Shown one piece after another: positions 1-49,385 of a stretch of 49,385 bases of DNA (its first letter is position 1; each line of letters starts with the position of its first letter). Source of the DNA: Nitrososphaerota archaeon. GTDB lineage: Archaea > Thermoproteota > Nitrososphaeria > Nitrososphaerales > Nitrosopumilaceae. Both the position numbers and the translations under genes were made by a program. The stretch lies in contig JACZSC010000002.1 of the NCBI GenBank assembly GCA_022574415.1, forward strand, positions 1 to 49,385. Reading direction: 5' to 3'. Below the pieces are notes generated by a model. It was not told the origin of the DNA and searched no databases. It saw only the letters and a program-made list of their open reading frames with translations.

Positions 1-74
1 AATTTGTATAATAATATTATTACAATTTAGAAAATTTGTATTAATGATTTGATGAATTTTGGTAGCTTTTTAGC

Positions 75-281
75 TCATGTCCAAGACTTTGGATCTTTTT
101 TCCAAACTCTTTTTCCATCAATATGGACTTGATCTTTCTCTTCAAAGACAGTATGCCATCTTCCATTAGGAGGGAAAATTTTGTTCATGTAATCAATCTT
201 TTCGTCAGTAGGTGACTTGTTCATCAAAGCTCCCCACTTCATATTTGGAATTTTTGGAAGAATTTCATTAATGTCTTTCAT
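75..281 (-). CDS. Small hypothetical protein, 68 aa
   Basis: I do not recognise this protein. It is hydrophilic, with no signal peptide or membrane segment, and is rich in Lys, Trp and Asp. It starts at an ATG only 15 nt after the stop codon of the 551-aa secreted protein upstream, so the two are probably co-transcribed. The sequence looks protein-like (four Trp residues, mixed charged composition) rather than random AT-rich translation. A conserved lineage-specific protein is likely, but no function can be given. Confidence 0.6.
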   Translation of the reverse strand: MKDINEILPKIPNMKWGALMNKSPTDEKIDYMNKIFPPNGRWHTVFEEKDQVHIDGKRVWKKDPKSWT

Positions 282-296
282 GATTTATCCTTGTTC

Positions 297-1952
297 TCAA
301 ACTGATATTATACCGTTCGCTATCAAATATTGTAAACCACCAGCAAAGTCTTCATCAGAAATCAATCCTTCTGACCACCAACCAGCGTTGTTTTTAACCC
401 AACCAGGAATTACTGATTCTGCGCCCTCTTGTCGTTCAGTTATTGGAACTTGGATGATTCCTTCTTTGATCATATATTCAATTCCAGACGCAAAGTCTTC
501 ATCAGAAATTTTTCCATCTGACCACCAGCCAGCGTTATTTTTAACCCAAACAGGAATTGAGATTTCTTGTGTGATTATTTCTTGCTTTGGAGGTTGGATT
601 CCACCAGGTCCTAATTCCAAAATACCCTCTGCAAGACCTGCATAGGTTTGATCATAGTTGATGCCCTGACCAAAAATTGCTACTTGAATTCTGTAAAGAT
701 CTTGAGATGGTATAGTTATTTGCTGAGTGTTAATGCCCTCCATTGCCATTATACCTGGATTATTTGGATCAGTGCCCATGTTTGAACTTAATTCCATGCC
801 ACTTTGATCAAAAAGACTGTATCCATAACGGATATCTTTCAAGAGAACTCCATTTTCATCAAAGAATGTAAATTCAAATGGAATTACATCGCCGCCACCA
901 AAACTACTTTCCCATGTAATTTTTACAATTGCGTCAGAATCTGATTTAATCTCGAGCGAATTTTTTTGAGTTGCTCCTTGAGGTACTAGTTTGAAAAGCA
1001 TGGTTGATTTATCATAATGGCTCGGACCTAACACATCGTTGATTCGTTTTAATTCGTTTCCTGAAACCATAAAGTGGATAATATTATTGTCTTTATCTGA
1101 ATATGGATCCACTATTATCACTCTACTATCAACCTGAACTCCATCAACGTATCCATTGAATGTACTTTCTGCACTGTATGGAGAAAAGCTTTTTGGGACT
1201 TTGACTTCTTCATGAACCACTTGAACTAGTGAAATATAGTCTGGGTTCCAATTGAAAGGCATATCAAATGAAATTGAATTGTCAGAATTTTTAAATTGAA
1301 AGTTTGATACATCGTCGTAATATGTTTTTATTACAACTGGGATCTCTTGAGCTTGTGCTTGTGGAATAATGAAATTTTGTTCCTGTGCAACACTTACAAA
1401 TGTATCATATCTTAGAGTTTGGGAAAGTAAAGTTCTAGAACTTGTAGCACCTATAACATCTACTCGTATATTGTAAAGTCCGCCTTTATCAAAAATTGGA
1501 CCTTTAATAACGCATCTTCCTTCATTCTGAACGTAACATGCTCCTGGAGCACTTGCATGTTCTGAACCTTGATATGTAGAACAATCAATTAGCCTTGGTT
1601 CCATACAACCAAAAACAGGTTTAACATGTACATTAAGAATTCCATCTACATCAAAATACAAATCTCTAGCCAAGAGTTCTCCACCACGCCAAATTTCAAC
1701 AAAAAGTGTTACCTTTTCAAAAGTTTCATCTGTTAATACATCAAAAAATCGAACTTGAATATTTGCTTCATCAATTTCGCCGACTGTAATGTCAGAAGGA
1801 TCTAATTGTGTACTTACTGTTACTTGTCTTCCTCCAAAGTTTAGTGGAGGTGCTTGATCCCCACCTAACCCATGACCAAAAACATTTTCAGCAAAAATTG
1901 GGATAGAGAAAATTCCAACTAATATGAAGAATAATGATAATCTAGATGACAA
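297..1952 (-). CDS. Secreted multidomain protein with two C-terminal WVKNNAGWWS repeats
   Basis: A 551-aa exported protein with an N-terminal hydrophobic signal (residues 5-22, ending near FAENVFG). An extracellular beta-rich region follows, with Cys116, Cys124, Cys139 and Cys147 that could form disulphides. A domain at about residues 206-345 also occurs in the PEFG protein at 5866-6801 (shared features: SNF, MPF-W, VVHEEV/IVHEEV, IVHFM/IIHFM). Two copies of a roughly 37-residue repeat close the protein, at about 466 and 515, each carrying WVKNNAGWWS, ISDEDF and a GII end. I know this repeat from thaumarchaeal surface proteins, where its role is not established. The start is TTG; a TATA-like CTTAAATAAGG lies about 25-35 nt upstream, which fits a leaderless transcript. 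Function unknown, probably cell-surface. Confidence 0.8.
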   Translation of the reverse strand: MSSRLSLFFILVGIFSIPIFAENVFGHGLGGDQAPPLNFGGRQVTVSTQLDPSDITVGEIDEANIQVRFFDVLTDETFEKVTLFVEIWRGGELLARDLYFDVDGILNVHVKPVFGCMEPRLIDCSTYQGSEHASAPGACYVQNEGRCVIKGPIFDKGGLYNIRVDVIGATSSRTLLSQTLRYDTFVSVAQEQNFIIPQAQAQEIPVVIKTYYDDVSNFQFKNSDNSISFDMPFNWNPDYISLVQVVHEEVKVPKSFSPYSAESTFNGYVDGVQVDSRVIIVDPYSDKDNNIIHFMVSGNELKRINDVLGPSHYDKSTMLFKLVPQGATQKNSLEIKSDSDAIVKITWESSFGGGDVIPFEFTFFDENGVLLKDIRYGYSLFDQSGMELSSNMGTDPNNPGIMAMEGINTQQITIPSQDLYRIQVAIFGQGINYDQTYAGLAEGILELGPGGIQPPKQEIITQEISIPVWVKNNAGWWSDGKISDEDFASGIEYMIKEGIIQVPITERQEGAESVIPGWVKNNAGWWSEGLISDEDFAGGLQYLIANGIISV

Positions 1953-2137
1953 TCATTTTTCAATGACTGGATTTCCTTATTTAAGTATACGAAGGAATTA
2001 TCAAATCTGAATTTTAATTGAAAATTCAAAGCCTTACTAATACAGAACAGAAAATTTTTAGAGTTTTTTGTATTAGATGCAGATTCTACACAATAATTCT
2101 AGTGAGACTTTTATTGATCCTCTCAAGTACAGATGCA

Positions 2138-2947
2138 ATGAAGATTCAAAATAAAGCAATTCTTCTAACGATACTCACTATAGGTGTTTTAAGTACTATA
2201 GCACCATCTGCGTTTGCAGCAGAGGTAATAGTGGAAAACGCACCAGGCGCATCTGTTCCAGGATGTGAAGAAACCAACGAATGTTTCCTTCCGTATGAAG
2301 TTAGCATTAACGTAGGGGATACCGTAACATGGGTAAATGACGACACTGCTGCTCATACAGCAACAGGTGGTTCCGCTTCAGATGGACCTTCTGGTGTTTT
2401 TGACAGCAGTCTGGTTTTAGCCGGTAGTTCATTCTCATTTACATTTAATGAAGCTGGTACATACGAATACTTCTGTATGGTTCACCCATGGATGGCAGGA
2501 GTTGTAATTGTAGGAGAAGCAATGGCCGAAGAAGGAGGAATCATGATTTCAATTGAGGCTGAACCAGCAGCAGCTGGTGAAACAACTGACGTTACAGTTA
2601 CTATCACAAATATGGATGGAAGTGCTACGGAACATGTCAACTATGACGTAATGGCTACACAAGGTAGTGATGTGATTCTAGACGAAAAAGGAGTACATGA
2701 CCATGATGGTGTAATGACACATACAACAATGGCATTACCTCTTGATGCTTCTAGTGAGATGCCAGTCGATGTTACTGTAACATTCAATGGGTTTGGAATA
2801 GATCCGCCATTTACTGGTCCAATAGGAGAAAGTAATACAATGCAAGTAGTACCAGAGTTTGGAACAATTGCAATGATGATTCTTGGAGTTAGCATTGTTA
2901 GCATTATAGCTCTGAGTGCAAAGTCTAGAGTAACACTAAAACTCTAA
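2138..2947 (+). CDS. Secreted plastocyanin-like blue copper protein with PEFG-type sorting signal
   Basis: A 269-aa cupredoxin, probably a small electron carrier outside the membrane, a class abundant in ammonia-oxidising archaea where copper proteins replace cytochromes. Residues 1-28 are a signal peptide ending APSAFAA. The cupredoxin domain (about 30-127) keeps type 1 copper ligands His73, Cys113, His116 and Met119 (motif YFCMVHPWM). A second beta-rich domain (about 133-235) contains a VHDHDG stretch. The C-terminus has PEFG at 239-242, a hydrophobic helix and a basic tail, the layout of the thaumarchaeal PEFG-CTERM sorting signal. The frame stays open upstream to 2018, but the extension is not signal-like and the ATG at 2138 directly precedes the signal peptide, so I chose that start. 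Confidence 0.9.
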   Translation: MKIQNKAILLTILTIGVLSTIAPSAFAAEVIVENAPGASVPGCEETNECFLPYEVSINVGDTVTWVNDDTAAHTATGGSASDGPSGVFDSSLVLAGSSFSFTFNEAGTYEYFCMVHPWMAGVVIVGEAMAEEGGIMISIEAEPAAAGETTDVTVTITNMDGSATEHVNYDVMATQGSDVILDEKGVHDHDGVMTHTTMALPLDASSEMPVDVTVTFNGFGIDPPFTGPIGESNTMQVVPEFGTIAMMILGVSIVSIIALSAKSRVTLKL

Positions 2948-2964
2948 ACCTATCTTTTCTTTTT

Positions 2965-3777
2965 CTATTTTATTATATTCAGAGATTTCATAGAGAGTGT
3001 TATTGCAAAGATGGCTATTGATACTAGAACAATAGTTCCAGATGGAGTGATATCAAAGACATAAGATGCTAAAATCCCTGCTACAACTGAAAATACTGCA
3101 AACCCTATTGACAAAAGAGCTGTTTGTTTGAAACCTCTTCCATACATTATAGCTGTAACGTTAGGTACGACAAAAAGGGCAGAGATTAACAAAATACCAA
3201 CAAGTTGAATTGAGGTTACTACGGTAATTCCGGCCAAGAATATAATCAGGTAGTTCAATTTCTCTACTGGAATACCGCTAACCTTAGCCTGTTCTTCATT
3301 AAATGTTGAATAAACTAATTGTCGGTAAAGTAGTAAAATTATTACTAAGATTACTCCTGTAAGCCCTAAAATCAGAATTGTGTCATTAGTACTAACTAGA
3401 AGAATACTTCCAAACAAGAAACTAAAGATATCAATCGTAAATCCGCCTGAAACACTAATCAAAACTAATCCGATTGCTATCCCAGCTGAAAGTAAAATAG
3501 CAACAGATGCATCGCCAGAAATTTTGAATCTATTTCTAATTCTTGTAATTACGAGAGCGCTACCAAGTGAAACTGCATAAGCAGTCCAAAGTGGATAAAT
3601 TCCAACCATCAAACCAAGTGCTATTCCTCCGAATGAAGAATGAGCTATTGCATCACCAAATAATGAATATCGTCTTAGAACCAAGAAAAGACCTACTACT
3701 GAACAAAGTATTGCGATAGCTATTCCTGATATGATTGCTCTTTGCATAAAGCCATAGGATAAAATTTCTAGAGTCAA
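2965..3777 (-). CDS. znuB: Zinc/manganese-type ABC transporter permease
   Basis: A 270-aa integral membrane protein of the ABC-3 family (ZnuB/MntB/TroC). It shows about eight hydrophobic segments and the family GDAIAHSSFGGIALG stretch near residues 36-50, which precedes the cytoplasmic loop that contacts the ATPase. Length matches the family. It starts with TTG in a TTGA overlap with the ATPase stop codon, indicating translational coupling. It is the last gene of a three-gene operon, binding protein-ATPase-permease. The metal cannot be decided from sequence; zinc or manganese is usual for this family. Confidence 0.9.
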   Translation of the reverse strand: MTLEILSYGFMQRAIISGIAIAILCSVVGLFLVLRRYSLFGDAIAHSSFGGIALGLMVGIYPLWTAYAVSLGSALVITRIRNRFKISGDASVAILLSAGIAIGLVLISVSGGFTIDIFSFLFGSILLVSTNDTILILGLTGVILVIILLLYRQLVYSTFNEEQAKVSGIPVEKLNYLIIFLAGITVVTSIQLVGILLISALFVVPNVTAIMYGRGFKQTALLSIGFAVFSVVAGILASYVFDITPSGTIVLVSIAIFAITLSMKSLNIIK

Positions 3778-4502
3778 TGTGTTTCGTGAAAATGCATATG
3801 TTGTTGCATCGATGCTTCAGAATATTGTTTTACAAGATTTTCATTTTCAAAGAACTCGTTTGAGGAACCATGGAAAAATAAAGTTTGGTTCAAACATGCT
3901 ACTTTGTTAACAAGTTTGTTCACTGCATCCATATCATGTGATGACCAAATTATTGTAATCTTTTCTTTTTTGTTTAATTCACGTAGAATACTATAGAATA
4001 TTTCACTACTTTGAACATCAACTCCCGCTACAGGTTCATCTAAGATCAGAATTTTTGGTTTATTCACAAGAGCTTTTGCTATAAAGACACGTTGTTGTTG
4101 TCCCCCAGATAGATCACCAATTCTTCTATTGCCAAGCTCATGCATCCAAACCTGTTGCAAGACTTGATCGATTATAGAATCATTAGAAGGATTTGTCCAT
4201 GCCATTCTAATAACATCTTTTACAGTTGCAGGAAAGTTTTTTTCAAAAACAGGTTTTTGTGGGACGTACCCAATTTGTTTCAAGTAGTTTCGTGATTGTT
4301 TAATGTCCTTCTCAAAAAATTTTATAGTGCCTTGGTAATTTGTTAAAATTCCTAGCATACATGAGAATAGGGTTGATTTTCCTGCTCCATTAGGCCCAAT
4401 TATGCCTAAAAAGTCGCCCTCGTTTATTGAAAAACTTAGATTATCAAGTGCTTTAACACCCGGATATTCCACTGTAAGATCATTTATCTCAACTATTTTC
4501 AA
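3774..4502 (-). CDS. znuC: Metal ABC transporter ATP-binding protein
   Basis: A 242-aa ABC ATPase that powers metal import together with the adjacent permease and binding protein. Walker A GPNGAGKST is at residues 36-44, the LSGGQ signature at 131-135, and Walker B ILILDEP at 151-157, followed by the switch SSHD. The extreme C-terminus is His-rich (HMHFHETH), which could bind metal, although this is inference. It starts with TTG in a TTGA overlap with the binding-protein gene and ends in a second TTGA overlap with the permease. Confidence 0.93.
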   Translation of the reverse strand: MKIVEINDLTVEYPGVKALDNLSFSINEGDFLGIIGPNGAGKSTLFSCMLGILTNYQGTIKFFEKDIKQSRNYLKQIGYVPQKPVFEKNFPATVKDVIRMAWTNPSNDSIIDQVLQQVWMHELGNRRIGDLSGGQQQRVFIAKALVNKPKILILDEPVAGVDVQSSEIFYSILRELNKKEKITIIWSSHDMDAVNKLVNKVACLNQTLFFHGSSNEFFENENLVKQYSEASMQQHMHFHETH

Positions 4503-5398
4503 TTACACAGCGCCTCCTTTAAGTTTGAAAGATTATTTTCCATCTTACTCAGATAGTTAGAATTTTCATCACCAACTTCAATTGGTGACAAAACCAGAAC
4601 TTTTGCACCAATTTCATTTGCTATCACTTGGGAAGTTCTGGTATCTAGTGCTTTCTCAGCAAAAATTACATCAATATTGAATTTTTTTGCTAGATTTATG
4701 ATTTGTTCAAGTGTTCTCAATGTTGGTTCTGAGTGAGAATCATTTGATCTTATGATTGTGTACTGATTCAAATCATATTGAATAGAAAAATATGAGAATG
4801 CATTGTGAAATGTAATAAAGTCTTTTTTGCATGCAGATAACTCATTTTTGATTTTAGTATCTAAGCTATCTAGTTTTGCTTGATAAGATTTTGCATTATC
4901 TCTATAGAATTTTTCATTTGTAGGATCAATTTTTACAAGTGCGTTGGCTATGTTTGTAACTTGAGTTTTTGCCATTACAGGATTTAGCCAAATATGTGGA
5001 TCCACACTAGAATGATCATTATTGATTAATGAAATACCTGTACTGGTATCTACAATCACAATACCAGAATTTATTGTATCAATGTCATCTACCCAACTTT
5101 CAAAACCAATACCATTGATAACAATGAGATTTGCTTCATACATTTTTTGAAGTTCATTAATTGTTGGTTCCCAATCATGTGGCTCTATTCCAGGTGGCAC
5201 TAACAATGAAACATGGACTTTGTTCTGACCAACTTGCTTTGTAAATTCGTAAAGTGGATAAAATGATGTCATTACAGAAATTTCTGTCGAATCTGTGGCA
5301 GCTGAAACAATTGATTGATCAGTGTTCCAAACAGCAAATGATAAAATTGGAATGATTGTGACTATTGCAATGATGGCAATCTTGGTTTGGTCGTCCAT
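4499..5398 (-). CDS. znuA: Metal ABC transporter substrate-binding protein (ZnuA/TroA type)
   Basis: A 299-aa solute-binding protein anchored by an N-terminal hydrophobic helix (about 7-24), acting outside the membrane to deliver metal to the permease. Likely metal ligands are His74 (EPHDWEP), His135 (DPHIWLNP) and His198 (FHNAFSYF), plus an acidic residue in the FAEKALDTR region. The long His-rich loop of many zinc-specific ZnuA proteins is missing; only NNDHSS occurs before DPHIW. Cys190 and the near-terminal Cys298 could pair. It starts at ATG and is the promoter-proximal gene of the operon, divergent from a NikR-like regulator 89 nt away. Zinc or manganese is the likely substrate; nickel or cobalt cannot be excluded. 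Confidence 0.88.
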   Translation of the reverse strand: MDDQTKIAIIAIVTIIPILSFAVWNTDQSIVSAATDSTEISVMTSFYPLYEFTKQVGQNKVHVSLLVPPGIEPHDWEPTINELQKMYEANLIVINGIGFESWVDDIDTINSGIVIVDTSTGISLINNDHSSVDPHIWLNPVMAKTQVTNIANALVKIDPTNEKFYRDNAKSYQAKLDSLDTKIKNELSACKKDFITFHNAFSYFSIQYDLNQYTIIRSNDSHSEPTLRTLEQIINLAKKFNIDVIFAEKALDTRTSQVIANEIGAKVLVLSPIEVGDENSNYLSKMENNLSNLKEALCN

Positions 5399-5487
5399 AC
5401 AAAAATTGGCTATTAATTATTAATAAATCTAAGAAAAGTTAATAATTTTAGTTATAAATTTATAAGAAATTTAATAACATCAAGCCC
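5399..5487. promoter_or_regulatory. Divergent promoter region between metal importer and NikR-like regulator
   Basis: An 89-nt AT-rich intergenic region. A perfect 14-bp palindrome, TTATAAATTTATAA, lies at 5452-5465, 23 nt before the regulator ATG, where a TATA box for a leaderless transcript would be. A second dyad (TTAAT-T-ATTAA, 5413-5423) lies 15-25 nt upstream of the importer start. These could be core promoter elements, operators for the regulator, or both. Confidence 0.55.
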
Positions 5488-5871
5488 ATGCCAATTGTTT
5501 CAATCTCTCTAAATGATGAGATTCTAGATGAATTGGATAAGCTGCAAAAATCAATGGGATTTTCTGGTAGGTCTGAAGCTATAAGGGCAGGTATCAGAAG
5601 TTTTGTTGCCGATGAAAAACAAAAGACAGAACTTTCTGGAAGTATTCATGCCATTCTACTAGTTGTTCACAATGACGAATTTGATCATATTGTTTCTGGA
5701 ATAAAACATAATTTTGAGGATCTAATTACCACACATTTACACAGTAAAATTGAAGGAGAGAAATGTATGGAACTTTTTGTAATGGCTGGAGAAGCTGAAA
5801 GAGTCTGTACGATTACAAAAGACTTTCAGACAAATAAAAAAATGGATACTGTAAAGCTTGTAACTTTATGA
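5488..5871 (+). CDS. NikR-like ribbon-helix-helix metal-responsive regulator
   Basis: A 127-aa transcription regulator with an N-terminal ribbon-helix-helix DNA-binding domain (about 1-42, starting MPIVSISLNDEILDELDKL) and a C-terminal ACT-like metal-sensing domain (about 53-127). Candidate metal ligands are His74, His83, His85 and Cys93 in the stretch KHNFEDLITTHLHSKIEGEKC. This resembles the E. coli NikR site (His76, His87, His89, Cys95), but the spacing from the second HxH histidine to Cys is 8 instead of 6. It is divergent from the ZnuABC-type operon, so it probably represses that operon or itself in response to metal. Which metal it senses is uncertain; NikR homologues usually sense nickel. 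Confidence 0.85.
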   Translation: MPIVSISLNDEILDELDKLQKSMGFSGRSEAIRAGIRSFVADEKQKTELSGSIHAILLVVHNDEFDHIVSGIKHNFEDLITTHLHSKIEGEKCMELFVMAGEAERVCTITKDFQTNKKMDTVKLVTL

Positions 5872-6801
5872 AAAATTCAATTTAGATAAAGAATTTCTTT
5901 TACTAATAAAAATCATAGAGGCAATAGAGAGAATAAGTATCATGCTTATAATAGAACCAAATTCTGGTACCACAACGATTCCAAATTCAGTATCTAAATT
6001 AGTTCCTCGAATGTTTTCAAATCTAATAATTGTGGGGCCTGTTTGACTTTCTGAGAAAGTAAATTCTTCAAAATCGCCACCAACTACTGCATTACCAGAT
6101 GTTCTATAGATTTCTTTTCCACTCTGAAGGATTACAAAATCATAGGCAGAATGCTGTAAATTATCTCCAGTTGTTCCATCCCTTATGGTAAAAATAAAAA
6201 TTATCTTTTTTCCAGGTTCAATTTCAATTGGATCCCAAGTAAGATCAACTTGAAATTCTTCATATTGTGTTAATGCAATCATTGGAAATTGAATTTCCGT
6301 ACCCACAGTTAATGTGAATACAATATAATCGGGTAATTCTGTATTAGATTTTTTTTGTTCATTTTTTAAATAGCGAAGATGATCTTCTAGTAACATAAAG
6401 TGTACTATTCTTTCATTCTCTTCGGTATAATCATCAACTGTTACTGATGATTTGAAAAGCTCAATGCCATTAACTTTCCCAATATAACTTGGACCTGTAA
6501 ACTCTTCAAAATCCTTTGGAAAATGAACCTCTTCATGAACAATTGGGATTTGCGAGATAGATTTTTCACTCCAGTCAAAGGGCATTGAAAAAGTAACAAT
6601 TTTTTTTTCAGAATCATACTCAAAATTTGAAATCTTGCCAAAATAGGATTTCATACGAAAATTTACATCATTTCCTTGTCCGTCTTTTTGAAGATGGGTT
6701 ACGGTTTCAATAAGACCAAAAGCGGGTTCAAATGGAATAAAAAAAGCACCTAAAATTATCAAAAGAAGGATCATGGGAGAGAATACTTTGTTTTCTTTCA
6801 T
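5866..6801 (-). CDS. Secreted protein with PEFG-type C-terminal sorting signal
   Basis: A 311-aa exported protein. It has a hydrophobic N-terminal signal (about 8-29, ending EPAFG). A domain at about 35-150 is homologous to residues 206-345 of the 551-aa secreted protein near the window start. PEFG at 279-282 is followed by a hydrophobic helix and a basic tail, as in the blue copper protein. I chose the ATG at 6801 because it places the signal peptide at the N-terminus; a TTG six codons upstream is the alternative. Its 3' end overlaps the convergent NikR-like gene by 6 nt. Probably cell-surface; no enzymatic motif seen. Confidence 0.8.
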   Translation of the reverse strand: MKENKVFSPMILLLIILGAFFIPFEPAFGLIETVTHLQKDGQGNDVNFRMKSYFGKISNFEYDSEKKIVTFSMPFDWSEKSISQIPIVHEEVHFPKDFEEFTGPSYIGKVNGIELFKSSVTVDDYTEENERIVHFMLLEDHLRYLKNEQKKSNTELPDYIVFTLTVGTEIQFPMIALTQYEEFQVDLTWDPIEIEPGKKIIFIFTIRDGTTGDNLQHSAYDFVILQSGKEIYRTSGNAVVGGDFEEFTFSESQTGPTIIRFENIRGTNLDTEFGIVVVPEFGSIISMILILSIASMIFISKRNSLSKLNFS

Positions 6802-6851
6802 AGTATAGAAATTACTCAATTTGTGGGAGATATATGGGATACGATAAAATT

Positions 6852-7781
6852 CTAAAATCCGTTTTTGTTTAGAATTAACCCTAACAAAGCTGCTCTTGTG
6901 TATTTTCCATATTCAGCTTGCTCAAAATATTTTGCCTGTTTTGTGTTATCAACATCGGTTGAAATTTCATCGAGTCGTGGTAATGGATGTAAAATGATTG
7001 CGTTGTCCTTCATTTTTTGTAACATATCTAATCCAATGATGTAACTTCCCTTTACTTTGAGGTATTCTTCTTCATCTGGAAATCTTTCTTTTTGAATTCT
7101 TGTAACATATAGCACATCTAAATCGTCTATGTATTCATCAATGTTTGTTGATTCTGTAAATGATAATCGTTTTTTAATTTCATACACTGAATCAGGTCTT
7201 ACTTTCAAAGTTTCTGGAGATATCAAATGTACCTCAACGTCATAATGTCCTAATGCGTACAAGAGTGAGTAGACAGTTCTACCATACTTTAGATCACCGA
7301 TAATTCCAATTTTTAATCCATCAATCTTTTTCTTTTCTTTTCTAATTGTAAACAGGTCCTGAATTGCTTGTGTGGGATGTTCCTCTGTTCCACTTCCACC
7401 ATTGATTACTGGTTTTGTTGATACTTCAGCAGCAAATCTACTAGAACCATCAAGATTGTGTCTTAAGACTAGAACATCTGAATAAATGGACATAATTTTT
7501 ACAGTATCAGCAAGACTTTCTCCTTTTTGTGTTGAGGAGGATGCAATATCTGCAATTCCCAATGAAGTTCCTCCCAATGATGCCATAGCCGCTTGAAAAC
7601 TAAGACGAGTTCTAGTACTTGGTTCAAAAAACAAATAACCTAAAGTTTTTCCTCTAGCAATTTCTCGTCGTTGGTTTGGATCCATTTGAATAATTTTTTC
7701 TGTGGCATCAAAAATTGTTTCAAATTTTTGTTTATCTAAATCACGTACAGAAATAATATCCTTTTGAAAAAACTCGTTCAT
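6852..7781 (-). CDS. pyrB: Aspartate carbamoyltransferase catalytic subunit
   Basis: Catalyses carbamoyl phosphate + aspartate to N-carbamoylaspartate, the committed step of pyrimidine synthesis. The 309-aa protein keeps the carbamoyl-phosphate loop FFEPSTRTRLSF, the GGSGTEEHPTQAIQD motif of the carbamoyl/aspartate domain hinge, and HPLPRLDEIS near the C-terminus. Length is normal. I chose the ATG at 7781; a TTG at 7790 adds three codons but would leave almost no room for a promoter. Its regulatory partner pyrI is divergent and only 40 nt away instead of downstream in an operon. Confidence 0.95.
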   Translation of the reverse strand: MNEFFQKDIISVRDLDKQKFETIFDATEKIIQMDPNQRREIARGKTLGYLFFEPSTRTRLSFQAAMASLGGTSLGIADIASSSTQKGESLADTVKIMSIYSDVLVLRHNLDGSSRFAAEVSTKPVINGGSGTEEHPTQAIQDLFTIRKEKKKIDGLKIGIIGDLKYGRTVYSLLYALGHYDVEVHLISPETLKVRPDSVYEIKKRLSFTESTNIDEYIDDLDVLYVTRIQKERFPDEEEYLKVKGSYIIGLDMLQKMKDNAIILHPLPRLDEISTDVDNTKQAKYFEQAEYGKYTRAALLGLILNKNGF

Positions 7782-7821
7782 ATCTTTCAATGATATATAC
7801 GGGCAGTATACATACTATTTC
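7782..7821. promoter_or_regulatory. Compact divergent pyrB/pyrI promoter
   Basis: Only 40 nt separate the pyrB and pyrI start codons. A TATA-like GATATATAC at 7792-7800 sits 22-30 nt before pyrI, and GTATGTATAC (minus strand, 7806-7815) sits 25-34 nt before pyrB. Each box is therefore nearer the other gene's start, so the two initiation complexes would physically overlap. Confidence 0.55.
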
Positions 7822-8283
7822 ATGCAAGGTTCAGAGTTACTTGTTCGTCGTATCAAGGAGGGAACAGTAATTGATCATATTGATGAAGGTAAAGGTCTCC
7901 AAGTTTTGGATGCTCTTGGGATAAATGGAAGAGATGGTAGTCTCATTACAATTGCTCTTAACGTTCCTAGTGCAAAGTACAAGAAAAAAGACATAATCAA
8001 AGTAGAAAACAAATTTCTAAAGGATGATGATACAAACAAACTTGCTGTGATATCTCCAAAAGCTACTGTAAATATTATCAAAAATTATAAATTGGTTGAA
8101 AAAAGGCGTGTTGCCTTACCTGCTGAAATAGATAGAATTTTTCGTTGTTCAAATCCTGAGTGTATCACAAATAGTGCTGAACATATTGAATCAATAATGG
8201 ATGTAATGGACAAAGAAGGTCGTGTACTAAAATGCCGATACTGCGGAAGAATTCTAGATGTCAACCAACTGAAGTATAACTAA
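7822..8283 (+). CDS. pyrI: Aspartate carbamoyltransferase regulatory subunit
   Basis: A 153-aa regulatory chain that binds nucleotide effectors and holds PyrB trimers together. The N-terminal allosteric domain includes GTVIDHIDEGKGLQVLDAL. The C-terminal zinc domain has the four structural cysteines as CSNPEC and CRYC. Length is typical. It starts at ATG with a TATA-like ATATATAC about 22-30 nt upstream, suggesting a leaderless mRNA. It is divergent from pyrB. Confidence 0.95.
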   Translation: MQGSELLVRRIKEGTVIDHIDEGKGLQVLDALGINGRDGSLITIALNVPSAKYKKKDIIKVENKFLKDDDTNKLAVISPKATVNIIKNYKLVEKRRVALPAEIDRIFRCSNPECITNSAEHIESIMDVMDKEGRVLKCRYCGRILDVNQLKYN

Positions 8284-8334
8284 AATTCAAATTTTAGATT
8301 AATTTAATTTCTTATTAGGAAATAATTTTTTGAA

Positions 8335-10446
8335 TTATTTTTCTGATTTGATTTTTATTTTTGGTTTATCATGTTTTTTCTTTTCTGGTTGAATCACACT
8401 TTGTTCTAGGGTGTATTGTTCCTGAGTAAACATTCTCACACTTCCGAAAGGAGTGAACTTTATTCCATTACCTTGATAAAATTTGGAAAAGAATTCAACG
8501 TAAAGCAACCTCGCACTCTGAATACCAGGTACAAAGACTCCAATTACAATATTGAACATATGCCCTATAAACAAGATCAATATGCCAAGAATGGCAAATG
8601 GAATTGAAATGTTTAGTGCTTTTAAGAAAATGAAATCTGTAGTATGTGCAAGGATGACTGACGCTAGCAAAATTCCAACCAGTCTAGTATAGGAAAGTAT
8701 GTGGCTTACAATAGATGCCAATTCCATTATGGCTCTACCGCCTTCGCCAATAACCATTAATCCAATTCCTCCAAAAAGTAATCCATAGTACAAATATGCA
8801 ACAGGATTGACTTCGATAAGCCTTGGCCACGTTGGATTGAGAGCATCTCCATGAATTAGAGCCAATCCAAATAGAACAACTCCCCAACCAAATGCTAGCC
8901 AACCAATTTTTGTAATAATTACTTTTTTTTCGCCTTCTCTTATAGCGTTCAATATACCTAGAATTAGACCAAATGATACCATTCCAATGCCAGTGTATCC
9001 AGCAAAGAGCAGAAGTTTGCCTACATTTTCAACTGGATCAAAAAATGCTTGTGAAGGTCTGTTTAATACCGCACCTGGTTCAGGAAAACCAGTAACTCCA
9101 AAACTGGCTAGAAAGTCAAATGCGTAACCGTTAAGATGGAATCCGAAATATAAGTCAAAGATTACTCCTAAAATCATACCAATGACACAGCCAGGAATCA
9201 TTGCCTTGGCTAATTTTACCATCTGTCTTTTTTTCAATATCATTAATCCAAAACTTCGCAGTTGTTTTGGCATTATGGTTAGATTACGCTTTCCTTTCTC
9301 AACACGTCTGATAACCCATAAACAAACAAGAAGTATTACCAGACAATAGCCAACATCACCAATCATTAATCCATAAAATACCGGGAAAATAAAAGCGAAG
9401 ATCATAGTAGGATCAAATTCTTTGCTTTGCGGCAGAGAATAGAATCTAATGAATGCCTCAAACAATCTCAGCCCTTTTGGGTTACTTTGCAACGTAGGAG
9501 GTTTCTCCTCTGTTTCTAATTCGTAAATGGTTGTACCACGAGTATGTTTTTGTAAGGTTGTTTCAATTTGGTCAAGTTTGGGTTTTGGAACCCAGCCCTC
9601 TAATGCAAAGGCATCATTGGTAACACCTAGATTAGAAATAACTTCAAGTTTTTGGTTTTCAATTGTTAACTGTTCTTCAAGCTCTATTAAAGTCACATAA
9701 TGCTGTTCTGAAATTTTAGTTAGTTCTTCATTGATTTGTCCAAGTTTTTGTTTAAAGTTTTTAAGATGACTTTTTTGTTTTGTTATTATGTCAGTTGGTT
9801 TTCCATCAAGGTTTGGAACTACTTCTATTTTGACATCATGTGTTTGAATAATATTGGCAAAAGCATCAGATGGAAAACTTGGAAACACGACAAGTACAAG
9901 ATATGTTACATCTTTTTCTGGTTTTGAATAAAGAAAAATGTCTTGCTTGTATTCTTGAAGAACCTTGTTGAATTCTTCAAATTTTTTTGATGGAATTCTA
10001 CCAAAAAAAGAATTTGCAGACGATAATTGAAGAATTTTTAAATCTTCAGGGAAAAAGACAAATTCTTCTAGTAATTTGATGTTATTCTCAGTGTCTTTAA
10101 TTTCTGTGAGTACTGATTCTCTTTCTTTTTCAAGAGTGGAAACTTTATCATCAATATCGACTGAAGCAGCAGTTTGTAACAGTTCCTCGGTTGAAGTAAA
10201 ATGTTTACGTTCTGTTACTGGAATTGCAGGAAGAGTTGTCAATAATGCCTTGACTCGTAGAAGTTGATCTGAAATTTGGCTTGTTAATTTACCATCACGT
10301 TCATTTCTAAGAAGCGAGGAAACATCTTTTGATAACGGTTCTAGTTGTAAAACTTGAAGATCGTGTAGTATGGATACTACTGGTTGTCTAAATTTTCTTA
10401 AACCTAGAATAGCTACACGAGCCATCGGTACAGGTTTAAAACCCAT
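8335..10446 (-). CDS. atpI: A-type ATP synthase subunit I (a-subunit)
   Basis: A 703-aa membrane subunit that forms the ion half-channels with the c-ring and acts as part of the stator. Residues 1 to about 350 are a hydrophilic, coiled-coil-rich cytoplasmic arm, and the rest contains about 7-8 membrane helices. The helix containing SYTRLVGILLAS carries the Arg expected to be essential for ion translocation in V/A-type a-subunits. The C-terminus is basic (KKKHDKPKIKIKSEK). Its ATG overlaps the stop of subunit H (TAATG). It is the last gene of the ATP synthase operon. Confidence 0.95.
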   Translation of the reverse strand: MGFKPVPMARVAILGLRKFRQPVVSILHDLQVLQLEPLSKDVSSLLRNERDGKLTSQISDQLLRVKALLTTLPAIPVTERKHFTSTEELLQTAASVDIDDKVSTLEKERESVLTEIKDTENNIKLLEEFVFFPEDLKILQLSSANSFFGRIPSKKFEEFNKVLQEYKQDIFLYSKPEKDVTYLVLVVFPSFPSDAFANIIQTHDVKIEVVPNLDGKPTDIITKQKSHLKNFKQKLGQINEELTKISEQHYVTLIELEEQLTIENQKLEVISNLGVTNDAFALEGWVPKPKLDQIETTLQKHTRGTTIYELETEEKPPTLQSNPKGLRLFEAFIRFYSLPQSKEFDPTMIFAFIFPVFYGLMIGDVGYCLVILLVCLWVIRRVEKGKRNLTIMPKQLRSFGLMILKKRQMVKLAKAMIPGCVIGMILGVIFDLYFGFHLNGYAFDFLASFGVTGFPEPGAVLNRPSQAFFDPVENVGKLLLFAGYTGIGMVSFGLILGILNAIREGEKKVIITKIGWLAFGWGVVLFGLALIHGDALNPTWPRLIEVNPVAYLYYGLLFGGIGLMVIGEGGRAIMELASIVSHILSYTRLVGILLASVILAHTTDFIFLKALNISIPFAILGILILFIGHMFNIVIGVFVPGIQSARLLYVEFFSKFYQGNGIKFTPFGSVRMFTQEQYTLEQSVIQPEKKKHDKPKIKIKSEK

Positions 10447-10775
10447 TATTCCATCCCTTTCAGCAAAATGTCGATGATTTCTTGAGTTTTTTGTGTAGTT
10501 ACGTGTGAAGAAACATTTTCAGCTTTAGACTTGGCATCTTGAATTACTTTCTCTGTTTCTGTATTGGCCTTTTTTCTTGCTTCTTCTATACTAGAGTCAA
10601 CAAGTTTTTCGCCTTCTGCTTTAGCATCAATTATTGCTTTTTTTAGGTCAGCATCTAACTGACTAATTTTGTTATCGGTCTCTTTTCTATGGTTTTCAAT
10701 TTCTTTTTCAACTCCTTCCTCAACTTCCTTTATCTTCTTCAGAGAGCTGATGTATTGTTCTTGTGAAGTTGACAT
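10446..10775 (-). CDS. atpH: A-type ATP synthase subunit H (peripheral stalk)
   Basis: A 109-aa protein that is nearly all alpha-helical coiled coil, rich in Lys, Glu and Ala, as expected for the H chain that pairs with subunit E to form the peripheral stalk. It has no membrane segment. It starts at ATG; its stop overlaps the start of subunit I (TAATG), consistent with translational coupling. Assignment rests on composition, length and position in the operon, because H chains diverge quickly. Confidence 0.8.
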   Translation of the reverse strand: MSTSQEQYISSLKKIKEVEEGVEKEIENHRKETDNKISQLDADLKKAIIDAKAEGEKLVDSSIEEARKKANTETEKVIQDAKSKAENVSSHVTTQKTQEIIDILLKGME

Positions 10776-10777
10776 AA

Positions 10778-10846
10778 TTACACACCAAGAAATTCTTTAG
10801 TTAGATACAGAATGACAAAAATTGCTATGACGATATTACCTGTCAT
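10778..10846 (-). CDS. Possible 22-42 aa single-pass membrane peptide within the ATP synthase operon
   Basis: An unlisted short ORF fills the gap between atpD and atpH. From the ATG at 10846 it encodes 22 aa (MTGNIVIAIFVILYLTKEFL then GV), essentially one membrane helix. The frame is open upstream to a TTG at 10906, which would give 42 aa with a basic N-terminus (QQKKFYFIKRAI) and overlap the end of atpD. The stop is 2 nt before the atpH ATG. The basic-then-hydrophobic layout and operon position suggest a small membrane protein, perhaps an accessory ATP synthase subunit, but this is inference. Confidence 0.4.
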   Translation of the reverse strand: MTGNIVIAIFVILYLTKEFLGV

Positions 10847-10895
10847 AATTGCTCGTTTTATAAAGTAGAATTTTTTTTGTTGAGGATTTTTAAAA

Positions 10896-11558
10896 TTACT
10901 TTGCAACTAATGCTGCCTCCTTTTTAGCTTGTTCTCTTTCACTCATCTTGCGTTTTACAGTCTTTAACATGGTAAACGTATCACGTTCAATTTCGCCTAG
11001 TCTAAATAGAATGAATTTAACAGCTGCTTGTAATCCTGGAATGAAGACGTTTTCAATTGCGTTAGCCTTTCGTTTTGTCTTTTCAATTTCATAGAGAAGT
11101 TTTCGTAATGTTGTCTCTTTTTCTGCAACATCCAAGACAATTTTATGAACTTCTTGGAAAGCTTTGATAGCTTCGCTGATAGAAACTGGAATTTCTAATA
11201 GATATTCGGTAAGTGCTTGCTCTCTTCTTCCTCCCTCCAATCTTGGAATTTTAACGCCCATGATGTTTTTTGGTGTGATAAGTAATTTCTTCAGTTGTGG
11301 AATTTTCATTGCCTCGTTTTCCAATCTCATCTCACCATCAAGCATTTCTGCCATTCGTATACTTTGGTAACCTTTGATAAGCTCAGAGTTTAATTCTCCC
11401 CGCAGCCTGGCTGATGACTTGCTGATTTTAAAAAATTCAAAGATCAATGCTTGACGTTTAAGCTTTAACAGCTTGAGTCCTTTTTCTGCAATTTTGATTC
11501 GTTTTTTTGCACGTAAGTATTCAAGACGTGTAGGACGAATGTCGGTACTTATCGGCAG
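10896..11558 (-). CDS. atpD: A-type ATP synthase subunit D (central stalk), apparent non-AUG start
   Basis: The central rotor shaft subunit, 220 aa if started at CTG 11558. The coding frame clearly includes the family N-terminus (IRPTRLEYLRAKKRIKIAEK, then GLKLLKLKRQAL), followed by long helices with GVKIPRLEGGRR and a C-terminal ETTLRKLLYEIEKTKRKANA region. Between that N-terminus and the upstream in-frame stop there is no ATG, GTG or TTG; the only candidates are CTG (11558), ATA (11552) and ATT (11540). A perfect AGGTGAT ribosome-binding site ends 5 nt before the CTG. Taking the first TTG (11447) would delete 37 conserved residues. It follows atpB by 11 nt. Confidence 0.9.
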   Translation of the reverse strand: MPISTDIRPTRLEYLRAKKRIKIAEKGLKLLKLKRQALIFEFFKISKSSARLRGELNSELIKGYQSIRMAEMLDGEMRLENEAMKIPQLKKLLITPKNIMGVKIPRLEGGRREQALTEYLLEIPVSISEAIKAFQEVHKIVLDVAEKETTLRKLLYEIEKTKRKANAIENVFIPGLQAAVKFILFRLGEIERDTFTMLKTVKRKMSEREQAKKEAALVAK

Positions 11559-11563
11559 CCTTT

Positions 11564-11570
11564 ATCACCT
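11564..11570 (-). promoter_or_regulatory. Ribosome-binding site AGGTGAT deciding the atpD start
   Basis: AGGTGAT on the minus strand matches the complement of the conserved 16S rRNA 3' end (ATCACCTCC). It ends 5 nt before CTG 11558 and 11 nt before ATA 11552, favouring the CTG. It overlaps the last base of the atpB stop codon. Confidence 0.7.
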
Positions 11571-12973
11571 TACTCTGATTTTTTTGTGTCACCGGTACTA
11601 GTCTTCTTTGCATATTTTGCAATAAATTCTGGTTTAATACGAGTTAGTTCTGTTTCTGAAAGACCACTTAATAGATCCCAACCAATTGAAAGCGTTTGTT
11701 CTATAGAACGATTCTCATCAAAGCCTTGGTTAACAAACTTTTGCTCAAAGTTGTTTGCAACACCAAGGAATTTTTTATCTAAATCACTTAGGGCACCTTC
11801 ACCCACTATAGCAGCTAATGATCTTGCATCCTTACCTTGAGCATATGCAGAATAAAGTTGATCTGCAAGTTGTCTATGATCTTCTCGTGTTCGTCCTTGA
11901 CCAATCCCCTTGTTCATTAAACGTGATAAACTTGTTAGGACGTCAACTGGGGGGTGAATATTTGCTCTATGTAATTCTCTGCTCATTACTATCTGACCTT
12001 CAGTAATGTAACCTGTGAGATCAGGAATTGGATGTGTAATATCATCAGCGGGCATAGTAAGAATTGGTATTTGTGTCACTGAACCTTGTCTACCCTTAAT
12101 TTTTCCCGCACGTTCATAAATTGAAGCCAAGTCAGTATAAAGATAACCAGGATAACCTCTTCTTCCAGGAACCTCTTCTCGCGCTGCAGCGATTTCTCTT
12201 AATGCTTCACAATAATTTGTCATGTCCGTCAAGATAACTAGAACATGCATTCCACGTTCATATGCAAGAAATTCCGCTGTAGTTAACGCAAGTCTAGGAG
12301 TAAGTATACGCTCCATAGAAGGATCAGAAGACAGGTTAAGGAACAAAGCAGTTCTTTCTAATGCTCCACTTTCTTCAAATTGTTTAATGAAATAGTTTGA
12401 TTCCTCGCTAGTAATTCCAATTGCTGCAAATACAACAGAAAAGCTTTCTCCAGTTCCAAGAACTTTTGCCTGTCTTGCGATTTGGGCTGCAAGTTGGTTA
12501 TGTGGTAGCCCAGAGGCAGACATAATTGGTAATTTTTGACCTCTTACCAACGTATTCATTCCATCAATATTTGATATTCCTGTTTGAATGAATTCTGATG
12601 GTTCTTCTCGAGAATATGGATTAATACCAGCACCTACTAGATCAAGCTTTTCTTTTGATACAATCTTTGGACCATTGTCTCTAGGATTTCCGAGTCCATC
12701 AAATACTCTTCCAAGCATTTCATCAGAAACTGCTAACGTGGCAGTTTCGCCAAGGAATTTTGTAGAAGTGCCGGTAGTACTCAAACCAATTGTTGGTCCA
12801 AATACTTGGATTACAGCTAACCCTTGACTGGTATCTAAAACTTGGCCCTGTAGTCTTTCTCCATCTGGCAATTTTATTTCTACCATTTCACCGTATGCTG
12901 CGTTATCTACTCCTTTGACAAATATTAGCGGTCCTGCAATCTTGTCAAGTGTTTTGAATGAAACATTAGACAT
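11570..12973 (-). CDS. atpB: A-type ATP synthase subunit B (non-catalytic)
   Basis: A 467-aa non-catalytic nucleotide-binding subunit that alternates with subunit A in the A3B3 head. It has the beta-barrel N-domain and a central nucleotide-binding domain in which the P-loop is replaced by [18 protein letters not shown], as is normal for B subunits. The [17 protein letters not shown] and [11 protein letters not shown] segments near the catalytic interface are conserved. The start ATG overlaps the atpA stop by one base (TAATG). Confidence 0.97.
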
Positions 12974-14748
12974 TAGTTAGAAATCTCCTTTGAAAGATTA
13001 TCAAATTCTTGTTTCATCTTGGATTTAATGTCATTAACTAGCTGTTCCAGTTGATCCTCTTTTGTCCATTTCATTTTTGGTATCATTCCTCTTGATGTAA
13101 GTGAAGATGCATTTGCAGCAGTAATTCCTTTCTTTATTGCATCAGCTTCCAACCTACCAAATTCTAAAATGATTTGTAACATCTTGTATTGTTTCTGAAT
13201 TGATGTGTAAGTATCAACTTCATCGAATGCACTTTGTTGTAGGTAATCTTCTCGAATAGAACGGGCAATATCTAAAACACCTTTTTCTGGTTCAGGAAGT
13301 GCATCGTATCCTACTAACTGAACAATTTCTTGTAATTCTGATTCTTTCTGTAAAAGTTCTAACGCCTCTTTTCTAAGATCGATCCAGTCCTTAGAAACAT
13401 TAGATTTGTACCAATCAGCCAGATCATCAACATACAAAGAATAGCTGGTCAACCAGTTGATTGCTGGGAAGTGTCTTCTATTTGCTAAACTAGCATCTAG
13501 TGCCCAGAAAACACGAGTAACTCTTAATGTATTCTGTGATACTGGTTCGGAAAAGTCTCCGCCAGGTGGAGAAATGGCACCAATTAAGGAAAGGGAGCCT
13601 ATGCGTTCTTCAGGAGAAATTAGAATACTTTTTCCACTTCTTTCGTAAAATTCTGCTAGTCTTCTACCAAGATAAGCTGGATATCCTTCTTCACCAGGCA
13701 TTTCTTCCAATCTTCCTGAAATTTCTCTTAATGCTTCTGCCCATCTTGAAGTACTATCTGCCATAAGTGCAACACCATATCCCATGTCACGATAATATTC
13801 ACCCATTGTAATTCCAGTATAGATACTTGCTTCTCGTGCAGCTACTGGCATGTTTGAAGTATTAGCAACTAGAATAGTTCGTTCCATTAGAGGTCGTTTT
13901 GATTTTGGATCTATTAGTTTAGGAAATGATGTAAGTACGTCACACATTTCATTTCCTCTTTCTCCACAACCAATGTACACAATTATTTCACTGTCTGCCC
14001 ACTTTGCAAGCTGTTGTTGAATTACTGTTTTTCCACTTCCAAAGGGACCAGGAATTGCACCAGTACCACCTTTTGCCATTGGAAAAAAGGTATCAATAAT
14101 TCGTTGACCTGTAATTAATGGTTCTTCAGGTGGAAGCTTTCTCAGAACGGGTCTAGGTGTTCTAACTGTCCACCAACTTGATAAACCAATGTCAGTTGTT
14201 TTACTATTCTTTACAGCTGCAACATTGTCATTAACAGTGAACTGTCCTTCTGAAATATCTACAAGTTCGCCAGAAAGATTATGTGGAATCATAATTTTGT
14301 GTTTGATTAGTGGAGTCTCCTGAATCTCACCAATGATTTCACCGGGCGCAACCTGTTCACCTTTTTTCTTAACTGGAATGAAATCCCATTTTTTCTTTTG
14401 ATCTAGTGCAGGAATCATTTTTCCTCTGCTGATAAAGTCTCCACTTTCTTCTCTTAAGACATCCAAAGGTCTTTGAATTCCATCAAAAATTGAGGTTAAC
14501 AGTCCAGGACCAAGCTGCATAGAAAGTGGTCTGTTTGTATTTACTATTTTTTCTCCAGGCTTTAGACCTGTAGTATCCTCATAAACTTGAATCTGAGCAG
14601 TATTTCCTTCTAAACGAATGATCTCACCCACAAGACCCATTTCACCAATACGAACAATATCAAACATTCGTGCACCTTCTAGACCCTTAGCGGCAACAAC
14701 AGGACCCGAAATTCTAGTAACTATAGCATCCGTCAATACTGTCGTCAA
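12973..14748 (-). CDS. atpA: A-type ATP synthase subunit A (catalytic)
   Basis: The 591-aa catalytic subunit. P-loop GPFGSGKT lies at residues 234-241; the non-homologous insertion characteristic of A subunits precedes it (about 110-200). GCGERGNEM, the Walker B region [20 protein letters not shown], and EEGYPAYLG are all present. Ordinary length, no intein. It starts with TTG in a TTGA overlap with the stop of atpF; a second TTG four codons in is the alternative. Confidence 0.97.
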
Positions 14749-15101
14749 CTTATCTCCATATTTATTCCAAGTACGCGCTTTGCCAAAGCTGCTATTGATT
14801 CTTCGTCTTCCACAGTGGTCTCTTGTTGAGATGGCATAAATAGTACCAATGGTTCGATCGATCCTTCAATTTCTGACAAAAATTTTTTAGAAAGTCGTGA
14901 TCGTACTGAGTCACTTGCAATAATTAAACCAAATTCACCAGAGGAATAAAGCTCTTGAATTTTATTTCCTGCATCTTCATCACTAGAGATGAAAGTGTCA
15001 TCTATTCCAATTAGACGATAGCCTATTACAAGCTCACGATCACCAACAACAGCAAGTCTGCCAGAAGATTCGATCTTTTCTTTTGATGCCAGTTCGCTCA
15101 A
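14745..15101 (-). CDS. atpF: A-type ATP synthase subunit F (central stalk)
   Basis: A 118-aa subunit of the central stalk with a CheY-like fold, seen in the N-terminal LAVVGDRELVIGYRLIGI and FGLIIASDSVRSRL segments. F subunits are normally about 100 aa, so the N-terminus is slightly extended. The start is TTG in a TTGA overlap with atpC, and its stop forms another TTGA overlap with atpA. Confidence 0.92.
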   Translation of the reverse strand: MSELASKEKIESSGRLAVVGDRELVIGYRLIGIDDTFISSDEDAGNKIQELYSSGEFGLIIASDSVRSRLSKKFLSEIEGSIEPLVLFMPSQQETTVEDEESIAALAKRVLGINMEIS

Positions 15102-16162
15102 ATCAGTAACATCTCCCTTATCTTATCTGGTGAAAAGTTGTATCGTTTTCCATATGCAATTCTTTTTAGATTTTCATGTTCATATTCAGCATTGATAGTG
15201 AAATAGAAAATAGTTCCAATAGATAATGCAATGTTTTTCAATTTCTTCACATAGTTATTATTGATGAATTGTGTTATAGCTATCTCAAAATCAATCAAAT
15301 TTTTTGTAGTCTTGAATTGTTCCAGTACATCGCCAAGTTTGTAATAAGAATCAATTTTTGATATAATTTCAGTAACATCTTTAACTTCATAAATATCAGT
15401 CAAATCCTTCGTAGGTATTCTTCCACCTTCAACAAGATGGTTAACAACAAGTTCCTTGTCGACATCGGATTCTTTTGCTTTTAGGAGGGTTAGAATGTTT
15501 TTTTTATCTATCTCAGCACGAATTAGTTCTCTAATAATGCCTTCATCACCTTGAAAGAATTTTAATGATTCAAGTAACTTTTGATAATATGATGCATGCA
15601 TTGCAGACATCATTGGTCCAAGATCACCTGTCTTTTGAAATTCATCTAGGTACTTCATCAATTCCACACCATAGTCATACTTTGCAAGTTTGTTAACAAC
15701 ACCTTCAACTCCTGATTCGGAAAGAATGATCTTAATCTCATCGTGTGAAATATTACCGGCTGCAATTCCTGCTGGTATATTTCTACTAGAGACTAGCATT
15801 GATTCAGTTTCTGTGATTGTTCTTCCCATCATTTTAGAAGAAAGAATTAGTTCAATGTTGTAAAGATCCCACTTTGACAAATAAGCTCTGACAGCATTTT
15901 TGCCACTAAAAGGTGCGGACTCTAAAATGATTTTGTTAATCATAACTAGATGGCGATTAAGTGCAACTTCTAAAAGTAATGGGCCTTGATAAACTGATGC
16001 TGCTTTTTTAATTTCTTCACCATACCAAGTTGGTTCTAAAAGTTTGATCATATCATTTACATCATCTGCTTTCAATAGGCTTTCCAAAAATTCTGGTTTA
16101 AGAAAACTTATTGATATTGATTGTAACTTACCAAAAGAAGATGAATATGGAGATGAACCCAT
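15098..16162 (-). CDS. atpC: A-type ATP synthase subunit C (d-type rotor adaptor)
   Basis: A 354-aa all-helical subunit that couples the central stalk to the membrane ring. The three-lobed helical pattern, the NAEYEHENLKRIAYGKRYN C-terminal signature and the length match the archaeal AtpC/V-type d family. Its ATG overlaps the atpE stop (TAATG). Confidence 0.92.
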   Translation of the reverse strand: MGSSPYSSSFGKLQSISISFLKPEFLESLLKADDVNDMIKLLEPTWYGEEIKKAASVYQGPLLLEVALNRHLVMINKIILESAPFSGKNAVRAYLSKWDLYNIELILSSKMMGRTITETESMLVSSRNIPAGIAAGNISHDEIKIILSESGVEGVVNKLAKYDYGVELMKYLDEFQKTGDLGPMMSAMHASYYQKLLESLKFFQGDEGIIRELIRAEIDKKNILTLLKAKESDVDKELVVNHLVEGGRIPTKDLTDIYEVKDVTEIISKIDSYYKLGDVLEQFKTTKNLIDFEIAITQFINNNYVKKLKNIALSIGTIFYFTINAEYEHENLKRIAYGKRYNFSPDKIREMLLI

Positions 16163-16719
16163 TACAAAATCTTCTCCAAAATTGTAGTCTTGATATCATC
16201 TTCGTATGTTCGCAGTAATTCCTCAAATGTTAGATCAATCTCCTTGGTACCATTACTGTTTTCCACGATAATACCTCCTAAGGTTTGAATTGAAGAACCA
16301 ATTGTGATCCCCTTTGCTTTTAAAGTAGACTCATCTTCTTTGCGACAATGTATTGTTATTTTATCATCAAAGGTTTTTTTTGCAGTGGATACCATTTTCT
16401 CTAAAACTTTCTTGTATTCTGTAGTTTTTGTGTAGTTAGCAAGTTCCTGCTTTATCACATCAAACGTAGAATCGAGATTTTTGTTTATTGCTTTGAATAA
16501 AATCTTCTTAGCCTCTAATTTGCTAGCCTCAACTATTCTAGATGCTTCTTTTTCAGATTTTGTTTTAGCTTCCTTAGAATAATGTTCTTGGAGTTCCTTT
16601 ACGGCTGTGTTTTTTTTAGTTTCGATTTCTGATTTTTTATCATCAAATTCTTTGTCAATATCAGAAATGTCTTTTTTTTTTCTGTTCTCGATCTCATCTA
16701 AGAAGATGTCTATACTCAA
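16162..16719 (-). CDS. atpE: A-type ATP synthase subunit E (peripheral stalk)
   Basis: A 185-aa subunit with a long N-terminal coiled coil (about 1-95, rich in Lys and Glu) and a globular C-terminal domain ending in LTFEELLRTYEDDIKTTILEKIL. It pairs with subunit H in the peripheral stalk. The start is TTG, preceded by GGAGAA at suitable spacing; the gene begins 10 nt after the atpK stop. Confidence 0.9.
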   Translation of the reverse strand: MSIDIFLDEIENRKKKDISDIDKEFDDKKSEIETKKNTAVKELQEHYSKEAKTKSEKEASRIVEASKLEAKKILFKAINKNLDSTFDVIKQELANYTKTTEYKKVLEKMVSTAKKTFDDKITIHCRKEDESTLKAKGITIGSSIQTLGGIIVENSNGTKEIDLTFEELLRTYEDDIKTTILEKIL

Positions 16720-16729
16720 GTTCTTCTCC

Positions 16730-17062
16730 CTAGAGTATATCTAGTAACAGAATAATTCCTAGAACGAAACCAATAATCCATAGTGTTTCTGGAATTACAA
16801 AGAAGAATAGTACCTGTCCAAATTTTTCAGGTTTTTCTGCAATAATACCCATACCAGCTGCTCCAATTCCTTGTTGTGCACTACCAGTACCAATCAGTCC
16901 ACCAGCAATTGCAATAGAAGCAGCTAAAGCCAAAATAGGTTTAGACAAGTCACCACTAGATGAACCTTCTGCTGCAAATGCAGGTAGTGGAGCAAATGTA
17001 AATACTAACAAAGATGCACCAATAATTATACTAAAAATTGAAACTTGTTTCCGCGAAACCAT
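16730..17062 (-). CDS. atpK: A-type ATP synthase proteolipid subunit K (c-ring)
   Basis: A 110-aa proteolipid. Residues 1-31 look like a cleavable signal (ending APLPAFAA), followed by the two-helix hairpin: helix 1 at about 42-72 with GTGSAQQGIG, helix 2 at about 84-108 with the ion-binding carboxylate Glu92 in VIPETLW. The Gln pair at 63-64 and Thr93 after Glu92 are residue types that help coordinate sodium in some c-rings, but this cannot be decided from sequence. First gene of the ATP synthase operon; the ATG is about 25-35 nt from the TATA-like TTAATATAG upstream. Confidence 0.95.
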   Translation of the reverse strand: MVSRKQVSIFSIIIGASLLVFTFAPLPAFAAEGSSSGDLSKPILALAASIAIAGGLIGTGSAQQGIGAAGMGIIAEKPEKFGQVLFFFVIPETLWIIGFVLGIILLLDIL

Positions 17063-17174
17063 TCATTTTGCCTCGATTCATGACACTATATTAATTATTG
17101 CTACAAGTGCGAGATCAGTCAATTAAAAATAGAATTTTTTGTGTTTGTTCGTTTGATCATATAAAATGGTTAAA

Positions 17175-17948
17175 TTATTCTACAGCAAGTCCTGATCTAT
17201 TTCCCCATTCTCCCCAAGATCCCAAATAAACTCGAACCTTCTTAAAACCAATTTTTTTTAAAGCGATAAAGGTGTTTGCAGCTCTGTATGCTCCGTGACA
17301 GTATGTTACAATTTCATCTTCTTTTGAAAATTGGTATAGTTGAGAAAGTTCTTTGTCATTTTTGAAAGTTCCATTATTTGTTAAATTCAGAATCCAATCG
17401 ATATTAATTGAGCCTGGGATGTGACCTCGCTTTGCAGCACGGACTACTGTTCCGTCATATTCCTCCTTTGATCTTGCATCAACAATTTTTAATTTATCTA
17501 AATTATCTTTAATGTATTCAAATCCTGCTAACAGATTTTTGTTTACGGTGCCAGAAAATTTTGCTGGTTTGAATTCATTTGACTTTGTCTCTATCGGAAG
17601 GTTTTCACCTTTCCATTTTGATAATCCACCTTCCAACATGAAAACTTGAGGGTGTGAAAAATAAAGTAACTCCCAGACTCCTCTAGCTGCAAGCATTCCA
17701 GACACATCATCATAAAATACCACCTTTTTTTCATTGCTTATGCCAACCGATGAAAAAAGATCAACGGTTTGTGCATTGAAAGCTGCTATTCCTGCCTTAG
17801 ATGTATCAATCCAATGAAATGCAAAAAGGTCCAAGTTTATTGCTCCAGGAATATGCTCTACGGAGTATTCCTTGAAGGACCTAGCGTCAATCAGTACAAG
17901 GTTAGGGTCACTTAGGACTTGCTCTAGTTCTTTTGTATGAATAATCAC
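17175..17948 (-). CDS. Tandem-rhodanese sulfurtransferase
   Basis: A 257-aa protein with two rhodanese domains (about 1-120 and 135-255). The C-terminal domain has the active-site loop CHGAYR with Cys217; the N-terminal domain has Asp where Cys would be (VVFYDDVSGM), so it is inactive, as usual. Such enzymes transfer sulphur from thiosulphate or 3-mercaptopyruvate to acceptors such as cyanide or thiols; the real substrate is unknown. The start is GTG. It lies downstream of amt, but a T-rich terminator-like stretch separates them. Confidence 0.9.
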   Translation of the reverse strand: MIIHTKELEQVLSDPNLVLIDARSFKEYSVEHIPGAINLDLFAFHWIDTSKAGIAAFNAQTVDLFSSVGISNEKKVVFYDDVSGMLAARGVWELLYFSHPQVFMLEGGLSKWKGENLPIETKSNEFKPAKFSGTVNKNLLAGFEYIKDNLDKLKIVDARSKEEYDGTVVRAAKRGHIPGSINIDWILNLTNNGTFKNDKELSQLYQFSKEDEIVTYCHGAYRAANTFIALKKIGFKKVRVYLGSWGEWGNRSGLAVE

Positions 17949-17983
17949 GAATCAGATATTGAAAATGATATGTAAATTCATTT

Positions 17984-18016
17984 GTTTTTTAAAATTAAAA
18001 AAAATAAAAAAGAAAG
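17984..18016 (-). terminator. T-rich terminator downstream of amt
   Basis: On the minus strand, directly after the amt stop, three T-tracts occur in succession (TTTCTTTTTTATTTTTTTT, then AATTTT). Oligo-T stretches without a required hairpin are the usual archaeal intrinsic termination signal. Confidence 0.55.
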
Positions 18017-18025
18017 GAAGGGATT

Positions 18026-19582
18026 CTATTCGTTTACGTATGATCTTTCACCGTGTTGTGCGAGATCGAGACCTATCTCCTCTTCTTTTGGAGTGACTCT
18101 GATTCCGCCAGGCCAGATTGCATCCATTACCTTAAGGATTATGATTGTCATACCAAAGGCATATGCAATTGTCATCATTGCTGCTACAATGTTGATTGCT
18201 TGTTGTTCCATACCTTCTGGTGTGCCAGTCCATGCTCCGATACCATCACCAGTGTCCCAAACATGTGGGCTAGCTAGTGTACCAGTTAGAATTGCACCTG
18301 TGAAACCACCAATCCCGTGTACTGCCCATACATCGAGTGCGTCGTCCCATTTTCGTGCATTCTTGAATGCAACAGCACTATAACAAATGGTTCCAGCTGC
18401 AATACCAATGATCATTGACGCCATAGGTCCTACCCAACCAGATGCCGGTGTGATTGCTACCAATCCTGCAACAGCTCCTGTTGCAGCACCAACAATACTT
18501 GGTTTTCCGGTATGAGCCCACGACATGAGTAACCACGTTACGGAAGAAACACCTGTGGCAGTGTTTGTAACTACCCAAGCGCTAACTGTAATGCCGTCTA
18601 CCATCACTTCACTACCTGCATTAAATCCGAACCAGCCGAACCAAAGAAGGGATGCGCCAAGTACCACCATAGGTACGTTGTGCGGTTCCATTGGAACCTT
18701 CCCATATCCTAGTCGTCTGCCTAGAACTAACGCAGCTGCTAATGCAGAAAATCCTGAAGTAATGTGTACGACGGTACCACCAGCAAAGTCAAGACCATAG
18801 CTTGGCGACAAGTCTGGATCAAAGTCCAAGTTTCCGATATAACCGCCACCCCAAACCCAGTGGGCAATTGGATCATAAACCAACGTTCCCCAGATTAGGA
18901 TGAAGATTACCAGAGCGCTGAACTTCATTCTGTCAATTAATCCACCAACAATTAGTGCTGGAGTGATAATTGCGAATGTTGCTTGGAACATTGCAAACAT
19001 TTGATGTGGAACTGTTCCTGGCCATCCTACACTACATATCTCGTCTTCAGGGAAGACTTGCATTTGATATGCAGCAGACCAAGTATCAGTACATGGACCT
19101 ACTTCACCAAGTGGTGCCCATGCAGAGACATCGTTAAAGCCCACATATTGCAATGAGCCCATGAACATGTTTGCGTCATTGTCAATAGGTCCAAATGATA
19201 GGGAGTATCCCCATGCTACCCATTGCCATGACATTAATCCGATTACGATGAAGACCATACCAATTGTGCTAACTGCATTCTTTGATCGGGTTAACCCACC
19301 ATAGAAGAATGCAACACCTGGCGTCATGATTAATACTAACGCAGATGCAGTGAGCATCCAAGCAGTATCTCCTGTATCAATTCTACAGGGTAACATGTTT
19401 CCTTCACCATCATCATACCAACATTCGTTAGGGTTTCCAGTGTAGATACCACTGGTTCCTAAGACATAACCATCCATGCCATCAGACACTTGCTGTGCAA
19501 ATGCCTGTGCCATAGTGCCGGTTGCCGTAATAGCGACTGCAACTACAAGTAAAAGTGCATACTTGCGGTTCTTAGAATTCAT
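18026..19582 (-). CDS. amt: Ammonium transporter, Amt family
   Basis: A 518-aa membrane transporter that brings ammonium/ammonia into the cell, the energy substrate of this lineage. Residues 1-30 are a signal-like segment ending AQAFA, and an extracytoplasmic Cys-containing segment (CWYDDGEGNMLPC) precedes the 11-helix Amt core that starts near residue 70. The conserved pore histidines lie in FAGGTVVHITSG and WAVHGIGGF. The core also has GVAFFYGGLTRSKNA and the WFGWFGFNAGS motif. Length is longer than E. coli AmtB because of the N-terminus and a loop near residue 165. No adjacent GlnK gene is present. Confidence 0.96.
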   Translation of the reverse strand: MNSKNRKYALLLVVAVAITATGTMAQAFAQQVSDGMDGYVLGTSGIYTGNPNECWYDDGEGNMLPCRIDTGDTAWMLTASALVLIMTPGVAFFYGGLTRSKNAVSTIGMVFIVIGLMSWQWVAWGYSLSFGPIDNDANMFMGSLQYVGFNDVSAWAPLGEVGPCTDTWSAAYQMQVFPEDEICSVGWPGTVPHQMFAMFQATFAIITPALIVGGLIDRMKFSALVIFILIWGTLVYDPIAHWVWGGGYIGNLDFDPDLSPSYGLDFAGGTVVHITSGFSALAAALVLGRRLGYGKVPMEPHNVPMVVLGASLLWFGWFGFNAGSEVMVDGITVSAWVVTNTATGVSSVTWLLMSWAHTGKPSIVGAATGAVAGLVAITPASGWVGPMASMIIGIAAGTICYSAVAFKNARKWDDALDVWAVHGIGGFTGAILTGTLASPHVWDTGDGIGAWTGTPEGMEQQAINIVAAMMTIAYAFGMTIIILKVMDAIWPGGIRVTPKEEEIGLDLAQHGERSYVNE

Positions 19583-19748
19583 TGATCTGCAACAAAGTTG
19601 GAAGTCATATAAGCATTGAGATTTTTAAAGCGTCAAAAGTGTAAGTTATTATATTTCAGTAATTTACGATACTAACATAGAATATGAAAATTATATCATG
19701 TATTTTTACGCTTGAAAAAGGTGTTGATAAAAACCAGAATGATAGAAG
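19583..19748. promoter_or_regulatory. Divergent promoter region amt / winged-helix-like gene
   Basis: A 166-nt region. ACGCTTTAAAAAT occurs on the minus strand (19621-19633), 38 nt before the amt ATG. ACGCTTGAAAAAG occurs on the plus strand (19708-19720), 28 nt before the GTG of the next gene. Both point toward their own gene. They may be BRE/TATA elements or a shared regulator site. Another imperfect dyad (GTAAGTTA, then TAATTTAC) lies between them. Confidence 0.5.
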
Positions 19749-20420
19749 GTGTCAAAAATAAAATCAAATTCTCCCAAGTTGGCCATTTTTAATACATTCA
19801 AGACCAAAAACCTGGAGCTCACTGGGGAAGCCTTACGACAACGTTCCATTATCATTGCGTTAGCTACGGGTACTAATCCAACGGATAAGACAAGAACCTC
19901 AATTTCACGGAAAATTGCTTCTCAAAGTGGAGTGGTTTGGAAAAATTTGTATTCTGGAGTTTTTCGAGATTTGGATGAAATTTTAATTCCGCTAGGATTG
20001 GTTAAGGAGGAAGGTAGATTGCCATTAAAGCGAGGACCAAAAGCACTTCAAGAAAAAGGGGTTCCTTACTACAAGCTGACACAGAGTGGATTGTTAGTTT
20101 CATTGTCTCTTAATGAGATAAAAGATAGAAAAGAAATCTTGGAACGTTTTTTTTCAAATTCAAGCAAAGATGAAAATGAGTTTCATGATATAATATTGAA
20201 ACTAACAAAAATTGCTCCTAAATTTACTTTTTCACTTTTTGAAAAGTATGTCAAGGCTTATTGTGAGGGAAAACTAAAACTGTTGCCCTTCAAATTTCAA
20301 AATTTAAAGAATGTCTCTGATGAAAGCCTAATTATTCAAAAAGAATTCCTTAAAGGCTTTACAAATTTGTCAAAGTCTGACGAAGAAAAGACTGTTAATT
20401 TGTTGAACCATATTTGTTGA
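19749..20420 (+). CDS. Conserved hypothetical protein, possible winged-helix DNA-binding
   Basis: A 223-aa soluble protein with a basic N-terminus. Residues about 50-115 (IASQSGVVWKNLYSGVFRDL, then LGLVKEEG and GVPYYKLTQSG) resemble a winged-helix fold, with YKLT at the wing and a following helix, but I do not recognise a named family. The C-terminal half is helical and contains no catalytic motif. The start is GTG. It is divergent from amt and shares an ACGCTT promoter element with it, so a regulatory link to ammonium uptake is possible but is inference. Confidence 0.7.
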   Translation: MSKIKSNSPKLAIFNTFKTKNLELTGEALRQRSIIIALATGTNPTDKTRTSISRKIASQSGVVWKNLYSGVFRDLDEILIPLGLVKEEGRLPLKRGPKALQEKGVPYYKLTQSGLLVSLSLNEIKDRKEILERFFSNSSKDENEFHDIILKLTKIAPKFTFSLFEKYVKAYCEGKLKLLPFKFQNLKNVSDESLIIQKEFLKGFTNLSKSDEEKTVNLLNHIC

Positions 20421-20571
20421 TCTAATTCTTGAAAAAACTCAATTCCCTGAAAAACTACAATCTTCAAAAAACCCATATTGTGATGAATTTTGCTAATTTT
20501 TATGTAGAACAATATAGGCTAGAATCGAATTTTGGACAAAAGTTATAACAGCCTCAAATTTCCGTCTATGC

Positions 20572-20736
20572 ATGACAAGATTAGTGTGTCAAGATTATGG
20601 TTTTGAATGTGATTTTGTAGCCGAAGGAGACGATGTTGCAAAGGTAATAGAGGAATATGGGAAACATTCCTGTGATGAACATGGAATAGAATATTCTAAA
20701 GAGGCTTTGATGCAATTCATCATAAGAAAAGGTTGA
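20572..20736 (+). CDS. DUF1059-like small protein, 54 aa
   Basis: A 54-aa ORF in an otherwise empty 395-nt gap. The sequence (MTRLVCQDYGFECDFVAEGD, ending KEALMQFIIRKG) resembles the small DUF1059 family: a Cys after a short strand, an acidic middle, and KHSCDEHGI with Cys and His. Function of the family is unknown; a metal or redox role has not been shown. It starts at ATG, with AT-rich promoter-like sequence upstream. The 150 nt between the preceding gene and this ORF hold nothing else I can recognise. Confidence 0.75.
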   Translation: MTRLVCQDYGFECDFVAEGDDVAKVIEEYGKHSCDEHGIEYSKEALMQFIIRKG

Positions 20737-20815
20737 AAAATTTACATGGTGATTTAATATGAATTTGTTAAGGAAGATTTTTTTGTTTTTAGAGGAATTA
20801 ACAAGGTGATTTATC

Positions 20816-21457
20816 GTGCTTGGTGATAGAGACTATAGACAACTCATAAAAAAAGCCATAGATTCAATTGGTCACGAAATACAACCAAAAATAGATCCTA
20901 ACGACATTAAAACAATTCATCTTCATGAAGTTGTTCAATGTTTAAGACGTTCATATTTTGATAGAGTTGAACCTAAAGAAATTGAAAGACGGGGCTTTAA
21001 TGATTTAGTGAGTGGATTGCTTCGAAATATGAAGTATGGTTCTAAATCTGGGGAATTTAAAATGGAGGATATTAGTCTCAATGGACAAGCTGACATGATT
21101 GTTGATGATGCAGTGATAATTTTTCGTTCTGCAAATGGGCTGCCTGAAAATCCAATAGCAAGAGATTTGTTGTATTTGAATACATGCTTGTGGATTTTTG
21201 ATAAGATGGATGGTATACTCATTTACATAACTGGTGATAGACAAGAAACCTCATTTACACTTTCTAGAAGTAAAAAAATGTTTGAGGAATTATCTAGACG
21301 CATTCGAATTTTTAATAAACTTCTTAAAGAAAAAAAGGTACCAATTTTAGAACCATCAGTTGAATGTTCAAATTGTCAATATTATGAAAAATGTTACCTT
21401 CCACAAAAAACTTCAGAATCAATATCATTGAAACAGCTAGTTGGATTTAACAAGTAA
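20816..21457 (+). CDS. Cas4-like Fe-S protein with degenerate nuclease motif
   Basis: A 213-aa protein with the cysteine layout of the Cas4/RecB-type iron-sulphur nucleases: one N-terminal Cys42 (VVQCLRRSYFDR) and three C-terminal Cys184, Cys187 and Cys193 (CSNCQYYEKC, i.e. CxxCx5C). The PD-(D/E)xK core keeps Asp93 (NGQADMIVDD), but the following E-x-K is replaced by I-F-R (residues 102-104). The nuclease may therefore be inactive or altered. No cas genes or CRISPR array are nearby, so a CRISPR role is unlikely. The start is GTG with GGTGAT exactly 5 nt before it. Confidence 0.75.
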   Translation: MLGDRDYRQLIKKAIDSIGHEIQPKIDPNDIKTIHLHEVVQCLRRSYFDRVEPKEIERRGFNDLVSGLLRNMKYGSKSGEFKMEDISLNGQADMIVDDAVIIFRSANGLPENPIARDLLYLNTCLWIFDKMDGILIYITGDRQETSFTLSRSKKMFEELSRRIRIFNKLLKEKKVPILEPSVECSNCQYYEKCYLPQKTSESISLKQLVGFNK

Positions 21458-21489
21458 TAGAAAAATATTGTAAAGGAATAATCCTTTAA

Positions 21490-21600
21490 CTAATCTATTG
21501 GTTCTGGGTGCCCTTTACCACGTAGTGCAAAGCACACAATTGCGAGTGCAATTCCAATACCCAATGCTGAGCCAAATGCGGCTATACTTGCTTCTGCCAT
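21490..21600 (-). CDS. Small single-pass membrane peptide, 36 aa
   Basis: An ATG-started ORF encoding MAEASIAAFGSALGIGIALA followed by IVCFALRGKGHPEPID. It has one Gly/Ala-rich membrane helix (about 5-26) and a short basic then polar C-terminus. Codon use is balanced and the helix looks designed rather than random AT-rich translation. It stands alone between the Cas4-like gene and the LEA14-like gene, convergent with the former. Function unknown. Confidence 0.6.
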   Translation of the reverse strand: MAEASIAAFGSALGIGIALAIVCFALRGKGHPEPID

Positions 21601-21705
21601 CGAAAGAAGCAAGTTAGATTGTCATTTATAACTTTGTCAAATTGCTTTTTATAAAAACAAATAATCGTAATATTAGATTTTTATGATACAATGTCTAGAT
21701 ACCTA

Positions 21706-22251
21706 TTATTTTGTAAATTCGAAGGTAACTTGATTTTCTCCTCCCTTCATCATTGAACTCAGATTAAAAAATGCCTCACCTTTGACTGTCCATTCTGGAG
21801 TATTATTCACCAATGCTGACCAAAATTCTGGAGTATTTCCAGTATTTTTAATGGTAATTTTGTCAGACAAGATTGTAGGTGCATCATTCAAAATTACAAA
21901 ATAATTTGAGGAGGCAACAAAACCTTCTGGTCTGGAACCAATTGTTCCAGCACTTACTCGAAGATCTTGTTCAAAAAGTTCGTATTTGATAAATTGTAAA
22001 ATAACTGATTTGTAGTTTGGATTTGTAACTTTAAATTTAATTTGTAGTGTTACAGCTCTTTCCCTAATCTCTAAAATAGAGAGGTCATGAAGTTCAATTT
22101 CAATTGGTAAGATTTGTGCTTCAATACCTGGTTTGGAAAAAATGCCTTCCTCTGAGATGTCACTCAGTAGTGATTGACCAGAAAAAGCAACAATCCACAA
22201 AACACCAGCAAATGCTGCTATTGTGATAACCACAATAATTTTAGGATTCAA
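21706..22251 (-). CDS. Membrane-anchored LEA14/WHy-like protein
   Basis: A 181-aa protein with one N-terminal membrane helix (about 4-24) and an extracytoplasmic beta-sandwich of the LEA14/WHy type (about 45-180), with the typical V-x-NPN pattern (KVTNPNYKSVILQFIKYEL). Such domains are known from desiccation-related and surface proteins; the role here is unknown. It starts with TTG. A paralogue with the same layout lies at 46302-46796. Confidence 0.75.
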   Translation of the reverse strand: MNPKIIVVITIAAFAGVLWIVAFSGQSLLSDISEEGIFSKPGIEAQILPIEIELHDLSILEIRERAVTLQIKFKVTNPNYKSVILQFIKYELFEQDLRVSAGTIGSRPEGFVASSNYFVILNDAPTILSDKITIKNTGNTPEFWSALVNNTPEWTVKGEAFFNLSSMMKGGENQVTFEFTK

Positions 22252-22322
22252 TATTCATTTTTTGTTTGCATGTGTCTTAAATGTTAAGATAATTATTATA
22301 CTGATTCATATTGATGGTATTA

Positions 22323-22682
22323 ATGCAGTATTTTCAGGCTGTACAGATAGGAAAGCAGAGAGCAGCAAAATCACAAATGAAACTCTTCAATTTTGCTGGT
22401 TTTGCAATGCTAACAATAACTACAAAAAAAGATGGAGACAGGTTCGTACCTGTTGGGGAAGAAGATCTTACAGCAGTGATTCAGACTCCTGATGGATTTG
22501 TTACAATTTTAGTTGATAAGGAAGGTTATACTAAAGCCCAATCAAAGGCTTTGGAAAAAGATGAAGCTATCAAAATTTTCCTCAAAGCAAGAGAGTCTGG
22601 TATACCAGGATTTAAGGGAGAATATGTTGAGATATGGACTCAAAGATATCCTATAATTCAAAATGAATCTAACGTAGAGTAG
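22323..22682 (+). CDS. Conserved hypothetical protein, about 119 aa
   Basis: A small soluble alpha/beta protein without recognised motifs; central residues read DGDRFVPVGEEDLTAVIQTP and the C-terminus GEYVEIWTQRYPI. The ATG at 22323 lies about 25 nt after a TATA-like TTATTATA and suits a leaderless mRNA; ATG 22314 and TTG 22311 are in-frame alternatives. Convergent with pyrH, with a shared T/A-tract between them. No function can be given. Confidence 0.7.
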   Translation: MQYFQAVQIGKQRAAKSQMKLFNFAGFAMLTITTKKDGDRFVPVGEEDLTAVIQTPDGFVTILVDKEGYTKAQSKALEKDEAIKIFLKARESGIPGFKGEYVEIWTQRYPIIQNESNVE

Positions 22683-22683
22683 A

Positions 22684-22704
22684 AATTTTTTTTAATTAAA
22701 AAAT
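22684..22704. terminator. Bidirectional T/A-tract between convergent genes
   Basis: Eight T residues followed by AATT and six A residues between the stop codons of the hypothetical gene and pyrH give an oligo-T tract in both directions, suitable for archaeal termination of both transcripts. Confidence 0.5.
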
Positions 22705-23370
22705 TATTTCGGTGCCAACAGAGTCACCTTTGATTGCTTTTTCTAAGATCTTCAGATCTGCTTTAAGAATACGAGTTTTAATTTTAGAACGTTCAATTAT
22801 TTTCAATGCTAGAATATCCATTAGATCATAACCTCCAGCCACAGAATCTTGGCGAAGTAACATGTTACGGAGGGTTTTCAATTCAATTCGTCTGAATTTT
22901 TTTGCCTTTTTGTATTTGTTGGGATCCAAATCATAAACACCATCAACATCTGTTGCATTCAAAAATTGAGTTGCCTCAACCTTTTCAGCGATTAATGCAG
23001 CAGTACCATTTGTGCTGTGTCCCGGATGCAATCCTCCAACAATAACAATTAAACCACCATCTACAGCGTTACGAATTTCTTGTAAAGTTGTTGGGGGATG
23101 AGGATAGGCTTTATGTTTTAAGGCATAAATCAAGAGTTTTGCATTAAGGCGAGAAACTTCAATTCCTAGTTCATCCAAACTAGATTCGTCTGCGCCTGAA
23201 GATCTGGCATGATTAATGTAGTGTCTAGCAATGGTACCACCCCCGGTCACTACCACAGGCTGACAAATTTTGCTAATCTTAACTAGAAATCTAGCATAGT
23301 CCTTCAAGACTTTGACATTGTCCACACTAAATATTCTACCAGAAAGTTTGATGACAATTCGTTTTTTCAT
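22696..23370 (-). CDS. pyrH: UMP kinase (archaeal type)
   Basis: A 224-aa amino-acid-kinase-fold enzyme that phosphorylates UMP to UDP. Features: N-terminal [10 protein letters not shown], the [14 protein letters not shown] nucleotide/phosphate loop, [18 protein letters not shown], and the [12 protein letters not shown] segment. Length matches archaeal PyrH. The ATG overlaps the stop of a tiny upstream ORF (TAATG). Together with nearby tmk, and pyrBI elsewhere in the window, it serves nucleotide supply. Confidence 0.94.
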
Positions 23371-23468
23371 TACTTTAAATCACCAAGGATTGATTTGGCT
23401 GCAATTTCAACTTTTTTTCTATTCTGCTTTGAAGTATAAACTCTGAGTATATTCATGAATCCTGACAT
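23370..23468 (-). CDS. Possible 32-aa basic peptide upstream of pyrH
   Basis: An ATG-started ORF ([20 protein letters not shown], then [12 protein letters not shown]) that ends in a TAATG overlap with pyrH and fills the gap after the HAD phosphatase. It is basic and probably helical. The frame is open back to the phosphatase stop codon, which it follows in the same frame. It may be a translation-coupled leader or a true small protein; no family recognised. Confidence 0.45.
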
Positions 23469-23483
23469 TTGAGTCCAAATCAA

Positions 23484-24332
23484 TCATAATCTACCAGCTA
23501 ATCTTTGTTCTAAGACAATCTTGTCAGCTATTTTATTAATTGCAGAACCCAACACTTTTCTTAGTTCACTGTTCTTTGTGTAATCTGCAGTGTAAGGTCC
23601 TACTGTGATACGATCATCCATTGCCAATTCAAAACCTTTACGAAACTTTCCGCCTGTAACGCCAAAGCAAATTCCCCCCATTTTTTTCAACATTGCAAAG
23701 CATGGAATGTCATTGGGGCTGTCACCAAAGTAAATCATATTATCAAAAGGAACTTTCCTTTCTTCAGGCGGTACGAATTTGTTAACCAAGTATGGTGATT
23801 TGCGAAGTTCTAGAGCGGATATGCCCTTATTTATTGCAAAAAGAAATTTGATTTTTTCTGTAAATGTTACAATAGACTTAATTGAATTTATTCTTGATTT
23901 GGGATCCTCACCAAATTGACTAGCAAACACTTGAAAATTGGAAAAAGAGGGACAGCCTTGGATCAAAACTTCTATGCCTTGTGATATAATATAACACTCC
24001 AATGTTACGCCAGCTGTTACAAACTCGTTATTTTCAGATATTTTTGTTCTAATTTCTGAAATAAAATCAGCAACACCATTGTAGGGAAGTATTTTTTTTC
24101 CTAACTTTTGCAATTTTTTGTTTGTATTTTGTTCAATATCTCCAGATTCTATTAACCTCAGCATTTTTGTCATCCAAGCAAGTGGTGGATCCCAACCATT
24201 TTTTACTAATTCTTCTACTTCACCCCAGAATGATTTGTTATCTATCCCATTCTGTTCAAGTAGAAAATAGGAAGTGTCTGGAGCTAGAGTACTATCACAA
24301 TCACAAATTAACGCTATTGTGTTATGAGTCAT
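23484..24332 (-). CDS. HAD-superfamily phosphatase
   Basis: A 282-aa enzyme with the HAD nucleophile motif I near the N-terminus (ICDCDSTLAPDTS, nucleophile Asp11 and acid/base Asp13) and motif IV GDSPNDIPCF near residue 205. The insert of about 100 residues after motif I is the cap. The substrate cannot be predicted; phosphoserine- or sugar-phosphate-type substrates are typical of this branch. The ATG overlaps the tmk stop (ATGA), so it is translationally coupled to tmk. Confidence 0.85.
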   Translation of the reverse strand: MTHNTIALICDCDSTLAPDTSYFLLEQNGIDNKSFWGEVEELVKNGWDPPLAWMTKMLRLIESGDIEQNTNKKLQKLGKKILPYNGVADFISEIRTKISENNEFVTAGVTLECYIISQGIEVLIQGCPSFSNFQVFASQFGEDPKSRINSIKSIVTFTEKIKFLFAINKGISALELRKSPYLVNKFVPPEERKVPFDNMIYFGDSPNDIPCFAMLKKMGGICFGVTGGKFRKGFELAMDDRITVGPYTADYTKNSELRKVLGSAINKIADKIVLEQRLAGRL

Positions 24333-24910
24333 CTTGAAGGAGTTTTTTTAAAGTATTTCATGATGTCTAGGTGAACCTTTTGTTTTGTTTTAGAAGCATC
24401 AACAATTTTCCAATGCTTTTTCTTTGCTAGCTGTCTGTATGCTTTAGAAATTTTTCTTGAAAATTCTCGGTTTTTTTCAAATTCATCTCGCTTTGTTTTT
24501 TTGCGACTAAATGCTTCTTTTTGAGATACATCAAGTACAATTACCAAATCAGCTTTTGGTAAGCCTTCATCTAGATTTTCTAGCCAAGCTAAATTCATTC
24601 CATTTGCCAGACCATAGACAAGATTTGATTGGTAGTATCTATTCATTATCAAAACGGAATTTTTTGAAATCGCGTCTTTGATTTCTTTCAGTTTCTCCCA
24701 TCTATTTGCAGCTAAAAGGCAATGAACTACTTGGACTGGCAGTCTTCTTTTGCCAATTAGATATTTTTTGATCTCTTTTCCTATAGGTGTTGAGTAATCT
24801 GGGAAACTAAAGACCTTGGTCTTGATTTTTCGTTTTCGTAATGCATTAGCTAAAAGTTGGGATTGTGTCTTTTTTCCAGCTTGATCTCCACCCTCAATTA
24901 CAATAATCAT
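24329..24910 (-). CDS. tmk: Thymidylate kinase
   Basis: A 193-aa kinase converting dTMP to dTDP. P-loop GGDQAGKKTQ at 7-16; DR-type motif MNRYYQSNLVYG near 90; LID region with SRKKTKRDEFEKNREF. The P-loop has Lys13-Lys14 where many Tmk enzymes have GKS/GKT, as in other archaeal members. First gene of the tmk-phosphatase-(small ORF)-pyrH operon. Confidence 0.92.
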   Translation of the reverse strand: MIIVIEGGDQAGKKTQSQLLANALRKRKIKTKVFSFPDYSTPIGKEIKKYLIGKRRLPVQVVHCLLAANRWEKLKEIKDAISKNSVLIMNRYYQSNLVYGLANGMNLAWLENLDEGLPKADLVIVLDVSQKEAFSRKKTKRDEFEKNREFSRKISKAYRQLAKKKHWKIVDASKTKQKVHLDIMKYFKKTPSR

Positions 24911-24985
24911 AAATTGTGTTCACAATTAATTTAATTAATTAAATATCTATCAAAATTTATAACTAAAAACGGTCTTCTTTACAAA
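24911..24985. promoter_or_regulatory. Divergent tmk / hsp20 promoter with inverted repeat
   Basis: A 75-nt region. A dyad with perfect 7-bp arms, AATTGTG-TT-CACAATT, lies at 24912-24927, directly at the tmk start. A TATA-like TTTATAA about 24-30 nt before the hsp20 ATG suggests a leaderless hsp20 mRNA. The dyad is a candidate operator. Confidence 0.5.
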
Positions 24986-25378
24986 ATGGGCTTAGTGTCT
25001 TATATGGCAAAAGAGATGGTTAGAGAAATTGGGAACAAATCACGTGAGTTCTACGAATTTGTACTTCCTCCAATAGACATGTTTGAAGAAAATGATAACC
25101 TTATTATAAAAATAGATATTCCTGGATTTGATAAGAACGATATAAAATTAACGATTCAAAGAAACATACTTTCAATCAATGCTGAAAAAAAGGATGACAA
25201 GTCTCTTAAAGGGACTATAGTTTGTAAACAAAGACCCAGCATCATTGATAAAAAAATTAGGCTTCCAATAAGAGTGAAAGAAGGGGAAGAGAAGGTTAAT
25301 TCTGCTAAATATTCACAAGGAGTTTTAACAATAACAATACCTACTGGAAATAATTCAAAAAAAATTCCTATTGAATAA
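24986..25378 (+). CDS. hsp20: Small heat-shock protein (Hsp20/alpha-crystallin)
   Basis: A 130-aa ATP-independent chaperone that holds unfolded proteins. The alpha-crystallin domain spans about 27-117 (from VLPPIDMFEENDNLIIKIDI, with YSQGVLTITIP near the end), followed by a short C-terminal tail with the IPIE anchor (IxI-like) that mediates oligomerisation. Length is typical. The first ATG is used; a second Met at residue 7 is an alternative. Its stop lies 4 nt from the convergent aarF stop. Confidence 0.92.
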   Translation: MGLVSYMAKEMVREIGNKSREFYEFVLPPIDMFEENDNLIIKIDIPGFDKNDIKLTIQRNILSINAEKKDDKSLKGTIVCKQRPSIIDKKIRLPIRVKEGEEKVNSAKYSQGVLTITIPTGNNSKKIPIE

Positions 25379-25382
25379 CTAA

Positions 25383-26936
25383 TTATCGTTTTCTAAAAAT
25401 AGCAAAAATACCCATTACCACTAAGGAACCTATCATTCCAGCTAACCCTACAAATTCATTTGTAGAATACAAAATAGCCGATCCGATAAAAATTGCAGAA
25501 GAGAGAATGCTGCCTGAGAGTAAAGTATTAGATTTTGGTTTTGCGTTTAACAATTGAAGTGATCTGTTATCGTCAATGAATTTTTTTAACTCTGGTGCAA
25601 TTGAGATGGTAGCGTCAATTGATTTTACAAATTTGTCAAATGAATATTTAATTTCTTCAATATATGCATCTCTAATCAGATTTTCTTCTTCGAGAATATT
25701 TTTTAAAACTTTAACAAATTTAAAATCAACTTTGTGCGTATGATAAATTCCTTCAATAATTGATGCCATTCGTATATACAATGCTAGATGTTTTGGTAAC
25801 ACGAACGGAAAATGGCTCATTGTTTTATTGGCCATCTCCATAAAGCTTTTGACTTCTATCTCATCTGGTTTTTTTCCATGCAATGCTCTAATGGTTAATT
25901 CTATTGCTTTCTCTATCACAGAACGATTGAATTCTGGCATAAGCATCCCAAGATCGTTCATTGCGTTTACTGTTCGTGGAGGATCTTTTTCTATTAATGC
26001 AAGATACAAACGTATTATCTGCATTCTTGTTTTATTATCTAGTCTTCCTACCATCCCGAAGTCATATAAGATTAATTTTCCATCGTCGGTGACGGATATG
26101 TTACCAGGATGTGGATCTGCATGGAATATAGAATGACGGAGCAGCATGGTGAAAAAAACCTTATGTACATCAATTACCAACTTTTGTCTATCAATTTCCT
26201 TCCTATCTAAGGCTTCGATATTTGTGACCTTTATTCCTGGAATGTAATCTAATGTAAGCACATTTTCTGTTGAATAGTCATCGTAAACAGATGGTATTAT
26301 TACGTTATCATAGCTCTCCATATTTTTCTTGATTGATTTTAGGTTGGAAGATTCCATTTTGTAATTTAGTTCTTCATGAATTGTTTCAATAAATTGCGCA
26401 AGCATTGCACGAGCTGAAAAAGCTAAGTTAGGATCAACAAATTTCATTGCTACTGGCAAGATTTTCTTTAGAACTTTGAGATCTTGTTCAACAATTTTTT
26501 CTATGCCAGGTCGTTTTACTTTTATAATGACATCTTGTCCATGTATTTTTGCTCGATAAACTTGACCTAATGAGGCACCAGATAATGGTTGTTGATCGAT
26601 GGCTTCAAATTTTTTATCTAGTGTTCCTAATTCTTTTTCAACAATTGGTTTTACTTGATCAAAAGGAGCTGCAGGAACCTCATCTTGTAGTTTTGAAAGC
26701 TCTTCCAAGTATGGTTGAGGTAAAATGTCAGCTCTTGAAGAAAGCCATTGACCCAGCTTGATGTAGACAGGTCCCAAAGAGATAAAGGTATTAAGAACTC
26801 TCTTTGCATTTTTCCTGTATTTTTCCACATCAATGTTCTTACCCTTTTGTTTGACCCATTCTCTTCTATCTTTCCGTAATGCAAGAATTGAAGGAAGGAG
26901 TTTAACAAGAACTTTTAAAATTCGAAATGTGAGTAT
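25383..26936 (-). CDS. AarF/ABC1/UbiB-family atypical kinase, apparent non-AUG start
   Basis: About 517 aa if begun at ATA 26936. Family hallmarks: KLGQWLSSRADILP (KxGQ motif), the Ala/Gly-rich GASLGQVY loop, VIIKVKRPGI, HADPHPGNI and LYDFGMVGRLD, then two C-terminal membrane helices. UbiB-type proteins act at membranes in isoprenoid-quinone or lipid metabolism. The in-frame N-terminus (ILTFRILKVLVKLLPSILAL, then RKDRREWVKQKGKN) extends beyond the first GTG (26828) to the upstream stop codon without ATG, GTG or TTG. GGTGAT ends 5 nt before ATA. Likely co-transcribed with the preceding 128-aa gene, whose stop overlaps this ribosome-binding site. Confidence 0.88.
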   Translation of the reverse strand: MLTFRILKVLVKLLPSILALRKDRREWVKQKGKNIDVEKYRKNAKRVLNTFISLGPVYIKLGQWLSSRADILPQPYLEELSKLQDEVPAAPFDQVKPIVEKELGTLDKKFEAIDQQPLSGASLGQVYRAKIHGQDVIIKVKRPGIEKIVEQDLKVLKKILPVAMKFVDPNLAFSARAMLAQFIETIHEELNYKMESSNLKSIKKNMESYDNVIIPSVYDDYSTENVLTLDYIPGIKVTNIEALDRKEIDRQKLVIDVHKVFFTMLLRHSIFHADPHPGNISVTDDGKLILYDFGMVGRLDNKTRMQIIRLYLALIEKDPPRTVNAMNDLGMLMPEFNRSVIEKAIELTIRALHGKKPDEIEVKSFMEMANKTMSHFPFVLPKHLALYIRMASIIEGIYHTHKVDFKFVKVLKNILEEENLIRDAYIEEIKYSFDKFVKSIDATISIAPELKKFIDDNRSLQLLNAKPKSNTLLSGSILSSAIFIGSAILYSTNEFVGLAGMIGSLVVMGIFAIFRKR

Positions 26937-26941
26937 TACAA

Positions 26942-26950
26942 ATCACCTTT
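26942..26950 (-). promoter_or_regulatory. Ribosome-binding site AAAGGTGAT deciding the aarF start
   Basis: GGTGAT on the minus strand contains the TGA stop of the upstream gene and ends exactly 5 nt before ATA 26936, the same spacing as in atpD and the ABC ATPase gene. Confidence 0.6.
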
Positions 26951-27329
26951 TGTGATTTTTTATCATTTTTGTAATAGAATAACCTAGGTATCCAAAAGCA
27001 AGTGATGCAAGTATTCCTGAAAGTGTAGAAATTTTCATTGACTTGAAGTTTTTAAAGACAGTTGTTCCAACTTTGGCGCCACCAAAGGCTGCACATAACA
27101 ACCCAATTAGTAACTCAGGTGTGTCAAAAACCAGATGGCCAAGAGGATCTCTTTGTGGGTCAACTTTATCCATATGTACTAGAAATTTATCGTCATATTC
27201 ACGTATGTGCAACTTACCATACCGATATTGTTTTTTTGCACCATTTTTTTGCCCGAGATAAGTAACTTTTGCCTTGTTTGGCATAAATTCTCGTAACTCC
27301 TTTGGGACTTCAATCTCATCCCATGACAT
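26943..27329 (-). CDS. Conserved membrane protein, 128 aa
   Basis: A small protein with a soluble, basic N-terminal domain (about 1-68, starting MSWDEIEVPKELREFMPNKA) and two membrane segments (about 73-92 and 101-121), ending in a basic tail. I do not recognise the family. It lies between the CARDB-like surface protein and AarF on the same strand, 30 nt after the former, and its stop overlaps the ribosome-binding site of aarF, so it may be a partner of the kinase. Start is ATG. Confidence 0.75.
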   Translation of the reverse strand: MSWDEIEVPKELREFMPNKAKVTYLGQKNGAKKQYRYGKLHIREYDDKFLVHMDKVDPQRDPLGHLVFDTPELLIGLLCAAFGGAKVGTTVFKNFKSMKISTLSGILASLAFGYLGYSITKMIKNHKR

Positions 27330-27359
27330 GATCCAAAATTTTCAGCATCAAATATAATC

Positions 27360-28664
27360 TTAGCTTGTTTGAGTTGCTTTTTGCTTTCGTTTTTTAATTT
27401 GTAAATATGCAAATATTCCTATACTAGCTACTATTGGTAAAATTATCAATTGTGAGGGATCAAGATCAGATTTTTGACTTTTTGATAGATCGTTTACAAA
27501 AATTGTTGTATCATAAATAATGAACTTCTCATCACGAAGTGAATCTTTGTATCGTACAGTAATTCTAATATCATGCTCACCATATTTTGTTTCACCGTCA
27601 AATTCTAATGGCATATTAAATGGGACGGGGGAATCAGTGCCTATTTCGTCAATAAATTGGGTTAATGGTATAATATTAGAATCACCCATTGATTCTAGTG
27701 TGACAAATCCGAATAAAGCGTCCTCATTTCCTTCGTTAATTATTTCACCAATTACAGTTGGTTTTCCTGACAAATCAATAACTCTTACATCATAAATTTT
27801 TGCATCGATTAATCCTTTGATGTAGAAATCGACAATTCGAGAAATTGTCTGTCGATCACCATGCGCGTTAAAATAAGTTAACTCCATTGGAATACGTAGT
27901 GTTTCACCTTTTAGTGATTCGGGGATGAAGATATCAGCTTCTAGATATTTTGAAGTTCCAGGATTAATGTGGCCAATGTCCCAGTTTGTGTCAAATATGA
28001 CAACCTTTTCAATATTTGTAACTGATGTGGTAGTGGATGAAATTGCCGTTGCAGTATTTGTTGCAACAATGTCTACACCAGAAATAGGAGCTGTTCCATC
28101 ATTTGATACTTCAATTACAATATGATTTGTTTGTAAAGAAGTCAAAAATGGATCAAGTGCACGCATGTTAATGATACTATCACCAGTTACTTTGAAATCA
28201 AAATCAAAAAATGCATTTCTGACTCCAGATTCTCTTAATCTAGAATAGTCAACCTTAATCGAGCCGGGATATCGTTTAATTTCAAGATCATCACCAATAT
28301 TGACAAAAAATGTCAGGGTAAAGGTATCACCAGCAACTGAACTAGAATCGCTGTCAGCCAGAATTAAAGAACCAACTCCATCTGCCGAACTAAAACCAAA
28401 TGACAATGAAAGTTGTCCTCTAATTCCTGTGATATCCTGTGTTCCTACGTTCGCCAATACTACAGTAAATGGTACATTTCTATCACCCGGATCTACTTCC
28501 ATTTTTTCATCTGGTATGCCAAAAAATGCATCGAGATATTTTACATCACCAAATTTTCGTTCAAACGGTGAATCACCAGTACTGACTTGAGCAAATACAT
28601 CTAGAATGAATAATTGTGAAATTACTAGTACGACAATTAATGCAAGTAATGAAAATTTAATCAT
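27360..28664 (-). CDS. Secreted CARDB/S-layer-like protein with C-terminal membrane anchor
   Basis: A 434-aa exported protein: signal peptide (about 4-25, ending DVFAQ), several extracellular Ig-like domains of the COG1361/CARDB kind (phrases such as VVLANVGTQDITGI, EVSNDGTAPISGVDI and GEIINEGNEDALFGF), then one membrane helix (about 409-425) and a short Lys-rich cytoplasmic tail. It is in an operon with an ABC ATPase and a MacB-like permease; its ATG overlaps the ATPase stop (ATGA). This order suggests it works with the transporter, perhaps as its extracellular partner. Confidence 0.82.
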   Translation of the reverse strand: MIKFSLLALIVVLVISQLFILDVFAQVSTGDSPFERKFGDVKYLDAFFGIPDEKMEVDPGDRNVPFTVVLANVGTQDITGIRGQLSLSFGFSSADGVGSLILADSDSSSVAGDTFTLTFFVNIGDDLEIKRYPGSIKVDYSRLRESGVRNAFFDFDFKVTGDSIINMRALDPFLTSLQTNHIVIEVSNDGTAPISGVDIVATNTATAISSTTTSVTNIEKVVIFDTNWDIGHINPGTSKYLEADIFIPESLKGETLRIPMELTYFNAHGDRQTISRIVDFYIKGLIDAKIYDVRVIDLSGKPTVIGEIINEGNEDALFGFVTLESMGDSNIIPLTQFIDEIGTDSPVPFNMPLEFDGETKYGEHDIRITVRYKDSLRDEKFIIYDTTIFVNDLSKSQKSDLDPSQLIILPIVASIGIFAYLQIKKRKQKATQTS

Positions 28665-29368
28665 GTTGCGACCTCCATTGGCTTTGGTTCCTCACCATCA
28701 ATTGCACGACCATCTGTGATCGTGATTACTCGATCTACATCACCAAATTGCTCTTTTTCATGTGTAACTATGATGAATGTTTGATTTAGTTTCTTAGCCA
28801 TAGATTTCATAAGTTGTATTATGGTTTTAGCAGTAATAGAATCTAGATTTCCAGTTGGTTCATCTGCAAGAACAATGGATGGATTATTTATCAAACCTCT
28901 TGCGATTGCTACTCTTTGAGATTGACCGCCAGAAATTTTATTTGCACGCTTATTTAGTTGATCCTGGAGGCCTACAGATCCTAATAGCTCCTTCGCATCA
29001 TACTCTGCTCCGTTTTGTGTTCTCTGTATATTTCTAGGAAGTATTACGTTCTCTAAAACAGTTAGATCTGCTAGAAGATTTGAAGATTGAAAAACAAATC
29101 CTAGTTTATCATTTCTAAATGAAGAGATTTCATCATCATTAAGTTTTGATGTATCAATTCCGTCAATGAAGACTTTACCACTAGTTGGTCGATCTAGCAA
29201 ACCAATCATATTCAATAGAGTGGATTTACCAGAACCTGAGCTCCCAACAACTAAAATAAATTCTCCTTTGTTAATACTGAAAGAAACATCACGTAAAGCT
29301 TTGACCTTGGTTTCACCTTCACCATAAGTTTTGTGTAGATTTTTGATTTCAAGGACTTTATCAGACAG
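28661..29368 (-). CDS. ABC transporter ATP-binding protein (MacB/LolD type), apparent CTG start
   Basis: A 235-aa ATPase. The N-terminus reads SDKVLEIKNLHKTYGEGETK, with Walker A GSSGSGKST further on, then SGGQSQRVAIARGL and Walker B IVLADEPTGNLDS, as in LolD/MacB ATPases. The frame from the upstream stop codon to Walker A contains no ATG, GTG or TTG. A CTG at 29368 has GGAGGCGAT ending exactly 5 nt upstream. Starting at the first TTG (29215) would remove Walker A and destroy the enzyme. The CTG lies inside the last codons of the permease gene (8-nt overlap). Confidence 0.92.
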   Translation of the reverse strand: MSDKVLEIKNLHKTYGEGETKVKALRDVSFSINKGEFILVVGSSGSGKSTLLNMIGLLDRPTSGKVFIDGIDTSKLNDDEISSFRNDKLGFVFQSSNLLADLTVLENVILPRNIQRTQNGAEYDAKELLGSVGLQDQLNKRANKISGGQSQRVAIARGLINNPSIVLADEPTGNLDSITAKTIIQLMKSMAKKLNQTFIIVTHEKEQFGDVDRVITITDGRAIDGEEPKPMEVAT

Positions 29369-30548
29369 CTCTTATCGCCTCCACAGGTTGAAGTTTTGTA
29401 GCTCTGTAGGCCGGATAGATTGAGGCAGTGATTGCTAACCCAAATGACATAAAAGCAGTCTGAATAATTTTGGGCCAATTATAGGTTACTTCTAATGGAA
29501 TACTCCCCTCCCATGACATGTTAGTTTCTTTAGCATAGAATGTATATCCTAAACCCGCGGCAGTTCCAACGCTTGCGCCAATAATACCAATTATCACCCC
29601 CTGTAACAAAAATAAAATCAGAATATCTTTTCTCTTTGCTCCAATTGAACGCATTATTCCAATTTCTCTAGTTTTACTTGAAACAAGCATCATCTGAATT
29701 GTTACAATGGCAAAAGCAGAAGACATCATTCCAAAATATCCGATCATGTTGATCATTCCAATACCAGATCTAAAACCACGTAACGTTGTTTCTGCGGATT
29801 CCTCTATAGTCTCAGCTTCAAAATCATCATTTGGAAATGATGCCAGAAAGAAATTTTTTACATCTAATGCTTTTGTACGATCATTTAATTTCACTAGAAA
29901 TGAGCTAGACTTGCCATCGCGATCAAGCATGTCTCTTAAAGTATCAATATGTATCAATACACTATTATCGAATCCTTGACCGCCAGCTGAGGTGGAAATG
30001 CCACTTATGATGAATTGTTTTGTTTGATCTTGGCCCCAACGATCAACAACTTTTAGTTTTACACTCTCTCCTGGTTGAAGACTCCCTAATTCTTGTGCAA
30101 TCCATGAACCCAGTACAATTGAATTTCTTGAAAAAACGTACTGGCCATCAGAAATAGTTTCATGAGCTGTAGATGTTCGAATGTCTCGTAATGGATCAAC
30201 CCCTAAAATCGAAACTTTAGTTTCTTCAAACCTTTCACCGTATTTTGTTGCGTTGATAGAAGCTATCGATGACAGCCGTGGCGTTACTGCTTCCACATAT
30301 GGTATTCTTTCAAACCAGTTTACTAGTGATAAATCAGATTTGTCAATGAAATCTTCTTCGTCAGTGATGTAGATATCGCCAAATCTATAATCAGACATGT
30401 CTCGAATAATTGCATCATAGAGGCCTTGGAAAATTACAAAATTAACGTGAATTACCAAAATTCCAATTGAAACCGCCAAAACTGCTCCAATCAAACTTCC
30501 TTTTTTGTTTGACAACATTCTTAGCGCTAAATTGAGTCTGTAATCCAA
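29361..30548 (-). CDS. ABC transporter permease (MacB/FtsX/LolE type)
   Basis: A 395-aa membrane protein with the FtsX-like layout: one N-terminal helix (about 17-40), a large extracellular domain (about 45-270), and three C-terminal helices with the cytoplasmic coupling segment SSKTREIGIMRSIGAKRKDI. It pairs with the downstream ATPase. Such transporters move lipoproteins, peptides or drugs across membranes or transmit mechanical force; the substrate here is unknown. The start is TTG; a TATA-like AATATATTAAATATC lies about 35-50 nt upstream. Confidence 0.88.
   Translation of the reverse strand: MDYRLNLALRMLSNKKGSLIGAVLAVSIGILVIHVNFVIFQGLYDAIIRDMSDYRFGDIYITDEEDFIDKSDLSLVNWFERIPYVEAVTPRLSSIASINATKYGERFEETKVSILGVDPLRDIRTSTAHETISDGQYVFSRNSIVLGSWIAQELGSLQPGESVKLKVVDRWGQDQTKQFIISGISTSAGGQGFDNSVLIHIDTLRDMLDRDGKSSSFLVKLNDRTKALDVKNFFLASFPNDDFEAETIEESAETTLRGFRSGIGMINMIGYFGMMSSAFAIVTIQMMLVSSKTREIGIMRSIGAKRKDILILFLLQGVIIGIIGASVGTAAGLGYTFYAKETNMSWEGSIPLEVTYNWPKIIQTAFMSFGLAITASIYPAYRATKLQPVEAIRAV
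29374..29382 (-). promoter_or_regulatory. Ribosome-binding site GGAGGCGAT deciding the ABC ATPase start
   Basis: GGAGGCGAT differs by one base from the full complement of the 16S rRNA 3' end (GGAGGTGAT). It lies within the end of the permease gene and ends 5 nt before CTG 29368. Confidence 0.65.
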
Positions 30549-30664
30549 TAGATTAGAATAAAAAGTCTGATATTTAATATATTTGATGTCTAATACTAAT
30601 ATTTACGACATTTTTATTAACAATAAGTTTTGTATATCTAATTAACATAGAAAAAGGTGATAAA

Positions 30665-31567
30665 TTGGACAAAATTGACATGCAAATTCTAACCAATCTG
30701 CTGAATAATTGTAGGGAATCTGATCGACAAATTGGAATGAATGTTGGAATTTCAGGTGGAGCCATAAAATCCAGAATCAACAAAATGCTCAAAAGTGGAG
30801 TCATTAGATTTTTCACATTAAAGATTGAGCCACCAGCTTTGGGATATGGAGTTATTTACTTTGTAATAACAGGTGAGGACATCGATGAAGTTTTACAGCA
30901 AGTGAAATTAATTGGTGAGCCATTTTTTGTTGTTCCATGTGTTGGTGGAATAACTGTTTGTAGTATTGTCATAAAAGAAAATGTACAACAGAAATTAGAG
31001 CTTGCAAAAAATCTTATGAAGAATATTCGAGTCCTAACAATATTTGAAGCTGAAAGTGCTGGTACTAGTCCCAATTTAACAAAAACTGATTTACAAATTA
31101 TTAATGAATTAATAAAAGATCCACGGCAAAAAATTGAAGAACTTGCAAAAAAAACTAGTCTATCTACAAAAACTGTGACACGATCATTAGATAAATTACA
31201 AGCTGATGAGACAATACAATTTACATTAGTGTATGAGCCAACAAAGATTGAAGGATATATTCCATATTGTATTCTGACATGGATTGATGGAAACCTAAAA
31301 CAAATACTTAATGTTTTGGAAAATGAGTTTTCTCAACACTTTTTACAAAAACCGTTTCTTGCAAAAAACCAAATTGTTCTATTTATGTATAGTGATAATA
31401 TTTACAAATTAGATCAATTAACACAGCAAGTTAGAAAAATTTCAGGAATTCGTTCTGCAGATTTATTCATACCGAGAAAGATTGCATTGCCTCAAGAGTG
31501 GATAAAAGGTGCTATTGCTGAAGCTAAAAAATCACCTAAACTTCATTTAATGTATCAGGTGAATTAA
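30665..31567 (+). CDS. Lrp/AsnC-type regulator with two HTH units
   Basis: A 300-aa transcription regulator. An AsnC-type HTH is at about 1-50 (IDMQILTNLLNNCRESDRQI), a ligand/dimerisation-like domain follows, and a second HTH is at about 140-190 (LTKTDLQIINELIKDPRQKI, then EELAKKTSLSTKTVTRSLDKL). The double arrangement is common in archaea. The start is TTG, preceded by AAAGGTGAT. It is divergent from the MacB-like transporter operon and stands directly before the Nudix gene; targets unknown. Confidence 0.85.
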   Translation: MDKIDMQILTNLLNNCRESDRQIGMNVGISGGAIKSRINKMLKSGVIRFFTLKIEPPALGYGVIYFVITGEDIDEVLQQVKLIGEPFFVVPCVGGITVCSIVIKENVQQKLELAKNLMKNIRVLTIFEAESAGTSPNLTKTDLQIINELIKDPRQKIEELAKKTSLSTKTVTRSLDKLQADETIQFTLVYEPTKIEGYIPYCILTWIDGNLKQILNVLENEFSQHFLQKPFLAKNQIVLFMYSDNIYKLDQLTQQVRKISGIRSADLFIPRKIALPQEWIKGAIAEAKKSPKLHLMYQVN

Positions 31568-32083
31568 ATGAAGAAAAAGAAAATCTATCAAGGTAGAATA
31601 ATTGGACTTAGTGTTTATGATTTAACTATTCATGGAAGAAAAATCAAACGTGTAATACTAGAACATCCTGGTGCTGCTGCAATGCTAGCAATTGATAAAG
31701 ATCAAAAAGTCCTAATGGTAAAACAGCATCGTTTTCCACATGGTTATCAACTTGAGATTCCTGCAGGTACACTAGAAAAAGGGGAACGCGCAAAAACATG
31801 TGCAATACGTGAACTTCAAGAAGAAACAGGTTACAAGGCAAAAAAAATGGAGCATTTTCTTACGTATTTGCCTTCTGTGGGATATAGTGCCGAGAAAATT
31901 CATTGTTTTCTTGCTACAGGGCTAGAAAAGGTATCGGCACAACAGCTAGATATAGATGAAATAATGTCAGTTGTAAAGATTGATCTTAAACGAGTAATCA
32001 AAATGATAAAGGCTGGAAAGATTAAAGATTCTAAAACAATTTGTGCTGTTCTAACGTATGCAACTAAAAAGAAACTTTACTAG
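31568..32083 (+). CDS. Nudix hydrolase, ADP-ribose pyrophosphatase-like
   Basis: A 171-aa hydrolase with a complete Nudix box at 67-89 (GTLEKGERAKTCAIRELQEE, then TGY), preceded by LMVKQHRFP and LEIPAGT as in ADP-ribose pyrophosphatases. It probably splits ADP-ribose or related nucleoside diphosphates. The ATG follows directly on the stop of the Lrp-type gene, so the two are coupled. Confidence 0.9.
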   Translation: MKKKKIYQGRIIGLSVYDLTIHGRKIKRVILEHPGAAAMLAIDKDQKVLMVKQHRFPHGYQLEIPAGTLEKGERAKTCAIRELQEETGYKAKKMEHFLTYLPSVGYSAEKIHCFLATGLEKVSAQQLDIDEIMSVVKIDLKRVIKMIKAGKIKDSKTICAVLTYATKKKLY

Positions 32084-32085
32084 AA

Positions 32086-33066
32086 TTATTGGGAATAAAT
32101 TGGTTTTACTAAATCTACTACATCATCCCATGATTTTGCAATTCTTTCAAACTTGTAAATGAGATCTAGATAACCAATTGGAATTTGCTTCTTTTTTTCT
32201 AATAAAGTTTTAAATTTTGTTATTTTTTCTTGATGTTTTTTATGTTGGGCTATAGCTTGGATTGCTAAAGTTCTATCATTTTTTGTAAATGCATCAATTG
32301 ATATCACTGCAATTGGTGCAAAATCCTTTGCTAATTCATGTAGCTGTTTTAGTTCATTCTTTGACAGAGTAGTATTTGCAATAGAATTTCCTAATTCTGC
32401 AATAGTATCACCAGCAATTTCGAGCATATTTGCAGCAATTCTATAGTCAAGAATATCTATATTTTTAAGACTCAAAGCTCCTGCTAGTCTAACATCTATC
32501 ATTGTACTTCGAATTAACCTAACAAGAAGGAAATACTGTCTGTTCACCTCAACATCTCTATTTGATAGTGTCAGGAGATTGGATTTATCATCTGAAATCA
32601 ATCCTGAAACTACATCATTATACATTCCAAGTGCAAGCGCACTAATTCGTTTCAGAATTTTATCTGGCTGCAGAGTTGTTGCATCCAACAAAAACTGCAT
32701 GTTTATATTAGATGCATCTTCATCAATGATTTCCATTCCTACTAATCTTCGCGTGGAATTACGAATTTTTTCTCTATCTTCTATTGGAATTGATTTTTTT
32801 CCTTGTATTCTGATTATATCGTACCCAAGAAGATATGCTCCTGTGATATCTGCAACAATGTTTTCATCCTTTGGTAGTGGGTATGAGATTATGACATCCT
32901 TTGATGGTCTGTTTTCCTTGGTTAGTGAAATGGAAAGACTATCCTGTCCAGTTTCTAGTTCTACTTCGGATTTTTTGCCAAGCTTATTGGCATCAACCCA
33001 CTCTTTTGGTAAAGAGACCAGAATGGTGCTTCCAATCTTTTGTAGGCGTCGAATGAATTTAGTCAA
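32086..33066 (-). CDS. AbrB-PhoU-type phosphate uptake regulator
   Basis: A 326-aa protein with an N-terminal AbrB/SpoVT-like DNA-binding domain (about 1-48, RRLQKIGSTILVSLPKEWVD) and C-terminal PhoU-like helical bundles (about 115-325). Archaeal proteins of this type are thought to control phosphate transport. The start is TTG. It is divergent from the pantoate kinase gene and convergent with the Nudix gene, ending 2 nt from the latter's stop. No pst genes are in the window. Confidence 0.85.
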   Translation of the reverse strand: MTKFIRRLQKIGSTILVSLPKEWVDANKLGKKSEVELETGQDSLSISLTKENRPSKDVIISYPLPKDENIVADITGAYLLGYDIIRIQGKKSIPIEDREKIRNSTRRLVGMEIIDEDASNINMQFLLDATTLQPDKILKRISALALGMYNDVVSGLISDDKSNLLTLSNRDVEVNRQYFLLVRLIRSTMIDVRLAGALSLKNIDILDYRIAANMLEIAGDTIAELGNSIANTTLSKNELKQLHELAKDFAPIAVISIDAFTKNDRTLAIQAIAQHKKHQEKITKFKTLLEKKKQIPIGYLDLIYKFERIAKSWDDVVDLVKPIYSQ

Positions 33067-33131
33067 TTTATATCAATTTAATTTATTTAAGCCATATTCT
33101 TATATTTCTTGGGAAATTTAAATTTAAATTA
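33067..33131. promoter_or_regulatory. Divergent promoter with 16-bp palindrome before the CoA operon
   Basis: A perfect palindrome AATTTAAATTTAAATT (33115-33130) abuts the pantoate kinase ATG. A TATA-like CTTATATTTC about 25-34 nt before the ATG would start transcription at or near the ATG, so the palindrome covers the initiation region and is a candidate operator. Confidence 0.5.
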
Positions 33132-34019
33132 ATGAGAGGCGTGGCATTTTGTCCTGCACATGTTACAGGTTTTTTCAAAGCTGATGTGGAACAACAGAAA
33201 CCTGAACTAATGGGTTCGCTTGGTGCTGGATTTTCAATTAAGGAGGGGGTTACAACAATCGTTTCTGTGAAGAACAGTAACAAAAATGATTTTCAAATAA
33301 ACATTTCAGGATATGAAACGGATAACACGGATGTTTCTAAATATGTTGTTAATGAGTTTCTAAAGTTAACTGAACAGAATTATTCTGTTGCCGTTCACCA
33401 TGATATTGCAGTTCCAATTGGATATGGACTTGGATGTAGTGGAGCTGTCGCATTATCGTTAGCATTTGCATTAGATCAAGCACTTGGAACAAAATTATCC
33501 AAAGAAGGGATTGGAAAAATTGCTCATATCGCTGAAGTTTCTTGTAAAACTGGTCTAGGAGATGTCATTGGTGCATTCCATGGTGGATTTGAAATCAGAA
33601 CAAAGTCAGGTGCTCCTGGAGTTGGGTCTCTGGAAAAGATTGACACTCATTCTAAAGTGATTATCATATGTTTTTCACCGGTATCTACAAAAAAGTTCCT
33701 TGATGAGAATTTAGCTATAATTAATGGTCTTGGTGGAAAGATGGTCGACAAGCTCATTCAAACTAAAGACTATAATGAATTTCAGGACATGTCTGTAGAA
33801 TTTGCGAAATATGTTAGAATAATGACTCCTACAATGGATTCTGTGATATCTGAACTAGATTCTATTGATATAAAAAGTGGTGTCGCATTGTTTGGTGAGA
33901 CGATATTTACTCTTGTTCCGGAACAAAAGGAAGATCAGGTGTTAGAAATTTTCAAGAGGTATGACAACGGCATTCTAATTCAATCTGAAATTGACAACGT
34001 CGGCGCACGACTTCAATAA
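33132..34019 (+). CDS. Pantoate kinase (archaeal GHMP family)
   Basis: A 295-aa GHMP-fold kinase phosphorylating pantoate to 4-phosphopantoate, the archaeal route to CoA that replaces bacterial PanC. The ATP-binding motif PIGYGLGCSGAVALS lies at 95-109; the N-terminus FCPAHVTGFF is typical of archaeal pantoate kinases. Starts at ATG. First gene of a four-gene CoA operon; its downstream neighbour performs the next step. Confidence 0.92.
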   Translation: MRGVAFCPAHVTGFFKADVEQQKPELMGSLGAGFSIKEGVTTIVSVKNSNKNDFQINISGYETDNTDVSKYVVNEFLKLTEQNYSVAVHHDIAVPIGYGLGCSGAVALSLAFALDQALGTKLSKEGIGKIAHIAEVSCKTGLGDVIGAFHGGFEIRTKSGAPGVGSLEKIDTHSKVIIICFSPVSTKKFLDENLAIINGLGGKMVDKLIQTKDYNEFQDMSVEFAKYVRIMTPTMDSVISELDSIDIKSGVALFGETIFTLVPEQKEDQVLEIFKRYDNGILIQSEIDNVGARLQ

Positions 34020-34039
34020 ACTGATCTAAAGATTCTATC

Positions 34040-34804
34040 ATGGTATTAATACCCAAAAATCATCCGCGTGCAAAGTCTTTGTTCATACGAGAGAAACTTG
34101 TTGATGGTTTCGATGATGGTGTAGTAACGAAAGAAGGACTTTTGGCTCACGGAAGAGGTGAAGCGTTTGATTATCTACTTGGTGAAAAGACTACTCCCAT
34201 TGCGAAAAATGCGATTAAAGCTGCCTCTGCAGCCTTGCTTTTGGCTAAAAATTCTGTAATTTCTGTGAATGGGAATATTGCAGCCTTGTCTCCAAAAGAG
34301 ATTGTAAAACTAGCTAGAATTGTTAACGCAGAGATCGAGGTTAACCTGTTCTACACCAATGACGCCCGGAAAAGAAACATCGTCAAACTATTGAAAAAGA
34401 ATGGTGCGAAGCAGGTCCTAGGATTAGATCGCAAATCACAGAAACGTATTCCAAAACTGGATTCTGCACGAAGAGTTGTCGATAAAGATGGAATTTTTTC
34501 AGCCGATGTCGTGCTGGTTCCAATAGAGGATGGGGATCGTACTATTGCTCTCAGAAAATTTGGAAAAAAAGTAATCACATTTGATTTAAATCCACTCTCC
34601 AGAACAGCTCAAACAGCCCACATCACTATTGTTGATAATGCCACCCGGGGAATGAGTGAGCTGGTGTTATGTTGTTCCAGATTATCATCAAAGAATGAAA
34701 CTATTCTGAAAAAAATTCTTCGTGGATTTGACAACAAAAAGAATCTTAGAATGAACATTCTCGAAATTAAAAAGAATCTTTCTAGGAGGGCCTCTCATGT
34801 CTAG
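34040..34804 (+). CDS. 4-phosphopantoate--beta-alanine ligase (phosphopantothenate synthetase)
   Basis: A 254-aa enzyme joining 4-phosphopantoate with beta-alanine to 4'-phosphopantothenate using ATP. The start IPKNHPRAKSLFIREKLVDG, the HGRGEAFDYLLGE segment and the C-terminal GKKVITFDLNPLSRTAQTAH region identify the archaeal DUF137/COG1701 family. Follows pantoate kinase after 20 nt and overlaps panB by 8 nt. Confidence 0.92.
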   Translation: MVLIPKNHPRAKSLFIREKLVDGFDDGVVTKEGLLAHGRGEAFDYLLGEKTTPIAKNAIKAASAALLLAKNSVISVNGNIAALSPKEIVKLARIVNAEIEVNLFYTNDARKRNIVKLLKKNGAKQVLGLDRKSQKRIPKLDSARRVVDKDGIFSADVVLVPIEDGDRTIALRKFGKKVITFDLNPLSRTAQTAHITIVDNATRGMSELVLCCSRLSSKNETILKKILRGFDNKKNLRMNILEIKKNLSRRASHV

Positions 34805-35630
34805 AACAGTAAAAGATATTATAGACATGAAGAAAGCTGGCAAGAAAATTTCTGTTCTAACTAGCTATGACTATGCTTTGGCATCACTTTGTGATAAGGC
34901 TGGTATTGACATGCTTCTAGTTGGAGATAGTGCAGGAATGGTTGTTCTTGGATACGAGAATACTATACCAGTTACTATGGAGCAGATGGAAATCTTTGTT
35001 GGAGCTGTATCACGTGCGAAACAAAATGCATTGGTTATTGGGGATTTACCATTCATGTCATACCAAGCTAGTATTTCTGATGCAATTTCAAACTCTGGTA
35101 GACTGATCAAGGCTGGAGCTGATGCTGTAAAACTAGAAGGTGGTTCTGTCATGGCAGATACGATATCTACTATAGTTAAGATGGGCATCCCTGTAATGGG
35201 ACACATCGGTTTTCAGCCTCAAACTACTGCCCTTACACAGGGATACAAGGTTCAGGGAAAAACATTCGAGACCGCGAAGCAGCTAATCGAGGATGCTAAA
35301 GCGTTGGAAGAGGCTGGTGTGTTTAGCATTACTCTAGAGATGATAAGTCATGAAGTATCAAAAATAATTTCTGAAAGTATTGATATTCCGACTATCGGTA
35401 TTGGTTCTGGTTTACACTGTGATGGACAGGTTCTTGTTATACATGATATACTTGGATTGTATGAAAAGCTGAAGCCAAAGTTTGTGAAACAATATCTTTC
35501 ACTGTCTAATGATGTGGTTCAAGCTGTTTCGAAATTCAAGAGTGATGTAGAATCAGGATCGTTCCCAGCTGAAGAAAATTGGTTTTCAATGGAGAGAGAA
35601 GAATATGGAAAGCTCAAAAAAGCGTTCTAG
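34797..35630 (+). CDS. panB: 3-methyl-2-oxobutanoate hydroxymethyltransferase
   Basis: A 277-aa enzyme converting alpha-ketoisovalerate to ketopantoate with methylene-tetrahydropterin. TSYDYALASLCDKAGIDMLL, VGDSAGMVVLGY and VKLEGG are all PanB signatures, as is GHIGFQPQ. Length is typical. It overlaps the preceding gene by 8 nt and the next by 26 nt, so translation is coupled. The ketopantoate reductase that links it to pantoate kinase is not in the window. Confidence 0.95.
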   Translation: MSRTVKDIIDMKKAGKKISVLTSYDYALASLCDKAGIDMLLVGDSAGMVVLGYENTIPVTMEQMEIFVGAVSRAKQNALVIGDLPFMSYQASISDAISNSGRLIKAGADAVKLEGGSVMADTISTIVKMGIPVMGHIGFQPQTTALTQGYKVQGKTFETAKQLIEDAKALEEAGVFSITLEMISHEVSKIISESIDIPTIGIGSGLHCDGQVLVIHDILGLYEKLKPKFVKQYLSLSNDVVQAVSKFKSDVESGSFPAEENWFSMEREEYGKLKKAF

Positions 35631-36852
35631 AAAACATCCTTCTTTGGATATAGTTGGAAGCTATGGTTCTGAATTATCTGGGAAACGGATTGTTCTTTGT
35701 GTAGCTGGAAGTGTTGCGGTGTACAAGGCGATCGAACTAGCCAGATTATTGATGCGACATGGGGGCCATGTTGTTTGTGTAGTTAGTAATGCGGCAACAA
35801 AACTGGTGAAACCAGATTATTTTAAGTGGGCCACAGGAAATAAGGTCATAACTAAACTAACTGGTGATTTGGAGCACATTGATGTTGCAGATTACAAGCG
35901 ATCCGATTTGATTATTGTCTATCCTGGAACAGCTAACACTCTGGGTAAATTAGCTAACGGTATTGATGATACTCCTTTAAGTACGGTTCTAACGGTTGGA
36001 TTTGGTTCTGGAATACCAATAGTTATGGCACTTGCGATGCATGAATCCATGTATCACAACAAAGCTGTGAAAAAAAATATTGATTTCCTTAAAAATAAAA
36101 TTGATTTTGTTGCGCCAAACATTATAGAGGGGAAAGCTAAAGCTGCGGAGCCTGAAGATGTTTTGGAGTTTGTGTTGAAAAAGTTTGGATATTCATCTAC
36201 TCTACATAAAAAAAGAATTCTCGTGACAGCTGGTCCGACGGTAGAATACATCGACCCTGTACGAGTGATTACAAACCTCAGTACAGGTAAAACAGGAGTG
36301 TTTTTAGCCTCGGAATTAGTCTCTGCTGGGGCTAAAGTTACTCTGGTGTATGGTCCTGGAACAACCACTCCTCCAAAAGGTGCTAAAGTAATTCGGGTTA
36401 GGACTGCAAAAGAAATGTTTGATGTTGTAAAAAAAGAAATGAAAAAGAAGTTTGATGTTGTAATACTAGCAGCTGCGGTTTCAGATTATACTGCAGAAAA
36501 AATTTCCAAAACAAAAATTAAAAGCTCAAAGAAAAGCTTAGTTCTTCGATTAAAACAAGCTCCGAAAATTATTGATCAGATAAAAAAAATACAGAAGAAT
36601 GTATTTTTGGTTGGATTTAAAGCTGAAACTAACTTTTCTAGAAAAGCTTTGGAGAGCGTAGCAAGAAAAAAAATGAAGGAGTGTAAAGCTGATCTTATGA
36701 TTGCAAATGATATTGGATCAGATAGATACATAAGAAATCCAGATTACAATGAAATTCTTTTGGTAAATTCTGGAAAAGCTGTTTCGTCTGGATGGAAAAG
36801 AAAGGAAAAGATTGCTAAAATCATTAGAAAAGAGCTTGAAAAGAGAATTTAA
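35605..36852 (+). CDS. coaBC: Bifunctional phosphopantothenoylcysteine synthetase/decarboxylase
   Basis: A 415-aa two-domain flavoprotein. The CoaC decarboxylase domain (about 25-190) has GSVAVYKAIELARLL, a His in LEHIDVA, PGTANTLGKLANG, and MHESMY in place of the bacterial MNxxM clamp. The CoaB synthetase domain (about 200-410) has LVTAGPTVEYIDPVRVITN and LVGFKAET. Together they convert 4'-phosphopantothenate and cysteine to 4'-phosphopantetheine. Starts at ATG within the end of panB. Last gene of the operon. Confidence 0.95.
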   Translation: MESSKKRSRKHPSLDIVGSYGSELSGKRIVLCVAGSVAVYKAIELARLLMRHGGHVVCVVSNAATKLVKPDYFKWATGNKVITKLTGDLEHIDVADYKRSDLIIVYPGTANTLGKLANGIDDTPLSTVLTVGFGSGIPIVMALAMHESMYHNKAVKKNIDFLKNKIDFVAPNIIEGKAKAAEPEDVLEFVLKKFGYSSTLHKKRILVTAGPTVEYIDPVRVITNLSTGKTGVFLASELVSAGAKVTLVYGPGTTTPPKGAKVIRVRTAKEMFDVVKKEMKKKFDVVILAAAVSDYTAEKISKTKIKSSKKSLVLRLKQAPKIIDQIKKIQKNVFLVGFKAETNFSRKALESVARKKMKECKADLMIANDIGSDRYIRNPDYNEILLVNSGKAVSSGWKRKEKIAKIIRKELEKRI

Positions 36853-36922
36853 GCAAAATTTGCTCATTGAGTGATTAATTTTTGAGTAGATCCGTGATAT
36901 TTCTAATTCAAAATTCATACTT

Positions 36923-37051
36923 ATGAAACAAAAATGCAAAAAGTGCGGTAAGAAATACGATGACAGCGTAAGCAAGTTTTGCTCACTAGACTGTGCCTAT
37001 TCCTATTCAGAATTAGATTTAGAAGATTATCTACTTCTTAGAGCAGCATAA
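36923..37051 (+). CDS. Small zinc-ribbon protein, 42 aa
   Basis: An ATG-started ORF reading MKQKCKKCGKKYDDSVSKFC, then SLDCAYSYSELDLEDYLLLR and AA. Cys5 and Cys8 (CxxC) with Cys20 and Cys24 (CxxxC) make a compact four-Cys zinc site; the tail is acidic. It lies after coaBC and overlaps the convergent M24 peptidase gene by 14 nt. Tiny zinc-ribbon proteins are common in archaea; the role is unknown. Confidence 0.65.
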   Translation: MKQKCKKCGKKYDDSVSKFCSLDCAYSYSELDLEDYLLLRAA

Positions 37052-38099
37052 GCTCTTTTGTAAATTTGTGCATTGGAATGGCTTTCATTCCAACCATTAA
37101 CGAATCTTCAATTCTCACACCAAAATTTTTTGGAATGTAAATTCCTGGTTCCACTGTTATTGCCATGTTATTTTCTAGTTTCATTCTACTAAGTTGAGAA
37201 ATGTTTGGCAACTCATGTACTTCAAGTCCAATTCCATGTCCAGTGGAATGAATAAAGTATTTACCAAATTTTTTTTTCTTGATGAAATCTCTACATGAAT
37301 CATCAACAGACTTACAGCTAGCTTTTAGTTTTACAGCTCGTAACCCAAGTTTTTGTGATTCTTTAACAATTTCATACACATCTTTAGCTTTAGAAGAAAC
37401 CCTTCCCAAACCAAAGGTTCTGGTTGCATCAGAAACATAGCCCTTGTATCGCAGAGTAATATCTACAACAATCATATCCCCATTCACGAACTTTCTGTCA
37501 GTGACTTGTGCGTGTGGAAGTGCTCCATTCTGGCCGCCAGCTATAATCAATGGGTTCAACGTTCCTCGATATCCAGTATCAAACATGCCTCGTTCCATCC
37601 CATAAGACATCAAAATTGTTTGAAGTTCAGACTCTTTCTGGCCTTTTTTGATCATTCCGGCACAAATTCCAAACATTTCATCAATTATCTTTGAAGCTTT
37701 TTTCAGAATTGTAATCTCGGAAGAATCCTTAATCATCCTAGAATTGTAGAATGGTTCCGTAGAATGTCTAATGGAATGAACAGATTTCTTCAATGATGTC
37801 ATTATCTCATAGTTACTACAATCGGTACAAACTCGTTTGTTCTTAATTTTAGAAACCAAACTAGGCACCAATGCAGTTCCACGTTCCGTTGATACTACAT
37901 CACAGTTCTTTGATTCGGTTCTAGCTCTTCCAACCTCCAGTGCAGGAGCAATGATAGTACATCCATTCCTGTCCAAAATGCTGATCGCCTCTCCCCAAAA
38001 TCCGGTCATATAGAATAGGTTTTCAGGCTCAAATGCAACCAAAGTGTCGCAGTTCAGCTTTTGAGTGTGTTTCAGGAGTATGGATCGCCTATTTTTCAC
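37038..38099 (-). CDS. M24-family aminopeptidase (Xaa-Pro type)
   Basis: A 353-aa metallopeptidase. The N-terminal creatinase-like domain (about 1-120) is followed by the pita-bread catalytic domain with metal ligands in VVDITLRYKGYVSDATRTF (two Asp), HSTGHGIGLEVHE (His), TVEPGIYIP (Glu) and VRIEDSLMV (Glu). It removes N-terminal residues, probably before proline. Starts with GTG; divergent from the PP-loop gene. Confidence 0.9.
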   Translation of the reverse strand: MKNRRSILLKHTQKLNCDTLVAFEPENLFYMTGFWGEAISILDRNGCTIIAPALEVGRARTESKNCDVVSTERGTALVPSLVSKIKNKRVCTDCSNYEIMTSLKKSVHSIRHSTEPFYNSRMIKDSSEITILKKASKIIDEMFGICAGMIKKGQKESELQTILMSYGMERGMFDTGYRGTLNPLIIAGGQNGALPHAQVTDRKFVNGDMIVVDITLRYKGYVSDATRTFGLGRVSSKAKDVYEIVKESQKLGLRAVKLKASCKSVDDSCRDFIKKKKFGKYFIHSTGHGIGLEVHELPNISQLSRMKLENNMAITVEPGIYIPKNFGVRIEDSLMVGMKAIPMHKFTKELMLL

Positions 38100-38170
38100 A
38101 CAAAAAATTTCTTTTTTTGAAATTTATGTTTGCTGTAAAGTTTGTATACCGGATCTTAGGGTTGGATTTG

Positions 38171-39175
38171 ATGTCTGAAAAAAAGAAGGTTGTTGCGTTA
38201 CTCTCTGGTGGACTGGACAGTCAGCTTGCTGTAAAAATGATGCAAAAGCAAGGCTTTGATGTACATGCAGTAGCAATACGAACACCATTTTGTGATTTTG
38301 ATTGTGGTAAGGGTTGTGGTTTTGATATTGTAAACAGAGCAGAGGTACTAAATGTTCCACTAAAGACAGTTTTTCTTGGTAAAGAGTATATAGAAATGTT
38401 AAAGCACCCAAAGTACGGACGTGGTGCTGGATTTAATCCATGTGTAGATTGCAGAGCAATGATGTTTGATGCCGCAAAAAAACACATGGAAGAGATTGGT
38501 GCAGAGTTTATAATTTCAGGCGAAGTTCTAGGACAAAGACCAATGAGTCAACATGGTCCTGCACTGAGAACAATTGAAAAGGAATCTGGTTTGAAAGGAA
38601 AAATTGTAAGACCGTTATCAGCAGCTTTACTTCCAAAGACAGATCCAGAAAAGAATGGTCTGATTCAAAGAAAAGATCTTGGAATGATCAAAGGTCGTTC
38701 AAGAAAGATTCAACTACAAATGGCAAAAGAATTTGGCATACAAGACCCACCAAATGCAGGTGGCGGATGTCTACTAACTGACAAAGCATTTGGAAGAAGA
38801 GCTTTTGATCTGTTCGATCACACTGAAACACCAACATTCAATGATATTGATTTGTTAAAGGTTGGACGGCACTTCAGACTAGACGAACACACAAAGCTAG
38901 TTGTTGGAAGAGGTAAAGAAGAAAACGTAAACATTTCTCTACTCGCTCTACCCGATGACATAAAATTAGAAGCTAAAGATGTAATGGGACCAACTGCTCT
39001 CTTACGTGGAAAGACTGCAGATCAACACAAAGAACTTGCAGCTTCTATCACGCTACGTTACTCCGACGCGCCAAAGGATTCTACACACACTGTTATTCTA
39101 AAGAAGGATTCATGTGAGGAAGAGGTTGAGATTAATCATGCTCAAGAGGAATCATACCTAAAGTTCAGAATCTAG
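38171..39175 (+). CDS. PP-loop ATPase, tRNA-thiolation-like (MnmA/ThiI-related)
   Basis: A 334-aa protein with the N-terminal adenylation PP-loop LLSGGLDSQLA (about 10-20), a Cys-rich segment CDFDCGKGCGFD, and FNPCVDCRAMMFDAAKK with the CxxC that in related enzymes handles sulphur. A later GGGCLLTDKAFGRR stretch matches the family of tRNA thiouridine synthase-like proteins with an extra C-terminal domain. It probably activates a tRNA uridine for sulphur insertion; the exact position is not predictable. I chose ATG 38171 because the 46-residue upstream extension is unlike the family and runs into the divergent gene. Confidence 0.8.
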   Translation: MSEKKKVVALLSGGLDSQLAVKMMQKQGFDVHAVAIRTPFCDFDCGKGCGFDIVNRAEVLNVPLKTVFLGKEYIEMLKHPKYGRGAGFNPCVDCRAMMFDAAKKHMEEIGAEFIISGEVLGQRPMSQHGPALRTIEKESGLKGKIVRPLSAALLPKTDPEKNGLIQRKDLGMIKGRSRKIQLQMAKEFGIQDPPNAGGGCLLTDKAFGRRAFDLFDHTETPTFNDIDLLKVGRHFRLDEHTKLVVGRGKEENVNISLLALPDDIKLEAKDVMGPTALLRGKTADQHKELAASITLRYSDAPKDSTHTVILKKDSCEEEVEINHAQEESYLKFRI

Positions 39176-39245
39176 CCTCAAAAGTTGTCTGTATTTTTTG
39201 ATATAGGGAAGCCTTTTTGAATAAGAGGATCGCTTCATCACCTGT

Positions 39246-39524
39246 ATGCAAAAACAAGAAAACACCACCTATCTGAAGGCAATAACCATCAGAGACCCTA
39301 GTGATCTTCATTCCATAAAGGAAGATATCAAAAAGAACATGATCTTGATTCTTAGGGTTACACCACTGGCACAAAAGGATGTAGAGCAACTAAGAAAAGT
39401 TGTTGAAGAGCTTTACACCATTGCAAAAAATGCTAATGCGGACATTGCTAGACTAGGTGAAGAGAGGATAATTATTGCACCTTCTAATGTAAAAATCTGG
39501 AAACCTGAATACGATCTAAAATAA
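39246..39524 (+). CDS. sepF: SepF-like cell division protein
   Basis: A 92-aa protein of the archaeal SepF/DUF552 type: YLKAITIRDPSDLHSIKEDI, NMILILRVTPLAQKDVEQLR, and the strongly conserved DIARLGEERIIIAPSNVKIW end. In archaea SepF anchors FtsZ to the membrane; in Thaumarchaeota, where Cdv proteins divide the cell, its role is less clear. No obvious N-terminal amphipathic membrane-targeting helix can be seen. Overlaps the aCPSF1 gene's 3' end by 9 nt (convergent). Confidence 0.85.
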   Translation: MQKQENTTYLKAITIRDPSDLHSIKEDIKKNMILILRVTPLAQKDVEQLRKVVEELYTIAKNANADIARLGEERIIIAPSNVKIWKPEYDLK

Positions 39525-41453
39525 TTTTATAGCTTCCTGTATTTGTGGATAATGAGATGGAACTCTGAACATTCTTCTAATGGATATTGCAAGGTTCTCC
39601 GACTTTCTTCTTTCACCATGGTTTACAAGGACACGACGTAGTTTTGGTCTAAGTCTGTGCACAAATGAAATCAGTTGGTTATAATCACTGTGTCCGCTGA
39701 ATCCATCAAGTTTTTCAATTCCACAATTAATGTTGACTGCCTCAACCTTACCTTCTCTTCCCAACATGGAAACTTGACTAGCTCCATCAAGAACTCTTCT
39801 TCCAAGGGTTCCATTCACTTGATATGATACAAATAGAATCTTGTTCGTTTTGTCAGGAGCTATATTCTTAAAGTACTCCAGTACTGGACCGCCCTCTAAC
39901 ATTCCTGATGTTGCTAGAATAATACAAGGAGTATTTTCACGAAGTGGTTCGTCTCGGGCATCTTGATGTGCTACGTTGGTAAAGTATTCAGAATCAAATG
40001 GATTGTCGTCCGTTTCTAAAATTTTCTGACGAAGTTCTCTTGCTAGATATTCTGGATATGCTTCGTGAATTGATGACGCCTCGGAGATCATTCCTTCTGT
40101 AAATACTGGCGCTTCAACCATTTCCCCAGATTTCATATAATGATCGATAACCATCATTATTTCTTGGGCACGGCCAACTGCAGGAATTGGAATCAAGATC
40201 TTTCCATCGTCTGTAAGTGTGTTATTTATGGCATTAATGAAGGAGGACTCTACCTCCTGTCTAGAAGGCTGAATGTCCTCTTTTGCGCCATATGTGCTCT
40301 CAATTAGTAAGGTTTCAACTCTTGGGAAATTCCAGCTTGCGGCTTCGAATAGAATGCTTTTTCCATACTTGATGTCACCTGAATAAACAAAGTTGTGATC
40401 ACCATTCCCTATATGGAAATGACAAAGAGCGGAACCAAGAATATGTCCTGCGTTAGCTAGAACGAGTTTAATGTCAGGAGAGATGTCTGTAACAGTCCCA
40501 TAGGGAAGGGTTATTACTTGTTTCATTATTTGTTTGACATCTCTTTCAGAATAGATTGGGGTCCTTCCTTGTGCAGATGCAACCTTGATTGCATCAAGTT
40601 GAATCAAGTTCATCATCGGTAGAGTTGGTTCGGTACAATAGATTGGGCCTTTGTAACCATACTTGCACAGAACTGGCAAAAATCCAGTATGATCAAGATG
40701 TGCATGGCCAATCACTACTGCATCAAGATCATCAAGTGTAAAACCTAGCCAATCCAATCTTGGATATGATTCCGATGGGCTACGAGCTCCGGGATTTATA
40801 CCACAATCGATCAAAACCTTGCTCTCTCCTGTTATTAATAACATACAGGAACGGCCAACTTGACCAAATCCTCCTAGTGTTAATAAAGAAACTTCGGATT
40901 TTTGTGCTAGTTTAGGCCTAAAGATCTCATCTCCGATCTGTCTTAGCTGTTTACTCCTTTCTGCTGAAGAAATTTTGAGATTATAGTTGATCATTTGAAT
41001 TATACTTGATGGATTTGTGGTTGACTTTCTTATTCTTAATTTCCATCCAATCTTTTCTGTAACTTCGATATGATTGAATTCTTGTGCATTTCTTTGAAGT
41101 AGCCACGGTCTCTTTGCTTCAACAGAAACTTCACCAGTAGTAGTATCAAAGAATGTACTTTGCAGATTTGCATCCTTTGGAATCATTTGAGTAAGAATTT
41201 GTCTTGCGTCTTCTTCTGACTTTCTAATTGATTCGTCGGTCCTGACTACAATTCTTTTTTTAATTACGTTAACAAGATTAGAAATTATTTCATTATTCTC
41301 CATCAGATAGCGAGGAAATGTAGTATACAATGCAATTCGTGGTCCTTCGTATTCTATCTTGGTAACACTTGCCTCTTTGGGAATACTTTCCAGTATGATT
41401 GTCATTATGTTTTGACTCTGAGGTAATTCTTTCTGTTGCTGTTTTCTTTGCAT
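39516..41453 (-). CDS. aCPSF1/FttA beta-CASP ribonuclease (transcription termination)
   Basis: A 645-aa ribonuclease. N-terminal KH-type RNA-binding domains (about 10-150) lead into a metallo-beta-lactamase/beta-CASP core with HAHLDH at about 250-255, then SGDIKYGKS and, near the end, FSGHSDYNQL and VLVNHGERR. The archaeal aCPSF1/FttA family cleaves RNA 3' ends and terminates transcription. ATG 41453 follows the proteasome stop by 7 nt; TTG 41471, overlapping that gene, is an alternative adding 6 residues. Co-transcribed with the proteasome beta gene. Confidence 0.94.
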   Translation of the reverse strand: MQRKQQQKELPQSQNIMTIILESIPKEASVTKIEYEGPRIALYTTFPRYLMENNEIISNLVNVIKKRIVVRTDESIRKSEEDARQILTQMIPKDANLQSTFFDTTTGEVSVEAKRPWLLQRNAQEFNHIEVTEKIGWKLRIRKSTTNPSSIIQMINYNLKISSAERSKQLRQIGDEIFRPKLAQKSEVSLLTLGGFGQVGRSCMLLITGESKVLIDCGINPGARSPSESYPRLDWLGFTLDDLDAVVIGHAHLDHTGFLPVLCKYGYKGPIYCTEPTLPMMNLIQLDAIKVASAQGRTPIYSERDVKQIMKQVITLPYGTVTDISPDIKLVLANAGHILGSALCHFHIGNGDHNFVYSGDIKYGKSILFEAASWNFPRVETLLIESTYGAKEDIQPSRQEVESSFINAINNTLTDDGKILIPIPAVGRAQEIMMVIDHYMKSGEMVEAPVFTEGMISEASSIHEAYPEYLARELRQKILETDDNPFDSEYFTNVAHQDARDEPLRENTPCIILATSGMLEGGPVLEYFKNIAPDKTNKILFVSYQVNGTLGRRVLDGASQVSMLGREGKVEAVNINCGIEKLDGFSGHSDYNQLISFVHRLRPKLRRVLVNHGERRKSENLAISIRRMFRVPSHYPQIQEAIKLF

Positions 41454-41460
41454 TAAATCA

Positions 41461-42093
41461 CTATAGCGCAATAATTGCTTTCTTTTGTTCTTTGGTTAAT
41501 AATTGGAATCCATTTTTATCAATTATTGATACGTTGATTCCATCTCCCGTACCAATATTTCTTGTAATAGCTGCTTTTACTGCACGGAGAGCTACTACTT
41601 TTGCTTCCCCTACTGTGAGTTCTTCACGAAATTCTTCTTCTAACAAACCATATGCCACTGGAGAACCACTACCAGTTGCAACATAGGTTTTTTCTTCTAC
41701 TGAACCAAACATGTCAATGTTGAATAATGCTGGTCCATCGTTATCATAACCACCAACAAGAATGTCTGCAATGAATGGATAACCCCTGTTCTGGTGAAAG
41801 ATTAGTGATGTTAGTCTTGTTAATGATTTAATTGGAATTGGTTCTTGTTTTTGAATTCGGCGAATGTTAGCATGATAACGTAAAATGTCTGTGATGTTTT
41901 GTGCATCAGCTACACCACCAGCCATCGTCATACCAACATGATCATCAATCTTTTGAATTTTCATAGTATTGTTATTAGCAATAAAATAACCAGCACTAGC
42001 TCTCATATCTGCACATAAGATAACCCCATCTTTGGCTTTGAGGCCTACCGTGGTCGTTCCATGTAGTATCTTTTCTTCAACAGTATTTGACAA
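41461..42093 (-). CDS. psmB: Proteasome subunit beta
   Basis: A 210-aa catalytic subunit of the 20S proteasome. A 12-residue propeptide (ending LHG) precedes the catalytic N-terminal Thr13 (TTTVGLKAKDGVILCAD). Lys45-type and GSG (YVATGSGSPVAYG) motifs are present. Start is TTG. Upstream of the aCPSF1 gene, which it precedes by 7 nt. The alpha subunit is not in the window. Confidence 0.95.
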   Translation of the reverse strand: MSNTVEEKILHGTTTVGLKAKDGVILCADMRASAGYFIANNNTMKIQKIDDHVGMTMAGGVADAQNITDILRYHANIRRIQKQEPIPIKSLTRLTSLIFHQNRGYPFIADILVGGYDNDGPALFNIDMFGSVEEKTYVATGSGSPVAYGLLEEEFREELTVGEAKVVALRAVKAAITRNIGTGDGINVSIIDKNGFQLLTKEQKKAIIAL

Positions 42094-42170
42094 AAATTAC
42101 ACCTATAGAGATATTGTAAAATACGTGACACCCTTTTAAATAACTTTTTGTTCCTGTGAAATCATAAATA

Positions 42171-43235
42171 ATGACAAAAAATCAAGATCGCATGCTATCG
42201 CACACGATGGAATTACCGAGGCTAATTGTAATTGGACAAAAAAATATTGGTGATATTGGAAAGTTTCTTACTGATTTAGCTAAACCAAAAAAAGTTTCTT
42301 TGATTTCAGGAGTAAATGTAAGAAAAAAAGTTCAGAAAAAAATCGATAACGCGTTAAAATCAAAAAAAATTCGATTTGTATGGCATTCAGTATTTGATAA
42401 TGAAATAAAATCGTTTAATGAATTGGAACGTATTGTCAAGAAAGACAAAAGCGATTTAATTGCAGGAATTGGTGGTGGTAGAGCAGTTGATGCTGGCAAA
42501 ATGATTGCATTCAATTTGTCAAAACCTTTTGCCAGCATTCCAACTGCTGCATCGCATGATGGAATAGCAAGTCCTTTTGTTTCTATAAAGAGTGACAAGC
42601 CTTACTCTATCGTTGCTTCTGCGCCATTAGGTGTCTTTGTTGATATTGATATAATCAAAACTGCCCCCAAGAAACTTCTTGCTAGTGGTTGTGGTGATTT
42701 GATTGCAAACATTATTGCAGTAAGGGATTGGGAGTTAAGCAGAGACAAAACTGGAGAATATTATGGAAGATATGCTGCTAGCTTGGCTTTACTTAGTGCA
42801 AAGGTTATAATAGAAAATTCCAAAACATTTGCAAAAAAAGGCCTCAATCCTAGATTTATTGTTGAGGCTTTGATTAGTGCTGGAGTGGCATCATGCATAG
42901 CTGGAAGCAGTAGACCATGTTCAGGTGCGGAACATCTTTTTTCACATGCACTTGACAAATTAGCCCCTGATGTTGGACTGCACGGAGAGAAATGTGGTAT
43001 AGGATCTATAATGATGGCAAAACTTCAAGGGCAGGATTGGAAAAAAATTCAAAATACATTAAAAAATGTAGGTGCGCCAACGATGGCAAAACAAATCGGA
43101 TTAAAACCTGATCTAGTTGTTAAAGCACTAACAATTGCTCAGGGCTTGAGACCAGAGCGATACACGATTCTAAAAGAAATTAAAATGACTAGTAAAAAAG
43201 CACGTGATTTAGCAAAAAGTACTAAAGTAATTTAG
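42171..43235 (+). CDS. egsA: Glycerol-1-phosphate dehydrogenase
   Basis: A 354-aa NAD(P)-dependent enzyme reducing dihydroxyacetone phosphate to sn-glycerol-1-phosphate, the backbone of archaeal membrane lipids. GGGRAVDAGKMIAF and IPTAASHDGIASP (the Asp is a zinc ligand) are typical, as are the later zinc ligands in GAEHLFSHAL and GLHGEKCGIG. Starts at ATG. The convergent FKBP gene begins on the very next base. Confidence 0.95.
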   Translation: MTKNQDRMLSHTMELPRLIVIGQKNIGDIGKFLTDLAKPKKVSLISGVNVRKKVQKKIDNALKSKKIRFVWHSVFDNEIKSFNELERIVKKDKSDLIAGIGGGRAVDAGKMIAFNLSKPFASIPTAASHDGIASPFVSIKSDKPYSIVASAPLGVFVDIDIIKTAPKKLLASGCGDLIANIIAVRDWELSRDKTGEYYGRYAASLALLSAKVIIENSKTFAKKGLNPRFIVEALISAGVASCIAGSSRPCSGAEHLFSHALDKLAPDVGLHGEKCGIGSIMMAKLQGQDWKKIQNTLKNVGAPTMAKQIGLKPDLVVKALTIAQGLRPERYTILKEIKMTSKKARDLAKSTKVI

Positions 43236-43994
43236 TTAAGCAGTTTTTTGTTCTACTGGTTTTTCTTCTTTTTTAGTTTCAGTTTTTGTTTGTTCTTTTG
43301 GTTTTTCTTTCTGTTTATTCAGATGAGTTTCAATATAGTTCACTTTTTCTAGGTTTTGAATAAATTTGAAAAGGTCCATTTGAATAAAATGTTTCATTAC
43401 TTGAAGGCCATCTGCGCGAAAAATTTCTTCTGGAACGGTAATATCAACAGAATTACCGCTCTTTTTGAATACAAGTTTTGAATCTTCAATGGGTATGTGT
43501 CTCTTTAAAATTCCAAAAATTTTATCATCATCTGTTTCTAGAGATTTTACAACATTAACGTCGTAAAGAAGTGTTTTCCCAGCAAATCTATGATTATAAT
43601 CAACTTGTACTCTACCAGAACCGATATAACGTATGATTCCTTTTTTGTTATCTATTTCAATTGTATCACCAACAGAAACTTTCTCAGCATCTTCACCAAG
43701 TTTTCGTAATGGAATCATACGGACTTTTCCCGAGTCTCTTTCACCAAATCCTTTGTCTGGCGTTACTTCAACTGTTAGTTTATCACCAACACTTGTTTTA
43801 GCTAAAGCTTCATCCAGTCCTTTTAGAACCCAAGACTCACCGACAGAAACTAATTTTGGTTGATATTTTATGTCAGGATCGTGAATGGAGTGTTTTTTTG
43901 CTTCATCTTCAATTGTAGTTTCAAAAACTTCTTGAGTGTCCTTTACTTTTGCAGTGTAATCCACTAAAATTAACGAGTTTTTGCTGAAAGTCAT
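43236..43994 (-). CDS. FKBP-type peptidyl-prolyl isomerase (SlyD-like)
   Basis: A 252-aa chaperone/isomerase. FKBP domain at about 1-155 with the insert-in-flap region typical of SlyD (VTPDKGFGERDSGKVRMIPL, then NHRFAGKTLLYDVNV), a second helical-beta domain (about 160-225), and a charged Lys/Glu-rich tail (from NKQKEKPKEQTKTETKKEEK). No signal peptide, so probably cytoplasmic. ATG start. Confidence 0.88.
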   Translation of the reverse strand: MTFSKNSLILVDYTAKVKDTQEVFETTIEDEAKKHSIHDPDIKYQPKLVSVGESWVLKGLDEALAKTSVGDKLTVEVTPDKGFGERDSGKVRMIPLRKLGEDAEKVSVGDTIEIDNKKGIIRYIGSGRVQVDYNHRFAGKTLLYDVNVVKSLETDDDKIFGILKRHIPIEDSKLVFKKSGNSVDITVPEEIFRADGLQVMKHFIQMDLFKFIQNLEKVNYIETHLNKQKEKPKEQTKTETKKEEKPVEQKTA

Positions 43995-44036
43995 TGTACT
44001 CGCTCTCGAATTTCCTAATATTAAGTTAACATGAAT

Positions 44037-45182
44037 TTAGAGATCTTCAAGTTTTTCTTCAGCAATTTTTAATCCTTCTTGCGTATTTGTTTTGTAACCC
44101 ATCATAGCAAGAGTTGAAGAAATCGCTGAAATAGTTCGCATAACATGATATCTGTTTACTTCTCCCATACAACCAATTCTGAAAACTTTTCCTTTCAAGT
44201 TTCCAAAGCCACCAGCAACTAAAACTCTGAATTTTTGTGCTAGTGTGTTTCTAAACGTTTTATCCTCAAGTCCTTCAAGATAATTCAAAGCAATGATTGT
44301 GATGGAACGATCTTCTTCTTTTGCAAATGGTGTAAAACCAATAGAGCTTAATCCTGCATACAAAGCATCTGAACAAATTTTATGTCGCTTAAATCTGGCT
44401 TCTAGTCCTTCCTCTAGAATTATTCTTAGTGCTTCCCTGTAGGCATACAATAATGGTAAAGCAGGAGTAAATGGGGTGTGTTTGGATTCTTCATAGTACT
44501 TGAAGTATCTCGCTAAATTGAAATACATTGTAGGTGGCGGATTTTCTATCATGTATTTTTTTGCTCTTGGACTAATTGAAATTGGAGATATGCCTGGTGG
44601 TGCAGCTAATGCCTTTTGTGAACCTGTCATACAGACATCAACATTCCATTTATCTACGGGTAGTTCTATTCCACCTAGAATAGAAACAGAATCTACAACA
44701 TAAAATGCATCATTTCGCGATATCAGGTCAGGAATTTTGTCAAGATAATTTACCATAGTACCAGTAGATGTTTCATTATGAACTACATAGAATGCTTTGA
44801 CATCTTTGTTGTTATCAAATGCTTCTTTAACTTGATCAAAAGTTGCATTTTGGCCTGGAGGGGTTTCAAGTTTAACAACATTTGCACCTTGCCATTCAAT
44901 CATTTGAGAAAGTCTGCTACTAAATTCACCGTTAACTGGAATGATTACTTTATCGCCTGTTTTAATTAGATTAACAACGGATGCTTCTACTGCTCCTGTT
45001 CCAGATGAGGATAAAGCAACAACATCGCTCTGTGTTTGAAAAACTTGTTGGGTTTTTTCAATAACCTCAGTGTATAATTCTACAAAATCATCACTTCTAT
45101 GATTAATAATATGGGTCATCATTGCTCGCATAACTCGTTCAGGAACGTTTGTTGGGCCTGGAAGCATAACTAGATATTCCAA
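44037..45182 (-). CDS. Class V aminotransferase (alanine/serine-glyoxylate type)
   Basis: A 381-aa PLP-dependent enzyme. MLPGPTNVPERVMRAM at the N-terminus, ALSSSGTGAVEAS, VVDSVSILGG (Asp binding the pyridine N) and the lysine in TGSQKALAAPPGIS fit the alanine/serine-glyoxylate or aspartate aminotransferase branch of class V. The amino donor cannot be decided. It starts with TTG, with Met6 as the alternative. Stands alone, 42 nt before the FKBP start on the same strand. Confidence 0.9.
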   Translation of the reverse strand: MEYLVMLPGPTNVPERVMRAMMTHIINHRSDDFVELYTEVIEKTQQVFQTQSDVVALSSSGTGAVEASVVNLIKTGDKVIIPVNGEFSSRLSQMIEWQGANVVKLETPPGQNATFDQVKEAFDNNKDVKAFYVVHNETSTGTMVNYLDKIPDLISRNDAFYVVDSVSILGGIELPVDKWNVDVCMTGSQKALAAPPGISPISISPRAKKYMIENPPPTMYFNLARYFKYYEESKHTPFTPALPLLYAYREALRIILEEGLEARFKRHKICSDALYAGLSSIGFTPFAKEEDRSITIIALNYLEGLEDKTFRNTLAQKFRVLVAGGFGNLKGKVFRIGCMGEVNRYHVMRTISAISSTLAMMGYKTNTQEGLKIAEEKLEDL

Positions 45183-45224
45183 ATGATTTCGCCTGACAAA
45201 CTTCTTTGTGGGCTTTATTTATAA

Positions 45225-45719
45225 TTACAGACTCTTCAAACGATCGTTGACATTAATTTTTTGAAGAACTTTTTTGGTTCCATCAGGAACTAAATGTTCC
45301 CACTTTTGATCGGATTTTATTTTATCCCGAATATTAGTTCCTGACAAAGTATCTCTTTCCTTGAATGGAACTGAAGTAACTTGGGTATTGTGCTTAGAAT
45401 ACAGGTATTGAATCAATTCATCATTAGAAAAAACAATATCAAACTTTGGAACAATTGTATCTATATTTTCAATCCATTTTTCATGATTTTCAAGATCAGG
45501 GATAAAGAAAATTTTAATTCTATCTGAAATAGATTCCTCAATCGAAGATAGAATCATTTCTTTTCTTTCATCAGCAGAAAATGGATTTTGTTTTTGGTTT
45601 AGCTTATTTGAACTACCTATTCCAATCCATAAATTTTCCACTTTTGGTAATGCAAAGTGGAAAGCTTCAAGATGACCCAAATGAAATGGTTGAAATCTAC
45701 CGATTAAAAGACCATTCAT
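45225..45719 (-). CDS. Nicotinamide-nucleotide adenylyltransferase
   Basis: A 164-aa archaeal NadM-type enzyme making NAD from NMN and ATP. The nucleotidyltransferase motif GRFQPFHLGH is near the N-terminus, and SGTNIRDKI (the ISSTxxR-like motif) near residue 130. ATG 45719 gives MNGLLIGRFQPF, the usual family start; a GTG at 45728, in a GTGA overlap with the CopD-like gene, is possible. Confidence 0.92.
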   Translation of the reverse strand: MNGLLIGRFQPFHLGHLEAFHFALPKVENLWIGIGSSNKLNQKQNPFSADERKEMILSSIEESISDRIKIFFIPDLENHEKWIENIDTIVPKFDIVFSNDELIQYLYSKHNTQVTSVPFKERDTLSGTNIRDKIKSDQKWEHLVPDGTKKVLQKINVNDRLKSL

Positions 45720-45724
45720 TAGAA

Positions 45725-46219
45725 TCACACACCTGAATCTAATAGCGCTGCAAAGAACAAAACTGCTACAGAAATAATTACGATTATTTCGCCAAGTATA
45801 ATGATTTTTTTTCGTAGTTTTTGAATTTGTGTTTCAGTCATTTCTTTTGACATTATTTTTTCTTCGACTTCTTTCCTAATGATTCTAACGTGAATTGCAA
45901 ATGTAATGATTAAAGCTATTACAAGGAGGATTTTTATGAGTAATAAATAACCATAATCACTAGAAAGTAAAAGTTCTGGTTTCGTAAAAAATGGATGTGA
46001 GTTGTAAACACCAGTGATTATTAAAATAATTAATGAGGGAATAGCTATTTTGTTAAAACGTCGCCCAACTTTGATCATAAATTGAATTCTTTCTTCTAGC
46101 GACATTGACATTTTTCTTAGAACTGGAGCCAAAACAGCACCAAAAAATAGAGAGCCACCTACCCAAACTGCTGCAGAGACGAGATGAATCCAAGTAATGA
46201 TTGCTTGTTCCATGCTCAT
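45725..46219 (-). CDS. CopD-like four-helix membrane protein
   Basis: A 164-aa protein with four membrane helices (about 5-30, 53-70, 87-107 and 138-160) of the CopD/DUF2269 kind, with WIHLVSAAVWVGGSLFFGAV at the N-terminus; the His and Trp here are characteristic. Family members are associated with copper import or haem, but function is not established for this form. It precedes the NMN adenylyltransferase gene, probably in one transcript. Confidence 0.78.
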   Translation of the reverse strand: MSMEQAIITWIHLVSAAVWVGGSLFFGAVLAPVLRKMSMSLEERIQFMIKVGRRFNKIAIPSLIILIITGVYNSHPFFTKPELLLSSDYGYLLLIKILLVIALIITFAIHVRIIRKEVEEKIMSKEMTETQIQKLRKKIIILGEIIVIISVAVLFFAALLDSGV

Positions 46220-46301
46220 GTTGCATGTTTTATTAAATCAAATATTATGTATTTGGTTCCCCAACAACGTTTTTTAGTTGTATAAATTGTGATATTTTGA
46301 T

Positions 46302-46796
46302 TTGGAACTTCAAAGCAAAATAGTTGTTTATGCTGCAATTGCAGGGTTGTTCGCAATGATGGGAGGTTTTGTATGGTATGCTAGTCTGGATAATCCCCAA
46401 CTAGAACTAGCTGAGATTGAATTACAGAGCGTAGAAGTTATTTCTATTAACACTATAGAAGATAGTGTTAAACTACAAATCACTTTCCTTGTAAAAAATC
46501 CAAGCGAAAAAACCTTCACTGTTCCTATAATTAGTTATGATCTTTATGCTAATGGTTTTAAAATAGGAGCTACCTCTTATTCTACAGTAGATATTGCTAT
46601 GACAGGAAGAGCTGCATTTTTTCCTGATACTGAAATTCCTCTGAAAAACTTTTTTCAGCTTTTTCGTTCTGAAGTAAATTCCGATATTTATCAAACAATA
46701 GTTAATGGAGAAAATGTTAAGTTTAGCGCTAAGGGAATGATTACAGTAGAAACTGCTTGGAGTTTGGTGGAAAAAGAATTTCAGTCATCTCTATAA
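46302..46796 (+). CDS. Membrane-anchored LEA14/WHy-like protein (second copy)
   Basis: A 164-aa protein with one N-terminal helix (about 8-27) and an extracytoplasmic LEA14-like beta domain; ITFLVKNPSEKTFTVPIISY is the recognisable segment. Same layout as the protein at 21706-22251, though sequence similarity by eye is limited. The start is TTG; a TATA-like TATAAATTG is about 20-25 nt upstream. Confidence 0.7.
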   Translation: MELQSKIVVYAAIAGLFAMMGGFVWYASLDNPQLELAEIELQSVEVISINTIEDSVKLQITFLVKNPSEKTFTVPIISYDLYANGFKIGATSYSTVDIAMTGRAAFFPDTEIPLKNFFQLFRSEVNSDIYQTIVNGENVKFSAKGMITVETAWSLVEKEFQSSL

Positions 46797-46827
46797 ATTC
46801 AAAATTCAAATTAATTGATCAATGGAA

Positions 46828-46904
46828 TGGTGGGCCGAGAGAGATTCGAACTCTCGATCACCGCCGTGTCGAGGCGGTATCTTAACCAACTGGACTACCG
46901 GCCC
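46828..46904 (-). tRNA. tRNA-Val (GAC), CCA encoded
   Basis: A full cloverleaf: acceptor GGGCCGG/TCGGCCC (one G-T pair), D-loop with GG, anticodon stem CCGCC/GGCGG and T-arm GAGAG-TTCGAAT-CTCTC. The discriminator is A and CCA is encoded (46828-46830). The seven-base anticodon loop is TCGACAC, giving anticodon GAC (Val). Position 33 is then C instead of the almost universal T. Confidence 0.9.
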
Positions 46905-46988
46905 ATTGAGGTACAAAACTTTGTGCAGACATTATTAACGTTTAACAAAAGAAAAGATGATTAAAAGTGGCGATATGGATGATAAAAT

Positions 46989-47699
46989 ATGAATGAAGAA
47001 TTTTCCAAGGAGGAAAAAGATGGATTTTACAAGGCAGTATTTTCCAGACGTGATGTAAGATCACATTTTACATCAAGATCAATTGATGAAGAAATCATTA
47101 TGAAGATTTTAAAAGCGGCTCACCATGCTCCTTCAGTTGGATTTTCTCAACCTTGGAATTTTATTTTAATTAAAGATAACAAAACTAAAAAGAAAATTAA
47201 AGAATCTTTTGAAAAAGAAAGAGAACACTCGGCTAAATTAGTTGAAGAGCCACGAAGATCAAAATATCTTTCTTTCAAACTTGAGGGGATTATTGATGCA
47301 CCAGTAAACATTTGTGTAACATATGATCCATCGAAATTTGGGCCTTTTGTTATAGGTAGAACAGCCATTCCTGAGACAGGAGTTTACAGTGTTTGTTGTG
47401 CTGTTCAAAATCTATGGCTTGCTTCAAGAACTGAGGGAGTTGGAGTTGGTTGGGTCAGTATTCTTTCAAATGATGTTCTAAAACGAGTTCTTGATCTTCC
47501 TGAACATGTAACTCCTATTGCTTACTTGTGCTTGGGTTATGTAGAGCAATTTGCTAAAAAACCTGATCTTGAAACTGCAAGATGGCTCCCTAGGCTGGAT
47601 CTAAAAGATGTGGTGTATTATGAGAAATGGAACCAAAAACAAAATCCTGATTGGAATAAAATTGAAGAGTTAATTAGAACAAATATTGATTACGCTTAA
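46989..47699 (+). CDS. bluB: BluB-type 5,6-dimethylbenzimidazole synthase
   Basis: A 236-aa flavoenzyme of the nitroreductase fold that breaks down FMN to dimethylbenzimidazole, the lower ligand of vitamin B12. RRDVRSHF, HAPSVGFSQPWNFILI, FGPFVIGRTAIPETG and GVGVGWVSIL match BluB rather than general nitroreductases. Ammonia-oxidising archaea are known cobalamin producers, which fits. ATG start, preceded by AT-rich sequence; single gene. Confidence 0.9.
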   Translation: MNEEFSKEEKDGFYKAVFSRRDVRSHFTSRSIDEEIIMKILKAAHHAPSVGFSQPWNFILIKDNKTKKKIKESFEKEREHSAKLVEEPRRSKYLSFKLEGIIDAPVNICVTYDPSKFGPFVIGRTAIPETGVYSVCCAVQNLWLASRTEGVGVGWVSILSNDVLKRVLDLPEHVTPIAYLCLGYVEQFAKKPDLETARWLPRLDLKDVVYYEKWNQKQNPDWNKIEELIRTNIDYA

Positions 47700-47723
47700 A
47701 TAATTACTTGCATGTTTTTTGCT

Positions 47724-47818
47724 GGGCTTGTAGCGCAGAGTTATAGAATAACGCGAAACATGGATAGCGCAGTAGCCTCCTAAGTTACAGGTCGAGGGAT
47801 CGAAGCCCTCCAAGCCCG
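47724..47818 (+). tRNA. tRNA-Arg (CCT) with about 22 extra nt in the D-loop
   Basis: Acceptor GGGCTTG/CAAGCCC pairs fully, D-stem is GCGC/GCGC, anticodon stem GTAGC/GTTAC (one G-T), loop CTCCTAA with anticodon CCT (Arg), T-stem GAGGG/CCCTC, discriminator G, CCA not encoded. Between A14-G15 and the TGGATA end of the D-loop lie about 22 extra bases (47739-47760), including a hairpin GTTAT-AGA-ATAAC. The T-loop is ATCGAAG, so T54 is replaced by A. The insert may be an intron at a non-canonical site or a D-loop expansion; no clear bulge-helix-bulge is visible by eye. Confidence 0.8.
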
Positions 47819-47883
47819 TTTAGAAAATTCTACAAATTTCAAAATAGTTTTGGTTTAAATATATTAAAAATTTGAAGCAATTT

Positions 47884-48414
47884 ATGAAGATCGTCGTTAT
47901 TTCTGGTAGCCCACGTAAGACTTCAGTTACTCAAATAATGATGAAATATGTTTTTGAATATGCTAAATCAAAAAATGAAAATACAAAATTCATAAATCTT
48001 TCAGAAGGTGGTATAGACTACTATCATGGACCAGATGATGAGTATAATGATACAACAAAGCAAGCTACAAGTGATATTACTGAAGCTGATGTCTGGTTAA
48101 TTGGAACGCCTATTTACAATTCCTTGTTTAGTTCTGCCTTGAAAAATTTGTTTGAATATATCAATTACAAAAAAACTGCTGGGAAAACTGCTGGAATTGC
48201 AATTTTGGCTTCTGGAGATATTGGTTTTATTGATGTTCAAACCATTCTAAATCAGCTAATGACATACTTTAGAGTAATAACTAACCCCAAGGCCGTTTTT
48301 ATGACTGCAAACATGACTAAAGATGATCAAATTACAAATGAAGGCGCTAAAAAAAGACTTGATGAACTAGTTGATGAAACCTTGGCTATGGCTTTTAAGT
48401 TGAGCTCAAATTAG
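47884..48414 (+). CDS. NADPH-dependent FMN reductase-like flavodoxin-fold protein
   Basis: A 176-aa flavoprotein with N-terminal IVVISGSPRKTSVTQIMMKY (phosphate-binding loop) and WLIGTPIYNSLFSSALKNLF (flavin region), as in NADPH-dependent FMN reductases. It reduces flavin or quinone-like acceptors; partner unknown. I chose ATG 47884; a TTG four codons upstream is possible. It may supply reduced FMN for BluB, which lies about 170 nt upstream beyond a tRNA; that is inference. Its 3' end overlaps the convergent gene. Confidence 0.87.
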   Translation: MKIVVISGSPRKTSVTQIMMKYVFEYAKSKNENTKFINLSEGGIDYYHGPDDEYNDTTKQATSDITEADVWLIGTPIYNSLFSSALKNLFEYINYKKTAGKTAGIAILASGDIGFIDVQTILNQLMTYFRVITNPKAVFMTANMTKDDQITNEGAKKRLDELVDETLAMAFKLSSN

Positions 48415-48841
48415 GAAACAAGTAGACTACTTTGAATATTTTAACAGTATAATCACCTTCAAAGAGATTAGTAAAACTTTCACCATTGAAATCTTTAATC
48501 CTGAATTTGTATTCATAAGTTCCATCCTCATTTACATTGGTCTGAGCAAAATGAACTGCACCAACATTATTTCCAACAACTTGATCATCATTATCATAAA
48601 TTTGGATAATCACTGGATAATCGAGTACCGGATTTGATATTTTACCCTCTACAAATGCCCAAGGAAGATCATTGTTATCAGGAACCGAAAATGTTAGAAC
48701 TGTTTTTTCAACTCCAATGTTTCCATCAAGAGGAGTTATTTTGGAATCAGAAGGTAGTTCATCAGCAAACGAAGTAGAAAATACTGATATAAGCATAATA
48801 GCAATTATTCCATTTGCCGAAAGGATAGTTATCTTATTCAT
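48395..48841 (-). CDS. Secreted hypothetical protein, 148 aa
   Basis: An exported protein with signal peptide (about 1-27, ending STSFADE) and one beta-sandwich-like domain (VEKTVLTFSVPDNNDLPWAF, IIQIYDNDDQVVGNNVGAVH, GTYEYKFRIKDF and FEGDYTVKIFKVV). The layout resembles Ig-like surface domains of other thaumarchaeal proteins, but no family is certain. ATG 48841 has GGTGA upstream at suitable spacing; a GTG three codons earlier is less likely. Overlaps the FMN reductase gene by 20 nt. Confidence 0.72.
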   Translation of the reverse strand: MNKITILSANGIIAIMLISVFSTSFADELPSDSKITPLDGNIGVEKTVLTFSVPDNNDLPWAFVEGKISNPVLDYPVIIQIYDNDDQVVGNNVGAVHFAQTNVNEDGTYEYKFRIKDFNGESFTNLFEGDYTVKIFKVVYLFPNLSST

Positions 48842-48961
48842 TATAGTCACCTTTTTTGTTGTTTTTTAAAAGACTTCTTCCAAATTTAATTAAATATTGC
48901 ACTAAAAATTTTGATTCATTAGTGATTTATTAAGATGTCGTAGGAATTGTACTGTATAGGA

Positions 48962-49072
48962 ATGGACTCTGATCCTTGTTCTTGCAAATGTCATTTTGGT
49001 GGGGCAATTAGTTGTCCTGATTGTAAAGGAAATCATGAAGAAGGAATACAATGTAAATGTTGTAATGACTAG
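48962..49072 (+). CDS. Cysteine-rich 36-aa protein, metallothionein-like composition
   Basis: An ATG-started ORF reading MDSDPCSCKCHFGGAISCPD, then CKGNHEEGIQCKCCND. Eight of 36 residues are Cys (6, 8, 10, 18, 21, 31, 33, 34), with His11 and His25. It has CxCxC, CxxC and CxCC clusters, a composition suited to binding zinc or copper. A TATA-like TTTATTAAG lies about 30-37 nt upstream. No family recognised; could be a metal-binding or tiny zinc-finger protein. Confidence 0.6.
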   Translation: MDSDPCSCKCHFGGAISCPDCKGNHEEGIQCKCCND

Positions 49073-49120
49073 TTCTCGTTGATAATTATTTTATTTTTCT
49101 GGCAGAAACATGAATTTAGA

Positions 49121-49372
49121 TTATGTAAGTTTCCCATCAGATTTGTAAACTGGTTTAGTATTTCCATGATATTCCTTCATCCAATCATTGCTTTTTTGAG
49201 CAATCCAACAAATGAAAACAAGAAACCATGTTATTGGAACAGCCATCAGGAAAACAAAACCAAGTACCGGAAACATTGGCGTCATTATAACCCATAATAG
49301 GCTCAAAACTGCTGCAAAAATACCACAAACCACGGTGGCCAAGTGGTTATGGAAATAACCCATGTTTAACAT
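49121..49372 (-). CDS. Small membrane protein, 83 aa
   Basis: An 83-aa protein with two membrane helices (about 11-30 and 34-57, with FVFLMAVPITWFLVFICWIA) and a hydrophilic C-terminus (SNDWMKEYHGNTKPVYKSDG). ATG start near the right edge of the window, so its upstream region is only partly visible. Not recognised; looks like a real small membrane protein from its helix pattern. Confidence 0.6.
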   Translation of the reverse strand: MLNMGYFHNHLATVVCGIFAAVLSLLWVIMTPMFPVLGFVFLMAVPITWFLVFICWIAQKSNDWMKEYHGNTKPVYKSDGKLT

Positions 49373-49385
49373 GAAAGAATTCTTC

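Follow-up and report, generated by a model that had tools for sequence, protein, structure and literature searches.

A conserved CUG start predicted for an ABC transporter ATPase gene that overlaps its permease gene in Nitrosopumilaceae

Termination-reinitiation at overlapping gene pairs has been shown in Haloferax volcanii and in Escherichia coli (Huber et al. 2019, PMC6728339), and among overlapping pairs the -8 nt NTGNNTGA spacing is enriched (PMC12548453). In the pairs described in this way (PMC6728339; review PMC12548453), as in the junction analyzed here, two co-directional genes overlap for a short distance and a Shine-Dalgarno sequence lies within the first of them, but those pairs use ATG, GTG or TTG, whereas the junction here mostly carries CTG. 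Initiation at CUG has its own precedent in bacteria, where this codon makes up about 0.024% of initiation codons and, in E. coli, supports about 0.86% of the initiation obtained with AUG (PMC11497404). Bacterial CUG starts resemble the present one in that near-cognate initiation follows a Shine-Dalgarno sequence and presumably employs methionine; the present one differs in being archaeal, in being conserved over a whole family and many genera, and in lying inside an overlapping gene pair. Literature searches for CUG/CTG or other non-canonical starts in archaea or Thaumarchaeota, which covered only a minority of subscription papers, turned up no conserved one. With respect to gene content, the closest systems are those of the LolCDE/MacB type (TIGR02211 LolD, TIGR02212 LolCE, PF12704 MacB_PCD), which likewise pair a separate ATPase with an FtsX-like MacB_PCD permease, but whose equivalog models have curated cut-offs that the genes here do not reach; the MacB of NF007826 is moreover a fused protein, whereas here the ATPase has a gene of its own that follows the permease gene.

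The permease-ATPase junction

The window, by which we mean the whole stretch of 49,385 nucleotides that was analyzed, holds the features collected in Table 1.

Table 1. Elements and genes of the cluster around the CTG start, with their positions in the window
Feature	Positions	Strand	Remarks
ABC ATPase CTG start codon	29366..29368	-	NTG 85/85, CTG 70; 133/250 family genomes by pattern; invariant overlapped synonymous site
Shine-Dalgarno GGAGGCGAT	29374..29382	-	within permease gene, 5 nt ahead of CTG; 8/9 match to complement of 16S 3' end
TAA stop in ATPase frame	29372..29374	-	upstream bound on possible starts
FtsX-like permease with MacB periplasmic core domain	29361..30548	-	Pfam FtsX 6e-20, MacB_PCD 8e-17; stop TGA 29363-29361
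ABC ATPase, LolD/MacB class, (M)SDKVLEIKNLHKTYG... as read from CTG	28661..29368	-	ABC_tran 1.3e-34; LolD TIGR02211 6e-74
Downstream neighbor in operon-like cluster, secreted/membrane-anchored protein	27360..28664	-	without Pfam or NCBIfam match

The permease gene ends GTG GAG GCG ATA AGA GCT GTC TGA, and the ATPase frame, which is +1 of the permease, reads TGG AGG CGA TAA GAG CTG TCT GAT AAA GTC CTT GAA ATC, that is, the TAA stop, the single codon GAG, the CTG, a TCT and then the conserved protein. The original prediction had singled out this CTG as the only sensible initiator, which is borne out by the stop one codon upstream and by the way in which CTG, ATG, GTG and TTG replace one another at this site among family members. 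It had also placed the Walker A motif ahead of the first canonical start, and indeed Walker A begins at residue 41 while the first in-frame ATG, GTG or TTG is a TTG at codon 51, counted from the CTG. The further proposal that the start lies in the last codons of the permease needs a partial correction: the CTG does fall inside the permease end, but the overlap is limited to the last 8 nt, CTGTCTGA.

The Shine-Dalgarno sequence was found exactly at the 5-nt distance that had been proposed. The 3' end of the genome's own 16S rRNA (G000:C135) predicts AAGGAGGTGATCC, with which GGAGGCGAT agrees at eight of nine positions, and a scan of both strands of the window returned a single site for GGAGGNGAT/GGWGGTGAT. 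An identical spacing had been claimed for atpD in the same stretch, where the order GGTGAT-AAAGG-CTG likewise leaves 5 nt.

When the ATPase is read from the CTG, its alignment to the LolD model TIGR02211 begins at profile position 1. At 248.2 bits against a required 307.75 it misses the equivalog cut-off of that model, and the MacB model NF007826 (cut-off 966 bits) is missed by both the ATPase (199.3 bits) and the permease (37.8 bits). The ATPase had been described as MacB-like; because its best scores are with LolD models and yet fall below every curated cut-off shown, assignment to a LolD/MacB class is safer. The downstream neighbor adjoins the ATPase gene elsewhere in the family too.

Conservation of the start codon within the family

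A search of 101 relatives and genome contigs yielded 85 distinct Nitrosopumilaceae junctions. Candidates were recognized by an NTG with a Ser, Ala or Pro codon directly after it, a pattern that no homologue in the set failed. At the homologous position CTG stands in 70 of these junctions, ATG in 12, TTG in two and GTG in one; the comparison of relatives that had been suggested as a check thus places an NTG at the same codon throughout. The GAGG core lies exactly 9 nt upstream of the NTG in 85/85, and the layout of NTG, two codons and a stop is conserved. Since an in-frame stop occurs no more than three codons upstream of the NTG in 70 of the 85 junctions, no other initiator is left there, and no homologue turned up in which a more distant upstream ATG in a different frame would serve.

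When 250 family genomes were scanned by pattern, the CTG version appeared in 133 of them, representing 15 of 22 genera. A reversed control pattern gave almost no matches, and a few of the CTG matches look like chance. About 62 likely true junctions with another start (ATG 35, TTG 24, GTG 3) were chosen by eye from the matches on the basis of conserved permease context, TTG being common in one genus. At this site the more distant members of the family (L215, L217-L221) show ATG, TTG, GTG or CTG, and the junction of L216 is altered; a permease/ATPase junction with such an overlap was not found in the other families of the order. One genome, G020, carries two permease-ATPase junctions (C13, C22) that differ in their start codon, GTG in one copy and ATG in the other. 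On the tree of permease and ATPase the start codon changes state at least eight times, CTG being found on deep branches and ATG at several unconnected points. The predicted CUG start is, by this comparison, an old and family-wide state in Nitrosopumilaceae.

The permease codon overlapped by the start tells more about how this state is maintained. It reads ACT in 62 junctions, TAT in seven, TCT in six, AAT in five, GCT in two, and ATT, TTT and AGT in one each (n = 85), such that the amino acid varies while the third base is T in every case, and the next codon always ends in C. Elsewhere in these permeases, Thr, Ser and Ala codons are not restricted to a final T, and ACT amounts to 43.5% of Thr codons. 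Across 151 fourfold-degenerate permease columns the commonest base reaches 59% in the median column; three columns are invariant, and two of these three are the codons overlapping the start. Because the control columns were drawn from the same sequences, shared ancestry does not explain the invariance at the start, and the comparison shows the CTG site to be under purifying selection.

Alternative readings and the case for coupling

The original prediction had itself named a sequencing error at 29366-29368 as a hazard, and the genome is indeed a draft of 149 contigs. However, the same CTG is found in three genomes of the same genus (G001, G002, G003), in public MAG contigs and altogether in over 130 genomes of the family, some of them complete and in a single contig, which refutes an error of sequencing or assembly and brings its probability practically to zero. 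It might be argued instead that the ATPase truly starts at a downstream ATG, GTG or TTG and that the part upstream is conserved as DNA alone, given that a canonical codon of some kind does precede Walker A in 41 of the 70 CTG homologues. The position of that codon nevertheless varies among relatives, 30 of the 41 lack a Shine-Dalgarno sequence, and in the remaining 29, the window included, there is no canonical codon before Walker A. Furthermore, the upstream codons change synonymously: over the first 30 ATPase codons, compared between two genera, 27 residues are identical, nine of these with different codons, and three are replaced. We therefore regard a downstream start as very improbable. 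A programmed +1 frameshift at GTC TGA, which would yield a permease-ATPase fusion, is scarcely more credible. In bacterial prfB, programmed +1 frameshifting operates with an upstream Shine-Dalgarno-like sequence, and the ATPase frame here is likewise +1 of the permease with a Shine-Dalgarno sequence upstream of the stop. Yet the permease stop varies (TAA 51, TGA 19, TAG 14), the codon preceding it is GTC, GGC or GCC, and ATG, GTG and TTG stand in for CTG at the exact codon, for which frameshifting would have no need. The NTG in all 85 junctions, the fixed GAGG spacing and the invariant T together make a strong case against all of these readings: a sequencing error, a start upstream or downstream of the CTG, and a +1 frameshift. 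Translation of the ATPase from a CUG start located in the final codons of the permease gene is, in our judgment, very probable.

A subtler possibility is that the CTG is the start but is kept passively, because a penultimate Thr, Ser or Ala in the permease (codon xCT) forces CTG upon the overlapping frame, in which case initiation would be of the ordinary Shine-Dalgarno type with no regulatory role. This would agree with the fact that the CTG junctions encode Thr, Ser or Ala, whereas those with ATG need Asn or Tyr and those with TTG need Ile or Phe, and with the predominance of Thr at this residue across the family. The constraint is not strict, however, since Asn, Tyr, Ile and Phe are tolerated in relatives and one genus commonly uses TTG; moreover GTG, which could be reached via Ser AGT, is rare. 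We would give passive retention a little less than an even chance.

Coupling of the ATPase to the permease by reinitiation is the account that we favor, with some confidence. A ribosome finishing the permease at UGA would be held by the GGAGG Shine-Dalgarno sequence about 9 nt ahead of the CUG and would then reinitiate at this codon with initiator Met-tRNA, whereby permease and ATPase would be made together. Initiation of the ATPase would consequently depend on termination of the permease, methionine would be inserted at the CUG, and the weakness of the start would keep the ATPase dependent on permease translation. The overlap CTGTCTGA belongs to the -8 nt NTGNNTGA class; because this class is enriched among overlapping pairs and reinitiation has been shown in H. 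volcanii and E. coli, termination-reinitiation at the NTGNNTRA (-8 nt) overlap, guided by the GGAGG Shine-Dalgarno sequence, is taken as the most likely route to the CUG. Given how poorly E. coli initiates at CUG relative to AUG, good expression would presumably call either for ribosomes that are coupled or concentrated at the site or for an archaeal machinery of greater tolerance. RNA structure at the junction had no consistent stability (z-scores from -1.6 to +1.4), leaving a model based on unfolding without support.

The length of the Shine-Dalgarno pairing offers a further lead. Raw counts associate it strongly with the start codon (54 of 70 CTG junctions versus 1 of 15 non-CTG junctions), as do those for the rare Ala codon GCG in VEA(M/I)R, which lengthens the pairing (53/70 versus 1/15) and which accounts for 7.9% of the Ala codons in the rest of the permease. 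With the pattern scans included, GGAGGCGAT, formed via this GCG, is present in about 75% of CTG junctions versus about 24% of the others. On the tree, however, independent pairs gave p values of 0.06-0.38, which are not significant, and many ATG junctions of one genus (g19) also have GGAGGCGAT, such that the association is only a lead. It is tempting to speculate, though we think it rather unlikely, that in Nitrosopumilaceae the weak CUG serves a purpose, restricting synthesis of the ATPase almost wholly to ribosomes fresh off the permease, with a longer Shine-Dalgarno sequence compensating, and that the machinery of the family tolerates near-cognates (CUG here, ACG in the Lrp-type gene described below) better than that of bacteria.

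Other near-cognate starts in the family and implications

Statements on whole genomes rest here on samples of 400 kb from each of three other genera plus the window. These samples gave no sign that CTG starts are in general use, since a Shine-Dalgarno sequence of at least 6 nt accompanied in-frame CTG codons at no more than the background rate (5/674). A comparative scan of the same material found CTG opposite ATG or GTG at a conserved start in this ATPase gene only, and conserved coding ahead of any canonical start stood out clearly in just two genes, this ATPase gene and an Lrp-type gene with an ACG start. Four other pairs with putative coding upstream of a canonical start were weak or ambiguous and were set aside, as was a first, looser scan that was swamped by antisense shadow ORFs.

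The Lrp-type gene encodes a small Lrp/AsnC-like regulator (L222-L251, e.g. G031:C1:165237-165407, minus strand) with a conserved ACG start, in the motif aggtgttttaaACG or ...tagACG, at 9 of 30 loci in several genera; the other loci show ATG, GTG or TTG there, and the window's own genome has GTG (L248). This ACG is a second, independent near-cognate start, analogous to the CTG of the ATPase. The V-type atpD of the window, too, appears to start with CTG (11555-11553; site 11553-11566, minus strand), 5 nt after GGTGAT; G001 is the only other genome to share this CTG, and other V-type atpD genes have GTG, ATG, TTG or perhaps ATT. CTG also occurs in the A-type atpD homologues L137 (G018; relatives ATG) and L135 (G063; relatives TTG/GTG), which suggests that CTG starts arose more than once in atpD as well. 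The ATP synthase cluster of the window (8335-17062, minus strand) has a subunit D of a type common to only some family members; two congeneric genomes, G002 and G003, match it at no more than about 26-31% identity, which suggests that the ATPase operon was replaced or transferred inside the genus. In sum, the near-cognate starts indicated by these comparisons in Nitrosopumilaceae are real but few.

Taken together, the evidence provides good support for a family-wide, selectively maintained archaeal CUG start, one that would combine two known things, initiation at CUG and coupling through gene overlap. The natural replacements by ATG, GTG and TTG at one codon represent a ready-made comparative experiment on the acceptance of near-cognates in archaea, and the same junctions bear on the effect of a weak start in a coupled gene pair. 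Throughout a widespread family of ammonia-oxidizing archaea, gene finders limited to ATG, GTG and TTG shorten the ATPase, often with loss of Walker A; most of this family appears to share the CTG start with the ammonia-oxidizing archaeon of the window.
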